From: Thermoplasmata archaeon
GTDB lineage: Archaea > Thermoplasmatota > Thermoplasmata > Thermoplasmatales > Thermoplasmataceae
Assembly (NCBI GenBank): GCA_021816965.1
Contig: JAKAWU010000003.1
Location: 1 to 59,045 of the forward strand
DNA length: 59,045 bases
Direction: 5' to 3'
This document shows, piece by piece, positions 1 to 59,045 of the stretch. How positions within the stretch are numbered: position 1 is the first letter of the stretch; each line of letters starts with the position of its first letter. The notes under the pieces are model-generated. The model did not search any database, was not told where the DNA came from, and saw only the letters and a list, made by a program, of their open reading frames with translations. The position numbers were made by a program, and so were the translations under genes.

Positions 1-34
1 TGAATGCCGCACCTTTATCCAGTTCGTAAGACAT
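1..34 (-). mobile_element. tnpA: IS200/IS605-type TnpA (Y1 transposase) N-terminus, truncated by window edge
   Basis: Reverse complement reads ATG TCT TAC GAA CTG GAT AAA GGT GCG GCA TTC = MSYELDKGAAF, resembling archaeal TnpA starts of the 'ELDKGAHSVY' type; preceded by an IS605-like left-end hairpin. Confidence 0.6.
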
Positions 35-71
35 AGTTACTGTAGAAGTTCATTTACCATAAGTATTTCGC

Positions 72-118
72 TCGCTTTCATCCCCTCTCTTGCGAAAGGG
101 GAATTCCCGCTCGCATAT
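72..118 (-). repeat. IS200/IS605 left-end hairpin
   Basis: Minus strand gcgggaattCCCCTTTCgcaaGAGAGGGGatgaaagcgagcgaaat; 8-bp stem (one G-T) with GCAA loop; same motif recurs at 21231-21282. Confidence 0.65.
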
Positions 119-223
119 GTTAAAAATTTAAATTGACTCAGACTACGGGGATAACACTACAAATCAGGACAAACAATGATACAGGAAATAAAACACTAAA
201 AAGATTAATATACGTTTTTACAT

Positions 224-673
224 TTGAGTAATGTGCCTACATCATATTTGCTTAACCCTAAACCTAAAGGCAGTATATATTTTGGTATCCTGTCGACCTT
301 TTTCTCCATGATAATTTTGGGCTCAATACCGTTTTTAGGATGGTTTCTGGCTGGATTATTAGGCGGACTTACCGCGAAAGGGAAAGGCAGAGGATTTCTT
401 GCTGCATTGCTTGGGGGATTGATTGTAGTAATTTCATTGATTGAGGTCTCGCATTATGTTCCAGTTTCATCACTCAGTTTCATTCCTAATTTAACAGGAA
501 ACTTTTTGCTTTATACAAAACTGACTGACACAATGCAGTATACAAGCAATGCACTGAACGCTAATGAGATAGGAACAATCAGTTCCATATTGATTGATGG
601 GGCTGCAGTGGCAGGCATTGGTGGTTTAATAGGTGGAGCAATTCTACCAAACGAAAACACCTTTGAGAACTAG
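224..673 (+). CDS. Small Gly-rich polytopic membrane protein (TTG start)
   Basis: 149-aa ORF with several hydrophobic segments; weak resemblance to the ORF at 13595-14263. Confidence 0.65.
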   Translation: MSNVPTSYLLNPKPKGSIYFGILSTFFSMIILGSIPFLGWFLAGLLGGLTAKGKGRGFLAALLGGLIVVISLIEVSHYVPVSSLSFIPNLTGNFLLYTKLTDTMQYTSNALNANEIGTISSILIDGAAVAGIGGLIGGAILPNENTFEN

Positions 674-1332
674 CCTTTTTTCACAATATATTCTACACTT
701 ATTTCTTCGATTTTTTCATATGTTTTCTTTAATTGATTAACTATGGCATCTTTCAGTGTTCCCTTTTCAACTCCAAGATAACCCATCTCTGAAGGATCAA
801 GCCCACATGGTCTAATTTTCGCAAATCCCTCCAAAACCTCTTTGCTGTAATTTATGGAAACACCGTGGAAGGAAACTCCATCTCTTACCTTCATTCCAAC
901 TGATGCAATTTTTTTATCACCTGAAGCACTATTAACTGCCCAAATACCTGGCTCACTGCCTCCATGGACCTGGAATCCAAGTTCATTCAGTGCGCAGGAA
1001 ATTATATTCTCCACCCATAGTACAAATTTTCTAAGGTCAGGAGTCTCTCCCTGATTGAAAACTCTAACTATTGGGTATACAACAAGTTGTCCTGGCCCAT
1101 GGTAGGTTACATCACCACCTCTCTCTACAAGAATTGGTTTCAAACCGTTAAAATTTTCCTGTTTTGAGTTTCTCCCCATAGTATAAACTGGTTCATGTTC
1201 AACAAAAATAAAGATATCGGGGATTTTATCCCTGCATCTCAACTCATGAATCTCCCTCTGCAAATTGAGGACGTACTGGTAGTTTTTCGTTTCAAGATCA
1301 AGAGATAGGCTTGAAGTGGAGTGGTTTTCCAT
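670..1332 (-). CDS. lipB: Octanoyl-ACP:protein N-octanoyltransferase LipB
   Basis: RGGDVTYHGPGQLVVYPI, KIASVGMKVRDGVSFHGVSINY, RPCGL catalytic Cys context. Confidence 0.9.
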   Translation of the reverse strand: MENHSTSSLSLDLETKNYQYVLNLQREIHELRCRDKIPDIFIFVEHEPVYTMGRNSKQENFNGLKPILVERGGDVTYHGPGQLVVYPIVRVFNQGETPDLRKFVLWVENIISCALNELGFQVHGGSEPGIWAVNSASGDKKIASVGMKVRDGVSFHGVSINYSKEVLEGFAKIRPCGLDPSEMGYLGVEKGTLKDAIVNQLKKTYEKIEEISVEYIVKKG

Positions 1333-2617
1333 ACGCTATCTGAGCCGATTCTTGAATACCTTCTGACACAGTTGGATGTGGATGAATAGTTGCTCCAATA
1401 TCCTCAACATTAAGGCCTGCCTCTATGGCAAGGGAAAGTTCAGAAATCATTTCTGAAGCATGTGGGGCAGCTATGGCAGCTCCAGTGACTGTACCATCAT
1501 TAGTGTAGTAAATGGTATAGAATCCCTGGGACATGTTGAGCCCCTGGCTTCTCCCGTTAGCGGCTATTGGGTATCTGGTGCTCTTTTCGCTCTTTGCTCC
1601 AGTGAATGCGACTTCCGGGTCTGCAAACACTACATAAGGCATAGCGTAGTAACCAACCGTTGTATTCTTTCCACTAATGTTATCCGCAACTATTTCTCCT
1701 TCGTAGAATGCTTTGTGTGCAAGCATCGCACCTCCAGTCACATCTCCAACTGCATAGACTCCCTTCTCGCTGGTTTCCTTGTGGTTGTCAGTTTTTATGG
1801 CGCCATTCTCCATTTCCAGTTTGAGGTTTTCCAGTCCAAAGCCTTCCACATTTGGCTTTCTTCCAATTGTAAGAAGAACATAATCTGCAGAAAGGTTTGC
1901 ACCAGATTCCATTCTCACATAGTATCTGTCCCTCTTCTCGACTGCAGCTACCTTAGCAGAAATCATGATCCTTATTCCAAGTTCCTTCATTCTTCTTTCA
2001 ACAGGTTTTACGAGTTCAGTTTCAAATCCTGATAAAATTCCGGGAAGCATCTCAATCAGGGTAACCTGTGTTCCTAGTTTTGCAAATGCAATACCTAGTT
2101 CAACGCCTATATAACCTCCACCAATGATGATGAGATCCTTTGGAATTGTTTTAAGGTCCAGAATTTCCTTGTTGTAGAGAATGTCCTTAAATTCTGCCCT
2201 CTGAATCGGCAAAGATCCTGTTGCAATCACAAGTTTATCGCATGTATGTGTCTCCTGTCCTACCTTTATGTGCTGTTTATCAACAATGTGTGCATCACCC
2301 TGTATAATTTTCACACCAAAGGCTCTGCACAAAGTTTCAACTCCGGAAACAAGCCTGTTAATCATGGTCCACTTCCAGTTCTGCCACTGGGACATGTCCA
2401 CATTATAACTCATTCTTACACCCGGGAGTGTTTTCAGATATCCAAGGCTGTTTGCCATTTCTATGAGTGCTTTTGAGGGTATGCATCCATAATTGAGGCA
2501 TTCTCCTCCTATCTTATTCTTTTCCACAAGAAGGACGGTTTTACCTTTCTGTCCCAATCGTATGGCCGTAGAGTATCCCCCGGGCCCCCCACCTATTACT
2601 ATGACATCAAATTTCAT
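1298..2617 (-). CDS. lpdA: Dihydrolipoamide dehydrogenase (E3)
   Basis: GGGPGGYSTAIRLGQKGKTVLLVEKNKIGGECLNYGCIPSKAL redox disulfide motif; C-terminal HPHPTVSEG. Confidence 0.95.
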   Translation of the reverse strand: MKFDVIVIGGGPGGYSTAIRLGQKGKTVLLVEKNKIGGECLNYGCIPSKALIEMANSLGYLKTLPGVRMSYNVDMSQWQNWKWTMINRLVSGVETLCRAFGVKIIQGDAHIVDKQHIKVGQETHTCDKLVIATGSLPIQRAEFKDILYNKEILDLKTIPKDLIIIGGGYIGVELGIAFAKLGTQVTLIEMLPGILSGFETELVKPVERRMKELGIRIMISAKVAAVEKRDRYYVRMESGANLSADYVLLTIGRKPNVEGFGLENLKLEMENGAIKTDNHKETSEKGVYAVGDVTGGAMLAHKAFYEGEIVADNISGKNTTVGYYAMPYVVFADPEVAFTGAKSEKSTRYPIAANGRSQGLNMSQGFYTIYYTNDGTVTGAAIAAPHASEMISELSLAIEAGLNVEDIGATIHPHPTVSEGIQESAQIAYGKPLHFKPIS

Positions 2618-2621
2618 TTTT

Positions 2622-3968
2622 TCACCGTACCAGGAATGTTATAGGGTTGTGCAGGTATTCCCTAACCTTTGATATGAATCTGGCAGCGTCTGCTCCGTCT
2701 ATTAGCCTGTGATCACATGACAGGGATATATATGTATTCACACCATCAAACGGTCTGTGGACAGCAAGAATTGCAACTTCTGGGTAATTTATGATTGGCG
2801 TGGACAACACACCGCCTATGGTTCCAACATTGGACAATGTAAAGGTAGAATCCTGAACATCCTGAAGTGAAAGCTTATTCTCTCTTGCCTTCTTTGCAAG
2901 TTCAGCTATTTCTTCTGAAATCTGCATAACTGACTTATTGACAGCATCCTTCACAACAGCCACTGTAAGACCATCAGGAGTGTCAATTGCGACACCTATA
3001 TTAACAACCTTTTTGAAGATATATCTCTTGTTTACCTCATCAAAGTGTGCGTTGAATTTAGGAAATTCAGTCAGGGCAACAGCTACTGCTTTGACAAAGA
3101 AAGGTGTCATTGTGACCTTGACTCCCTTTTCCTTAAACTCATTGAGTGATTTTGTGATAAGTTCGGTATTTATCGTTTCCGCTACCATGAAATGAGGCAT
3201 GATCTGCTTTGATTTAGTCATCTTCTCGTAAATAATTCTTCTAAGACCTTTCGGTTCGTATATCTGGTCGGATTCTGATATTGCAGCTTTTTCTTTTCCT
3301 GTATGTGCCGATGTTTCGGATACTTTTGCGACATTTTGGTCAGCAGGTTCTAATGGCTTTGCTTCTGATGCATTTGATTCAGCAATCTGGTTCTGCTCTT
3401 TTGAAGGTTCCGCAGTTGGAGGCGGAGTTTCAACCTTTGTCTCTTTTCTTTCCTTTAGTTCCTTTTCTGTTCTGTCAAGATCCTCTATTGTTATTCTTCC
3501 ATTTGGACCTGTAGGTTTTACCAAGTCAATGTCAATGTTCCTCTCTCTTGCAAGCCTCCTTATGGTTGGTGTTGCTAAAGCTTTTCTTTCTCCAGGTTTT
3601 TCATCCATATTATTTTCTCCTCCCTTTTCTTTATTATGAGTTTCTGTTCCTGGCACTGATTGTTTTTCAGGTTTTTCCTCATGAATTGGTTTTACGGGTT
3701 CTTTCTTTTCCTCCACATTTGGTTTCCCGTCGTCAATTTCTATGATCTCCTCTCCTACCTTGACTACTTTCCCGGCAGGGTAGACGAGTTTCAGTACTTT
3801 CCCCTCTACCGGGGAAGGTATGCTGATATTGACCTTATCGGTCATTATCTCTACCATTTCCTGATCCTTCTTAACTGTCTGGCCTTCAGATACGAGCCAC
3901 TTAATTATTTCCCCCTCTGTGACTCCTTCACCAATATCCGGTAACTTAAACTTAAACATTTCGATCAC
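2622..3968 (-). CDS. 2-oxoacid dehydrogenase dihydrolipoyl acyltransferase (E2)
   Basis: Lipoyl domain (EIMTDKVNISIPSP), E3-binding domain (ATPTIRRLARERNIDI), catalytic SCDHRLIDGADAARF. Confidence 0.95.
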   Translation of the reverse strand: MIEMFKFKLPDIGEGVTEGEIIKWLVSEGQTVKKDQEMVEIMTDKVNISIPSPVEGKVLKLVYPAGKVVKVGEEIIEIDDGKPNVEEKKEPVKPIHEEKPEKQSVPGTETHNKEKGGENNMDEKPGERKALATPTIRRLARERNIDIDLVKPTGPNGRITIEDLDRTEKELKERKETKVETPPPTAEPSKEQNQIAESNASEAKPLEPADQNVAKVSETSAHTGKEKAAISESDQIYEPKGLRRIIYEKMTKSKQIMPHFMVAETINTELITKSLNEFKEKGVKVTMTPFFVKAVAVALTEFPKFNAHFDEVNKRYIFKKVVNIGVAIDTPDGLTVAVVKDAVNKSVMQISEEIAELAKKARENKLSLQDVQDSTFTLSNVGTIGGVLSTPIINYPEVAILAVHRPFDGVNTYISLSCDHRLIDGADAARFISKVREYLHNPITFLVR

Positions 3969-4939
3969 CTGAATTCTTGAACTCTATTTATGGCTTTCAG
4001 TATTCTTCCTTCATTTGGCATGTAATATTCTTCAAGCTTATACGGAAAAGGTATATCAGGTCCGCATACCCTCAGTATGGGGGCCATTAGATAGTCCACA
4101 GCTCTCTCTCCAATGAAGGCAGATATTTCCGCTCCCATACCAAGTGTTCTCGGGGCCTCGTGGACTATTATCAACTTTCCTGTTTTCTTGACAGAGTTTA
4201 AAATGGTCTCACCGTCATATGGCATTATCGTCCTGAGATCAATTACATCCGCATCAATAGAATGCTTTGTCACTGTATTTACAACAATGGGAACCATAGA
4301 GCCATAGGTGACAAAGGTCATTTTACTCCCTTCATGAACAAGTGCAGCTTTCCCAATGGGTATGCTGTATTTCTCATCAGGGACATCAGATTTGATGCTT
4401 CTGTAGAGTCTTTTTGGCTCAAGGAAAATAATTGGATCTTTGGATTTCATCGCTGAGATCAGAAGTCCTTTCGCATCGTAAGGATTTGAAGGTGAAAGTA
4501 CAGTCAAACCGGCTGTGTGAGCAAAGTAGGCTTCACCGCTCTGTGAATGGTATAATCCTCCCCTGATTCCCCCTCCATATGGTGTTCTAAGAACCATAGG
4601 AACGTTGTATTCTCCACCACTTCTGTATCTCATTTTTGCAGCCTGATTAACAATCTGGTCAAAGGCGGTAAATATGAAATCCTGGAACTGAATTTCAGGA
4701 ACAGGTTTCAAGCCGGTCAATGCCATTCCAATGGCCATTCCCACAATTCCAAGCTCCACCAGAGGTGTATCTATAACCCTTTCAGATCCATATTTTGCCT
4801 GGAGACCTTCTGTTACCCTGAAAACCCCTCCATCTTTTCCGATATCCTCACCTAAAAGAATGATAGAATCGTCTTCTTTCATAAGCATATCCAAAGTGGA
4901 GTTTATTGCCTGAACCATGTTTAATTGTTTTGAACTCAT
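3965..4939 (-). CDS. 2-oxoacid dehydrogenase E1 beta subunit
   Basis: LLGEDIGKDGGVFRVTEGL, YGGGIRGGLYHSQSGEA; between E1 alpha and E2. Confidence 0.95.
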   Translation of the reverse strand: MSSKQLNMVQAINSTLDMLMKEDDSIILLGEDIGKDGGVFRVTEGLQAKYGSERVIDTPLVELGIVGMAIGMALTGLKPVPEIQFQDFIFTAFDQIVNQAAKMRYRSGGEYNVPMVLRTPYGGGIRGGLYHSQSGEAYFAHTAGLTVLSPSNPYDAKGLLISAMKSKDPIIFLEPKRLYRSIKSDVPDEKYSIPIGKAALVHEGSKMTFVTYGSMVPIVVNTVTKHSIDADVIDLRTIMPYDGETILNSVKKTGKLIIVHEAPRTLGMGAEISAFIGERAVDYLMAPILRVCGPDIPFPYKLEEYYMPNEGRILKAINRVQEFR

Positions 4940-5928
4940 AATATCTCCTCCTTTTCCTCGTCAATAATCCAATTGTTTTTCTCGTACACATCAGTGAACA
5001 TGGTGTCAGGACTTGGTGCAGGCAATTTTTCCCTTTCATCGAATATTTTTTCTATATTGTCCTTGGCATCGGATTTAATTTTTTCAATCTCCTCTGCAGT
5101 AAGGTAATTATGTTCAATCATCTTCTTCTCTGCAATGGTAAGGGGATCTTTCTCACTTCCATCCGTTATTTCAGCTGTACGGTATTTGTTTGGATCATCT
5201 GAGGTCGAATGGGGCCCTATTCTATAACTCACTGCCTCTATAAGTACAGGTTTTTGCTCCTTCCTGACTCTCTCTACTTCTTTCTTGGCAGTTTCATACA
5301 TAGTGAAAAGATCATTGCCATCCACCTTCAACCCTTTCATTCCATAAGCATCTGCTTTTTTCCAAATTTCGACCTTCGTCTGTTTTTCAACAGGGAGTGA
5401 AATTGCCCATTTATTATTCTCACAAAGAAATATAACTGGAAGATCAAAAACTGCAGCCAGGTTCATTGCAGCATGGAAATCTGGCGTAGAAGTTGAACCA
5501 TCACCGAATGTTGTAACTACAATGTTGTTTTTCTTTCTGTATTTTATCGCATAAGCTGCACCAGTTGCAGGGGGCAGGTTAGTTGCGACAGGACTCTGTA
5601 TAGACATAAAATTATACTGTTTGGAACTGAAATGCGAGGGCATCTGCCTCCCTTTCTCGATATCAGAGCTATTCCCCATTATTTGATCTATTATTGTTGC
5701 CGGTGGAACACCCCTGTGGAGCATGAAAGGAACATCCCTGTAGTACTGATAAACGATGTCTTCATTTTCAAGAGCCATAGATAATCCAATCTGGAGGGCT
5801 TCCTGACCTATGGTAGGAGTATAAAATCCAACCCTGCCCTGTCTCTGAGCCATAACAATTTTTCTGTCAAGTGCTCTTGAAAGAGCCATAGCCTTGTATG
5901 CTTTCACAAACATTTCTTTTTCATCCAT
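4936..5928 (-). CDS. 2-oxoacid dehydrogenase E1 alpha subunit
   Basis: TPP motif TFGDGSTSTPDFHAAMNLAAVFDLPVIFLCENN; GPHSTSDDPNKYR. Confidence 0.95.
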   Translation of the reverse strand: MDEKEMFVKAYKAMALSRALDRKIVMAQRQGRVGFYTPTIGQEALQIGLSMALENEDIVYQYYRDVPFMLHRGVPPATIIDQIMGNSSDIEKGRQMPSHFSSKQYNFMSIQSPVATNLPPATGAAYAIKYRKKNNIVVTTFGDGSTSTPDFHAAMNLAAVFDLPVIFLCENNKWAISLPVEKQTKVEIWKKADAYGMKGLKVDGNDLFTMYETAKKEVERVRKEQKPVLIEAVSYRIGPHSTSDDPNKYRTAEITDGSEKDPLTIAEKKMIEHNYLTAEEIEKIKSDAKDNIEKIFDEREKLPAPSPDTMFTDVYEKNNWIIDEEKEEIL

Positions 5929-5935
5929 TTTGTTT

Positions 5936-6802
5936 TCACCTTTGCTTGAGTGTAATATTTTTCATTGCCCATGCCTCAAAGGCCCTGTAAGACGTTCTCA
6001 CAAGGGGGCCACTTGCGACAAATCTGAAACCCTTCTCCTTCGCAATGTCTTCAAACATTGTGTATCTTTCCATCGAACAGTACTCTGTTACAGGTATCTG
6101 TTTTCTTGAAGGTCTCAGGTACTGGCCAATGGTCAGGATGTCAACGCCTGAATCCAAGAGGTCATCCATGGTTTCCAGAACTTCCTGATCTTTCTCTCCA
6201 TGCCCTAGCATTATGGATGACTTTGTTGTCATCTGCTGGTCTCTCTCCTTCATATATTTCAATACGCTTAGCGATTGATCATATGATGCCCTGGCATCTC
6301 TGATAATGGGTGTGAGTCTTCGGACCGTTTCTATGTTATGTGCAATAACATCCGGTTTTTCATCAATAACCTTCTGAATAAGGGCCCTGTCTCCTCTGAA
6401 GTCTGGTATCAGAGATTCCACACGAACTCCAGTATCCCTGACCATCCTGATAGTTTTCGCGTAATGCTCTGCACCCTGATCCGGAAGATCATCCCTGTCA
6501 ACTGAAGTTATGACAGCAAATTTTAGGTTCATGGTTCTGACAGCATCCCTGACTTTTACAGGTTCAAGAGGATCCAGTTCTTCCATGTTTCCATGTGTTA
6601 CTGAACAGAATCTGCATCCTCTGGAACAATTTTTTCCAAGTATCATGAAAGTAGCAGTCCCGGACTCCCAGCACTCTGACAGATTGGGGCATCTGGCCTC
6701 TTCGCAAACAGTGTGCAATGCCCTTGTCTTTAGAATGTTGTTAACCTCTGAGAATTTTTCTCCAGAGGGGAGCCTTATTTTCACGTAGTCCGGTCTTTGC
6801 AT
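5936..6802 (-). CDS. lipA: Lipoyl synthase LipA
   Basis: CEEARCPNLSECW auxiliary cluster motif and CSRGCRFCSV radical SAM motif. Confidence 0.95.
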   Translation of the reverse strand: MQRPDYVKIRLPSGEKFSEVNNILKTRALHTVCEEARCPNLSECWESGTATFMILGKNCSRGCRFCSVTHGNMEELDPLEPVKVRDAVRTMNLKFAVITSVDRDDLPDQGAEHYAKTIRMVRDTGVRVESLIPDFRGDRALIQKVIDEKPDVIAHNIETVRRLTPIIRDARASYDQSLSVLKYMKERDQQMTTKSSIMLGHGEKDQEVLETMDDLLDSGVDILTIGQYLRPSRKQIPVTEYCSMERYTMFEDIAKEKGFRFVASGPLVRTSYRAFEAWAMKNITLKQR

Positions 6803-6925
6803 TATTGAGGTTGTATCTTTTTTTGATATACTAAATTATCTCTTTTTATATGTGTTGGAATTTGGTCTTCTGGGCACAACATTAGAAACTTTTATTACGC
6901 AATGAAAAATCATGGATACTCAAAT

Positions 6926-7000
6926 GGGGCTGTAGCTTAGCATGGTTGGAGCACCCGGCTGATAACCGGGAGGTCACCGGTCCGAATCCGGTCAGCCCCA
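6926..7000 (+). tRNA. tRNA-Ile(GAT)
   Basis: GGGGCTG...CAGCCCC acceptor stem, anticodon stem CCCGG/CCGGG around CTGATAA, T arm CCGGTCCGAATCCGG; no encoded CCA. Confidence 0.95.
6984..6999 (+). repeat. tRNA-Ile 3'-end segment, candidate att core (copy 1)
   Basis: gaatccggtcagcccc; 15/16 identical to 9009-9024. Confidence 0.5.
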
Positions 7001-7288
7001 TATACAGCTATAAGTAAGTCTTATGGTTCATTCCATTCTAAACGTGCTTCTTTCAACAAACCTTTATAAGAGATGGTCATCCCGCTCTTATGACACACAA
7101 TGATGGAGGAGAAAAAGGCGATGACCACCCTAAAAGTACCTCGCAGTTCTCTAATGAAGACTGTTGCTCTTCTCATTGTCAACTATCTTAAATGGATTTT
7201 TATTTTTATGTCTGCTTTTGTGTGGTGCGATACATTATGCATTAATCAGGGCAGACCTTGTTTAACAGTAACCATGGAGGTTTTATAG

Positions 7289-8689
7289 TTGTCTTCTTGG
7301 AAGAAACATGTTAGGGAACATTCAAAAGTAGATATAATGAAGCAAGTGGATTCGTTGCCTTTGGATCTCAAATATAGGGCGGAGGACAGACTTCATATCG
7401 AGTTTCATAGACAAAAACACACTCATCTTTCAAAATTAGAACTCTTTTTTATGTTGATTGGCCCGGGCGTACTGGTGATGATTGCAGACAATGATGCTGG
7501 CGGTGTCATCACCTATGCTCAAACGGGTTCTATTTTTGGCATTGGTTTTTTTATTCCCTTTATGATATTGATGCTCCCGGTTGCGTATTTTGTTCAGGAG
7601 ATGACTGTACGATTGGGGGCTGTTACCCATAGAGGGCATGCAGAACTTATTTGGAAACGTTATGGCAAATTCTGGGGCTCATTTTCTTTAGGGGATCTGA
7701 TTATTGCCAATTTCCTTACTCTTATTACAGAATTTATAGGAATAACTGTAGGAATGTCTATATTTGGGATTCCGAGAATTATATCCGCCATTGCCTTTGT
7801 ATTAATGGTAATAGCAATACAACTTTTCTTAAGATACTACACATGGGAGAGGATTTCTCTATTCATTGCTGCTTTCAACTTGATATTTGTTCCGCTACTG
7901 TTTTTCCTCCCACATCCATCACTGGGGCAGGTATTAGATAGCTTTGCAACGTGGAAGATAAACGGTGGTGTAAGTTCATTGTTCATTTATGTACTGCTCG
8001 CTAACCTTGGCACTACTATCGCACCCTGGATGTTGTTCTTTCAACAATCATCCGTCGTGGATAAAGGATTGACAAAGGATGACATAAAATTTGGACAAAG
8101 AGACACATTAATTGGATCGACTGTTATGGTAATAGTGGCTATTGCCATAATAATCCTAACCGGAACCACAGTATTTGGATTGGATCCCAGTGGGACTCTC
8201 GGAATCGATAATATTTTACAGATATTTGCAGCAAGGGTAGGAACATTTCCAATGGAACTCTTTGCGTTGGGCCTTGTTGAAGCTGGCTTCATAGCGGCGA
8301 TTGCAATTTCAGCTAGTACATCGTGGGCTATGAGCGAAGCGTTTGGGTGGAAGAAAAGTATAAATCTACCAGGGCGAGAAAGCATCATGTTTTATCTTCC
8401 CAGCTTTGCTGCACTTGCAGTTGCTGCATCGATAACTCTTATTCCAAATGCACCTCTTGGTTATCTTAACCTGACGGTGCAGGTCATAGCTACAATATTC
8501 ATGCCCGCTGCCATGTTGTTCCTTTTATTGCTTCTAAATGACAAGGGGATAATGGGCAGCATGGTCAATAAGAAGTGGCAGAATGTAATTGGCTTTTCGA
8601 TAATTGGGTTTCTGATACTGATGAATAGCCTTTATGGAATATCGGTAGCGCTTCCTTCAGTATTTAACTATCTTGTAGGGCTGTTATGA
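7289..8689 (+). CDS. NRAMP-family (divergent) metal ion transporter
   Basis: GPGVLVMIADNDAGGVITYAQTG and TTIAPWMLFFQQSSVVDKG; TTG start preceded by GGAGG. Confidence 0.85.
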   Translation: MSSWKKHVREHSKVDIMKQVDSLPLDLKYRAEDRLHIEFHRQKHTHLSKLELFFMLIGPGVLVMIADNDAGGVITYAQTGSIFGIGFFIPFMILMLPVAYFVQEMTVRLGAVTHRGHAELIWKRYGKFWGSFSLGDLIIANFLTLITEFIGITVGMSIFGIPRIISAIAFVLMVIAIQLFLRYYTWERISLFIAAFNLIFVPLLFFLPHPSLGQVLDSFATWKINGGVSSLFIYVLLANLGTTIAPWMLFFQQSSVVDKGLTKDDIKFGQRDTLIGSTVMVIVAIAIIILTGTTVFGLDPSGTLGIDNILQIFAARVGTFPMELFALGLVEAGFIAAIAISASTSWAMSEAFGWKKSINLPGRESIMFYLPSFAALAVAASITLIPNAPLGYLNLTVQVIATIFMPAAMLFLLLLLNDKGIMGSMVNKKWQNVIGFSIIGFLILMNSLYGISVALPSVFNYLVGLL

Positions 8690-8761
8690 ATGAGGGTGAT
8701 ATAGACGTCAGCAAAAGGAAGAGAAATAAAAATTGACAACGAGAAGGAACTCCAAGAATTC

Positions 8762-8911
8762 ATGGTTTCAGAGGGAATAGAAGATTACAGCAAGATACCA
8801 GTTGAAAAAGTTAAATTCAGCAAGGGGATCAAGGTAGCTTTCTGGTTTCTTCGAATTTACATAATTTTAATGGTATTACTCGTGATTGTAGGTTTTTCGC
8901 ATGTTGTTTAA
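8762..8911 (+). CDS. Small single-TM protein; may extend upstream to 8686 through a frameshift
   Basis: MVSEGIEDYSKIPVEKVKFSKGIKVAFWFLRIYIILMVLLVIVGFSHVV; not in the supplied ORF track because it is short. Confidence 0.45.
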   Translation: MVSEGIEDYSKIPVEKVKFSKGIKVAFWFLRIYIILMVLLVIVGFSHVV

Positions 8912-9008
8912 CTCTTGTGAGCGAGAAATCTGACAGTCTTTATGAGTGGGAGGATGTAACACTCATCCCTGCTTGCCTGATAATTTCAGGTAACATTTGA
9001 TGTTTTAT

Positions 9009-9024
9009 GAATCCAGTCAGCCCC
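9009..9024 (+). repeat. Partial tRNA-Ile 3'-end duplicate, candidate att core (copy 2)
   Basis: gaatccagtcagcccc, one mismatch to 6984-6999, no surrounding tRNA. Confidence 0.5.
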
Positions 9025-9153
9025 TTTTTAGGAAATCCAAGACTTAGGTGTCTGAAATGTTACCAGCTTTTTTGAATCTATTTCTCATTTCCCAATAGGC
9101 AGAAATGTGTGACTGCATAAAAATAAATATATCAATGATTAATTAGTTTTGTA

Positions 9154-10146
9154 GTGTTAAACAGAATCGGCATCAGGCAAATGATTGCAGGTGTTGCCTT
9201 CCTTGAGATTCCTGCTTTAGTTTTGGCGTATATGGTCAATTTTGTTTCTCTCCCTTTCTTTTATTTTATTCTCATTGTCTGGTCCGTTTTGATTCTGACT
9301 ACCTGGCTCTTCCTTATAACCCTGGTTGGTCACTCCACTCATCTGAGAAATGCATTTTTTGCACTATATTTTCCTGAAGCATCTCTATTCACCATGATAG
9401 CTTTTCTTCCACAGATTGGCTCTTTCAATCAACAAGTCATGTTGGTTCTATCATGTGTAACTATATTGGCATATCTCATTCCTTTTGGAATTATGCTCAA
9501 ATCTGGAACCAGGGAGATGGAGACAAAATCCTACATTGATGAAGCAATGACTGCACGACTCAGGGATCTTGTAGGGAAAAATCATAAAGTAATACCAGAG
9601 GTCCATATTATGCCTGCCCCGATTTATGGAAAAACTCATCTTGTTTCACAGGACATTCGTGCAAAGAGAATCCTCATCACGAAACAGCTTGCAGAAACTC
9701 TGACAAATGATGAAATGAATGCAGCATTGTGCAATGCATACTATATCGTAAAGTCAAGATGTTCTGTTAAAAACCTATTTGTTCTCTTCACTCCACTTGT
9801 TGCGTTGACTGACTTATTCGTCTATTTTATCATGGGAGGTTCTCCTTCATTAGGTGTTTTCCTTGTTCCTCTAACTGGTGTGTTACTTGTGTTGAGTATT
9901 ATACTTTTCCCATTACTTTCCATTGTTCTATTTGCAAAATTAAATCATATATACACCATTAATGCAGATAGGTTTGTAGTAAAAATTACAGGCAATGTTG
10001 CATCTCTTCTTTCGTCTCTCAACAAAATCCATACGATTCAGGGAAATATAACAACCTCGGACAGCAAACTCGTACAGAAATTTGTAAGTGGAAATGAGAA
10101 GTTCTACATTAAAAGAATTATGAAGCTGGAGAAGATACAAATGTAG
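9154..10146 (+). CDS. M48/HtpX-like membrane protein lacking the zinc-binding motif (GTG start)
   Basis: RILITKQLAETLTNDEMNAALCNAYYIVKSR aligns by eye with HtpX 'LL..L..DEl.aVlaHELsHi.nRD'; HExxH replaced by CNAYY; later ADRFVVKITGN. Confidence 0.6.
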   Translation: MLNRIGIRQMIAGVAFLEIPALVLAYMVNFVSLPFFYFILIVWSVLILTTWLFLITLVGHSTHLRNAFFALYFPEASLFTMIAFLPQIGSFNQQVMLVLSCVTILAYLIPFGIMLKSGTREMETKSYIDEAMTARLRDLVGKNHKVIPEVHIMPAPIYGKTHLVSQDIRAKRILITKQLAETLTNDEMNAALCNAYYIVKSRCSVKNLFVLFTPLVALTDLFVYFIMGGSPSLGVFLVPLTGVLLVLSIILFPLLSIVLFAKLNHIYTINADRFVVKITGNVASLLSSLNKIHTIQGNITTSDSKLVQKFVSGNEKFYIKRIMKLEKIQM

Positions 10147-10445
10147 AGTAGCAGATTAAGCATCAGAAAATTTGCATCTTTTCACCATGCAGAAGTTTAT
10201 TCAGAAAGCAGGTTCTAAACTAAGGAAACAATTATTATCTTACGACTTCAGAGAGTTATTCACTATCTTTAATCATTTAAATTGGAAGACTTATCAGGCT
10301 TGAAATTCACTGTAACTCGATACATAATAAGTACTATTAGTAATGCACACGTTTTTCATAATGAGATTCAGGTGGTTGGGCTTTGCTTCTCATAAAGTCA
10401 TAAAGTTAAAGAAACTGTAGCATATATTTATTATGAGCATTAACT

Positions 10446-11075
10446 ATGATCGATAGTGGATTGAAGGAGAGAAGGCCATATGTTATCCTGAATATGGCAC
10501 AGAGCATCAATGGATACATATCAGGCAGGGATGGAGAAAGAGTGCAGATATCCTCTGAATATGATTCTAAAAGAGTTATGGAATTGAGAAATAGTGTAGA
10601 TGCCATAATGATAGGTGGAAACACTTTGAGATCAGATAATCCTTTTCTGAAATCTGATAATTGCAGATTCAGGATAGTCCTGAAATCAGATGGAATACTT
10701 CAAATGGACTCGAATATCTTCAAGTCAGAAGGCACCGTCATTATTGTGAATGAATCAAAAGAAACAGTACATGGAAAGACCATCTGGATCTCTGGGGGAA
10801 AACCTCTAGATCTTAAGATTGTAATGAGTAAAATATATTCTATGGGAATCAGGAGGATACTTCTGGAAGGAGGGAAGAAGACTGCCATGAATTTTCTCAG
10901 AAATAGATTGGTAGATGAAATGTATTTGTTCATAGGGAATATTTTCATCGAAGAAGGAGGAATAAAGATGCTTGACAATTCAAAACGGATAAAAGAGATT
11001 ATAGTTAATGCAGAGATTATGGACAAAGGCATTCTTCTTAGGTTGAATCCCGAAAAAATAGGTGAAGCATTATGA
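10446..11075 (+). CDS. 2,5-diamino-6-ribosylamino-pyrimidinone 5'-phosphate reductase (RibD C-terminal/RIB7-like)
   Basis: PYVILNMAQSINGYISG, DAIMIGGNTLRSDNPFL, RRILLEGGKKTAMNFL. Confidence 0.85.
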   Translation: MIDSGLKERRPYVILNMAQSINGYISGRDGERVQISSEYDSKRVMELRNSVDAIMIGGNTLRSDNPFLKSDNCRFRIVLKSDGILQMDSNIFKSEGTVIIVNESKETVHGKTIWISGGKPLDLKIVMSKIYSMGIRRILLEGGKKTAMNFLRNRLVDEMYLFIGNIFIEEGGIKMLDNSKRIKEIIVNAEIMDKGILLRLNPEKIGEAL

Positions 11076-12301
11076 AAAATACCGGATATCTACGATTGGA
11101 TTGGGCGAGATCCCACATGCCAGTAAGTGCAAACATCAGGGAGACGTTTTTGAAAGAAAAACCATTGAAAGGCATAAGGATAGGCATGGCACTTCATGTC
11201 GAGGCAAAGACTGGAGTTTTTGCCCTTCTTCTCAAAGAAGGAGGGGCAGAGGTCCATATGGCATCATGCAACCCTTTGAGCACGGATGACTCAGTTGTAA
11301 AATCCCTGAAGGATGACTACGGCATGGATGTACACGCAAAGAAAGGGGAAACGGAGAAGGAATATTATGAATATCTTTACAGGGTTATAGATTCAGAACC
11401 TGATGTTATTGTGGATGATGGGGGAGATCTGGTGAAGATACTGCACACAGAGAGAAAAGATCTTCTGAAAAACATCATAGGTGGAAATGAGGAGACAACA
11501 ACAGGAGTTAATAGACTGAAGGTTATGGAGAAAACCGGAGAGTTGAAATTTCCCATGTTTGATGTAAACGATGCATCAATGAAACATCTTTTTGATAACA
11601 GGTACGGTACTGGGCAGAGTGCTCTTGACGGAATAATGAACGCAACAAATATCCTGATAGCGGGAAAGAATGTGACTGTAGTAGGCTTTGGATATTGCGG
11701 AAAGGGAATTGCGATGAGGATGAAGGGAATGGGTGCAAGGGTCATAGTGTCAGAAGTTGATCCAATAAAGGCAAATGAGGCTCTTATGGAAGGCTATTCT
11801 GTGATGCCACTTGCTGAGAGCCTGAAAATTTCGGACATGGCAGTAACTGCAACTGGCGTGAAATCTGTCATCCCCCTGGAAAGCATGAGGAATGCAAAGG
11901 ATGGAATAATTCTTTCAAACGCAGGTCATTTTGACAACGAAATTGACATACTTTCCCTTGAAAAAGGAAGCACATCCGTTGAGCAGGTCAGAGACTATGT
12001 GAAAAGATATGTTATGAAGGATGGCAGGTCAATATATATTATATCTGATGGAAGACTTGTGAATCTGGCAGCTGGACAGGGTCATCCAGTTGAAATAATG
12101 GACATGAGTTTTGCAATCCAGGCACTCACAGCAAAATACCTTGTTGAAAAACACAAAGAATTGAAACCTGCTGTGTATTCTGTTCCTGAAGATGTTGATA
12201 TTCATGTTGCTGAACTGAGGCTGAAAAGTCTTGGTATAGAAATAGACATCCCAACAGATGAACAGATCAAATACAGGAATTCATGGCTGGAGGGTACCTG
12301 A
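11072..12301 (+). CDS. ahcY: Adenosylhomocysteinase
   Basis: NAD-binding VVGFGYCGKGIAMRMKGMGA, GHFDNEIDI, AAGQGHPVEIMDMSFAIQAL. Confidence 0.95.
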   Translation: MKNTGYLRLDWARSHMPVSANIRETFLKEKPLKGIRIGMALHVEAKTGVFALLLKEGGAEVHMASCNPLSTDDSVVKSLKDDYGMDVHAKKGETEKEYYEYLYRVIDSEPDVIVDDGGDLVKILHTERKDLLKNIIGGNEETTTGVNRLKVMEKTGELKFPMFDVNDASMKHLFDNRYGTGQSALDGIMNATNILIAGKNVTVVGFGYCGKGIAMRMKGMGARVIVSEVDPIKANEALMEGYSVMPLAESLKISDMAVTATGVKSVIPLESMRNAKDGIILSNAGHFDNEIDILSLEKGSTSVEQVRDYVKRYVMKDGRSIYIISDGRLVNLAAGQGHPVEIMDMSFAIQALTAKYLVEKHKELKPAVYSVPEDVDIHVAELRLKSLGIEIDIPTDEQIKYRNSWLEGT

Positions 12302-13518
12302 TGGAGAAAAAAACCATTGTTTTCATTATAATGGACGGACTTGGGGACAGGATCTCAGACAAACTGAAAGACAGAACTCCAATGGAAGCTGCATACACTC
12401 CCAATATGGACTATATGGCAAGGAATGGCATAGCGGGAATGATGTATCCTGTGAAACAGGGTCTTGTATGTGGTTCTGACACCTCACATCTGTCACTCCT
12501 GGGATATGATCCATTGAAAGTATATACTGGAAGGGGCCCCTTTGAGGCAATGGGATTAGGCATGGATGTAATGGCAGGGGATATAGCATTCAGGGCTAAT
12601 TATTCCACGAGGAAAGGCAGGATTGTTCTGGACAGGAGGGCTGGAAGAATTGAGGAATCCACGGAGCCTCTGAGCAGAGCTATAAGTATTGAAGTTGATG
12701 GAATGAAGATTGATGTATCCTCCGGAGTTGAACACAGGGCAGCCCTTGTTATGCATGGGCCAGGTCTTTCTCCTGAGGTGTCAGATACAGATCCTCATGA
12801 GAATGGAAAGGAAATCCATAAATCATTACCAAAAAATGAGAACGCCATCAACACAACCCGTATCCTGGAGAAATACCTTGAAAAGAGCAGAACAATTCTG
12901 GACGAACATCCCATAAACAGAAAGAGGATCGAAGAAGGAAAAATGCCTGCAAATGAACTTCTTCTGAGAGGAGCAGGAAAGGCACCGGATCTTGAGCCAT
13001 TCCATGAGAAATATTCCATGAATGGATCATATATCATCGGGATTCCGATGATAAAGGGTCTTGCTAAGATGATTGGGATGAAGGAAATACCAGTAAAAGG
13101 CATGACCGGAGGCCATAATACGAATTATAATGGAAAACTGATTGCAGCTTCAGAAAATATTGGCAGGTCAGATTTCATACTCATGAACATTAAAGCGCCA
13201 GACGCCGCCGCACATGATAGAAATCCTGAGAGGAAGCTTGAGGCAATGGAGAGGATTGATGCCGCAATGAAAAATATACTTGGAAGGGAAGACGAATGCC
13301 TTATAGTTCTTACAGGGGATCATTCAACATCATCCTTGAGCGGTGAGCATACAGGTGATCCAGTACCTGTTGTATTCTATACAGCAGGCATTAGAAAACA
13401 GGGTGCCACAGGTTTCAATGAAAAGCATTGCTCCAAAACAGGGTTTGCAATGGAGAGCGGCAATGCCATGAATTACAGCCTGCAACTGGTTGACCGCCTC
13501 GAGAAATATGGTGCTTGA
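12301..13518 (+). CDS. apgM: 2,3-bisphosphoglycerate-independent phosphoglycerate mutase, archaeal type
   Basis: IIMDGLGDRISDKLKDRTPMEAAYTPNMDYMARNGIAG, GSDTSHLSLLGYDP, TGDHSTSS. Confidence 0.93.
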   Translation: MEKKTIVFIIMDGLGDRISDKLKDRTPMEAAYTPNMDYMARNGIAGMMYPVKQGLVCGSDTSHLSLLGYDPLKVYTGRGPFEAMGLGMDVMAGDIAFRANYSTRKGRIVLDRRAGRIEESTEPLSRAISIEVDGMKIDVSSGVEHRAALVMHGPGLSPEVSDTDPHENGKEIHKSLPKNENAINTTRILEKYLEKSRTILDEHPINRKRIEEGKMPANELLLRGAGKAPDLEPFHEKYSMNGSYIIGIPMIKGLAKMIGMKEIPVKGMTGGHNTNYNGKLIAASENIGRSDFILMNIKAPDAAAHDRNPERKLEAMERIDAAMKNILGREDECLIVLTGDHSTSSLSGEHTGDPVPVVFYTAGIRKQGATGFNEKHCSKTGFAMESGNAMNYSLQLVDRLEKYGA

Positions 13519-13594
13519 TGATCTTGAGCACCAGTCAACTTTCTTTTTTTGAATTTTAGCGAAAACCTTATATGCAGTAATGTGTATGACATTT

Positions 13595-14263
13595 ATGGTA
13601 CAAATCCCTCTTAAAGGTAAGACACATAGTGTAACAAATGGTTCCAGACCTATGGAAACGTTCACTATGCGAACAAAAGACAAAGAAAGAACTTATTCTG
13701 TTAAGATGGGATTCCTATATGGTGTTGTAAGTATGGCCCTATTGTGGTGGATTCCGGTAATTGGGCCTTTCTATTCGGGGTATATTTCAGGAAGAAAAGC
13801 GGGAAATACCAGGGATGCTCTCACAGTATCACTGGTGATGTCATCACTAATAATTTTCACTTCCATATATCTGATGGCCACGCAGGTGCAGGCCACAAGT
13901 TTTGTGGGATATTACCTGAAGGATGGTGTTTACGCATTTTCAGTTCAACCTATAGCTGCTGCATCAAATCTTGCAGTTTACACTGAGACATTCTATGGAC
14001 AGATCACAACCCTTTCGCTGATTGTTCCGAGCAGTCTTGTAATATTCAATGCAACCTCCATGCTCGGAGGAAGTGTATCATCAACAATAAATGAGGAAAT
14101 TAGGAAACCTGTTTCCGTACAACCCCCATTTACAACATTCCCAACAGGTTATTCAGAAGTTGCAAGGGGTTCTGGCACACGGGGGACAATGGGTACCAGA
14201 TCCATAAACTCATACAATGAAGAAACTGAATCCCTGAAAGAGGCATATTACGATAGATTATAA
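13595..14263 (+). CDS. Polytopic membrane protein of unknown function
   Basis: Hydrophobic segments; TATA-like ccttatatg just upstream; possible paralogue of 224-673. Confidence 0.65.
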   Translation: MVQIPLKGKTHSVTNGSRPMETFTMRTKDKERTYSVKMGFLYGVVSMALLWWIPVIGPFYSGYISGRKAGNTRDALTVSLVMSSLIIFTSIYLMATQVQATSFVGYYLKDGVYAFSVQPIAAASNLAVYTETFYGQITTLSLIVPSSLVIFNATSMLGGSVSSTINEEIRKPVSVQPPFTTFPTGYSEVARGSGTRGTMGTRSINSYNEETESLKEAYYDRL

Positions 14264-14325
14264 CAGAAGAAAAATTAATAAACTTCCCCTTAAGTTTAAT
14301 ATACTGAATTTGTATTTTGCAGGAA

Positions 14326-15651
14326 ATGATAGATATAAAACTCCTGAGGGAGAATCCTGAGACTTTTTACACATCTATGAAAAAAAGATTTCAGGATGCT
14401 AGCATAATAGACAGATTTATTGAGATTGATGCCAAATGGAGAGAGAATACAAAAGAGGTAAACTCGCTCAGGAACAAGAGAAACACGATCAGCCTACAGA
14501 TATCTTCGATGGTCAAATCGGGTGGGAATACACAGGAACTGAAAGATCAGGTCAAGGATATTAACCTAAAACTTGAAATTATTGAAAAGGAAAATAATGA
14601 GATAGATAACGAGAGAATACGCATAGTAAACATGATCCCAAATATAATTGAAGATACTGTCCCGGTTAACAAGGGTGATGAAAACAACAAATTCATCAGG
14701 GGGAATGGAATAGCAAAAGTAAAAAAGGAAGACATCAAGGAATACCTGAATGCAACGGAAGGAACTGGAAAATATGTAGAGATAGCAGAAACGGTCAGCC
14801 ATGTAGATACTATGGAAAAATTCAATCTCGCAGATCTTGAAAGGGCAACAAAAATATCGGGGGCCCGTTTTTACTTCACGAAGAACAGGTTGCTGAAGTT
14901 GGAACTTGCCCTGATAAACTATGGAATTGACTTCCTTTCCGAAAGAGGTTTTACAGTTATGGAGCCTCCGCCAATGATAAGTGGGGACGTAGTGTGGAAA
15001 GCAACAGACCAGGCAACATTTGATGATGCAATTTACAGGATAGATGGGGAGAATTTATGCCTCATATCTACTTCGGAGCATCCAATTGCTGCAATGCTGA
15101 TGAATGAAACACTTGATCCCAAGGAACTTCCATTGAAGATTGGTGGCTTTTCTCCATGCTACAGAAAGGAGGCTGGGGCCCATGGAAAGGACACAAAGGG
15201 AATATTCAGGGTACATTATTTCAAGAAAATTGAACAATTCATCTTTTGCAGGCCAGAGGATTCATGGGATTTCATGGAAGAGCTTGCAGGAAATACAGAA
15301 CTGATCCTTCAGAATCTCGGAATTCCATACCGTGTTGTAAACACTTGTTCTGGTGAGTTAGGAAATCTTGCTGCAAAGAAATACGATATAGAAGGATGGT
15401 TTCCAAATCAGGGCAAATTCAGGGAACTCGCCTCTATTTCAAACGATTTGGACTATCAGGCAAGATCCCTGAATATAAAGTACAGAACACCTGATGGAAA
15501 CGCAGTCATACACACATTGAATGGGACTGCCATTCCAACGGAGAGGATGATGGTTGCAATACTGGAGAATTTTACTGACGGTGATGAGATACATATCCCT
15601 GAGGTGCTGATACCTTATACTGGGTTTGACACGATCTATGCAGAAAACTAA
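14326..15651 (+). CDS. serS: Seryl-tRNA synthetase
   Basis: LREN, coiled-coil arm, ISTSEHPIAAMLMNE, FRVHYFKKIEQFIFC, LNGTAIPTERMMVAILEN. ORF begins 14317; ATG 14326 preferred. Confidence 0.95.
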   Translation: MIDIKLLRENPETFYTSMKKRFQDASIIDRFIEIDAKWRENTKEVNSLRNKRNTISLQISSMVKSGGNTQELKDQVKDINLKLEIIEKENNEIDNERIRIVNMIPNIIEDTVPVNKGDENNKFIRGNGIAKVKKEDIKEYLNATEGTGKYVEIAETVSHVDTMEKFNLADLERATKISGARFYFTKNRLLKLELALINYGIDFLSERGFTVMEPPPMISGDVVWKATDQATFDDAIYRIDGENLCLISTSEHPIAAMLMNETLDPKELPLKIGGFSPCYRKEAGAHGKDTKGIFRVHYFKKIEQFIFCRPEDSWDFMEELAGNTELILQNLGIPYRVVNTCSGELGNLAAKKYDIEGWFPNQGKFRELASISNDLDYQARSLNIKYRTPDGNAVIHTLNGTAIPTERMMVAILENFTDGDEIHIPEVLIPYTGFDTIYAEN

Positions 15652-15661
15652 GAATAAAAAT

Positions 15662-17116
15662 TTATTTTATTTTATTGGGATATGACATTTTAGCTGAAAT
15701 AGGTGAGAATTTTTTCCACCTGTCCAGTAATGGGAGATATTCCTCATTCACCTTATCCATTATATTTAGATAATTCAGTATTCCAATGACTGCGGTGTCG
15801 CCATCCCTCACAGCAGATATAAGATCTCTTGTAATATTGGTGGAGTCTCCACCTGAGAAAAGTTTTGGAATGCTGGTCATACCGCTCTGATCAACAATAA
15901 TATGTCCTTGTGGTGTTAGTTTGAGTCTTTTGGCGTACTCTTCCCCAAGGAATGAAAAATCAGTTTCCTGACCAGTTGCTTCTATGACAAAATCAATATC
16001 CATGGTGAATGTTTTTTCTTTCATGGGTACAGGTTTTGATCTTCCTGTGCTATCTGAAATCATTTCATTCTTCCAATATTTTATTGCAACGATTCTGTTT
16101 CCTTCTTTGACATATTCAAATGGGGTAACTTCCCACATATAGTCAATTCCTTCAGTAAGAGTTTCTTCCATTTCCTCATCGGCATTTGTGGATGGAAAGC
16201 CAGGTCTGTCAGTTTCCCTTCTTCTGTACATTATCTTTATACTCTTTGCCCCAAGTCTCATGGAGATTCTTGCAGCATCATTGGCAGTGAATCCTCCACC
16301 AATCACGATTACATTTTTTCCAACGTCAACATGATCACCCAGTGCAATCTTTCCAAGAAATTCAGTGGCATGCATTATGTTTTCAGCATCGCTTCCAGTG
16401 GTTCCTGTCATCCTTGGCCTGTGATTTCCAACTCCGATGAAAACAGCATCAAAATCATTCATTATATCTGAGAACAATACGTCTTTCCCAACTTTTGTGT
16501 TTAACTTTACCTCGACACCCTGAGACTGAATAAATCGCATTTCCTTATCTATTACGTCATCGGGTAGTCTGTATCTTGGAATCCCTACCCTCATGAAACC
16601 TCCAGTAACTGGTAAAGCCTCAAAAACAGTTACCTTAACTCCCTGTATGGCAAGGTAATAGGCAGTACTCATTCCTGCTGGCCCCGATCCTATAACCGCA
16701 ACTTTCCTGTTTAAGAAACCTCTTCTCTTCACATTAATTATCTTTGAATAGTCATCGAATTTATCAGCAGCATATCTCTTGAGATGACGTATGGCAAGGG
16801 GGCCCCCGGTATCATACATGACACAAATGTCCTCACAGTTATGTGTGCATACTCTTCCAATAATTGCAGGAAATGGCAAATTCTCAAAAACAATCCTCAC
16901 TGTCTGGGCAGGATCACCGATGGCAGTGCTATTTATGTAACCACCAATATCGAGGCTTGCAGGGCACGCCTGTGTACATATATTACATCCAATGCATCTT
17001 GATGCCTCAGTGGTGGCCTCATCATTTGAGTATTCTATCAGAGGTTCGAGAGTGAAACTCTTCATCCTTTTTTCAGCTTCTTCCTCCCTAATTTTAACTC
17101 TTTCGAATCTCAGCAT
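15662..17116 (-). CDS. GltD-like NAD(P)H oxidoreductase (glutamate synthase small-subunit family)
   Basis: CIGCNICTQACPASLDI, VIGSGPAGMSTAYYLAIQGVKVTVFEALPVTGGFMRVGIPRYRLP. Confidence 0.88.
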   Translation of the reverse strand: MLRFERVKIREEEAEKRMKSFTLEPLIEYSNDEATTEASRCIGCNICTQACPASLDIGGYINSTAIGDPAQTVRIVFENLPFPAIIGRVCTHNCEDICVMYDTGGPLAIRHLKRYAADKFDDYSKIINVKRRGFLNRKVAVIGSGPAGMSTAYYLAIQGVKVTVFEALPVTGGFMRVGIPRYRLPDDVIDKEMRFIQSQGVEVKLNTKVGKDVLFSDIMNDFDAVFIGVGNHRPRMTGTTGSDAENIMHATEFLGKIALGDHVDVGKNVIVIGGGFTANDAARISMRLGAKSIKIMYRRRETDRPGFPSTNADEEMEETLTEGIDYMWEVTPFEYVKEGNRIVAIKYWKNEMISDSTGRSKPVPMKEKTFTMDIDFVIEATGQETDFSFLGEEYAKRLKLTPQGHIIVDQSGMTSIPKLFSGGDSTNITRDLISAVRDGDTAVIGILNYLNIMDKVNEEYLPLLDRWKKFSPISAKMSYPNKIK

Positions 17117-17174
17117 TGAGCACCTTTTTCATGATGTTTATAAAATTAATAACTCTTTTGTAACGATGAAGCAA

Positions 17175-17582
17175 TCAATTCGATACAAAATGAGGCACTA
17201 TTACTATTGCTGCAAATAAATTAAACAGAACTATGAACGTCAGGATGGTATATAGCCTGTTTCTTGTATACATATAATCTACCAAGGATGAAAAAAGTAC
17301 AGTAACGGGGGTGAATATAAGTACCCAGAGTCCTAGTGAAATAAAGCCAAGTGCATCAAAATGTGCTATACTTTGAGGAATTAAAACGGGTGAAAATGAA
17401 GACGAATTGTATGAAGGGCTTTTTGGATTTTCATAGTTTGCTAGCTGGGAAATTGGAATTCCATTTGCATTTCCATTGATGAACATCAAACCTGTTCCAA
17501 TAACAATGCAGGCTATGCTCAATATGATCGCATATTTCAAAATCGCACTCACTACTGATGTCAGTTTATCTGAGGTTTCCAT
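17175..17582 (-). CDS. DUF1634-like membrane protein
   Basis: 135-aa three-TM protein overlapping the TauE gene; typical TauE partner architecture. Confidence 0.7.
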   Translation of the reverse strand: METSDKLTSVVSAILKYAIILSIACIVIGTGLMFINGNANGIPISQLANYENPKSPSYNSSSFSPVLIPQSIAHFDALGFISLGLWVLIFTPVTVLFSSLVDYMYTRNRLYTILTFIVLFNLFAAIVIVPHFVSN

Positions 17583-18549
17583 ATTTGCCCTCCGCTATTG
17601 ATAATTTGATAAAGAGAAGTATAACCAATATGATTGAGAACGTAACAGAAATCCCAAAGCCGTCTATGGGTGGAATGTTATATATTTTAGACAGTGTAAT
17701 TCCTTTAAAAATCATATCAACTCCAAGAAAACTCAAAACTGTGAAGAATATCCATCTTATTTCTTTGTTTGAAATTTTAAGGAGAACTGCTGATCCTATC
17801 CTAGATCCAACGAGAACACCAATGGCTGTTGCTGAAGCAAGGAAAAATTGGATATATCCTGCATACCAGTAAATACTGCTTCCTGTTGCAGCTGTTATGC
17901 CTATCATGAAGTTGCTTGTAGTGGTAGTAACCTTCATAGGAAGATTCATTGCCCAATCCATTCCTAAAACTTTAAGCGCACCGCTTCCAATTCCAAGAAG
18001 TCCTGATAAAAGGCCTGCAAAAAACATTATAATCTCACCGAGCCACCATCTGACACCTGTGTAGCGAACTTCCTTTTTAGATTTTTCATCATAATATTTA
18101 CCGCTAAGTTGAAACACTCTGCTGGTAAAATCCAATGGTTTTTCTTCGGGATATTCATATTTCCCTCTCTTAACCGTAGGTAATATGGAAGTCAGAATCA
18201 CCACACCAAAAAGAAGATAAAGTATATACTGGAGATTGTGTGTTACAACGATCTCAAAGGTAAGCGCACCGATGATTGCTCCCAGGGTAGTGGCAACCTC
18301 AAGCCCTACTCCAATCTTGATATTTGCTATTCCCTTTTTAGTATAGGTACTTGCTGAACCTGCAGACGTTGCAATGGTGGAAATTAGACTTGCACCTGTT
18401 GCATATTCAATCGGGACTCCATAGAAAAGTGTAAGAAGCGGAACAAGAACTGATCCTCCACCAAGTCCCGTCAATGAACCTATAATCCCCGCTATAACGC
18501 CTCCTGCGAGAATAAGAAGAAACTCTGTCAGGGCACTATAGTCTATCAT
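17566..18549 (-). CDS. TauE/SafE-family permease
   Basis: GGVIAGIIGSLTGLGGGSVLVPLL and second GLLSGLLGIGSGALKV repeat. Confidence 0.88.
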   Translation of the reverse strand: MIDYSALTEFLLILAGGVIAGIIGSLTGLGGGSVLVPLLTLFYGVPIEYATGASLISTIATSAGSASTYTKKGIANIKIGVGLEVATTLGAIIGALTFEIVVTHNLQYILYLLFGVVILTSILPTVKRGKYEYPEEKPLDFTSRVFQLSGKYYDEKSKKEVRYTGVRWWLGEIIMFFAGLLSGLLGIGSGALKVLGMDWAMNLPMKVTTTTSNFMIGITAATGSSIYWYAGYIQFFLASATAIGVLVGSRIGSAVLLKISNKEIRWIFFTVLSFLGVDMIFKGITLSKIYNIPPIDGFGISVTFSIILVILLFIKLSIAEGKYGNLR

Positions 18550-18592
18550 TTCGTCCGGATTACTTTATTTTATAATAGCATTTGTGATTTTT

Positions 18593-18994
18593 CTATATAT
18601 CTATAATTATTCTCATCGGTGAAGCATTTTCTGTTCTGCTACCTGAGTAGGTAGCTGCCTTTGGTATGTTTATTAGAGAACCTGGTTCTTTTATCCTCTC
18701 CATTGACATTGTTATAATCAAATTTCCGTTCTTCTTTTCAATTTCTATGCATTTTATAGGGATAAGCCATTCAAGATCAAAGATATAGATAAGTTCATTC
18801 AGATATCTTATGGCATTTGTCGAGTATTCCCCACCATCTTTTAATGTAATATTCTTTACAATCATTGTACCTTTAGGAGAAAAGTCAACCATAACTTTCC
18901 TAAATGCCTGTGCCATTTGTTCAAAAAAAGAATTTATATCAGTAAAATAAATTTCAAACATTATGTCTGATCCGTGTTCTAATATTTTAAACAT
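18593..18994 (-). CDS. Archease-like protein (divergent)
   Basis: N-terminal LEHGSDIMFEIYF resembles archease DHTADI; C-terminal PKAATYSG...IIIDI resembles KAVTYH...VVLDI. Confidence 0.6.
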   Translation of the reverse strand: MFKILEHGSDIMFEIYFTDINSFFEQMAQAFRKVMVDFSPKGTMIVKNITLKDGGEYSTNAIRYLNELIYIFDLEWLIPIKCIEIEKKNGNLIITMSMERIKEPGSLINIPKAATYSGSRTENASPMRIIIDI

Positions 18995-19009
18995 AAAAAA
19001 AAATAGGGT

Positions 19010-20833
19010 TTAATCTTCAGGTTTTGATGAAGATATTACCGGTATAGACTCATTTAAGTTCAGGCCAATTTCATCCTGAGAGAGTTTTCTGCCTATGCTT
19101 CTTTCATAGAAGTCGATGATGCCCCTCTTCTCCTCCATGTTGTATTCCCTAAAGTATTTCTCTTTCTTCAGTATCTTGCCAGTTTTCTCCTCATAGGTTT
19201 TTGCTGGTATGGAGTATTTTCTCTGTGTTGCATCCCTGTAAAGTTCAGGTATGACATTAAAGGCACAGAATGGGACAACCCTTCCATCGGGCATTGCATA
19301 GTGTATATCACATCTCTCAACTCTGTCAACATCGTATGTGTACGGATCCATGAAATGCATGAAGCCTACGAACATGCTCTTGTAATGGAATGCTTTCAGT
19401 CCATGGTAGTCTCCCTCTGTGAATGCATTGTAAACCATATCCTTAAGGCTGAAGTCTTTTGGTGCCTTCTCATAATCAACGAATCTCTTCATGTTCTTCA
19501 GGAGCTTTGTGAGTGATGCCGCCTTGGACAATGTCTTTATGTTTGAGTTCTTTATGTCATCAGAGAGTTCTCCTATATATTCAAACATTCCCCTTACATC
19601 TATGAACCTGGTTATTGGGGTGATCTTGTCATCTTCCTTGAATATGTATGTTCCCATACCGCAGGCAAAATGTATTGACAGTTTGTACATATCTTTTCCC
19701 TTGAGCTGCTCAACGAAGTTTGATATCTTGGTCGTGGATGGAACTGTGAAGAAATCCTCTCTTCCGATAAGGCCATCTGTCTGTTGTTCTATTTTCTTTA
19801 TGCATCCAGGTATGGTAACCCTCTGTTTTTCTCTCATCCTGTCAGGCATTCTGCCCACAAGGCTTACAGGTTGGAAATTAACCGCCCTTACTGAATCAAT
19901 GTTGCTTATTCCGAACTTTATTATATCGCCAAGGTACATATCATTTATTCCACCAATGACTGTTGGAACCAGAACTACACCAAGAGGTGCGTTTTTGTAG
20001 TTCTCAAGAGCTGCTGGAACTTCCCAGAAATTCTTCGGGTTGGACCTTGGTGTTGGGCCATCAAAACTTGTGTATATGACATTTGAGCCTGCTTCCCTTA
20101 TCTTCTTTGGAAAATCCGGATCAAATGCAGCTCTTACACTGTTGGTGTTCAACTGTATGTGCTCATATCCTTCCTCTCTTGCTATTTTGATTATATCTAA
20201 GATATCATCTCTGATTGTTGGCTCTCCACCTGTAATCTGAACGGCGTTTGCTCCAACCGGTTTTTCGTTTCTCATTCTTCTGAGCATCATTCTCAACTGA
20301 TCCTGGGATGGCTCATATATTGGCTCGTTTTCTTTTGCATAGAAGAAGCAGTACCAGCATGAAAGGTCACACCTGTTTGTAACAACTACATTCCCAAGGC
20401 CGGTGTGCGATTTGTGTTTAACGCAAAGACCACAGTGAGTTGGGCAAACTATCTTTGACTCAAGGTAAGCTACATGTGGGTTTAAGATCTTGATACCAGC
20501 ATCCTGCCATTTTTTCGCTTCCTGGTACATCTCGTAATCTTCCCAGTATTTCTCTTTTGTAATGCCGTGCTCCTGGCATTCCTTTATCAATTTGACTTCT
20601 CCGCCATTCTCATATACAATAGCAGGGATTCTCATCTGGTCAAATTTCTCATCGTCAACACAGATTGGGCATAGGCTCTCTGTGACTCTCATTACCATCA
20701 TGTCTTCCGTTATGAGATTGCTCATCGAGTCGACGAACTCATCAACCGTTTTAAATGGCGCATTTTTACTTATCTCAAAATCAGATGCAAATCTGATTTG
20801 TGGGAATTTGTTCCTTTCTTCTGTTGCGATCAT
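19010..20833 (-). CDS. tes: Radical SAM tetraether lipid synthase (Tes-like)
   Basis: CPICVDD, CPTHCGLCVKHKSHTGLGNVVVTNRCDLSCWYCFFYAKENEPIYEPS, FACGMGTYIF, VVPFCAFN; matches remembered Tes/MJ0619 family features. Confidence 0.8.
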   Translation of the reverse strand: MIATEERNKFPQIRFASDFEISKNAPFKTVDEFVDSMSNLITEDMMVMRVTESLCPICVDDEKFDQMRIPAIVYENGGEVKLIKECQEHGITKEKYWEDYEMYQEAKKWQDAGIKILNPHVAYLESKIVCPTHCGLCVKHKSHTGLGNVVVTNRCDLSCWYCFFYAKENEPIYEPSQDQLRMMLRRMRNEKPVGANAVQITGGEPTIRDDILDIIKIAREEGYEHIQLNTNSVRAAFDPDFPKKIREAGSNVIYTSFDGPTPRSNPKNFWEVPAALENYKNAPLGVVLVPTVIGGINDMYLGDIIKFGISNIDSVRAVNFQPVSLVGRMPDRMREKQRVTIPGCIKKIEQQTDGLIGREDFFTVPSTTKISNFVEQLKGKDMYKLSIHFACGMGTYIFKEDDKITPITRFIDVRGMFEYIGELSDDIKNSNIKTLSKAASLTKLLKNMKRFVDYEKAPKDFSLKDMVYNAFTEGDYHGLKAFHYKSMFVGFMHFMDPYTYDVDRVERCDIHYAMPDGRVVPFCAFNVIPELYRDATQRKYSIPAKTYEEKTGKILKKEKYFREYNMEEKRGIIDFYERSIGRKLSQDEIGLNLNESIPVISSSKPED

Positions 20834-21228
20834 TCATACACCTTATTTTGATTATAGATCACACTGCATTAAAAGTATTTTGTAGTTATGAAAGCTAAAA
20901 TATCTTAAATTTTTTGTAAATTTTGTTCAGATCGTTTAACAAAACTCATCCAACGTGAAGATGTATTGAATGTTACAAATATTGATATGTAGGAACTAAC
21001 TATAAATTTTGGTGATTGATTTATTTTAATGAAATATCTCAACACCAGAAATAAATACATGTTTAAGAATTTTGGTCTAAACTTGTAGTAATGATAACTA
21101 CATAAGGAATTAAAATTCTTTTTGCAGTTGCCTTCCAGATTTAGCATAAGGTGCTAAAAATTTATCCAATTAATAAAATATTTTAATCTGTGGCCGGCTT
21201 ATATTAGGTGATGTACTTATTTTTATCA

Positions 21229-22423
21229 GATATGAGTGGGAAGACCCCTTGACTTGGCAAGGGGATGAAAGCGAACAGAAATTCATCATACTGTATTGTG
21301 ATCTATCAAACAATGTTCATGACTATTAAACTGAAACTTCCCTATGACAAATCGCTTCTGGAGACGGGAGAGAGATTCAGGGAAGCATCCCAGAAGGTTC
21401 TGGACTATGGCTTTTCTGCACACACATTCAACAAGAACAAGCTCAATCGTGCAATCTATGAAGATATCAGGAAAGCAATACCAACGCTTCCGTCTGCTCT
21501 GGTACATACAGCGAGAGATACCACATCGGAAACATTAAAGCAAACCAATCTGGAGAAGCAGATACACAGGAACTCCCTGACAATAAGGTATGACAGGAGA
21601 ACATTCAAATTCTATCCCGATTCCCACACAATATCTCTAGCAACTGTCAGTGTTCATTGACACAAATCATAGGAAGATGTCGGTGATGATTCAGGTGAAG
21701 GTTAATACAGAAGTACAAAGACATGCAGATAATGAGGTAAAAGGTAATAGGAATAGACAGAGGAATAAAGAATATAGCAGTGCTGTCAAACAATAAATCC
21801 AGCACATCTGAAAGAAGTGAAGGGAAGATATTGTTACAATAAAAAGAAATTGCAGCACGCAGGCACTCGTTCCGCTCATCGTAAATTAAGAGAATTGAGC
21901 GGAAGAGAGAGACGGTTCGTGCAGGATACAAGCCATGTGATTTCAAGGCAGATCGTAAACCTTCCCATTTGATGTGATCGCACTTGAGGATTTGAAATCA
22001 GCGGGAATGAAAAAGAAAAATAACGGAAGGAGATTCAACCATAAACTCGGTTCATGGCTTCCATACCAGTTGGAGCAGTTCATAGAATACAAGTTGGAGG
22101 AGATGGGAAAAACGGTAATCTATGTTAATCCAAAATTCACATCGCAGAAATGCTCAAAATGTGGATATATCCATAAGAATAACAGAAAGGGAAATATTTT
22201 CCACTGCCTGAATTGCAATTTTGAACTTCATGCGGATCTCAATGCAGCAGGAAACATTGAGGTACTTGGTAAATCTGAAAACTTCAGGCTGTTGTCAACC
22301 AGCCAATCGTTGCGGTTCGATGAATTCATGCCTACGGGCATAAGGGAGATCAGCAGTAAGTCCCTTCCGTCAGAGAGGGTAGTTGACTCTCTCACATCTA
22401 ATTTCAATGGAAAAACATTTTAG
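21229..22423 (+). mobile_element. Decayed IS605-family element with tnpB but no tnpA
   Basis: Left-end hairpin 21244-21263, tnpB fragments in three frames, Zn-ribbon/RuvC end, 3' hairpin about 22372-22392. Confidence 0.85.
21313..22423 (+). pseudogene. tnpB: TnpB (OrfB) pseudogene
   Basis: Frame 1: MTIKLKLPYDKSLLETGERFREASQKVLDYGFSAHTFNKN; frame 3 at 21744: VIGIDRGIKNIAVLSNN; frame 2: VYVNPKFTSQKCSKCGYIHKNNRKGNIFHCLNCNFELHADLNAAGNI-type C-terminus. Confidence 0.9.
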
Positions 22424-22455
22424 TATTGTATAATATACTACATTAAATTTGGAAG

Positions 22456-22791
22456 ATGTTTATGTCAGTTCCATACAGAATAACAATAAGGGTCTCTGAA
22501 GAAGACCTTGAAAGACTTATGATCATAAGAGACAAGGGGAATTATGATACCATTTCAGATGTAATAAGAGAATCTATTAAAGATTTCATGGAAAAATATG
22601 ATGAAAATACCAATGTCAGGAACATCAATGTTAAAATTACCAAGAAAATGTTGCAGGACCTAGACAATTTTATAAATAGTGGAGAAGCAGTATCCTTGGA
22701 TGAACTTATCAGAGTTGTACTCAGGGAGTATATGGCCAAAAAAGTAGATGAAAAATTCAAAGAAACCGTGGACAAGAATAAAGGTGACTGA
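22456..22791 (+). CDS. Tandem ribbon-helix-helix DNA-binding protein
   Basis: Two RHH-like units: YRITIRVSEEDLERLMII...ISDVIRESIKDFM and NINVKITKKMLQDLDNFI...LDELIRVVLREYM. Confidence 0.75.
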   Translation: MFMSVPYRITIRVSEEDLERLMIIRDKGNYDTISDVIRESIKDFMEKYDENTNVRNINVKITKKMLQDLDNFINSGEAVSLDELIRVVLREYMAKKVDEKFKETVDKNKGD

Positions 22792-22793
22792 TT

Positions 22794-24368
22794 GTGGTGG
22801 TAATCAGAATCACCGAAAATCAAATTTTTAACGCTTTTGGCAAAAATTGGAAAGAAGATATTGGATCTTTTTCCAGAGTCATGGGATTCTCAGTTGAAAC
22901 TGGGAATGACGTAAAGATCGAACTAAATCCCGACAGACCAGATTTGTACTCAATCTTGGCACTGCAAAGATCATATTTGAAATTTATAAACAGAGATTTT
23001 CCTATAGGGATGCTTAAAAAATCCAAAAGGTCACTTACCTCATTAAGCACTCAGAGAAAGTATGCAATTGCATACGAGGTGCATTTCAGATCCAAAAATA
23101 AAGAAATAATACAGGATTCGCTTGCATTTACTGATAAACTTTCCGAAACAACTGGAAGATCAAGAAAGATGTTTGCTTTTGGATTGCATGATCTTGATCA
23201 TGTACATGGTAACCTTGACTATAGAGAAGGAGATTCAAGTTTTAATTTTGATACCTTCGATGGAGTTTCTGGAGATATCTGGGAGATGATAAGAAAGCAT
23301 GAAAAAGGGATAACTTACGGAAGAAATTTGAAAAATGGAAAATATCTTTATCTCAATGATGAGCAAGGAGCAATATCGATTCCACCTCTTTTTAATTCAA
23401 GCAGAACCCGGATAAGGGATGAAACAGAATCAATGCTAGTGGACGTCACTGCGGAAGATCGAAGATCTCTCGAAATTGCTGCAAGACTGTCTATTGGGTA
23501 TTTCATTAATCTCGGGGCAGATGTAAGCATTCTTGAGACAATTGGGAGATATGCGATAGACACTGATGAATTACTGAAAGAAAAACATATTACAATTAAC
23601 CCTTCATACATTAAAAAATCTCTTGGATTCATTCCTGAGGAGGGGAAAATTGACAGTCTCTTTGAGAAAATAGGTTATAAAAAGTATGGAGCATACACAT
23701 ATACTCCATTTATGGGAAGAGTGGATATTATGGGCAAGGCAGATCTTATGGAGGATCTGGTGAAGGCAATTGAACTTAGAAACATCTCAGAGGTACCATT
23801 ATACTCCAAATTTACAGGGAAGCCTGATCCATTCAACTCAGCAACAGAGAAACTCAGATCTGTGATGCTCTCAATGGGCCTCCAGGAAGTGATAAACTTT
23901 GTTCTGACATCAAAGAGCAGTGCAGATGTTGGATCAATAATGATAATGAATCCTAAAAGTGAAGATTACTCTGCCGTCAGGAAATCTCTTTTCAATGGAA
24001 CAATGGAGTTTTTCAAAAGGAATAAGCATAACGGCTTTCCCCAGAAAATATTTGAAATTGGTGATGTGATTGACCAGAATGTTCAGAAGCGGTTATTATC
24101 CATAGGGATCTGCTCAAATTCATCCTCTTACTCAGAAATCAAAGGATATATGGATGCCATTTTGAGTAATGCAGGAATACGTAATCCAGTAATTTCACCT
24201 GAGAACTTGAATGGTTTCATAAATGGAAGATCAGGTTGCATAATGATTAACGGGGAAAGGGCAGGATTCATTGGAGAAATTCACCCTGATACCATTAAAA
24301 TCTACGAACTTGAGCTTCCGGTTGTTTATATGCAGATTGAATTGCAAGCCTTGATCAGGAAACTTTGA
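22794..24368 (+). CDS. pheT: Phenylalanyl-tRNA synthetase beta subunit (archaeal type)
   Basis: GTG start; KIELNPDRPDLYSI, FDGVSGDIWEMI, DLMEDLVKAIELRNI, KIFEIGDVID, GFIGEIHPD. Confidence 0.92.
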   Translation: MVVIRITENQIFNAFGKNWKEDIGSFSRVMGFSVETGNDVKIELNPDRPDLYSILALQRSYLKFINRDFPIGMLKKSKRSLTSLSTQRKYAIAYEVHFRSKNKEIIQDSLAFTDKLSETTGRSRKMFAFGLHDLDHVHGNLDYREGDSSFNFDTFDGVSGDIWEMIRKHEKGITYGRNLKNGKYLYLNDEQGAISIPPLFNSSRTRIRDETESMLVDVTAEDRRSLEIAARLSIGYFINLGADVSILETIGRYAIDTDELLKEKHITINPSYIKKSLGFIPEEGKIDSLFEKIGYKKYGAYTYTPFMGRVDIMGKADLMEDLVKAIELRNISEVPLYSKFTGKPDPFNSATEKLRSVMLSMGLQEVINFVLTSKSSADVGSIMIMNPKSEDYSAVRKSLFNGTMEFFKRNKHNGFPQKIFEIGDVIDQNVQKRLLSIGICSNSSSYSEIKGYMDAILSNAGIRNPVISPENLNGFINGRSGCIMINGERAGFIGEIHPDTIKIYELELPVVYMQIELQALIRKL

Positions 24369-24541
24369 AACATTCACTCATGTGTCCGTATTAATGATGG
24401 ACTGACATTTTTGCCTCTTGGAAATCCTGCAATTTAACAGGAATAAATCTAAATATTGGGCAATTCGTTGTAATCGAATTCTTAACAATTTGTTAAACAT
24501 TCTTATACATAGATTGTATTAACCGCTTCGGTAGTAGTAAA

Positions 24542-27500
24542 ATGGAACTGGAAGAGATACAACCTATTGAGAAATTTACCAAATGGTTTACAAAAAACTG
24601 GGAGTTTGTTGGCTTGTTATTGCTCTTTTCGCTCTACATGTTCCTGGCAAACTTCTTCATGTGGGGCCAAACATTCCTGGATAGTTTTGTAAACTTTTCG
24701 GGAGGAAGTGATCCTTATTTTAATTATATTATTATACAGTACATATTATCCAACCATACAACGCTTCTTCACACTATAGGGCTTAATTACCCAATAGGAT
24801 CAGGGAATCCAAGGAATCCTTTTTTCCACTGGATGATAGCATTTGTAGCGGTGATTCTTGGGCCATTCCTTGGCGGGTCATCAAATGCTGCATATTATGC
24901 ATTCATGGAATTTGATGCGGTTTTCGGTGCACTGCTTATAATTCCAGTATATATGCTTGGAAAAAGCATTCTTGGAAAGAAAGCAGGAATGATAGGTGCT
25001 GTTCTATACACATTGATGCCAAGCAATCTTTCATCGGGAATCCTATCTGATGGAAGGATGCACACTCCTGAACTTATTTTCGCATTTTTTGCAATATACT
25101 TCTTGGAAAGGGCAGTAAGGTTTTCATCCAAAGAGAGAATTATACAGGGCAGTCTTTTCAATGTTAAATCGTATTATGGGGATCTGAAAAGATACATAAG
25201 AAACAATAGGAAAGCTACAATTTATGCTCTTCTTGCAGGAGCAACTTATGGGGCCCTTCAGCTTTCCTGGCAGGGACATGCTTACATTCTTGCTATTGTT
25301 ACTATATATGTAGTTATCCAGTTGATAGTGAACCTATTCCTTTCAAGGAATAATGAGTATCTCGTTTATGTAAGTTTTATATTTGTCGCGATTTCATTCT
25401 CTATGAGTGCTTATTATTATTACGCTGCAAACAATGCTCCAAGTGCATGGTTTATCCCACCACTTTACATAGGATTGGGAATGATATTAATATCCGTTAT
25501 CATGAGCATAGCGGGTAGAAAACCATGGATCATTTCTGTTCCAGTAATGATTCTCTTCATCGGAGTATCTCTCGCGGGCCTTTACAAATTCGCACCTCAT
25601 ATTTTCAATGAAATCATATCGGGAGAAGGATATTTCATAAAGACCAGAGTTTATCAGACAATAGCTGAAGCTCAATCGCCACCTCTTGGTCAGTACATTG
25701 GAGGATTTGGGGTAGCACAATTTATACTTGGTATTGCTGGTTTTGCTTACGTTACCTATTTGTTTGTCAAACAAAAATCTGATTCTCTCCTTTTGCTTCT
25801 AGTGTTTAGCGGCGTCTCAATATATATGAGTTTTGCAGCAGCTAGATTCAATGTAACTGCAGCACCAAGTTATGCCATACTTGGTGCAGCACTCCTTGCA
25901 TATTTCTCCAATTTGCTAAAACTTGACAAAAATGTGAGTGAAGACAAAATTAAAAGAACTTATAGAAGAAGTAAGGCCCTTAAAGGCAATATTAAATGGC
26001 TTCAAGCTGCATTTGTATTTTTAATTGTGTTTGGCATTCTCATACCCTCGGGTCTTGGAGTTGTTTCAGCGGCTGTTCCCGGAAACTCTGCAACTTCAGT
26101 GAATCATGAGGTTTACAATGCACTTCCATCGTTTTTGAAACCCCCGTCTTACCTTGCAAACCAGAGCGCATATTTCGGTACAACTGGTTCATTTATCACA
26201 AATTCAACAACTCCCTTATCAAAATCCCTAGAATGGCTCGCAACACAACAGCAAAATCTCTCTCTCGCAGAGAAGCCTGCTTATGTTAACTGGTGGGATT
26301 ATGGGTTCCAAGAATTATGTCAGGGAAAGCATCCAACCGTGGCCGATGATTTCCAACAGGCATATCAGGTAGCTGGGCAAATATTGCTTTCCCAAAATCA
26401 GTCACAGATAATTGCCCTTATGTCAGCAAGGCTGATACAGGCTTCATTACAGGAAAACAATGGACAATTTACACCTGTAATGAAAAGTGCACTTTCTGAA
26501 TACCTGAATACATCAGAAATAAATACTCTTCAGAGTATTTATAACAACCCTCAACAGTATGTTCCATGGATCCTGAACAATGCCTCTATATATGGACAAT
26601 TCATTCCATCAATTTCACCCACTAACGCATATTTTGCCCTGATTAAAGGACAGTTAGCATCAAAAGTGAGTCTGACTAATCTGGTAAACCTATATCAGAA
26701 TCTGCAAAGTGTTACAGGATGGAGTATTCAATATATACAAGCCGATCATTCACTTTTCCCTCTTAACGGACTGAACACAGGTATATTCTATGCTCCTGCT
26801 TATCTTACAGACACGCCATCATACATAACTCCTGGAGGAGGAGTTGTTCCTACTGCATATTACCAGATTTTTGCGCAGACTCCAAATGGAACCTATCCGT
26901 TAAATCAACTTCCTACAAACCTGATTCCAACAGGGTATACAATTCAATACACGCCTGCATTCTATAACACCACCATTTACAGGGCAATGATAGGATTACC
27001 TCCAACTGCAGTAGGACAGACACAAGGAATTCCCGGTCTAACATTTGGAACAACGAAATATACTATGCAACCTGCCTGGAACATGAGTAATTTCGAGTTA
27101 GTATATGATGGTGTCCCTTATAATCCATATAAAAACTTCAGCGCACACCCAAATGCCTTCAAACTTCTTCCTATCCAGCAGGCGTACAATCTTCAAAAGA
27201 ATGGAATAGGTACAGCATTTATATTTCCACAGGTTTCATCTATAATTCAGGGCACTGACCCAATTCTGAGATATTTCCCCGGAGCAATTGTGACAGGTCA
27301 GGTTAAGACAAATTCAGGGATACCTGAATCAGGCATAAGAGTAACCATAGTTGATCAATATGGGATACCCCATCAGACGGTTTTAACGAACTCAAATGGA
27401 TACTATAACATAACAGCACTTCCTGGCAATGACACTCTCATTTACTCTTACGGAACTTTAAACTCAGAAAATCTTGAAGGAAAAAATTTCCTCCATGCTA

Positions 27501-30500
27501 TTGGATTTGCTATTTCAAACCAGCAGGCTGAAAGAAAAGACCTTGCTCTGAACTCTACCACTGGACTTCCCAACTACTATCTTGTTCAAAATTACTTGGT
27601 AGGGAATTTTAACTCTTCAGGCACAGTTGAAAAACAGGAACAAAACGGTATTAATGGAAAAAGTTACAGCACAACTAAGGTAGAGAATGGGACTGTAATA
27701 TTGCAGAATCATATATCTGGGCAGTTCTATAATTTCAGCATAAATCATGGATCATACAATGTAACTGGTATTCCACAGGGTAACTACACAGTATCGGTTT
27801 ATTCTAATGGAATCACGTATCGTGATATACAGGACAATGTTTACACTCCAGATTCTAACATTGGATATGCCATTAAAATACCTATGTCTCTAATTCAGGT
27901 AAACCTTACTTACAATGGTCAAAGGATTTCCGGTGCAACAGTATATGCAGGAAAATACACTGCGACGACAAATAGCACAGGTACTGCACTCTTATACACT
28001 GTTAATGGATCATATCCTGTGTATGCAAAATTAGGGAACAGTATAACACAGATATCTGATGTCAGTATTCCGGTGCTAGGAGGAAACAAAAGCCTAAATC
28101 TCGCACTATTGCCAGCTGTAAGATTAACTATTGGCATTTCAAATCAGGGATTCACACCTTCTGTATTGGACATATACCAATCTTCATACTCGTTAAATGT
28201 ACTGCAACTTCAGAAAAATGGCAGTGTCTACACAGGACTTGTTCCACTAGGCTATTATAGTGTATATGACACTTATGACAACATGACGGTACTTCAGGGT
28301 GTTAATGTGAATTCCTCTGGAACTTACACCTTACATGCATATTCCTCTGCTATATTGAAAGTAATAAATTCCAATGAAAATCTAACTCAGTTATCAGGAT
28401 ATCTCAGTTTAACTAATAACCAGGGAACGATTATAAAATTAATTCAGTCATTAAATCAGAATATTTACCTTCCTGCAGGATTCACTTACACAATCTACTC
28501 TTCAGCATTTACCAGCACGACTGATTATGTTGCTACCACAACTGTGAATCTTAACCAAAATACTCAAACATATATAGATTTCCAGACAGCAAAAACAATT
28601 CAGATAGGAATTTATAACCCTTCAGTTGCAGCTGTTTACGATAGTCAATCTTCAGCAAGTTCAGGAGTTGCAATGATATATCTAAATGGAGAAGCTTATG
28701 GATCTGCAATTATTAATGCAAGGGGAAATACGCTGATCGCATACAATGCACAATCCTTATCTGGCTTTACTATGAAAGCTTATTCAGAAGGATTCTCAAC
28801 TTCTACATTTACTGTCTCCACTCAGACAAATGCACCTTTAAATCTTCAGAAATCCAATGTGTCTCTTAAATTCACTTCAGTGAATGGTGGCGCACTACTT
28901 GATGGAAAAATTACACTTGTAGGTTATTCTAATTACACTTCCAATATCATAAATGGAAAAGTTAGTTTTAATTTGCCGTATGGTTCATATTTCATTAAAA
29001 TATTTGGAGGCAATCAGATAATTTCCTCTTACCAGCAGATTCTTACTGTTTCAACTGGAACATATTCTAAGTCATATAATTTTACTAGTCATGTTGGTTT
29101 CATCGTAAACGGTGTGCAATCTTTCAAGATTTTCAATAATGGTACGTTGATAAATGAAGTAAATGGAACTATTGCGCCAGGAACTTATACGGTATATGAA
29201 CTTGGAAATTCGATGCAATCTGGAATAATAACTTATAGGATAAACAGTAACACAACAGTGAATGCCGTATTATACAACTCATATTGGCTCAATCTCACCA
29301 ATAATTTGGGAATAAGTACAGGTAATTTATTGATAAATTCATCATCTGGGCTGATAAATCTCACATCAATGTCAAGCATTCTTCCGCAAGGGTCTTACTC
29401 TGTACATTATTATGACAATTTAGTGAATTCGACTGGTGAATTCAGAATTTATCATAATATGAACGTGTTTTTGAAATCTAACATACAAAGCAACATTACT
29501 TTGAGTGTGGCCCCTTTCTTTACACAGGTAAACGGTCTTTCACTTTACTCAGGTGTTTCTATGGCTGCAGTCAATGTCTCTTTCTACAAAAATAATTTGC
29601 TTGAAGGATGGACTTATACTACAGGGTCTGGCCATTACAATTTCAGTCTCGTTAATGGAACTTATACCTTGTATGCATACAGCAAATCAGCAATGGTAGC
29701 ATATCTTGGCCATGTCAATATAGGCATCTTTCAGGGTACTTCTACCAATAATATATCCTTAACACCTGCCAATTACATATATGTTTATACTTATTTAGGG
29801 CAAGCACCTAAAGCTGAAAATGTAAACTTAACAGTTGCAGACCTTGGAATATCGGCCACTTCTGGTAGTGGAACTCTCCTTCCTGCGAAAAACATAACAT
29901 TCACTTCATACATTTCAAACACTGTTACAGTGAACAATTACACATTTTCCAACGAGTACCAGTCATCAACTACAATATACACGAACAAAACACAAACAGT
30001 TAATCTGGTGCTGCAAAAGGTAATTAATGGAAACGTTTCAATCAAGCAGAATTATGTTGCGCAAAATGTATCAGAATTCTCGAAATTCTCTTATGATCTA
30101 AACGTAACAAATCTACTCACAACAGAGGCTAACATCACATTATCGTCTGGAAGCAGCAATTGGAATATCACCTTTAACACTAGCACACTAAAAGACCTCG
30201 GAATTAACAGAACTGCATATGTAAAAGCAAACATTAAAAATGTCAATACTGTAGCCTCTGGTGTAAATGAGATACCTATATTAGTCAGTTACAATGGTGG
30301 ATCGCTAACGGATAATGTAAAGGCTAACATGAGTGTAAATTATTCCGCATCATTAAACATTTCCACTGACTTTGCAGCCTTTGATGGTGGAAACATCACC
30401 TACAGTGCTATTCTGAAAAACACAGGAAACACAAATGAGACATTGAATCTTTCAAAGAATATCTATTCTAAATATAACTGGCAGGTGATGTTCAGTATTA

Positions 30501-30835
30501 ATGGGAAGATTGTGAACTCAACAAATCTATCCTTTGGACAGTCAAAGAATCTCCTTATCATATTGGTACCCGAATCCAATTATTATAACAGTGCATTCAA
30601 TTTCACTGTACAGTACAGTATATATCAACTTAATAGTTCAACAGTCCATTCGGAAAACCTGTATGTGTCATTCCCAAATCTTGGAGCATTATACAATACT
30701 GCAAAAGGCGGAAACATTATTGCAAATTACACCGGCAATCCTGTATCGACAATTGAAATTGGAATATTGGTTATCGTAATAGCAGTGATTGGTGGACTTG
30801 CAGGAGTTGCATTCAGAGGGAGGAAAAACAGATGA
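24542..30835 (+). CDS. aglB: Oligosaccharyltransferase AglB/STT3 with an exceptionally long C-terminal extracytoplasmic region
   Basis: GGSDPYFNYIIIQ, multi-TM domain, NWWDYGFQELCQGKHPTVADDF; about 1,500 aa follow with Ig/CarboxypepD_reg-like and NEW3/CARDB-like segments and terminal TM plus RGRKNR. Confidence 0.88.
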   Translation: MELEEIQPIEKFTKWFTKNWEFVGLLLLFSLYMFLANFFMWGQTFLDSFVNFSGGSDPYFNYIIIQYILSNHTTLLHTIGLNYPIGSGNPRNPFFHWMIAFVAVILGPFLGGSSNAAYYAFMEFDAVFGALLIIPVYMLGKSILGKKAGMIGAVLYTLMPSNLSSGILSDGRMHTPELIFAFFAIYFLERAVRFSSKERIIQGSLFNVKSYYGDLKRYIRNNRKATIYALLAGATYGALQLSWQGHAYILAIVTIYVVIQLIVNLFLSRNNEYLVYVSFIFVAISFSMSAYYYYAANNAPSAWFIPPLYIGLGMILISVIMSIAGRKPWIISVPVMILFIGVSLAGLYKFAPHIFNEIISGEGYFIKTRVYQTIAEAQSPPLGQYIGGFGVAQFILGIAGFAYVTYLFVKQKSDSLLLLLVFSGVSIYMSFAAARFNVTAAPSYAILGAALLAYFSNLLKLDKNVSEDKIKRTYRRSKALKGNIKWLQAAFVFLIVFGILIPSGLGVVSAAVPGNSATSVNHEVYNALPSFLKPPSYLANQSAYFGTTGSFITNSTTPLSKSLEWLATQQQNLSLAEKPAYVNWWDYGFQELCQGKHPTVADDFQQAYQVAGQILLSQNQSQIIALMSARLIQASLQENNGQFTPVMKSALSEYLNTSEINTLQSIYNNPQQYVPWILNNASIYGQFIPSISPTNAYFALIKGQLASKVSLTNLVNLYQNLQSVTGWSIQYIQADHSLFPLNGLNTGIFYAPAYLTDTPSYITPGGGVVPTAYYQIFAQTPNGTYPLNQLPTNLIPTGYTIQYTPAFYNTTIYRAMIGLPPTAVGQTQGIPGLTFGTTKYTMQPAWNMSNFELVYDGVPYNPYKNFSAHPNAFKLLPIQQAYNLQKNGIGTAFIFPQVSSIIQGTDPILRYFPGAIVTGQVKTNSGIPESGIRVTIVDQYGIPHQTVLTNSNGYYNITALPGNDTLIYSYGTLNSENLEGKNFLHAIGFAISNQQAERKDLALNSTTGLPNYYLVQNYLVGNFNSSGTVEKQEQNGINGKSYSTTKVENGTVILQNHISGQFYNFSINHGSYNVTGIPQGNYTVSVYSNGITYRDIQDNVYTPDSNIGYAIKIPMSLIQVNLTYNGQRISGATVYAGKYTATTNSTGTALLYTVNGSYPVYAKLGNSITQISDVSIPVLGGNKSLNLALLPAVRLTIGISNQGFTPSVLDIYQSSYSLNVLQLQKNGSVYTGLVPLGYYSVYDTYDNMTVLQGVNVNSSGTYTLHAYSSAILKVINSNENLTQLSGYLSLTNNQGTIIKLIQSLNQNIYLPAGFTYTIYSSAFTSTTDYVATTTVNLNQNTQTYIDFQTAKTIQIGIYNPSVAAVYDSQSSASSGVAMIYLNGEAYGSAIINARGNTLIAYNAQSLSGFTMKAYSEGFSTSTFTVSTQTNAPLNLQKSNVSLKFTSVNGGALLDGKITLVGYSNYTSNIINGKVSFNLPYGSYFIKIFGGNQIISSYQQILTVSTGTYSKSYNFTSHVGFIVNGVQSFKIFNNGTLINEVNGTIAPGTYTVYELGNSMQSGIITYRINSNTTVNAVLYNSYWLNLTNNLGISTGNLLINSSSGLINLTSMSSILPQGSYSVHYYDNLVNSTGEFRIYHNMNVFLKSNIQSNITLSVAPFFTQVNGLSLYSGVSMAAVNVSFYKNNLLEGWTYTTGSGHYNFSLVNGTYTLYAYSKSAMVAYLGHVNIGIFQGTSTNNISLTPANYIYVYTYLGQAPKAENVNLTVADLGISATSGSGTLLPAKNITFTSYISNTVTVNNYTFSNEYQSSTTIYTNKTQTVNLVLQKVINGNVSIKQNYVAQNVSEFSKFSYDLNVTNLLTTEANITLSSGSSNWNITFNTSTLKDLGINRTAYVKANIKNVNTVASGVNEIPILVSYNGGSLTDNVKANMSVNYSASLNISTDFAAFDGGNITYSAILKNTGNTNETLNLSKNIYSKYNWQVMFSINGKIVNSTNLSFGQSKNLLIILVPESNYYNSAFNFTVQYSIYQLNSSTVHSENLYVSFPNLGALYNTAKGGNIIANYTGNPVSTIEIGILVIVIAVIGGLAGVAFRGRKNR

Positions 30836-31635
30836 ACCACAAATTTTTACTTGCAACCTTTTGCATATCCTTAATGGTTTTGTCATTACCGCTGGCACTT
30901 GCAGAGCCTTCACATGCTACTAACGGCTCATTCAATGTCACTGTATCTCACCCATCAAGTGTATATAAAACTGAAAGATTTCAGTTATTCTTTAACGAAT
31001 CAAAGGGATTTTCAAACTATACAGCAACTGTCTATATTGCAGCAGAGTATGCGATAGGTCTCTCCAGCGGGGGGAATACACAAGAACTTTCGAAAAGTGG
31101 ATTCTTTGAGTTCAATATCACTGCACCGGATGCTGCAAATCAATCCATATATATCACAATCTATGCCACTGCAACTTATGGCTCCGTCGTAGTCAGTAAA
31201 ATCATAAATATAGCAATTCCTGTTTATGAACCAATTACACTCAACGCATACATCTCTAACACTGAATCTACAACATACAGTAACATTTCAGTACAATTCA
31301 TTCTTAATGGAGCACTTATTTCAACAAAGGTAATATCATTAGGTCCCGGTCAAAGCAAGGACGTTACGGTGATTGAAGCATCCAGCCTTCTGAATAATGG
31401 GGTTAACACACTTCAGGTCAAGATCGTGAACGGCTCCTTGTTCACAGGTGTTAAATCATCATACGTGAGTACCTTTTATTATGGAACACCTCCGAACTAT
31501 GACTGGATATATTATATTTCAGGCGCGGTTGTTATATTTATGGCATTTTTGGTGCTTGCCTCGGGAAAGAGAAAAACAGCAACTGGTCAACCAAAATGGA
31601 GATACAACAGGAAGAAAAACCAAAAGAAATCTTAA
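30832..31635 (+). CDS. Secreted, C-terminally anchored beta-sandwich protein
   Basis: Signal peptide, multiple N-x-S/T, CARDB-like middle, C-terminal TM and basic tail; overlaps aglB stop (ATGA). Confidence 0.75.
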   Translation: MNHKFLLATFCISLMVLSLPLALAEPSHATNGSFNVTVSHPSSVYKTERFQLFFNESKGFSNYTATVYIAAEYAIGLSSGGNTQELSKSGFFEFNITAPDAANQSIYITIYATATYGSVVVSKIINIAIPVYEPITLNAYISNTESTTYSNISVQFILNGALISTKVISLGPGQSKDVTVIEASSLLNNGVNTLQVKIVNGSLFTGVKSSYVSTFYYGTPPNYDWIYYISGAVVIFMAFLVLASGKRKTATGQPKWRYNRKKNQKKS

Positions 31636-32298
31636 TCAAATATTATTTAAAGTACGGAACTCCTCTTCTATGAGTTCTCTTCTTTTCTTTGCAGTCATAG
31701 AAGGACCATTTTTTTGAAATATCTCAATATTTGCAATTCTAGCTGCTGATAGTGCATTATCATGCGTTTTATGTGGATAACTTGTACCGGTTTCATTGAT
31801 TATTTCAACATTCAGGCCAAGTGGTAAAATCTGCCTCAATATATACTGCCTGTTAGGTTTATCTCCGTTCCCTACTCTGATGGAACAGTATTCTGCACCA
31901 TAGTCTACAATTAATGTTTCGACAGTGTTTCTTATTTGTCCAACATCAAATAGTTCAAAGGCTTCAAGTACAACATTATTTGATGTGACTGCAATTCCGG
32001 GTTTGGGCCCAGGATCTATCCCTATATAAATGGTATGAAATTTATCTTTGCCCATGAAGAATGAAAAACTTCTGCGAACAGCTCTAACTGGATCCTCCTG
32101 GAAAATCTGTTTCTCAGATATTCTGCTATCACCAGTTGAACTCAGCACTACGTCAACATTTTTCAAATCCTCGAAAATGTTTTCAATTGAGATAAAATTA
32201 ATTCCAAAATCTTTGAGTGCGCGGATCACGCCATAGTAAAATCTTGGGTTTTTAGTATATATTCCAAGCTTACCCATGCCATATGAATAATAGTACAT
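31636..32298 (-). CDS. RNase H-fold/RuvC-like protein of unknown function
   Basis: YIGIDPGPKPGIAV, VDYGAEYCSIRVGNG, THDNALSAARIANI. Confidence 0.6.
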   Translation of the reverse strand: MYYYSYGMGKLGIYTKNPRFYYGVIRALKDFGINFISIENIFEDLKNVDVVLSSTGDSRISEKQIFQEDPVRAVRRSFSFFMGKDKFHTIYIGIDPGPKPGIAVTSNNVVLEAFELFDVGQIRNTVETLIVDYGAEYCSIRVGNGDKPNRQYILRQILPLGLNVEIINETGTSYPHKTHDNALSAARIANIEIFQKNGPSMTAKKRRELIEEEFRTLNNI

Positions 32299-32303
32299 TG
32301 TAT

Positions 32304-33662
32304 TTAACGTCTTTTCATGTTTTTTAGCTGAATCCCAACCATTTCGTCCACAAGTTCAACAAATTGTTTCTCCCTTCCCCGGGGAATATTGCCTCCTGCA
32401 GCAATGTCATGGCCTCCGCCATTTCCTTCTACCTTCATTGCGCATTCCTTCATGACCTGGGATAGATTGAGTCCCATTTCAACCATTTTTCTTGTTCCTC
32501 TGCTGGATACGAGCGTGATCTTGTCTCCTGCATTGAATCCTATGACTGGTTTTGTCTGATCTGCAAGATATAGCATCAAAGTGCCAGAAATTGCACCTGC
32601 CATCTCAGAGCCTGGCGCATAGAAAAATTGAATATTTTTGCTTTTTTCCATGGATTTGTGTGATCGTGTGATATAATCTATCAGTTTTGTTTCGTATATT
32701 TTTCTGTTCTTTATCATAACATCCTTAAGAGAAGTGTTGCCAATGAAATATTCAACCGGAATTGAATTGTCACCATTTTTAGCATTTGCATCTATGATTA
32801 CTGAAAGTTCTGATGACGTGAATCCGTTGGAAAAGATCAGTTCATCCCTTTCAAGGTAGGACATTGCCTCGCTCTGGCATCCCTGGATCATAAGTCTGTA
32901 TGAAAGATGTTTTCCCAGCAGCAGTTTTTCCTCATTCGTAAGGGACTCAGGTTTTCTTGTTCCATCAAGTTTAAGATCATTTAGAAGTGCTTCTGCACCT
33001 TCTCTGGAACCTGTTAATCCATTTATGAATGGATCAATAGAATATACAATTGAATCTATAAGTGTTTCACCATGCAGGTTGAGGACATGCTTTTTTTCAA
33101 TGTTCTTTCCATAGGCCTCAATGAGCCCCCTGTTCACCCCTTTAAATCCCTCCATGTCCTGTTTGTCTGCCATTGCTCCCGTGATCATGAATGGAAGAAG
33201 ATCAGAATTCTCAGAATTCACTGCCACTGCGAAGATAAAGGCCATTGTGGCCCCACAAGCTTCTCTTGTTCCATCTATTCCATAATCTCTGGCATTTATG
33301 TTCAGAACACTTTTCGGGCTGTCAGAATAAAGGTGATGATCAAGAACCAGTATATTCTTCTCTCCCGAATCAAAATATTTTGCCTGATCTGAGCCACAGT
33401 CCACAAATATGGTTGGAAGATTCTTCTCTTCCTCGTATCTCTTGACCATCCCTTCTCTGGATAAGTCCTTTACAAATCCAAGATGGAATCTCTTTCCCGC
33501 TCTTAGCATCATATTGGTGAGAATAATGGCTGAACTTGTGCCATCCCCATCATAGTGTGCCAGAATCCTGAAATAATCAAATTTATCAAAAAATTCTCTT
33601 GCTTTGTCAAGAGAAGTAATAAAATCTTTATTTATTAATTTGTCAAGCATTGGTTTACTCAC
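32304..33662 (-). CDS. RecJ-like DHH phosphoesterase (archaeal GAN-type)
   Basis: HYDGDGTSSAIIL, VDCGSD, LVLDHHLYSD, GGGHDIAAGGNIPRG. Confidence 0.85.
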   Translation of the reverse strand: MSKPMLDKLINKDFITSLDKAREFFDKFDYFRILAHYDGDGTSSAIILTNMMLRAGKRFHLGFVKDLSREGMVKRYEEEKNLPTIFVDCGSDQAKYFDSGEKNILVLDHHLYSDSPKSVLNINARDYGIDGTREACGATMAFIFAVAVNSENSDLLPFMITGAMADKQDMEGFKGVNRGLIEAYGKNIEKKHVLNLHGETLIDSIVYSIDPFINGLTGSREGAEALLNDLKLDGTRKPESLTNEEKLLLGKHLSYRLMIQGCQSEAMSYLERDELIFSNGFTSSELSVIIDANAKNGDNSIPVEYFIGNTSLKDVMIKNRKIYETKLIDYITRSHKSMEKSKNIQFFYAPGSEMAGAISGTLMLYLADQTKPVIGFNAGDKITLVSSRGTRKMVEMGLNLSQVMKECAMKVEGNGGGHDIAAGGNIPRGREKQFVELVDEMVGIQLKNMKRR

Positions 33663-34096
33663 AATACTTTGTTGAGTTCCCAGCCCCTTGCAAGACGTCC
33701 AGTTCTTTTGTAGTATCTTACAAGTCTCAGCATCTTAGCCATCACAAGGCTTCTTCTCCTGCTATTGCTGATGTCTTTTTTGTTAAGGTTCATGTGTTTT
33801 GAGACTCTCTTGTATTTGGTAATAAGTGCAAGGAGATCTTCAGGAACTTCCGGTGCAATTTTATTTTCAGAAAGTACATCGCCTATCTTCTTCTTGTTGA
33901 TAAATTTGAGTTTTGGAACACCATAGAGATCCCTCAATTTTATACCTATCATTGATGCGGTCAGACCATCCCTCCTCATCTGAACCACTGCCTCTTCAAT
34001 CTCGCTCTGACTCATCTGTACCCAGTTGTGCTTCTCTCCGTAGAATGAGTTTCTTGACCCTGATTTTCCTTTTTTCCTAGTATGCATCTTCGCCAT
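33659..34096 (-). CDS. rps15: Ribosomal protein uS15
   Basis: MAKMHTRKKGKSGS, LRDLYGVPKLKFI, LNKKDISNSRRRSLVMAKMLRLVRYYKRTGRL. Confidence 0.95.
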   Translation of the reverse strand: MAKMHTRKKGKSGSRNSFYGEKHNWVQMSQSEIEEAVVQMRRDGLTASMIGIKLRDLYGVPKLKFINKKKIGDVLSENKIAPEVPEDLLALITKYKRVSKHMNLNKKDISNSRRRSLVMAKMLRLVRYYKRTGRLARGWELNKVL

Positions 34097-34184
34097 TGGA
34101 AATCACGTTTTTGATCCATATGAATAGCTTATTTATTAATATTGAGTTTAGCAAAGCGAGCCTCAGAACGAAGGATGCATATCT

Positions 34185-34670
34185 CTATTGGATGTATCTC
34201 TCTTTCAGTTTCAGGTATTCAAGAGCATTTAAGTGTGCCATGGTCCGAAATTCCGGGCTATTTTTTCCCACCTTACCTGGTACACCTAAAACAAGACTCC
34301 CTTCAGGGATAACCTTATTCTGTAGAACAACTGCTCCTGCAGCAACTATGCTTCCAGAGCATATCCTGGACCCATTCATCACCACGGCACCCATTCCAAT
34401 TATGCAATCATCCTCAATTGTTGCACCATGAACCACGGCATTATGTCCTATGGACACATATTTTCCAATTTTTATCGGATAATGTTCATCCACATGCATG
34501 GAAACATTATCCTGCACATTGCTGAACGAATCAATTCTGATCAATTCTGACTCGGTCCTTATGCTTGCAAAATCAAAAATTGAGCACTCATCTCCCAGCT
34601 CAATATTTCCCCTTAGAGATGCCAGAGGAGAAATATAGCAGTTTTTTCCTGTTTTCAGATGCATGATCAT
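34185..34670 (-). CDS. Gamma-carbonic anhydrase-like hexapeptide-repeat protein
   Basis: SIRTESELIRIDSFSNVQDNVSMHVD...YVSIGHNAVVHGATIEDDCIIGMGAVV. Confidence 0.85.
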   Translation of the reverse strand: MIMHLKTGKNCYISPLASLRGNIELGDECSIFDFASIRTESELIRIDSFSNVQDNVSMHVDEHYPIKIGKYVSIGHNAVVHGATIEDDCIIGMGAVVMNGSRICSGSIVAAGAVVLQNKVIPEGSLVLGVPGKVGKNSPEFRTMAHLNALEYLKLKERYIQ

Positions 34671-34775
34671 GTATTGTATGATCCATTAAAAAATAACTGT
34701 ACATTCGAACCGGAATCAGGCAATACTGCTGAAAACATGTCTTAAAGTTATATATTATATTAGCAATCCTATGTC

Positions 34776-37700
34776 ATGGCTCTCCCAGGCGAAGAGAACA
34801 TTAACAATATTCTGAAGCACAACATAGATCGATATCTTTCCTCGCGTTCAAAAGAGACACGCAGGAAGATAACAGAAGAGATTATATCTTCTCTGGAGCG
34901 TATTCCTGAATCTTTCACAATCGATAAGAATCTATCTTCACAGCTTGAGGTTGTGGTTAGGGATATTTGGGAAAAACTAGACATTCATGATTCAGCAGCA
35001 ATCCGGAATTTTTACAGGGTGGATATGGAGAACCGGACGTTCCAGATATTATATACAAAGGCACTCGTTATGGGAGGAAATTCTGCAGAGATAATGGCGT
35101 TTCTAAAAGGTAAGTCCATAATAGCAAACATACCACAGGTAGTGGAAAATGTCATGGAAATGGGAAAAATAACCTCCCAATGGGACTTTATAGTTATGTT
35201 TCTCTCTATGAACGGAATATATAATGAGACTGCATATCTGAAATATTCAGAGAATGCTTCAAAACTTATAACTGACATAATAATTGAAAATCTGAAACGG
35301 AAAAATTCAAATAAGGAGACCATGGAATTCCTAAGCGCCATTTCCGCTGTTGATAACAGCCTGGAATACAGGATTGCTTATCTGGAAGCTCTCAAAGACA
35401 ACAATGACATTCCTTCACTGAAGAGTCACCTTAAAACAATGGATTTAAACCGGGTCGAAGATCTGGAGGACAGAGTCAAGCTTGCTCTTTTATTTGAAAA
35501 AGTTGGCCTTTATGATGAATCGTTGAACCTTGCTACTGAAGTTCTAAATCAAAGGCCAGGACATGAGGTATGTCTTGAATTGAAGATCAAGTCACTGTTT
35601 GAACTTGGACGAGATGAAGAGGTCATAGATCTTTTTCTAGACAGGCATTCAATATTGGAGAAGAATGCAGAGAGCATGGAAACATTTTTCAGGGCTGCAG
35701 AGAATGTAAACAATTATGGTGTTGCTATATCTGTAATCGACAGCAACAGGCAGTTAATTGAAAGGCATCAGAATCTCATAGTATGGGCTGTCAAATTTCT
35801 CGTGAAAGGAAAAAAGATTGATGATGCAGAAAAACTTATGCAGGGACTGCAGGGAAGCACGATGTCCGACTCAGAGATGCTTAAACTATCATCCCTTATA
35901 GAAAAAGGGAAGGGGAATATTGATTCCTTTGTTGAAAAATCCGAAAGATATCTTTTGGAAAACCCACATGATATGCAGTTCATAAGCACATATATTGCTG
36001 AACTCCACAGGAAGGGAATGTATCAGAAGATTGCGATGATATACGAATCATCCGAAGAGGACAGGTTTGACAACGAACCTGAGACTCTAAAGAAAGTCAT
36101 GGAATCTATGCTTAGAATGAAGGTGTACGAGAAGGCAGGTCAGATACTCGGGAGGATTCCGGCTGAAAACCTTGATTCTGAAATCGCTATAGCAATTCTT
36201 GAAACAGCAAGGGATGACACGTCATTTTCCCAGTTGCAAAAGTATTCAGGCAAGAAAAATACCGACCCTTTTATGTGTTTATTGAGGGACATTCTCTACA
36301 CGGATACAATCACTGCGTCTGATGTAGGATTTGTAAAGGAGAATATGAATGACCAGAACGGCAGAACGATGCTGTACCTTTTTGCTAAAAAGAGGGAGTT
36401 TGAGCAGATTACAGCTATAGAAATGAGTCCAACTATCAATGAAATACGAATGGAGATTGAAAAGAATAATCCCGGAAAAGACTGGAGACAGTTCAATTTT
36501 CCCGTCATAAGGGCAAAAATCAGATCAGGTGAATTTTCGGCAGTTGGGAAGATATTATCGATGATGGATTCTGATGCAGATCCTTATTTGTTATACTATA
36601 GATCTCTTTATGAGAAGCATTTTGGAAATAATACTAATTCAAGATACAGTATAGAAAAAGCCATGGAAAAAATCAGGGCTACACCATTTCTTGAAGCATA
36701 TCTACAGATAAACCCTAATATAACTTCACAGCAGGCTCTAAGGATAATTGAAGAAATATCCAAGCTCAGAGGCCTTGAAGATTTTGATTTTACTCCGGTA
36801 GAAAGCGTATTCATCTCCAACAGTGATATGGATGTGACTGCTAACTTATTGGATCTTTTAGAATACTCCGGAGTTGAAAATATCTTTGCCTTAAGGCTCA
36901 TGAGACAGATAAAGATCAGGGACAACGATATTGAAGGTGCCATTGGAATAGACCAGAAAATAATCTCAAATGAAGTAGCAAAAGCACAGGACATACTGAA
37001 TTATGCAAGGGACCTGAAGCAGGGAAACAGAATGCCTGAAATGGAAATCCTAGTCAAGAATTCAGAAGGTAAAAATATAGATATGGAAACATCTCTAATA
37101 TTTGGCGATTTCTACCTGTCGAAAAGGGATTTTACATCTGCGATTTACTATTATGAAAAGGCTGCAGGACAGGGAAAGAAACGTGAAGACATACCCGGTT
37201 TGATAGAAGCGCTTATTGGGGATTCGAAGTATGATGTTGCGACGGAACTTATAGAAAAATTGCCAAACAAAACACCGTACTTGATCAATCTTTATGCTGC
37301 TACAGAGAATGTGCAGGAAATCTCAAAAACAATGAAGAAACTTAACCTGAAGAAAGAGGAGGACAGGGATGCGCTCACCATTGTAGTTGAGAGATACTGG
37401 TCAAACAAAATACTCAGGGAAAATGCAATCGAAAAAATCATGGTTCAGCCAGTACAGAATCCGGGTATTTCTATTGTTGAAAAACTTTTCGGTGACAGGA
37501 GAGCAGATATCGCAATTCAATTGTTGAGGAAAATATCCAAAGAATCAAGAGACAGTCCTGAAGTTATTTCACTGATGATCAGGATTCTGCCGGATATGGG
37601 AAAAATTGAAGAACTAAACGAATATCTGACTAAATTCTTCAACTCAAGAAAAGCATTAAAGGACAAGAGAAAAGTGTTTCATGAAGCATGCCTCGAACTT

Positions 37701-38438
37701 GAGAAATCAAGAATGTATGACATTATACTGAAACACTATCAGGATCATCCAAACCTTTTAGACAATGTTTCTGCAGGGGTAATTGTATATTCTATGATTG
37801 AAAGAAGGTATTTCACTCATGCAGAAAACCTGCTGGCAAAACTTCAGGGAACTCTCATCAAGGGAGATGAATATGAAAAACTCAATTCAATTCTCAAAAA
37901 GAGCATATATTTGGACAAAATCATTAATTATGCTGGAATTGTACTAAAGAGAAGTTACAACTTAGGAAGAAGAATGGACAAAGGGGAGATCATCAGCACC
38001 ACGAAAACAGATCCAATTATGGTGGATGACATAATGGAATTTCTATCAAATCCGCCTGACACACATCTTTATCCGGTTGAGTACCTTGAAAGAGTATCTT
38101 ATGAGCTTCTTAAGATAATCAACAGGAAATTGGGAATAAACAGAATAGAAGAAATAGACATTTTCCATCTCTTCTTTGCATCCAATTTCAAGGACGTCAG
38201 GCTATCAGTTGCCCTTTACTATTACATCAGGGATTTGTCAAAGCAACAAAAAGACAGATTGATGGTTGACACGAAGGAAATTCTGGATTTAGCAAACAGA
38301 TGCATAATGGAAAACCTGCCAGAAAACCCAATGATTTATAGTATAATGTTTGATATAGGCATAGGAAAGGCATATAGGGTTTATGCCAAGGCAAGGGAAA
38401 TAAAGCAGGTTAACAGGGGACCGGGATGGAGATATTGA
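34776..38438 (+). CDS. Giant alpha-helical TPR-like repeat protein (1220 aa)
   Basis: Repeated helical hairpins, e.g. VGLYDESLNLATEVLNQRPGHEVCLELKIKSLFELGRDEE, LSKRDFTSAIYYYEKAAGQGKK. Confidence 0.75.
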   Translation: MALPGEENINNILKHNIDRYLSSRSKETRRKITEEIISSLERIPESFTIDKNLSSQLEVVVRDIWEKLDIHDSAAIRNFYRVDMENRTFQILYTKALVMGGNSAEIMAFLKGKSIIANIPQVVENVMEMGKITSQWDFIVMFLSMNGIYNETAYLKYSENASKLITDIIIENLKRKNSNKETMEFLSAISAVDNSLEYRIAYLEALKDNNDIPSLKSHLKTMDLNRVEDLEDRVKLALLFEKVGLYDESLNLATEVLNQRPGHEVCLELKIKSLFELGRDEEVIDLFLDRHSILEKNAESMETFFRAAENVNNYGVAISVIDSNRQLIERHQNLIVWAVKFLVKGKKIDDAEKLMQGLQGSTMSDSEMLKLSSLIEKGKGNIDSFVEKSERYLLENPHDMQFISTYIAELHRKGMYQKIAMIYESSEEDRFDNEPETLKKVMESMLRMKVYEKAGQILGRIPAENLDSEIAIAILETARDDTSFSQLQKYSGKKNTDPFMCLLRDILYTDTITASDVGFVKENMNDQNGRTMLYLFAKKREFEQITAIEMSPTINEIRMEIEKNNPGKDWRQFNFPVIRAKIRSGEFSAVGKILSMMDSDADPYLLYYRSLYEKHFGNNTNSRYSIEKAMEKIRATPFLEAYLQINPNITSQQALRIIEEISKLRGLEDFDFTPVESVFISNSDMDVTANLLDLLEYSGVENIFALRLMRQIKIRDNDIEGAIGIDQKIISNEVAKAQDILNYARDLKQGNRMPEMEILVKNSEGKNIDMETSLIFGDFYLSKRDFTSAIYYYEKAAGQGKKREDIPGLIEALIGDSKYDVATELIEKLPNKTPYLINLYAATENVQEISKTMKKLNLKKEEDRDALTIVVERYWSNKILRENAIEKIMVQPVQNPGISIVEKLFGDRRADIAIQLLRKISKESRDSPEVISLMIRILPDMGKIEELNEYLTKFFNSRKALKDKRKVFHEACLELEKSRMYDIILKHYQDHPNLLDNVSAGVIVYSMIERRYFTHAENLLAKLQGTLIKGDEYEKLNSILKKSIYLDKIINYAGIVLKRSYNLGRRMDKGEIISTTKTDPIMVDDIMEFLSNPPDTHLYPVEYLERVSYELLKIINRKLGINRIEEIDIFHLFFASNFKDVRLSVALYYYIRDLSKQQKDRLMVDTKEILDLANRCIMENLPENPMIYSIMFDIGIGKAYRVYAKAREIKQVNRGPGWRY

Positions 38439-39040
38439 ACTTTGGAAGGACAAGAAATTCAAGTGAACTTGAGGATTTCACAATCGCAAGCCTGATCATA
38501 GGGTTGGCATTTTCTATTGCGCTTTCTGCATATACAAATCAATTGTATGGTTCACAATTCCTTCTGTTATATCTACCAGCTGGAATGCTTTCAGGAGTGA
38601 GCGCATTTGCACTTCATGAATTGGCACACAGGCAGATGGCTATAAGGTATGGATTTCATGCCAGATTCAGGATGTGGCCCCTCGGTGTGTTATTTGCACT
38701 TGTAACTTCATTCTTCGGTTTCATATTTGCAGCTCCAGGGGCAACCGAAGTGTACAACGTAACAAGCCCGGAGCTCTATGGCAAAATCTCCGCAGCAGGG
38801 CCAATCACCAATACTATTTTAGGACTGTTTTTTTTCTCAATAAGCATATTTGTTGGAGGAACGCCTGGATTTGTTCTTACAATTGCAGGCTCAGTGAATA
38901 TTGCACTTGCTTTCTTCAACCTTCTTCCAATTCCTCCTCTTGATGGTTACAAGGTTTTCAAATGGGACACCACCATTTACATTTTAATGTTTGTTTTCGC
39001 CATTCTGTTATTGATAGTACTTGACAGGGGTTTTTTCTGA
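38426..39040 (+). CDS. Site-2 protease-family (M50) membrane metalloprotease
   Basis: FALHELAHRQMAIRYGFHARFRMWPLG and NLLPIPPLDGYKV. Confidence 0.9.
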   Translation: MEILNFGRTRNSSELEDFTIASLIIGLAFSIALSAYTNQLYGSQFLLLYLPAGMLSGVSAFALHELAHRQMAIRYGFHARFRMWPLGVLFALVTSFFGFIFAAPGATEVYNVTSPELYGKISAAGPITNTILGLFFFSISIFVGGTPGFVLTIAGSVNIALAFFNLLPIPPLDGYKVFKWDTTIYILMFVFAILLLIVLDRGFF

Positions 39041-39085
39041 ACGCAAATACTAATTAACCAATATTGCGATCTGAGTATGGTATAA

Positions 39086-39538
39086 ATGGAATGTGAACTG
39101 TGTGGGCAAAAAAGCGAGAGACTGAAAAAAGTGAAGATTGACAGTGCCATAATGTCTGTATGCCCAAAATGCGAAAAATTCGGCATTCCTCTTGAAAATA
39201 TGAGAGTTCAGAATGTTTCTCCTCCACAGAAATCCGTAACTCCTGTGTTCATACCGCAGGCCAGACCTGTACCAAAAATGACCGGGGGAAATCATCCAAG
39301 AAATTTCAACAGAAAGAAGGATTCCGATATTGAAAATTTGGAAATTGTTCCTGATTTCAATGAACTCATCAAATCAGCAAGAACAAAGATTGGAATATCA
39401 CAGGAGGAAATGGCGGACAGGATGAAGGAGAAGAGAACACTCATTGCTGCTATTGAAAGAGGAAGTATCAAACCTGACATCAAGACAGCTAGAAAATTCG
39501 AATCTCTATTAAATATAAATATAGTTGAAAAGATATAA
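39086..39538 (+). CDS. MBF1-like transcription factor
   Basis: N-terminal Zn ribbon CELCGQ...CPKCEKFG, C-terminal HTH ARTKIGISQEEMADRMKEKRTLIAAIERGSIKPDIKTARKFE. Confidence 0.88.
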   Translation: MECELCGQKSERLKKVKIDSAIMSVCPKCEKFGIPLENMRVQNVSPPQKSVTPVFIPQARPVPKMTGGNHPRNFNRKKDSDIENLEIVPDFNELIKSARTKIGISQEEMADRMKEKRTLIAAIERGSIKPDIKTARKFESLLNINIVEKI

Positions 39539-39647
39539 ATCTAAAAAACAACAACTATTCTTTTTTTAAAAAAATAAACATTTATTTTTTGATTGTGTCA
39601 TAAGCACCATTCGATAAACTATTAATAAAATATAATCATACGGAGCC

Positions 39648-39896
39648 ATGGATGCTAATACGAAGATAGTGTCTATCTTTCTGATAATTTCCGTAATAGC
39701 AGGAATCATAAGTGAATTTATTTTCAGAATTGCACTTACAAATTTCTATGCATCGTCTATAGGTCAGACAGACGCCATCTATGAATCCCCAATACTTGCA
39801 GCTGCACTTGCGTCAGGCTTGTTTACGCTTTTATTGTTATATTACCCGGTTTATAAGAAAGGTGTCAGGAATTATTCAGGAGATGATTTCAGATGA
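39648..39896 (+). CDS. Small two-TM protein, candidate oxidase-associated subunit
   Basis: 82-aa membrane protein overlapping the coxB-like start. Confidence 0.6.
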   Translation: MDANTKIVSIFLIISVIAGIISEFIFRIALTNFYASSIGQTDAIYESPILAAALASGLFTLLLLYYPVYKKGVRNYSGDDFR

Positions 39897-40387
39897 GTGA
39901 AAAAAATCACAACAATAAGTTGAAAGCGGAAGCATTGTGGATCGTGGGCTTTATGGTTGTCTTAGCCTTTGCAGCAGGCCTTAACTTCTATATAACCTCT
40001 CAGAGCGATTTTAGCATAGCAACCAAAATGTCTGGTTCAAATCAAATACCAAAAAACAGCACACCCATAATAGTGGATGGTTACCAGTGGGCTTGGTCAT
40101 TCACATATTATAATGCATCAGGTAAACAGACAAGCGTGGATAATCTCAATATTACTGTAAACCAAACATATACGCTTGTAGTTACTTCTACTGCCGGTTC
40201 GCAAGCGGATGCGGTAATTCACGATCTCTACATTCCACAATTTGGAATACAGATTTATGCGGTTCCCGGCCAGAACAACACAATTACCTTCACCCCTGTC
40301 AAAACAGGAACATTCGTTTTGGAATGTGTAGAATATTGTGGATATGAACATTATCTTATGAGGGGCTATGTGACGGTGGTCTCCTAA
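39893..40387 (+). CDS. Heme-copper oxidase subunit II (CuA)
   Basis: Single N-terminal TM; CVEYCGYEHYLMRG CuA ligand motif. Confidence 0.9.
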   Translation: MSEKNHNNKLKAEALWIVGFMVVLAFAAGLNFYITSQSDFSIATKMSGSNQIPKNSTPIIVDGYQWAWSFTYYNASGKQTSVDNLNITVNQTYTLVVTSTAGSQADAVIHDLYIPQFGIQIYAVPGQNNTITFTPVKTGTFVLECVEYCGYEHYLMRGYVTVVS

Positions 40388-42060
40388 TGTCAGCTACAAC
40401 ATTGCTAGTTGAAGCCTCCCTTGTACTTTCATTCTTCTTCATATTTCTCTTCCTGATGTATTACAAATATCTCTCTGTAAAGACAGAGGTTGATGTAGCA
40501 GCCTTAAACGAGAATTATTATGATTATTCATCTTATCTCCGGGAAAAGAAAAAAGTTGGAGGTGCAATCTCTCCTCATTCCTTTATAATGAATGACAGCA
40601 AGAGCATCGGCATTCGTTATCTCATCACCAGCCTTATTTTCTTCTTCATTGCCGGAACTTTTGGTGTCGTAATGAGGGTAAGCCTCGTGGAACCAAACCC
40701 TACATTATTTGCGCATAGGGAAGTTATTTATGATATTCTGACCACTGAACATGCTATTCTCATGATCTATATGTGGGCTATAGGAAGTGCCCTGGGACTG
40801 GCATATTATCTTATACCAAAGTTCATCAATATGAAATCTGACAGGTATGGAAACGCCTCATCCTGGGGATACTGGATATGGCTAATGGGTGGACTTTTCA
40901 TACTCTTCTCTAGAACTTCAACCAGATGGTATTATTATCCGCCACTGGCACTCCAGTTAAATCCATATGGGGCAGGCGCTATGAACTGGCTTGCAGTTAT
41001 AGGGCTTGAGTTTATTATGATTGGTGTAACCATTGCAGCAATTGTAATTGTCAGAAATATAATTTACGAGAGAAGTGACAGCATGCCTCTGTCCAAGATG
41101 CCACTTTTCGTATGGTCCGTTCTTTTCACTCTGATCATGTTCCTTGCTTCAGCACCATTCCTCATGACAGCAATGGTCATGCTGTTCTATGATTTCTTCA
41201 ATCCTATATTCTTTACAGGTTCAAGCTCTTCGCCACTCTACTTTGCAGAACTTTTCTGGGTCTGGGGCCACCCTATTGTGTACATTGCCATCCTTCCTCA
41301 GTTTGGGCTCATATATGAGATAATTCCAAAATTTACAGGAAATAAGGTTTTCAGTTACTCTTCAGGAGTTATAGCACTGGGGCTTCTCCTTCCACTCTCT
41401 GAGCTTGTATGGGGCCACCACCTCATGGAATCAGGTCTTGGGATTGAATGGGGCCTGTTCTTTTCAACAGCTTCGTTCTTAGTGGTCATACCTTCTGCAA
41501 TCACTGTTTTTAATTACATAGGAACCCTATGGACTTCGGAGAAAATTCGGCTTACGATACCAATGCTCTTTGTGATAAATGGAATAATGGACTTTGTGTT
41601 TGGAGGCATCACTGGAGTACTCACAGCAATTCTCCCATTCAATGAACAGACACATGGAACTTACTGGGTTACCGGGCATTTCCATTTTGTATTTATGGGG
41701 ATTACTGTGGGAATAGCATTTGCGGCGATATACATGTTATGGCCCTCACTAACAGGTGGTAGGATTTACAGCAAGAGACTTGCAGGATGGCATTTCGCAT
41801 TTACGTCTGTAGGATCAATGATAATGTCAATGGGATGGATTGTTGGAGGATTCATGGGCATGCCAAGGTTTGTCGCGGGATATTTTTCCAGATATATGGT
41901 ATATCAGGACGTAGCCATTCTTGGTGGTGTCATTATAGGGGTTGGGCAACTCTTCTTCCTTGCAAATCTGATGATATCTACTTCAAAAGCCCCTCAGGTA
42001 GAACCAAGCAATGTCTTTGAAGAAATTTACAAAAAAGTAGAAATTAGTGGAGGCGAATAA
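40387..42060 (+). CDS. Heme-copper oxidase subunit I (B-type-like)
   Basis: WGHPIVYIAILPQFG, WGHHLMESG, YWVTGHFHFVFMG metal/heme ligands. Confidence 0.92.
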   Translation: MSATTLLVEASLVLSFFFIFLFLMYYKYLSVKTEVDVAALNENYYDYSSYLREKKKVGGAISPHSFIMNDSKSIGIRYLITSLIFFFIAGTFGVVMRVSLVEPNPTLFAHREVIYDILTTEHAILMIYMWAIGSALGLAYYLIPKFINMKSDRYGNASSWGYWIWLMGGLFILFSRTSTRWYYYPPLALQLNPYGAGAMNWLAVIGLEFIMIGVTIAAIVIVRNIIYERSDSMPLSKMPLFVWSVLFTLIMFLASAPFLMTAMVMLFYDFFNPIFFTGSSSSPLYFAELFWVWGHPIVYIAILPQFGLIYEIIPKFTGNKVFSYSSGVIALGLLLPLSELVWGHHLMESGLGIEWGLFFSTASFLVVIPSAITVFNYIGTLWTSEKIRLTIPMLFVINGIMDFVFGGITGVLTAILPFNEQTHGTYWVTGHFHFVFMGITVGIAFAAIYMLWPSLTGGRIYSKRLAGWHFAFTSVGSMIMSMGWIVGGFMGMPRFVAGYFSRYMVYQDVAILGGVIIGVGQLFFLANLMISTSKAPQVEPSNVFEEIYKKVEISGGE

Positions 42061-42671
42061 TGATGATAGGAAAAACAGGAATAGTCTTAGGAGTAATCAT
42101 AATACTGCTTTCAGGTCTTATGCTTACCTTTATGTTTGATGCGCCGACCCAGAGTGGAGGAGGTCTCGCAGATCCATCCAATTTGCCAGTTAAGGGATAT
42201 ATGAATATTACCATATATGCTGATGCTGCAGGATGGAATTATTCGCATGGAGCAATAAACCCGACTCTATACTTTCCATTGTATTATGTGATAAATTTCA
42301 CTGTTATTGAAGAAGATAATCTTCCACACACACTCACAATCAATACGGGTCCAACAGAAACATCTTCATCACTGACACTTCTAAGTACTGGCCAGATTAC
42401 CCAAATTCCTGGGCATGTTTCAAAGGTATCATACGAATTCTTCAAGACAGGTATATACACATACTGGTGCATGATTCATCCTACAACAATGGTCGGACAG
42501 ATCGAGGTTAACAGCACTGCAAGCAATAACACCACTGCTGCAACCGTTTGTTGTACTTCAAATGCCATGATACATTCATTCGAATCTGCTCATGACCTAT
42601 CCATACTGGTATATTCAGATATTTCTCAGATTCTGGGTTCCATAAAGGCCATGACATATACGGTGTTTTGA
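42060..42671 (+). CDS. Membrane-anchored cupredoxin (blue copper protein)
   Basis: NLPHTLTIN...YWCMIHPTTMVGQIEV His/Cys/His/Met ligand pattern; N-terminal TM. Confidence 0.8.
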   Translation: MMIGKTGIVLGVIIILLSGLMLTFMFDAPTQSGGGLADPSNLPVKGYMNITIYADAAGWNYSHGAINPTLYFPLYYVINFTVIEEDNLPHTLTINTGPTETSSSLTLLSTGQITQIPGHVSKVSYEFFKTGIYTYWCMIHPTTMVGQIEVNSTASNNTTAATVCCTSNAMIHSFESAHDLSILVYSDISQILGSIKAMTYTVF

Positions 42672-42672
42672 G

Positions 42673-43542
42673 TTGGAAAAAACATCTAATTTTTCCTATT
42701 TAAATAATATTTTTAAGTTGGAGATAACTTTTCTGATAGATCTCGTTGCTGTTGCAGGGTTCTTCACAATGGCATCTCCACTCACACATCTCTACACTCT
42801 AATCCCCTTATTGATTGCAGGAACATCAGCATCTATGAGCTCAGGAGTTTTCAATAATATTTATGACACAGATATAGATTCAAGAATGAAGAGAGTTTCA
42901 AAGAGGAGAACGGATATCAAACAGAACAGGGGAAGATACATACTTCTGATGGGTATTCTTCTCGCCATTTCAGTAATAACTTCACTGCTATTCCTCAATA
43001 TTGCGACATTCCTGTTTATAATGGCAGGTTTTGTTAGTTACGCGCTTCTTTACACTGTGCTGTTGAAAAGAAGAACTGAGTGGAACATTGTCATTGGAGG
43101 AATAGCAGGCTCTTTTCCAGCATTAGCAGGCTCATCCGCATTCTATGGCTATCCGTCTACACCATCAATATATATTGCAATTATGGTATTTCTCTGGACT
43201 CCGACACATTTCTGGGCACTTGCCATAAAATACAGGGAAGATTACAGGGAAGCACACATACCAATGCTACCTGCAACAAAAGGGATACCTGCCACTAGAA
43301 AGGCTATACTGGTAAATTCGATCATCCTTGCTATATTCATGAGTCTTCCAGTATTTTTCTCATGGATGGTGCCGGGATTATATTTCAGGATATTTGCAAT
43401 ACCACTTGGTCTTATTCTTCTTGTACCTTCTGTAATTTATTACGCAAGGGATGGTGCAGAGAAGGAATACCGGAAACTTTTTTCATTTTCAAACATATTT
43501 CTTACAATGGCCCTTATCATTGCAATTTTATCCTCTATGTAG
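42673..43542 (+). CDS. ctaB: Protoheme IX farnesyltransferase (heme O synthase)
   Basis: FNNIYDTDIDSRMKR, TPTHFWALAIKYREDYREAHIPMLP. Confidence 0.92.
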   Translation: MEKTSNFSYLNNIFKLEITFLIDLVAVAGFFTMASPLTHLYTLIPLLIAGTSASMSSGVFNNIYDTDIDSRMKRVSKRRTDIKQNRGRYILLMGILLAISVITSLLFLNIATFLFIMAGFVSYALLYTVLLKRRTEWNIVIGGIAGSFPALAGSSAFYGYPSTPSIYIAIMVFLWTPTHFWALAIKYREDYREAHIPMLPATKGIPATRKAILVNSIILAIFMSLPVFFSWMVPGLYFRIFAIPLGLILLVPSVIYYARDGAEKEYRKLFSFSNIFLTMALIIAILSSM

Positions 43543-43551
43543 GAGGTGAAG

Positions 43552-44241
43552 ATGCAGTTTAAAAGAATAAAGTATGATGAAGCAGGAAATGCAAGATATC
43601 TGCTCTTAATGATCTATCTGCTCTTCCAGTTCTCATTCATCGCTCTGAACTATTATGAGAACAGATATACAGATATTTCTGTCCAGATGCAATATATCCA
43701 GTATTTATTGCCGCTTGTGGAAATCCTGATTTTTTCACTTTATTACAAAGGAATCGGAGATCCATTGAAATCACTCCTATCCCCCATCTGGTTCGTGGTG
43801 CTGGTCAGCGTTGCAATCGTTTGGGTGTTCATATTTAACAGCTATCACAGCGTATATTCTATATATGCCCCAAACACCGACACTTTATACATGTTACAGA
43901 TACTTTATTTCCCATGCTTCGTGGAATTATTCAATTTTTCATCTATAGGGGTGGGAATTGGAAAACTTTTCATGAAAAAAGGAACGGCAATAATTGTCTC
44001 AGCAATTTTCTATTCACTGTATTATTATATGTACCTGATAAATGCATATTCAGGTTATCCCTATCCGTATGATCTATACTTCATGCTTGACGCATTTTCA
44101 ATCGGGATAATTTACATTGGGCTGTATGTGCTGACATATAGCATATATCCTGCAATGACTCTTCAGATGTCATTAATACTTCTTGGGTTATTCTCACCAC
44201 CATTTCCGCCTTCTTTCTTTTACACGCTGGTTCCATCATGA
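43552..44241 (+). CDS. Polytopic membrane protein, possibly degenerate CPBP-like
   Basis: Many TM segments; VELFNFSSIGVGIGKLF...AIIVSAIFYSLYYY weakly recalls CPBP motifs. Confidence 0.6.
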   Translation: MQFKRIKYDEAGNARYLLLMIYLLFQFSFIALNYYENRYTDISVQMQYIQYLLPLVEILIFSLYYKGIGDPLKSLLSPIWFVVLVSVAIVWVFIFNSYHSVYSIYAPNTDTLYMLQILYFPCFVELFNFSSIGVGIGKLFMKKGTAIIVSAIFYSLYYYMYLINAYSGYPYPYDLYFMLDAFSIGIIYIGLYVLTYSIYPAMTLQMSLILLGLFSPPFPPSFFYTLVPS

Positions 44242-44302
44242 CATTCTTATAAATATTCTGAAAAACGTTGTATGTATAAATACAGAATAGTCATTTCTGT
44301 GA

Positions 44303-44379
44303 GAAGGGGAGCTTTAAAGGCTGAGAGGATCATCAGATCGACCCTTTGAACCTGATCCGGATAATGCCGGCGGAGGGAA
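44303..44379 (+). promoter_or_regulatory. TPP riboswitch (THI element)
   Basis: aggggagctttaaaggCTGAGAGgatcatcagatcgACCCTTTGAACCTGATCCGGATAATGCCGGCGgaggga; strong match to the THI-box consensus. Confidence 0.96.
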
Positions 44380-44381
44380 AT

Positions 44382-45626
44382 ATGTACGGAAAACACAAAT
44401 ATATTGATACTGTAAGCAAACTTGAAGAGAATAAGAAGGGACTTAACCTGACTGCATTTGTTGCAACTGCTTCATCGCTTTTTCTCTGGGGAATTATTCT
44501 TTTCCTTGCATCAAGCGTCTATGGATGGGTAAACTCCGGCCCCTATGGTTACGGATACAAATTTGTCGCAGTTTTTGGACTTTTCATGGGAAACATAGTA
44601 ATGGGGAGGTTTTCCGACAGATATGGAAGAAAGAGGATATTCATACTGACAGTATTCCTGTCTGCTGTTGGACTCTATGGGGCCATAGCATCCTTTAACG
44701 TCTATGAGCTTTTTATCTCCGTATTCATTGCAAATTTTGCACTGGGTGGAGACGAAACAGTTATACTTGCCTATGTCGGAGAGAGTGTTTCATTTGCAAG
44801 GAGAAGCCAGTATATTGTGTTCATAACCAACATGGCTAATTTTGGTGTATTCCTGACAGCCTTCGTGGAATTCTTCTATGGTCTTGATATATACGCTTCT
44901 AAATTTTTCATTTTCTCTATTACCAGCATTGTGCTTGTAATAGTATTTGTGTCAAGATGGCTATCTGTTGAGAGTCCAATGTGGGCTGCAATGTCTGGAA
45001 GAAGTGATGAATACACTACGGATGCTACGGAGGAATTGTGGAATTACTCCGGGCGGAAAATTAAGAGGCTTGCATTATTCGAGCAGATATCCACCGCCAC
45101 AACTATTATCACAGGGTTCTTCCTCCTTAACATATATTTTGGAAGTATCTATGCCAACCAGCCCTTTTACTTTGCAGTACTTACCACATTTGCTGGTACA
45201 GTGTCAGGGGTTGCCCTTTCACTCTACGTGAAGAAAGTTCCACACAGAATACTCCCTGTTATTTCATTTCCGTTGATGGCTGTTCTCCTGATATTTCTTG
45301 CAGTCGTATCTGGGTTTGAAACTTTGCCACTGAACATACTCATCTGGATACTGATTGCAAGAGCATTTCTCTCAGAGATAGGATGGGGTTCCAGGGAGGT
45401 TCTTCAGGTTGAACTGAATCACACTATGAAGAGAGGAACAGGGATAGGAAATGTCAGGGCATTTGCCTATGGAATACTTATTATAATTTACATACTTACA
45501 ACATTTGTGAATAACAGCATGGAATTCTATTTCATGCTTCTCGCCACGGTGGAAATATTTGGGGCTATGGGGGCAATATCATGGTATCTATGGGGTGTTG
45601 AAACTGGAACAAAAGCCATTCTATGA
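44382..45626 (+). CDS. MFS transporter, predicted thiamine or thiamine-precursor importer
   Basis: MGRFSDRYGRKRIFI MFS loop; directly downstream of the TPP riboswitch. Confidence 0.85.
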   Translation: MYGKHKYIDTVSKLEENKKGLNLTAFVATASSLFLWGIILFLASSVYGWVNSGPYGYGYKFVAVFGLFMGNIVMGRFSDRYGRKRIFILTVFLSAVGLYGAIASFNVYELFISVFIANFALGGDETVILAYVGESVSFARRSQYIVFITNMANFGVFLTAFVEFFYGLDIYASKFFIFSITSIVLVIVFVSRWLSVESPMWAAMSGRSDEYTTDATEELWNYSGRKIKRLALFEQISTATTIITGFFLLNIYFGSIYANQPFYFAVLTTFAGTVSGVALSLYVKKVPHRILPVISFPLMAVLLIFLAVVSGFETLPLNILIWILIARAFLSEIGWGSREVLQVELNHTMKRGTGIGNVRAFAYGILIIIYILTTFVNNSMEFYFMLLATVEIFGAMGAISWYLWGVETGTKAIL

Positions 45627-46608
45627 GGTAGGGAAACTATCACCTTCAAAACTTGAGGAAATAATCCTGAAGCACATTAAAAACAGGAACTCATCAGTCA
45701 GCCCATCCATAGGGGTAGATTTTGGCATACATGGAAATGATCTGATTCTCACAACTGACCCCCTTTCATACCACAGGCCCCTAGGAACTGAATTTGCATC
45801 GAAATTTGGTTTTAATGTGATTCTCACAGATTTTCTGACTTCAGGAAACCTGCCAGAGTTCCTGACAGCGACCCTCCTGTTTCCCACAGATGTACCAGAT
45901 CTTGAAATTGAACTGTACTGGAAGACCTTCACTGATCAATGTTATAGATGGAATATTGACATTGTTACCGGGCACACTGGAAGGTATCCATCCGCTTCTC
46001 TCCCTCTGATTGGTTCTGTCACTATGGGTGGCAGAGCACATAGAACGGTTTATTCATACAGCAGCCTGAAAGAGGGGGACAGTCTCATAATAATGGGTTA
46101 TCCCGGTATACAGGCAGCTGTGATCCTGAGTCATTATAATATAGGGTCTTCAGGAATGGGGAACGTTGTCAGGAAACTGGTTTCTCAAAGGGATATGTTA
46201 CTTGTTTCTGATCACATGAAATTCCTCATGGACAATTTCAATCATAACGAAATAAGATTTATGCATGATGTGACAGAAGGGGGCCTCTATGGCGCATTGA
46301 ATGAAATAGCACTGGCATCATCCCTCAATCTTTATATCGAATCTCAGAAGATACCAGAAAATGAGTATATAAAAACATATCTTTTCTCACTCTCGCTTGA
46401 ACCATGGTCAGTCACAAGCGAAGGTTGCATTGTAATGGGTGTGCAAAATCAGGCAGCTGAAGAGATCGTTGCATCCCTGCAAGGTAAAAACATTCCCTCT
46501 TCCATAATTGGAAGAGTTGGAAAACCTGGGGACAATTCTGTAATAATGGATGGAAAAACAATAGCAAGGAAATGGAAAGATCCATACTGGGAGGCATTGA
46601 AACAATGA
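45595..46608 (+). CDS. AIR synthase-related (HypE/ThiL superfamily) protein; predicted thiamine-pathway enzyme
   Basis: YEVGKLSPSKLEEIIL, ILTTDPLSYHR, VTGHTGRY, MHDVTEGGLYGALNEIA; GTG start MLKLEQKPFYEVG preferred over supplied 45559. Confidence 0.75.
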   Translation: MLKLEQKPFYEVGKLSPSKLEEIILKHIKNRNSSVSPSIGVDFGIHGNDLILTTDPLSYHRPLGTEFASKFGFNVILTDFLTSGNLPEFLTATLLFPTDVPDLEIELYWKTFTDQCYRWNIDIVTGHTGRYPSASLPLIGSVTMGGRAHRTVYSYSSLKEGDSLIIMGYPGIQAAVILSHYNIGSSGMGNVVRKLVSQRDMLLVSDHMKFLMDNFNHNEIRFMHDVTEGGLYGALNEIALASSLNLYIESQKIPENEYIKTYLFSLSLEPWSVTSEGCIVMGVQNQAAEEIVASLQGKNIPSSIIGRVGKPGDNSVIMDGKTIARKWKDPYWEALKQ

Positions 46609-47204
46609 TTATTTGTGCAATAACACCAGGATTCAGGGATGAATCAATTTTTGATAAGGTTAAGTCTGCACTGAAAGGTGGGATTGACATATTGCAGTAC
46701 AGGGAAAAGGAAGCGAACAACATGATCGCAGAAAAGGTTGCAGCAAAGCTCAACAGAATGTGCAGGGAAGCAGGGACACAGTTTTATGTGGATGATCGTG
46801 TTGATATTGCTTTCAGGATAGGAGCTTACGGGGTTCATGTTGGAAAGGATGATATGCCTGTGGGAATGATCAGGGAAAAATACAAAAATCTTCATATTGG
46901 TGGTTCAGCGTACTGCAGTCCACAACTTGCAGTAGAGCTACAATATCAGGGATGCGACTATGTGGCCTTTGGATCAATGTTCCACACCGAAACAAAGAAA
47001 GATTATGGGCTGTGCACACCTGAAATCATAAAGCAGGTCAGGGGAAAATTAAATATCCCCGTTCTTGCCATAGGGGGAATCAACACTGAAAACGCTCACA
47101 TTTTCAAGAATCTGGGGTATGAAGGAATTGCAGTGAGTTCTGCAATATTTTCATCTCCTGATCCTGAAACCACTGTCAATAGTCTGAGAGAGTCAATTTC
47201 CTGA
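46605..47204 (+). CDS. thiE: Thiamine-phosphate synthase
   Basis: ILQYREKEANN, FYVDDRVDIAFRIGAYGVHVGKDDMP, YVAFGSMFHTETKKD, VLAIGGINTEN. Confidence 0.93.
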   Translation: MIICAITPGFRDESIFDKVKSALKGGIDILQYREKEANNMIAEKVAAKLNRMCREAGTQFYVDDRVDIAFRIGAYGVHVGKDDMPVGMIREKYKNLHIGGSAYCSPQLAVELQYQGCDYVAFGSMFHTETKKDYGLCTPEIIKQVRGKLNIPVLAIGGINTENAHIFKNLGYEGIAVSSAIFSSPDPETTVNSLRESIS

Positions 47205-47330
47205 ATATTGATCTGCGGGTAGTTGTGCATGGAATTGGAAGAAATGAACAGAATATTTCCATTTCTCTTCTTAGAATCATTCACAAAGTACAACATCATG
47301 AAATGAAACCAGAAATCTGCGTAACCAGAC

Positions 47331-47573
47331 TTGTGTATGCCGTTCTTCGCATGGATGGATCAGATTAAAGAGCAGAAACCAAGGATCATAACGCATAACT
47401 TAATACTCTATTTGGACAGAAATCAGGGAAAACACATTGTCAAAATAACAACCTTTGATGTGAATAAAGAGGAAATATTAGGGATAGAACCAGACTTTGA
47501 GGGTTATCAGAAGTACCCTGTATACAATTATATTGATCAAGGGAAAAGAAAGACGCGAATGCAAAGAACTTAG
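47331..47573 (+). CDS. Short hypothetical protein in a low-coding region
   Basis: 80-aa ORF; no recognised motif; could be a gene remnant. Confidence 0.3.
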   Translation: MCMPFFAWMDQIKEQKPRIITHNLILYLDRNQGKHIVKITTFDVNKEEILGIEPDFEGYQKYPVYNYIDQGKRKTRMQRT

Positions 47574-47768
47574 GGACGATTAAGGAAAAATTAGTAAATA
47601 ATTGCGTTATGTGTGGTTTCCAGGAAGATTGATAAACAGAGTATGAACAATTGAAAGGTTTAAAAAGAAAATTGATATCATGTCATGGGGATATAAATAG
47701 AGGGCAACAAAGTCATTTCACAGGACAAATTATTACGTGGTTATATACAGCACCTATTAAATTCACTG

Positions 47769-48806
47769 GTGAGTATCGGGGAATATAAGAAAAATGAAGA
47801 TGAAATAGAGAAAATAAAAGCATCCGAGAAAAAATCAACGGAGAGAATTAATAATCTCATAGGTAAATTCAATGATCTCTTCAGGGCCTTCAAAGAACAT
47901 GAACGGAACCATGCAGTGGATTATGCTGAAAAGGATATTATGGATTCTGTAAACAAGAGTTTGGGAAATCTTAGGAGCACCATTAAAATAGAAAATGAGA
48001 ACAGGATTTTTGAACTGAAGAACAGGATGGAAGTCGATAGAACAAACACGATTGCAAATATTCAGGCTTTTCTGTCGATGAATATTATTTCTGAACTGGA
48101 TGTAACAATCACTGTAAAATATACGGAAACAGGGTACAGGATCACATCCAGGTATGTTGGAGAAAATGAAGTTGAATATACATTCGTGCTTGACGCAAAG
48201 AATCAGGAAATTTTCTCAGAAATTCTTAGATTTGGACATCTTGAGAAGAATATGCGAATTCCAATTTCTGAGACTTCGTTTGATTCTGATCAGGACTATG
48301 AAAAAATTGACAGGTATTATTTAAGCAATGCTAGCGTGAGCAAAGGCAGCCTTGTGGCTATATTTTCAAGCCCAGAAAACGATGCAAAAATCACCTTTGT
48401 GATGTCCAGGGGAAACATTTCCCACTTCATCACAATTGAATACAGCAATGGAAAGAAAGTTATTGATATAACAGGCAACAGTGCAATAGTAAAGAGAATA
48501 GAAGTTGATAGAGTACAGGAACCCCTTGACAGGATATACGGCTCCCTTCTGGAAATGGAGAACTGCAGGGTCAAACTTATTGAACTTACATCTAACAATG
48601 TGGACATTTTCAGGAACAATGACTTTGAGGAATTCATTATGAAAATGTTTCAGATGAAGAGCAAGGAACTAAGGGAATCCATTGCAAATTCACAGGAATC
48701 ATCTGGTCAGTATGGAAGAAAAGCTATAGAGGAAAAACTTTCCCTCTGCGGAGAGGTTGGTGGAAAAATAGCAAGACTGATTGGAGTTAACTATGAAAAG
48801 GAATGA
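47769..48806 (+). CDS. Coiled-coil protein of unknown function (GTG start)
   Basis: Charged helical N- and C-terminal regions flanking a beta-rich centre. Confidence 0.7.
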   Translation: MSIGEYKKNEDEIEKIKASEKKSTERINNLIGKFNDLFRAFKEHERNHAVDYAEKDIMDSVNKSLGNLRSTIKIENENRIFELKNRMEVDRTNTIANIQAFLSMNIISELDVTITVKYTETGYRITSRYVGENEVEYTFVLDAKNQEIFSEILRFGHLEKNMRIPISETSFDSDQDYEKIDRYYLSNASVSKGSLVAIFSSPENDAKITFVMSRGNISHFITIEYSNGKKVIDITGNSAIVKRIEVDRVQEPLDRIYGSLLEMENCRVKLIELTSNNVDIFRNNDFEEFIMKMFQMKSKELRESIANSQESSGQYGRKAIEEKLSLCGEVGGKIARLIGVNYEKE

Positions 48807-49566
48807 TTTTTCAGACTTTGGCATTGGAACATGGAATCTTGGTGGAAGAGGAGAACCTGATTACTCCCATGATGCACAAAATGTAGAATCCTTAAAATAT
48901 GCAATATATGGAGGTGTCAATTTTTTCGATACTGCTGAAATGTACGCATCCGGGCATTCGGAAGAACTCCTTGGGAAAGCACTTCAGGGGGAAGATAGGA
49001 AAAGATTCTTTATAACTACAAAGGCATGGCCTTCGAGTTTTGGAAATCTTGAGAATTCTATGAAAAATTCACTGAAAAGACTGAATATGGAATACGTTGA
49101 CCTTTACCTTATTCACTGGCCTGATATGAAATATGATCACAGAACGCTGATCAATAACATGCTCAGGCTCAAGGACGAGGGATATACTGAAAATATAGGT
49201 GTGAGCAATTACGACATAAATCTCCTGAAGGAGGCGTGGGAACTGTCAGGAGGTCAGATATTTGCAAACCAGATAGAGGTAAATGTCGAAAAGGTTTCAG
49301 CATTCAACCAGATAAAGGAATTCTGTCTTGAGAAAGACATAATGGTAGTTGCATACACGCCACTCAACAAGAACAGGATGCCCAAGAATTCAAGAATGCA
49401 GAATAACATAAAGAAGTCAGGACTGAATCCTGCTCAATACAGCCTTATTTACACAATGTCAATTGGGGCCTACCCCATACCTAAGGCTGCTTCCATTGAT
49501 CATCTTGGCATGCTTTTCAATGCAGTGGAAATGTACAGGAAAGGTATGGTAAAAATTATTTCTTAA
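48793..49566 (+). CDS. Aldo/keto reductase
   Basis: FGIGTWNLGG, GGVNFFDTAEMYASGHSEELLGKAL, YVDLYLIHWPD, IGVSNYD. Confidence 0.92.
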   Translation: MKRNDFSDFGIGTWNLGGRGEPDYSHDAQNVESLKYAIYGGVNFFDTAEMYASGHSEELLGKALQGEDRKRFFITTKAWPSSFGNLENSMKNSLKRLNMEYVDLYLIHWPDMKYDHRTLINNMLRLKDEGYTENIGVSNYDINLLKEAWELSGGQIFANQIEVNVEKVSAFNQIKEFCLEKDIMVVAYTPLNKNRMPKNSRMQNNIKKSGLNPAQYSLIYTMSIGAYPIPKAASIDHLGMLFNAVEMYRKGMVKIIS

Positions 49567-49568
49567 AA

Positions 49569-51251
49569 CTAGGCAAGTGCATAGATCATTGTTACCACGA
49601 AGACAAGTGCTACCATTATGGACCCATATATCATGTAATCCTTTGTCCTATACCCGCCCGGTGATTGTACAAGAAGGTTTGACTGGTTTCCAAAGGGAGT
49701 AAGGAAAGTACAGGATGCAGCCATTGCCACGACCGTAAGTGCCACAAGCGGATTGCTGAATGAAAATGCAATAGGCCCCATTATAATTGCAGATGCCACG
49801 TTTCCAACCAGGTTTGCAAGCAGGAATGTGATGATAAAAAGAAGCACAACAGACCCTGCTATCCAGTAATCTATCGATACTGATACACCGGAAGATATTA
49901 TGGCCCCTCCCACTACGAGGTATGAACCAACAAATACTACTATGGGCCACTCCACACGGGAATACATATCCTTAAAATTTATGGACCTGGTGGCTAGAAT
50001 GATTACAAGTGCAATGCCGTAGGACACAAGGATATTAACTCCAGCGGTGGAAAGTATCACTGCCAGAATTAAGGCACCCAAAGCAAAGAGGCCACTTTTC
50101 CATTTTATAATTTTTATGTCTCTTTTCCTCAATGGGGCAAGGCCATTTTCTATTATGAACTCAGCAATATCCTTTTCATTTCCTGAGACAAGGAGTACGT
50201 CTCCTGCTTCAAGAAGGATGGTCCTCAATCTGCCAGAGATTATCTTTCCATATGCAGAGATTCCAAGGACGGCAAGGTTAAATCTGGATGCATATTTCAG
50301 GTCAATAATTGATCTTCCTACAAGCCTGGAATTTGGCATTACAAAAATTTCATTGAGGGATGTGCTTTCCTGTATCACCTCTGATGGGGCAATAGTCACT
50401 CCCTTTATGGCAGAAATGGCAGTGACATTTTCCGGCTTCAACCGCACAATAATTATGTCTCCCGATTCTATTACTCTGTCCTTTCTCCCTATCCTGCCCG
50501 GATATATACCTACAATTCTTACACTGTATATTTTTTCGAATTCAGCAACAGTTTTTCCTATTACTTCACTGTCAGGGCCTATCTTTGCCTCTGTAAGGTA
50601 TTCTCCTGTCTTGTAGTTCTCAATTTCAACCTCAGCCTTCTTCTTGTCGGGGATCATGATAGAAATCACAATGATAAGCGGTACGGATAACAGAAGGATT
50701 ATAAACCCAGGGTAAGTGAAAGTGAAATAAGGCAAAAAGGTGTGGTAGTTCTGGTACCAAAGACTGTAAAGTATGAGGTTTGAGGAGGTGCTTGCCACGG
50801 TGAACCTTCCTCCCATGACAGCTATAAATGCAAATGGCATCAGGTATTTGGATGGAGACTTCTTTAGTTTGTCAGCGAGTGAATATGCTAGAGGTATCAT
50901 CATCAGTGTGAGGGCCACGTCGCTCATGAAACCGGACATTATTCCTGTTGCAAGCAAAAGTACTGTGATGATCAGGTAACCATTATTGAATTTTTTTGTG
51001 AGGAAATCACCGAATTTTTCCATTATTCCAGAGTCGGAGATTGCCTTGCTTATTATCATTACCACTGCCAGGAGGAATACGGGCAGGGAGGCAAATGTAA
51101 TGATGGCATTGGTGGGGGAGATAACACCAAGAAGGATCAGTGAAAGGGCAGAAACAATTCCAACAAGATCATATCTTACCTTATTTGTGAGTAAAATAAT
51201 TGTAGAAATTATGAAGACGGATAGAACTTCAATCTGGATAGCATTCAACAT
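49569..51251 (-). CDS. SLC13/DASS-family permease with RCK_C (TrkA-C) domains
   Basis: Two polytopic blocks around EVIGKTVAEFEKIYSVRIVGIYPG and SRLVGRSIIDLKYASRFNLAVLGISA. Confidence 0.88.
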   Translation of the reverse strand: MLNAIQIEVLSVFIISTIILLTNKVRYDLVGIVSALSLILLGVISPTNAIITFASLPVFLLAVVMIISKAISDSGIMEKFGDFLTKKFNNGYLIITVLLLATGIMSGFMSDVALTLMMIPLAYSLADKLKKSPSKYLMPFAFIAVMGGRFTVASTSSNLILYSLWYQNYHTFLPYFTFTYPGFIILLLSVPLIIVISIMIPDKKKAEVEIENYKTGEYLTEAKIGPDSEVIGKTVAEFEKIYSVRIVGIYPGRIGRKDRVIESGDIIIVRLKPENVTAISAIKGVTIAPSEVIQESTSLNEIFVMPNSRLVGRSIIDLKYASRFNLAVLGISAYGKIISGRLRTILLEAGDVLLVSGNEKDIAEFIIENGLAPLRKRDIKIIKWKSGLFALGALILAVILSTAGVNILVSYGIALVIILATRSINFKDMYSRVEWPIVVFVGSYLVVGGAIISSGVSVSIDYWIAGSVVLLFIITFLLANLVGNVASAIIMGPIAFSFSNPLVALTVVAMAASCTFLTPFGNQSNLLVQSPGGYRTKDYMIYGSIMVALVFVVTMIYALA

Positions 51252-51367
51252 CAGATGATATGTTTGTTATTTATTAAAGATTTCCACAAATGAAAGGAGA
51301 ATCAATCACATTGCATAAATCCCATTAAAGAAGAAAGTAATATATGACATAAAGTAGATTCAGAAAC

Positions 51368-52834
51368 ATGAAAAATTATATTGCAGGGCAATGGAAAGAA
51401 TCTGAAAATGGAAAATATTCCGAAAAACTTGAACCTTCAACAGGAAAACTTATGGGCCAGTTCCCTTCATCAACAAAAAATGATGCAGCGGAGGCAATCG
51501 ATGCTGCAGAGGATGCTTTCGAAAAATGGTCAGAAACAACATCTCACCACAGGGCGTTAATCTTAAGAAAAACAGGGGAGATCATAGAATCAAGGAGGAA
51601 GGAGCTTGAAGATATTCTTGTGAGGGAAGCTGGGAAAGTAAGGGCTCAGGCTGTTGAGGAGACTTCAGGCGTTCTTGACCAGATATTTTATTATTCAGGG
51701 TTTGAAAGGAAGATCACAGGGGATGTGGTGGAAGGCCAGAAGAACAGACAGAAAATATTCCAGTACAAAGTGCCGTATGGTGTCGTCCTTGCGCTCACGC
51801 CATGGAATTTTCCGGCAGCCATGGTTGCAAGAAAGCTTGCACCTTCACTTGCCACAGGAAACACAGTTGTGATGAAACCCAGCAGTGAGACTCCTTTCAC
51901 CGCAGAATGGATAGTGAAAAGATTCATTGATGCAGGGATTCCAAAAGGCGTCCTGAATCTCATAACCGGAAAAGGTTCTGAGATCGGCGATTTTCTGGTT
52001 TCTCACAGGAAGGTTTCACTTGTAACCATGACAGGATCCACAGAAACGGGACAGAGGATAGTATCAAAAACATCAGCGAACATGGCAAAGACAATTCTGG
52101 AACTTGGGGGGAAGGCCCCATTTATGGTGTGGAAGGATGCAAATCTGGAGAATGCAGCCAGGGCATTGATGTGGGGGAAGTTCTGGAACGCCGGCCAGTC
52201 GTGTATTGCAGCTGAGAGGCTGTATGTGCACAGGGACGTGAGGGAAAAATTCATGAAAATATTCATGGACATGGTTTCAAGGATGAAAGTGGGAGACCCT
52301 GAGACATCACAGATGGGCCCCCTTATAAACAGCGATGCAGTCAAAGCAATGAAGAATTTTGTTTCAAAAGCTACGGATCAGGGTTTTTCCATACTGCATG
52401 GTGGAACAGTTCCAGATCTTGATAGCAGATTCAGGAATGGATTTTTCTTTGAGCCCACAATAATTGGAGGGGCGACTCAGGATTCAGACGTGTTCCAGGA
52501 GGAAATATTTGGCCCCATGCTCGGTGTTATGGAGGTGGAGGACAGGGATGAACTTATTCATAAGGCAAACGATTCGAAGTATGGCCTTGCATCATATCTT
52601 TTCACATCCGACATGGATTTCGCCATGGATGCTGCTGACAGGATCAGGTTTGGGGAGCTATACATAAACATGACGGGGCCCGAGGCATCCCAGGGCTACC
52701 ACACGGGATTCAGACTAACAGGTCAGGCAGGAGAGGGGAGCAAATATGGAATTGAGGAATATCTGAAATTAAAGAATGTATACATGGATTATTCAGGAGA
52801 CAGGGTATTGGTGAATGGAATGCCCGGATTCTGA
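51368..52834 (+). CDS. NAD(P)-dependent aldehyde dehydrogenase
   Basis: ALTPWNFPAAMVARKLAPSLATGNTVVMKPS, TILELGGKAPF, FWNAGQSCIAAER. Confidence 0.95.
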   Translation: MKNYIAGQWKESENGKYSEKLEPSTGKLMGQFPSSTKNDAAEAIDAAEDAFEKWSETTSHHRALILRKTGEIIESRRKELEDILVREAGKVRAQAVEETSGVLDQIFYYSGFERKITGDVVEGQKNRQKIFQYKVPYGVVLALTPWNFPAAMVARKLAPSLATGNTVVMKPSSETPFTAEWIVKRFIDAGIPKGVLNLITGKGSEIGDFLVSHRKVSLVTMTGSTETGQRIVSKTSANMAKTILELGGKAPFMVWKDANLENAARALMWGKFWNAGQSCIAAERLYVHRDVREKFMKIFMDMVSRMKVGDPETSQMGPLINSDAVKAMKNFVSKATDQGFSILHGGTVPDLDSRFRNGFFFEPTIIGGATQDSDVFQEEIFGPMLGVMEVEDRDELIHKANDSKYGLASYLFTSDMDFAMDAADRIRFGELYINMTGPEASQGYHTGFRLTGQAGEGSKYGIEEYLKLKNVYMDYSGDRVLVNGMPGF

Positions 52835-52905
52835 TCAATTATCTTTTTTACCTTTTTTCATGGAAGGATCAAATACTTTTTAGTCATTGATAATTTCATA
52901 AGTCC

Positions 52906-54825
52906 ATGGAGATCAGAAAGAATCAAAAAAATGGAGTATTCACTGTATGTTATGGAAACAATCATGATCATGTAAGATACAGAGCAGGGGCTGCTTCAAA
53001 GGTGGATGAGGGAGAAATTCCCTTAAAATTCACCATCTCCTCTTCTGAAGTGTATTCAGAATTGAAAATTCCACTTTCCTCAGATGACCATATAATCGGG
53101 CTCGGAGGAAAAGCACTACCGGTGGAGAAGAAGAGGACGCAGAGCACCTTCTGGAATACGGATGTTTATGGATACAGAAACGGCTCAGATCCGCTCTATC
53201 TTTCAATTCCATTCTTCTATATCGTGAACAGGAATGGGAGCACTGGAGTTTTCATCGATTACCCCGGAATGATAAAGATGGATTTTGGCGTAGAGAAATA
53301 TGATTACATAAATATAAGGGTGATTTCAGTTGATTTCGACATATATGTTATAACTGGAAATTCTCTAGAGGAAATACTAAGGAAATATCTTGACATAACT
53401 GGCCATCCATCCGGAATCCCTTCATGGATGTTCCGGCACCAGGTATGCCGTTATTCGTATTCACCACAGGAATCCGCAATGAATGTTCTCAGGAAGTATA
53501 TTGAAGTTTTCGGAAAAGATTCAGTGGGGGCCATATACCTGGACATAGATTATATGGATGGATACAGGAACTTCACTGTCAGCAGAGAAAATTTTCCAGA
53601 CATGAAAGGTTTCATAATGGGCTGTCATGAAATGGGCGTGAAAGTCATACCGCTGGTCAATCCGGGCATTAAGATAGATCAAAATGATGAAACTTTCCTT
53701 GATGGGCTTGGCTCATATGCTGAGACAGGCAATGGAGAGATATATATTGGGCATTCGCACGCAGGGGCCAGTGCTTATCCCGACTTTCTGTCAGAGAAAG
53801 GGAAGGAATTCTGGCACAGACACATAAAAAAATTCCTCGAATATGGCTTTGATGGCATATGGCTGGATATGAGCGAACCAACGGTGAAGAACAGCAAGGG
53901 CACATTCGATCATGATGTGATGCACAGAGTAAAGGGAGAAAAGATAAGGCATGAGAAAATACACAACCTGTATGCACTGGAGCAGGCAGAGATCACCAAG
54001 ACTGCAGTGGGGAATGACAGGATTGTTCTTGCAAGATCAGGATATCCGGGAATACAGAGATATGCTGTGATGTGGACAGGTGATGGAGAGGCTGGTTATG
54101 ATAACATGGCTCTTCAAATCCCACTTATAACTTCCATGGGCATCACGGGAATGCCTTTCGTTGGTTGCGATCTTGGTGGCTTCCTTGGGAAAACAACACC
54201 AGATCTTCTTCTGAAATTCTATTTAATGGCATTATTCTTCCCACTATATCGGAATCATAAAGAAAAGCACGAATCTGACGGCGAACCGTACACATTTCCG
54301 GAGCCTTATGTGAACAAGTTCAGGAATATCATAAAACTGAGGAACGCAATAATTCCACATCTCCTTTGGAAAGCTGCCTGTGCTGTGGAGAATCTTGATG
54401 CATTTCTGAGGCCTATCAGTTTCAATTATCCGGGAAATGATGGTTACTTCAGTATTGATGATGAATACATGGTTGGTGAAGAGATACTTGTGGCCCCTAT
54501 GCTTTCAAAAGATCTTTGGGAGAGAAATATTATTCTTCCTGAAGGAAGATGGTACTGCCTCGAAGATGGAAATATATATGGAGGAGAATCTCTCATCCGG
54601 TATTCAGGGGAAATGCCGTTTTTCCTCAGGGAAGGAGCAGTATTTCTGATGGAAGGCAAAATATTGTTCTTTGGCAGGTTCAGTGGAAGGATATACATCA
54701 GGGAAAAATGGGTGAATATGGAATATGATGGTGAATCTGTGAAAGAGGGGTTTGAAAATATGAAGGGAATAACTGTGATTGACGTGGAAAAGGAAAGGCC
54801 AAAACTTCATTTTTTGACAGGATGA
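52906..54825 (+). CDS. GH31 alpha-glucosidase
   Basis: AIYLDIDYMDGYRNFTVSRENFPDM, FDGIWLDMSEP catalytic Asp, WTGDGEAGYDNM, PFVGCDLGGFLG. Confidence 0.93.
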   Translation: MEIRKNQKNGVFTVCYGNNHDHVRYRAGAASKVDEGEIPLKFTISSSEVYSELKIPLSSDDHIIGLGGKALPVEKKRTQSTFWNTDVYGYRNGSDPLYLSIPFFYIVNRNGSTGVFIDYPGMIKMDFGVEKYDYINIRVISVDFDIYVITGNSLEEILRKYLDITGHPSGIPSWMFRHQVCRYSYSPQESAMNVLRKYIEVFGKDSVGAIYLDIDYMDGYRNFTVSRENFPDMKGFIMGCHEMGVKVIPLVNPGIKIDQNDETFLDGLGSYAETGNGEIYIGHSHAGASAYPDFLSEKGKEFWHRHIKKFLEYGFDGIWLDMSEPTVKNSKGTFDHDVMHRVKGEKIRHEKIHNLYALEQAEITKTAVGNDRIVLARSGYPGIQRYAVMWTGDGEAGYDNMALQIPLITSMGITGMPFVGCDLGGFLGKTTPDLLLKFYLMALFFPLYRNHKEKHESDGEPYTFPEPYVNKFRNIIKLRNAIIPHLLWKAACAVENLDAFLRPISFNYPGNDGYFSIDDEYMVGEEILVAPMLSKDLWERNIILPEGRWYCLEDGNIYGGESLIRYSGEMPFFLREGAVFLMEGKILFFGRFSGRIYIREKWVNMEYDGESVKEGFENMKGITVIDVEKERPKLHFLTG

Positions 54826-55043
54826 GACTCTCTGTCAAAAAGCACTGCACCATAAAGCAGACCCGTGACGAGGCCACCTTCCGGCATTGAAAGAATGAAC
54901 ATGATCTTGATATTGTTCCCTGCAGTGAGCATATAACCAATGAAACCAAAAATCAGGCCAATCAGGAGCCCTATACTCATGAACTTTATGAGTTTGTCCT
55001 CATTCATTATAGGTAATGGCATCTTCGAATAAATCATTTTCAA
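54807..55043 (-). CDS. Small two-TM protein
   Basis: 78-aa ORF with two hydrophobic Gly-rich segments. Confidence 0.5.
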   Translation of the reverse strand: MKMIYSKMPLPIMNEDKLIKFMSIGLLIGLIFGFIGYMLTAGNNIKIMFILSMPEGGLVTGLLYGAVLFDRESHPVKK

Positions 55044-55170
55044 AAAACAACCAATCCTGAACCTGCATAATCTATTTGCAAGAAATACTCAATTCTTGCA
55101 ATGTGCCGAATTTCAAAAACTTTGTATTGAAAAGAACTGAAGAATTAATTTAAAATGTTATGTGGGGATA

Positions 55171-55710
55171 TCAGTAAGCATCCTCTGTCTTGGAAACGTT
55201 ATCTTCCTTCTTTTTCTTTGCCTGGGAATCCGGGCCTCCTTGCTTTATATCATTTATTTTGCCCTCTCCGAGATTCTGAAGCATGTCTCCAAAAAAGTCT
55301 CCTATCCTTTCATTTTCCAGTATGGCCTTGTCAAGTTCACTTTCCATGCCTGCCATCCATGAAACATTTACCTGTCCATTATTCATTGATTTTATGAATG
55401 TCTTCATTGTTTCTGCGAAGTCGTTCATTACAGATGACTGTGACCTCATCATTTCCATGTCCTGGACAATGAGTATGAATGATTTTATTTTGGCTGCCTG
55501 TTCCTTCAGGTTTTCTGATTTCTGGATGAAATCATTGTAAAGTATTGTATTTCCTATCTCTTTCGCTTCCATTGCCTTTGCCGAATACATTTCAGCCATA
55601 CTCTGGCATTTCCTGGCATGATCCTCAGATTTTTTCTTGAGCATCTTTATGTTCATTGCAGTCTCAATATCTATCTCTTCCTTTGATTTCCTGTTGAGGA
55701 TACCCATCAC
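55171..55710 (-). CDS. Helical protein, candidate ESCRT-III/Snf7-like
   Basis: All-helical: MLKKKSEDHARKCQSMAEMYSAKAMEAKEIGNTILYNDFIQKSENLKEQAAKIKSFI then MNDFAETMKTFIKSMNNGQVNVSWMAGMESELDKAILENERIGDFFGDML; overlaps previous gene by ATGA. Confidence 0.65.
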   Translation of the reverse strand: MMGILNRKSKEEIDIETAMNIKMLKKKSEDHARKCQSMAEMYSAKAMEAKEIGNTILYNDFIQKSENLKEQAAKIKSFILIVQDMEMMRSQSSVMNDFAETMKTFIKSMNNGQVNVSWMAGMESELDKAILENERIGDFFGDMLQNLGEGKINDIKQGGPDSQAKKKKEDNVSKTEDAY

Positions 55711-56324
55711 ACCACATCCACATTATCATTTGTTTCTTCCCCTTCTGCCGCCTTTGGGATCGATTTAGTATACTCACGGGTCTTTTCAGAGGTTCCTCTC
55801 AGAGTATCCATATAAACGCTCATGGAATCCATGTTTTTCTCCAGATCTATCTCGCTCATCAGTATACCTCTCATGGAAGATTTGATTGAATCCATGTTCT
55901 TCCTGTTGCTGAAGAATTTATCCACGTTTGATAAGAGCTGTTGGCCGGAGATAACTGTATACATAGATCTTATAAGTGTCAGGAACTTATACCTGAGTTC
56001 CAGCTGGTGATATGAGATGGATTCCGAATCTATCTGTTTTCTGATGGTATCAACCTTTATATCCCACATTGTAGGTTTTCTCTCCACCAGTTCCTTTTCA
56101 GATTTCTTGAGAGATTGTATTTTTTCCTGTCCTCTCTCCATTATGACGTACATGTCCTGAAGATCATGAGTTATATTCTCTATGCCCTTCCTTCCGGTAT
56201 ATTTTTTTGATCCAAACTTCTGCCACATTGCTGAAAAACCAACTCCCCACTCTCTCTGCAATCCTGCATTAGAATACATGTCAAGAAGTTCATCCACTGA
56301 ATTTTTTTTCTTCATTACTTTCAC
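55707..56324 (-). CDS. Helical protein, candidate ESCRT-III-like
   Basis: Predicted coiled-coil hairpin plus downstream helices; 3-bp gap from CdvC-like gene. Confidence 0.6.
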   Translation of the reverse strand: MKVMKKKNSVDELLDMYSNAGLQREWGVGFSAMWQKFGSKKYTGRKGIENITHDLQDMYVIMERGQEKIQSLKKSEKELVERKPTMWDIKVDTIRKQIDSESISYHQLELRYKFLTLIRSMYTVISGQQLLSNVDKFFSNRKNMDSIKSSMRGILMSEIDLEKNMDSMSVYMDTLRGTSEKTREYTKSIPKAAEGEETNDNVDVV

Positions 56325-56327
56325 ACC

Positions 56328-57548
56328 TCAATTTGATGCAAATCTGTTTTTCCAGGAACTGTACTGGTTCAGCATGGCATCATCGCTGGCAGGTTTGGTC
56401 TTGATCATAGCATCCTGGAAATCCTGTTCCTCAAGGGGCCATACCCTGTAGTTGACTTTCATTCCGTTCTGAATACTTCCATCCAGTTTCTCAATAATAT
56501 CATTGTTTGCCCTTCTAAGCATATTCCTAATGGCATCAGAACACAGGTAGTAGAGGTCTCTCCCGGAAAAATTTACTGTTTTGGCTGCTATCTTTCCAAG
56601 ATCAACTTTTACCTGATAGCCCTTTGACTTCGTGTTTAGTTCAAGTATTTTTTTCCTTGTGGATTCATCTGGAAGCCCAATGTATATTTTCTTTTCAAAT
56701 CTCGATATGATTGCCTGATCAAGTTCCCATGGGGTGTTTGTTGCTGCGACGGTAAGAACAAAATCCTCTCCCGTGCTGAAGCCATCAAGCTGTCCTAAAA
56801 ACTGCTGAAGCACAGAGGTTGAATTCCTGTTGCTGTCATCCCTCTTCCTGACAAGCGACTCAATCTCGTCAATGAAAACCACGGAAGGGGACATATCCCT
56901 CGCAGTATCATAAAGTGCAGACACCAGCCTTTCCGAATCCCCGACATATCTCGAAAGAAGTTCGGACAGGGTTACGTTGAAGAATGTTGCCTCAATGTTT
57001 GAACTTATGGCCTTAGCGATGGTCGTCTTGCCTGTCCCCGGGGGGCCAAAAAGCAGTATATTTCTGAGTTTTGGTATGTTTATGTCTACATCCGGAGTGG
57101 CCATTGCAAAGAAAACTGCTTCCATTATGGCATTCTTTTCCTGGTCAAGTCCACCTATTTCTGACCACTTTACATTGGATTTCGAGATCAGGGCTTCAAT
57201 TCTTCCCCTGAATTCAGTTTCCATTTTACCTATGAGCCCATTATCCCCCTTTCCAGACGGTGCAGCAGGTTTCGCAGTTCCGGATTTATCTCCCGCAGTT
57301 CTTCTCGAAGATTTTCTTGCACCGCTTTCCATGTCAACGATCTTCTTTTCCCAGATTTTTATTATATCATTGTATTTGCTGCTGTACTTCTGATCCATCC
57401 CGCTTACAATTTTCAGGTTGCCTATGATTGCTTTGCAAAGAGAGGATGCCTTTGCAATGTCGCCTGCTTCCTCTGATGCACGCTCTGCCTTAATATCTTC
57501 GGAAATAACCTTCTTTATATTATCTATGGCAAGATAGTCTGTGCCCAA
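56328..57548 (-). CDS. Vps4/CdvC-like AAA ATPase with MIT-like N-terminus (TTG start)
   Basis: Walker A GPPGTGKTTIAKAI, Walker B VVFIDEIESL, NTPWELDQAIISRFEKKIYIGLPDE, Vps4-like C-terminus EEQDFQDAMIKTKPASDDAMLNQYSSWKNRFAS. Confidence 0.9.
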   Translation of the reverse strand: MGTDYLAIDNIKKVISEDIKAERASEEAGDIAKASSLCKAIIGNLKIVSGMDQKYSSKYNDIIKIWEKKIVDMESGARKSSRRTAGDKSGTAKPAAPSGKGDNGLIGKMETEFRGRIEALISKSNVKWSEIGGLDQEKNAIMEAVFFAMATPDVDINIPKLRNILLFGPPGTGKTTIAKAISSNIEATFFNVTLSELLSRYVGDSERLVSALYDTARDMSPSVVFIDEIESLVRKRDDSNRNSTSVLQQFLGQLDGFSTGEDFVLTVAATNTPWELDQAIISRFEKKIYIGLPDESTRKKILELNTKSKGYQVKVDLGKIAAKTVNFSGRDLYYLCSDAIRNMLRRANNDIIEKLDGSIQNGMKVNYRVWPLEEQDFQDAMIKTKPASDDAMLNQYSSWKNRFASN

Positions 57549-57554
57549 GACACA

Positions 57555-58144
57555 TCACTCCGCGGAGTCCTCCGCATTTTCCTTTGTTTCCCGGGTGTTA
57601 TTCTTTGTTTCGCCCGTTTCTCCCGGCATCAATTTTTCCCTATTTCTATCCATCTCTTCAAACATTTTCATATACTTGCCACTGGTTTCTTCTTCCTCAT
57701 CAAGCGCATCAATGTCAGAAATAGAATTCAGGAGTTGGTTCATCTTGTTTTCCTGGAATTTCTCCCTGACACGCCCTTTAGTAATTACTCCTTTCAGTTG
57801 AGCTCCACTTGTCTCTTCAGTTATTTTATCAATATTGTCAGTTCCTGTTGCCTTGGCGCGTTTTGTTTCCTTCATCACGCCCAGAGCCTTTCTATACTTC
57901 CGCATCCTTCTGTCAATATCAGAGATTTCTTTTTCAACAAATTCCAGATCCTGTGCGATGCTTTCTCTTCTTGCACCAGAAGATTCTGCACCTTCCTTAA
58001 AAAGATCATCGTATCTTTTCTTTTTTCTGTCTCTCTCCTTCTCCAGAACCGAAAGATCCGTTTCAGCTTCCAGAATCATCTTGTCAATGCTCTCAGATGA
58101 AGCAGTACTGAGATCGTTCTCTTTCTTTTTCTTGAATATGGCCA
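57555..58144 (-). CDS. Charged coiled-coil protein of the Vps4/CdvC operon
   Basis: MAIFKKKKENDLS...ILEAETDLSVLEKERDRKKKRYDDLFKEG...IAQDLEFVEKEISDIDRRMRKYRKAL helical hairpin, acidic C-terminus; ATG 58144 preferred over 58193. Confidence 0.7.
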
Positions 58145-58202
58145 TAAGGATCACTTCATCAATATAAAAAGAGATATAACGCTTTTCATTCAAAAAAGAG
58201 AT

Positions 58203-58523
58203 TTAACCTTTAAGGTAACCTATTAGGAAACCCACTGCAAATATCACGAGAGACAAACTTATTGTGGTTGTACTGTTTCCCGGGAGGACTTTTTCGATAT
58301 TAGTTATGATATAAGATATGTGATTTTGCACATTTGCCTCAAAGCTAGAGAGTGAAGCTGATGGAATGACTGAATAATTGATATATTCTGATAACAGGAC
58401 TGCTAGAATTATTAATAAAACAGACCACACTCCTTTTTTTATACCGAGCCCCAACAGTAAACCGTCCACAAAAATGAGCAACAGTAACACATAGGGATTG
58501 GTGAGGAGAGATGTTAAATCCAT
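58203..58523 (-). CDS. Small polytopic membrane protein upstream of the CdvC operon
   Basis: N-terminal hydrophobic pair (PYVLLLLIFVDGLLLGLGIKKGVWSVLLIILAVLLSEYI), soluble helix, C-terminal TM. Confidence 0.6.
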   Translation of the reverse strand: MDLTSLLTNPYVLLLLIFVDGLLLGLGIKKGVWSVLLIILAVLLSEYINYSVIPSASLSSFEANVQNHISYIITNIEKVLPGNSTTTISLSLVIFAVGFLIGYLKG

Positions 58524-58570
58524 ATTGTACTATCAAAATATGATATAAATATGTTTGTGTTTTTATTTTT

Positions 58571-58960
58571 TTAGTCAATTTTGATAGACTTGAAACCCTT
58601 TATTGGCACAGTAATTGTCAAAACACCATCAGTATATTTTGCAGTATGTTGGGCATCAGTTTCAACATCCACGGGGAGTCTTATTGTTTTGAAAATCTTG
58701 TCAGGCCTCTGATCGATATACACGTTATTTCTCTCCTCCGTTTTCCTGTTTGCAGAAATCTCTACAGAGTTTCTGTCAATTCTAACATGAATGTGTTTCT
58801 TTTCAAATCCGGGGAGTTCTGCTTCAATGATCAGATGTTCATTTTCTTCATACATTCTTATTGGAGGGTAGAGGTATGACATCACTTCCTTTGATCTTTC
58901 ACCAACATTTCTCATAAACTCATCAGCCATGAATTTTATTGGCCCATAAATTGTTGTCAT
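58571..58960 (-). CDS. Small heat-shock protein Hsp20/alpha-crystallin
   Basis: LIIEAELPGFEKKHIHVRIDRNSVEISANRK...KTIRLPVDVETDAQHTAKYTDGVLTITVP; MTTIYGP start preferred. Confidence 0.9.
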   Translation of the reverse strand: MTTIYGPIKFMADEFMRNVGERSKEVMSYLYPPIRMYEENEHLIIEAELPGFEKKHIHVRIDRNSVEISANRKTEERNNVYIDQRPDKIFKTIRLPVDVETDAQHTAKYTDGVLTITVPIKGFKSIKID

Positions 58961-59045
58961 AATAGCACTATGAGTACTTTTTATATAAATGTTATTTAGC
59001 TGATAATTGAACATCTAAAATTTATTCGATATCTTGAGAAATAAA

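Follow-up and report, generated by a model that had tools for sequence, protein, structure and literature searches.

An operon in the 59,045-nucleotide stretch of Thermoplasmata DNA analysed here (the window) is rather likely, as judged from sequence comparisons and structural models, to encode the ATPase/ESCRT-III half of a composite, GTPase-linked membrane-remodelling system of the Thermoplasmatales. The source archaeon is acid-loving and has no cell wall. The operon itself is real, and its gene run, which spans positions 58,960 to 55,171 on the minus strand, reads in the direction of transcription:

58571..58960 (ORF opens at 59014), minus strand: Hsp20-family small heat-shock protein, 129 aa from the conserved start
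58203..58523, minus strand: small membrane protein, 106 aa, about three transmembrane segments by hydropathy, no Pfam family
57555..58145 (ORF 57555-58193; conserved start 58145), minus strand: protein A, 196 aa, helical
56328..57548, minus strand: AAA1, 406 aa, predicted AAA ATPase of the Vps4/katanin type
55707..56315 (alternative GTG start 56324), minus strand: protein B, 202 aa, helical
55171..55707 (ORF 55171-55710), minus strand: protein C, 178 aa, predicted ESCRT-III family

The five open reading frames from the membrane protein to C lie where the first-pass annotation had placed them. Ten genomes of the genus, which comprises Cuniculiplasma and kin, share their order, as do further genera, so the operon is more than a chance arrangement and its synteny is conserved. 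Within the genus, identity to the window proteins ranges from 28-96% for A, 22-91% for B, 46-93% for C and 58-97% for AAA1. Of the tight junctions originally described, the 6 bp gap between A and AAA1 is present as reported, and the 3 bp gap between AAA1 and B requires the GTG start at 56324, the conserved ATG at 56315 giving 12 bp; the ATGA overlap between B and C occurs only in relatives, the window having GTGA or TGATG. The conserved unit also takes in the upstream Hsp20 gene (Pfam HSP20, E=4.5e-13), which 10 loci of the genus carry in this place; it is a conserved neighbour and a candidate member of the system. The main text of the C. divulgatum proteome paper names the Hsp20 protein CSP5_0928 and none of the neighbouring genes. 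In most relatives the unit further includes a second Vps4-like ATPase, AAA2, located 3' of C and absent from the window lineage.

Protein C is, by homology and predicted fold, an ESCRT-III protein, for which polymerisation at a membrane is predicted. Profile comparison by hhalign matched C to Thermoplasmata ESCRT-III at 98% (E=1.9e-13, 160 columns), with controls and every other pairing with ESCRT-III giving E-values of at least 0.035; the Thermoplasmata ESCRT-III profile itself matches CHMP3 at E=3.5e-6. An AlphaFold2 model of C has helices at residues 9-51, 54-109 and 115-150, and the best seven Foldseek matches to this model in the PDB are all ESCRT-III at a probability of 1.00 or 0.99, the model being of moderate confidence (pLDDT 66.6, pTM 0.43) and the TM-scores to ESCRT-III being about 0.3-0.55. 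Foldseek matches include CHMP1B (E=8.5e-4), CHMP2A/CHMP3, Asgard ESCRT-III, Vipp1/PspA, Snf7 and CdvB. Searching the PDB by sequence with a profile of C returned no matches, and Pfam Snf7 matches only one of nine C members, a relative, at E=0.00097 and under the cut-off. The relatives of C carry a conserved C-terminal amphipathic motif, Phi-xx-[RK]-Phi-xxx-Phi-[KR], which is MIM1-like with a different spacing and which is missing from the window protein when the tails are compared. Loss of this tail correlates imperfectly with loss of AAA2, as G063 keeps the tail and has no AAA2 adjoining C.

AAA1 is assigned by sequence to the Vps4/katanin-type AAA ATPases. It matches Pfam AAA at E=9.5e-38, has intact Walker A and Walker B motifs following a helical N-terminal domain (approximately residues 1-75), and carries ATNxPWxLDxAxxSRFEKKIY, including a SRFEKKIYIGLPD motif that we take to be a signature of the Vps4 group. 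With NCBIfam, CdvC scores 183.5 bits over residues 26-404, against a cut-off of 650 bits, and is marginally ahead of CDC48 at 179.3. In the PDB, FIGL1 (183.5 bits vs 146.8 for a CDC48 domain) and katanin MEI-1 give the best matches over a single domain; CDC48 tops PDB sequence searches for AAA homologues because its two domains are summed. In a tree that contains no named TACK, Asgard or eukaryotic Vps4 references, AAA1 forms a clade (100/99) with a protein of G319, apart from CDC48/PAN and from Thermoplasmata Vps4. We therefore reject AAA1 as PAN or CDC48, from which its single domain also separates it, and as a recent copy of Thermoplasmata Vps4; the ATPases that do cluster with the latter (100/99) are AAA2 and AAA3, which is encoded at a second locus described below. 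The Vps4-like core ascribed to AAA1 at the outset thus stands, and the MIT-like N-terminus ascribed to it finds no support: Pfam MIT matches no AAA1 and gives weak matches in AAA3 of nearly all genus genomes, and in hhalign comparisons with MIT-like domains the AAA1 N-terminus reaches only control level (E 0.013-0.032), whereas the N-termini of AAA2, AAA3 and canonical Vps4 match each other at 1e-5 to 5e-8.

Pfam and NCBIfam have no family for the window copies of A, B, C and the membrane protein. A and B are, by profile comparison, two separate conserved helical families that are not detectably ESCRT-III, A by profile only. Both have acidic tails, A with a conserved KYMxMFxEMD motif, and distant genera hold homologues of both (for A, hhalign 96.9%, E=1.5e-10; for B, 75%, E=2.6e-5). 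Against the ESCRT-III profile, A gives E=0.035, equal to controls, and B gives E=0.084. The AlphaFold2 model of B (pLDDT 78.5, pTM 0.73) is a helical hairpin with three short helices, and Foldseek finds no significant match for it in the PDB, the best being E=0.43, with CdvB at rank 20. The proposal that all three helical partners are divergent ESCRT-III proteins consequently survives for C, fails for B, on fold and profile, and is not supported for A, on profile, both profiles performing no better than unrelated coiled coils. What does hold is the reading of the operon as Vps4-type ATPase plus ESCRT-III, borne out by the homology and fold of C, the core of AAA1 and the shared gene order.

The membrane protein connects this operon with canonical ESCRT loci. 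In other genera of the same family, its homologues adjoin known loci of the minimal ESCRT system (profile matches in L055, L056, L057, L125, L118 and L119), and an alignment with these homologues has 21 of about 106 columns invariant, consistent with the ESCRT link first suggested for it. Since it is also present at canonical loci, we reject the idea that it is an operon-specific substitute for CdvA.

A second ESCRT locus, L124, lies on another contig of the window genome and encodes an ESCRT-III paralogue, AAA3 (a Vps4-like ATPase that matches MIT weakly), a DO-GTPase2-family membrane GTPase, a GAP1-N2-like protein and one further protein, of 620 aa. The double-GTPase matches PF19993 (DO-GTPase2) above cut-off (E=2.6e-12), is multi-pass and membrane-embedded, and retains its GxxxxGKT, DxxGE and TKxD motifs; the GAP1-N2-like protein matches PF20013 below the curated cut-off (E=0.0058), and no Pfam match to FNIII repeats was found among the scanned proteins of the locus. 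With the two halves on different contigs, their linkage in the window genome rests on homology: window-type genes and the GTPase half are contiguous in G007, G049, G063 and genus g21, where the A and B homologues sit in the same combined locus, and are joined across a contig end in G037. None of AAA2, the second ESCRT locus and the DO-GTPase/GAP1 linkage can be seen from the window itself.

Across genomes, the two halves are gained and lost together. The GTPase is present in 16/16 genomes with C (Fisher 1e-14), and in four patchy genera 6 genomes have both C and the GTPase, 0 have one only and 11 have neither (p=8e-5). Two genomes have the GTPase and no C, and G050 has AAA1 and no detected GTPase; all of these assemblies are incomplete. 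A DO-GTPase is not always found with ESCRT, since its neighbours in f11, a family of the same class, are Hsp70-type proteins instead.

In the composite system that we favour, the membrane protein and B would mark the sites on the inner membrane where C and its paralogue polymerise. The polymer would be disassembled stepwise by AAA1, for which A and B would be filament or adaptor partners, and by the Vps4-like ATPases. Upstream of these steps, the GTPase/GAP1 pair would serve at the membrane as a switch or as a force unit. The most probable outcome would be membrane repair, remodelling of the surface, budding or the shedding of vesicles in a wall-less cell. A bolder version, plausible but more tentative, is a GTPase-gated ESCRT machine in which the double-GTPase and GAP1 would control an ESCRT-III polymer worked by two or three Vps4/katanin-type ATPases. 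A and B would represent a novel kind of filament or adaptor protein that, in a distant class, seems to occur beside tubulin-family GTPases as well. Such a machine might constitute a third archaeal ESCRT architecture beside the Cdv and the adaptin/ubiquitin-linked types.

Because the window genome has two FtsZ-family genes, primary division is not the likeliest outcome. It is accordingly unlikely, though the strongest of the alternatives, that the operon serves a Cdv-like divisome beside or after FtsZ, for instance at final abscission, and that CdvA is replaced by the membrane protein or B. ESCRT-III and Vps4 do power division in TACK archaea, and a published survey regards the minimal Thermoplasmata ESCRT as likely to function in division in genera without FtsZ (Makarova et al. 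2024, PMC10936438). On the other hand, a PF18822 search of the window genome (~86% complete) finds no CdvA, with a positive Sulfolobus control, in agreement with the absence noted originally, and C occurs in just 16/77 family genomes, being gained or lost within genera, a patchiness odd for an essential divisome.

The same all-or-none pattern within genera would suit a conflict or defence system, in which ESCRT-III/Vps4 would be the effector, acting on the membrane or repairing it in response to viruses, ARMAN epibionts or an attack on the membrane. DO-GTPase/GAP1 systems have been described, by prediction, as NTP-dependent conflict systems (PMC7159879), and Cuniculiplasma is a host of attached ARMAN-type archaea (PMC6336744). 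We nevertheless consider this doubtful, given that the examined loci showed no toxin-like effector domain, that every genome of the Cuniculiplasma-like genus carries the GTPase, which makes it steadier than most defence loci, and that the Hsp20 neighbour is a housekeeping protein. Least probable is that two independent systems are merely neighbours, A-B-AAA1 being a non-ESCRT AAA machine that severs or unfolds some other helical filament and the ESCRT part being C with AAA2 or the second locus: A, B and AAA1 do seem to recur in a distant class near tubulin-family genes, with no recognised ESCRT-III (L176; AAA tree 100/99, A E=0.0018, B E=0.0024), G056 and G060 hold C, A-like and B-like genes without AAA1, and AAA1 has no detectable MIT domain, but in the genus B and C abut or overlap, g21 keeps A, B and C together even where AAA1 is absent, and the membrane protein ties the operon to canonical ESCRT loci.

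The composite system differs from each of the systems to which it can be compared. Like crenarchaeal Cdv (CdvA, CdvB/ESCRT-III, CdvC/Vps4), it has ESCRT-III and a CdvC-like ATPase in one operon; unlike Cdv, it occurs in a genome with FtsZ-family genes and no CdvA, its AAA1 falls far below the CdvC cut-off, and its operon has the new partners A and B. With the DO-GTPase/GAP1-N2 systems (Kaur et al. 2020, eLife, PMC7159879) it shares a membrane-embedded double-GTPase and a GAP1-N2-like neighbour. The themes known for GAP1-N2 pair it with tubulin, Hsp70/GrpE or kinase/phosphatase partners, whereas the partner here is ESCRT, a term with 0 occurrences in that paper; in the literature searched we found no GTPase-ESCRT coupling in archaea. 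The remaining comparison is with the minimal Thermoplasmata ESCRT, which consists of Vps4, ESCRT-III and the arCOG07400 beta-barrel (Makarova et al. 2024, PMC10936438). Both belong to the same archaeal order, C is homologous to the minimal ESCRT-III, AAA2 and AAA3 group with the minimal Vps4, and the minimal loci carry the same small membrane protein. The window-type system differs in the lineage of AAA1, in the addition of A, B, the GTPase, GAP1 and the 620-aa protein, and in having no arCOG07400 barrel gene at the window locus or L124, the barrel occurring only with canonical loci, e.g. L054, L055 and L056. The portion of the survey available to us names none of A, B, AAA1, the GTPase, GAP1, the 620-aa protein and the membrane protein. 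Thermoplasmata ESCRT, called 'minimal' in that survey, is richer in these genomes: ESCRT-III is present as two paralogues and the Vps4-type ATPases number two or three, and alongside them are a dedicated membrane protein, the new helical families A and B, and the linked membrane GTPase. Archaeal ESCRTs inform reasoning on the origin of eukaryotic membrane traffic. Their role in cells that already have FtsZ is directly testable because Cuniculiplasma divulgatum is cultured and wall-less. Finally, the window-type and minimal systems can coexist: G005, a member of the same genus, has both, the latter at L054.

The operon lies on the minus strand of the window, and its ORFs agree with the gene coordinates of the first-pass annotation:

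58960-58571, minus: Hsp20
58523-58203, minus: membrane protein, 106 aa
58145-57555, minus: helical protein A
57548-56328, minus: Vps4/katanin-type AAA ATPase, AAA1
56315-55707, minus: helical protein B
55707-55171, minus: helical protein C

The host (genome 85.5% complete, 77 contigs) belongs to Cuniculiplasma (order Thermoplasmatales) or is closely related to it, since its closest named relatives are 'Thermoplasmata archaeon' bins and 'Cuniculiplasma sp. KMA_Bin18'. ESCRT in Thermoplasmata, C. divulgatum included, is already published. The arrangement Hsp20, membrane protein, A, AAA1, B, C is conserved at ten loci of the genus (partially at contig ends) and in other genera (loci L115 and L116). 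A 78-aa protein with one hydrophobic segment, encoded downstream of C (54807-55043, minus), is kept only in the genomes G008 and G001.

All three helical proteins had been proposed to be divergent ESCRT-III or adaptors; ESCRT-III identity is supported for C, but for A and B no match exceeds control level. Judged by predicted fold and profile matches, C is an ESCRT-III protein. Its AlphaFold2 model (pLDDT 66.6; helices 9-51, 54-109 and 115-150) finds CHMP1B (several structures) and CHMP2A/CHMP3 as the best seven Foldseek matches in the PDB, followed by Vipp1, Asgard ESCRT-III, PspA, Snf7 and CdvB. Against a Thermoplasmata ESCRT-III profile, whose reference set was located via Pfam Snf7 in L054-L057 and matches human CHMP3 (E=3.5e-6), C aligns over 160 columns (98%, E=1.9e-13), with GrpE and three further sets of helical controls at 0.035 or worse; in some genomes the canonical ESCRT-III profile picks up C directly (1e-7 to 1e-14). 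A and B stay at control level against ESCRT-III profiles (0.035 and 0.084), and the B model, a hairpin plus three short helices (AlphaFold2, pLDDT 78.5, pTM 0.73), has no significant Foldseek match in the PDB (best E=0.43). Homologues at equivalent places in g21, another genus (E=1.5e-10 for A, 2.6e-5 for B), show both to be real protein families.

AAA1 has intact Walker motifs. Residues 26-404 match the CdvC model marginally better than CDC48, and among single-domain PDB entries AAA1 matches FIGL1 and katanin MEI-1 best. Its sensor-1/arginine-finger segment is ATNTPWELDQAIISRFEKKIYIGLPD, which we take to be Vps4/katanin style; RPGRFD-like versions occur in canonical Thermoplasmata Vps4, in AAA2 (a second Vps4-like ATPase, after C in seven of the ten genus loci) and in AAA3 (the Vps4-like ATPase of a second locus). 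The ATPase tree has three supported groups (AAA1 with one distant-class ATPase; AAA2, AAA3 and canonical Vps4; CDC48/PAN), whose mutual relation is uncertain owing to long branches. AAA2, AAA3 and canonical Vps4 match one another in their N-terminal domains (E 1e-5 to 5e-8), and AAA3 has weak Pfam MIT matches in nearly every genome of the genus; the AAA1 N-terminus has neither a Pfam MIT match nor a profile match to those N-termini. The window genome lacks AAA2, as do two close relatives, G008 and G004, and in all three genomes C stops ~12-26 residues early, without the C-terminal amphipathic motif common to nearly all other C proteins compared, which suggests that the C tail may serve AAA2; the exception is G063, which keeps the tail with no AAA2 beside C. 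In most AAA2 proteins (L031, L032, L034-L037) the tryptophan of pore loop 1 is gone (QWFG replaced by N[RK]FG or SRFG), so AAA2 may act as a regulatory subunit or translocate weakly.

The second locus, L124, is on another contig of this genome, C54, and encodes:

ESCRT-III paralogue
470-aa protein, weak HEAT match
554-aa protein, GAP1-N2 match (E=0.0058)
535-aa multi-pass protein, DO-GTPase2 match (E=2.6e-12), GTPase motifs intact
622-aa family protein
AAA3

This gene set adjoins the window-type operon in three genomes (G007, G049, G063), and in g21 the genes for ESCRT-III, membrane protein, A-like, B-like, GTPase, GAP1 and 620-aa proteins form a single locus; in G037, GTPase and A run to one contig end and AAA1, B and C begin another contig. 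C occurs in 16 of 77 family genomes, all 16 with the GTPase, and two genomes, both incomplete, have the GTPase without C. As relatives are not independent, a fairer test is within the four genera where C and GTPase come and go: six genomes have both, 11 neither and none only one (p=8e-5). In G009, a complete relative genome of 1,938,699 bases, the direct neighbour of the ESCRT-III paralogue is a 798-aa protein (L127:6960-9356) carrying a divergent second DO-GTPase domain. In G059, a 644-aa TPR protein (L120:11152-13086), which may be a variable partner, is inserted between the GAP1 and Vps4-like genes.

Homologues of the membrane protein, with the same DGLxFGLxIKKG...K-G pattern, adjoin canonical ESCRT-III/Vps4/arCOG07400 loci in other genera, which makes it a general ESCRT partner in this family. 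We propose that C and the ESCRT-III paralogue would form membrane polymers, sited by the membrane protein and perhaps B, remodelled by AAA1 and the Vps4-like ATPases, and regulated at the membrane by the GTPase/GAP1 pair. The genome has two FtsZ-family genes and no detectable CdvA, which argues against a role in primary division. Thermoplasmatales lack cell walls, Picrophilus excepted (PMC6336744), which fits a system that serves shedding, repair or remodelling of the surface. The DO-GTPase/GAP1-ESCRT coupling, AAA1 lineage, A and B families and shared membrane protein were not found in the text of the DO-GTPase and PSP papers or of the Makarova et al. ESCRT survey (PMC10936438), although some of the genes may appear, uncommented, in supplementary tables. 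In the literature searched, DO-GTPases come up in only two papers.

Elsewhere in the class, family f11 has DO-GTPase2 genes near DnaK/Hsp70-type proteins with no ESCRT genes (L142, L145), archaeal instances of an Hsp70 theme familiar from GAP1-N2 systems of bacteria. In a different class of the phylum, an operon at L176 (G319:C11:1-12000; 1480-5507, 8910-10106) encodes two helical proteins whose best matches, though weak, are A and B, along with an AAA1-related ATPase (tree support 100/99) and a pair of tubulin/FtsZ-family proteins; it would represent an A-B-AAA1 trio with tubulin-like GTPases.
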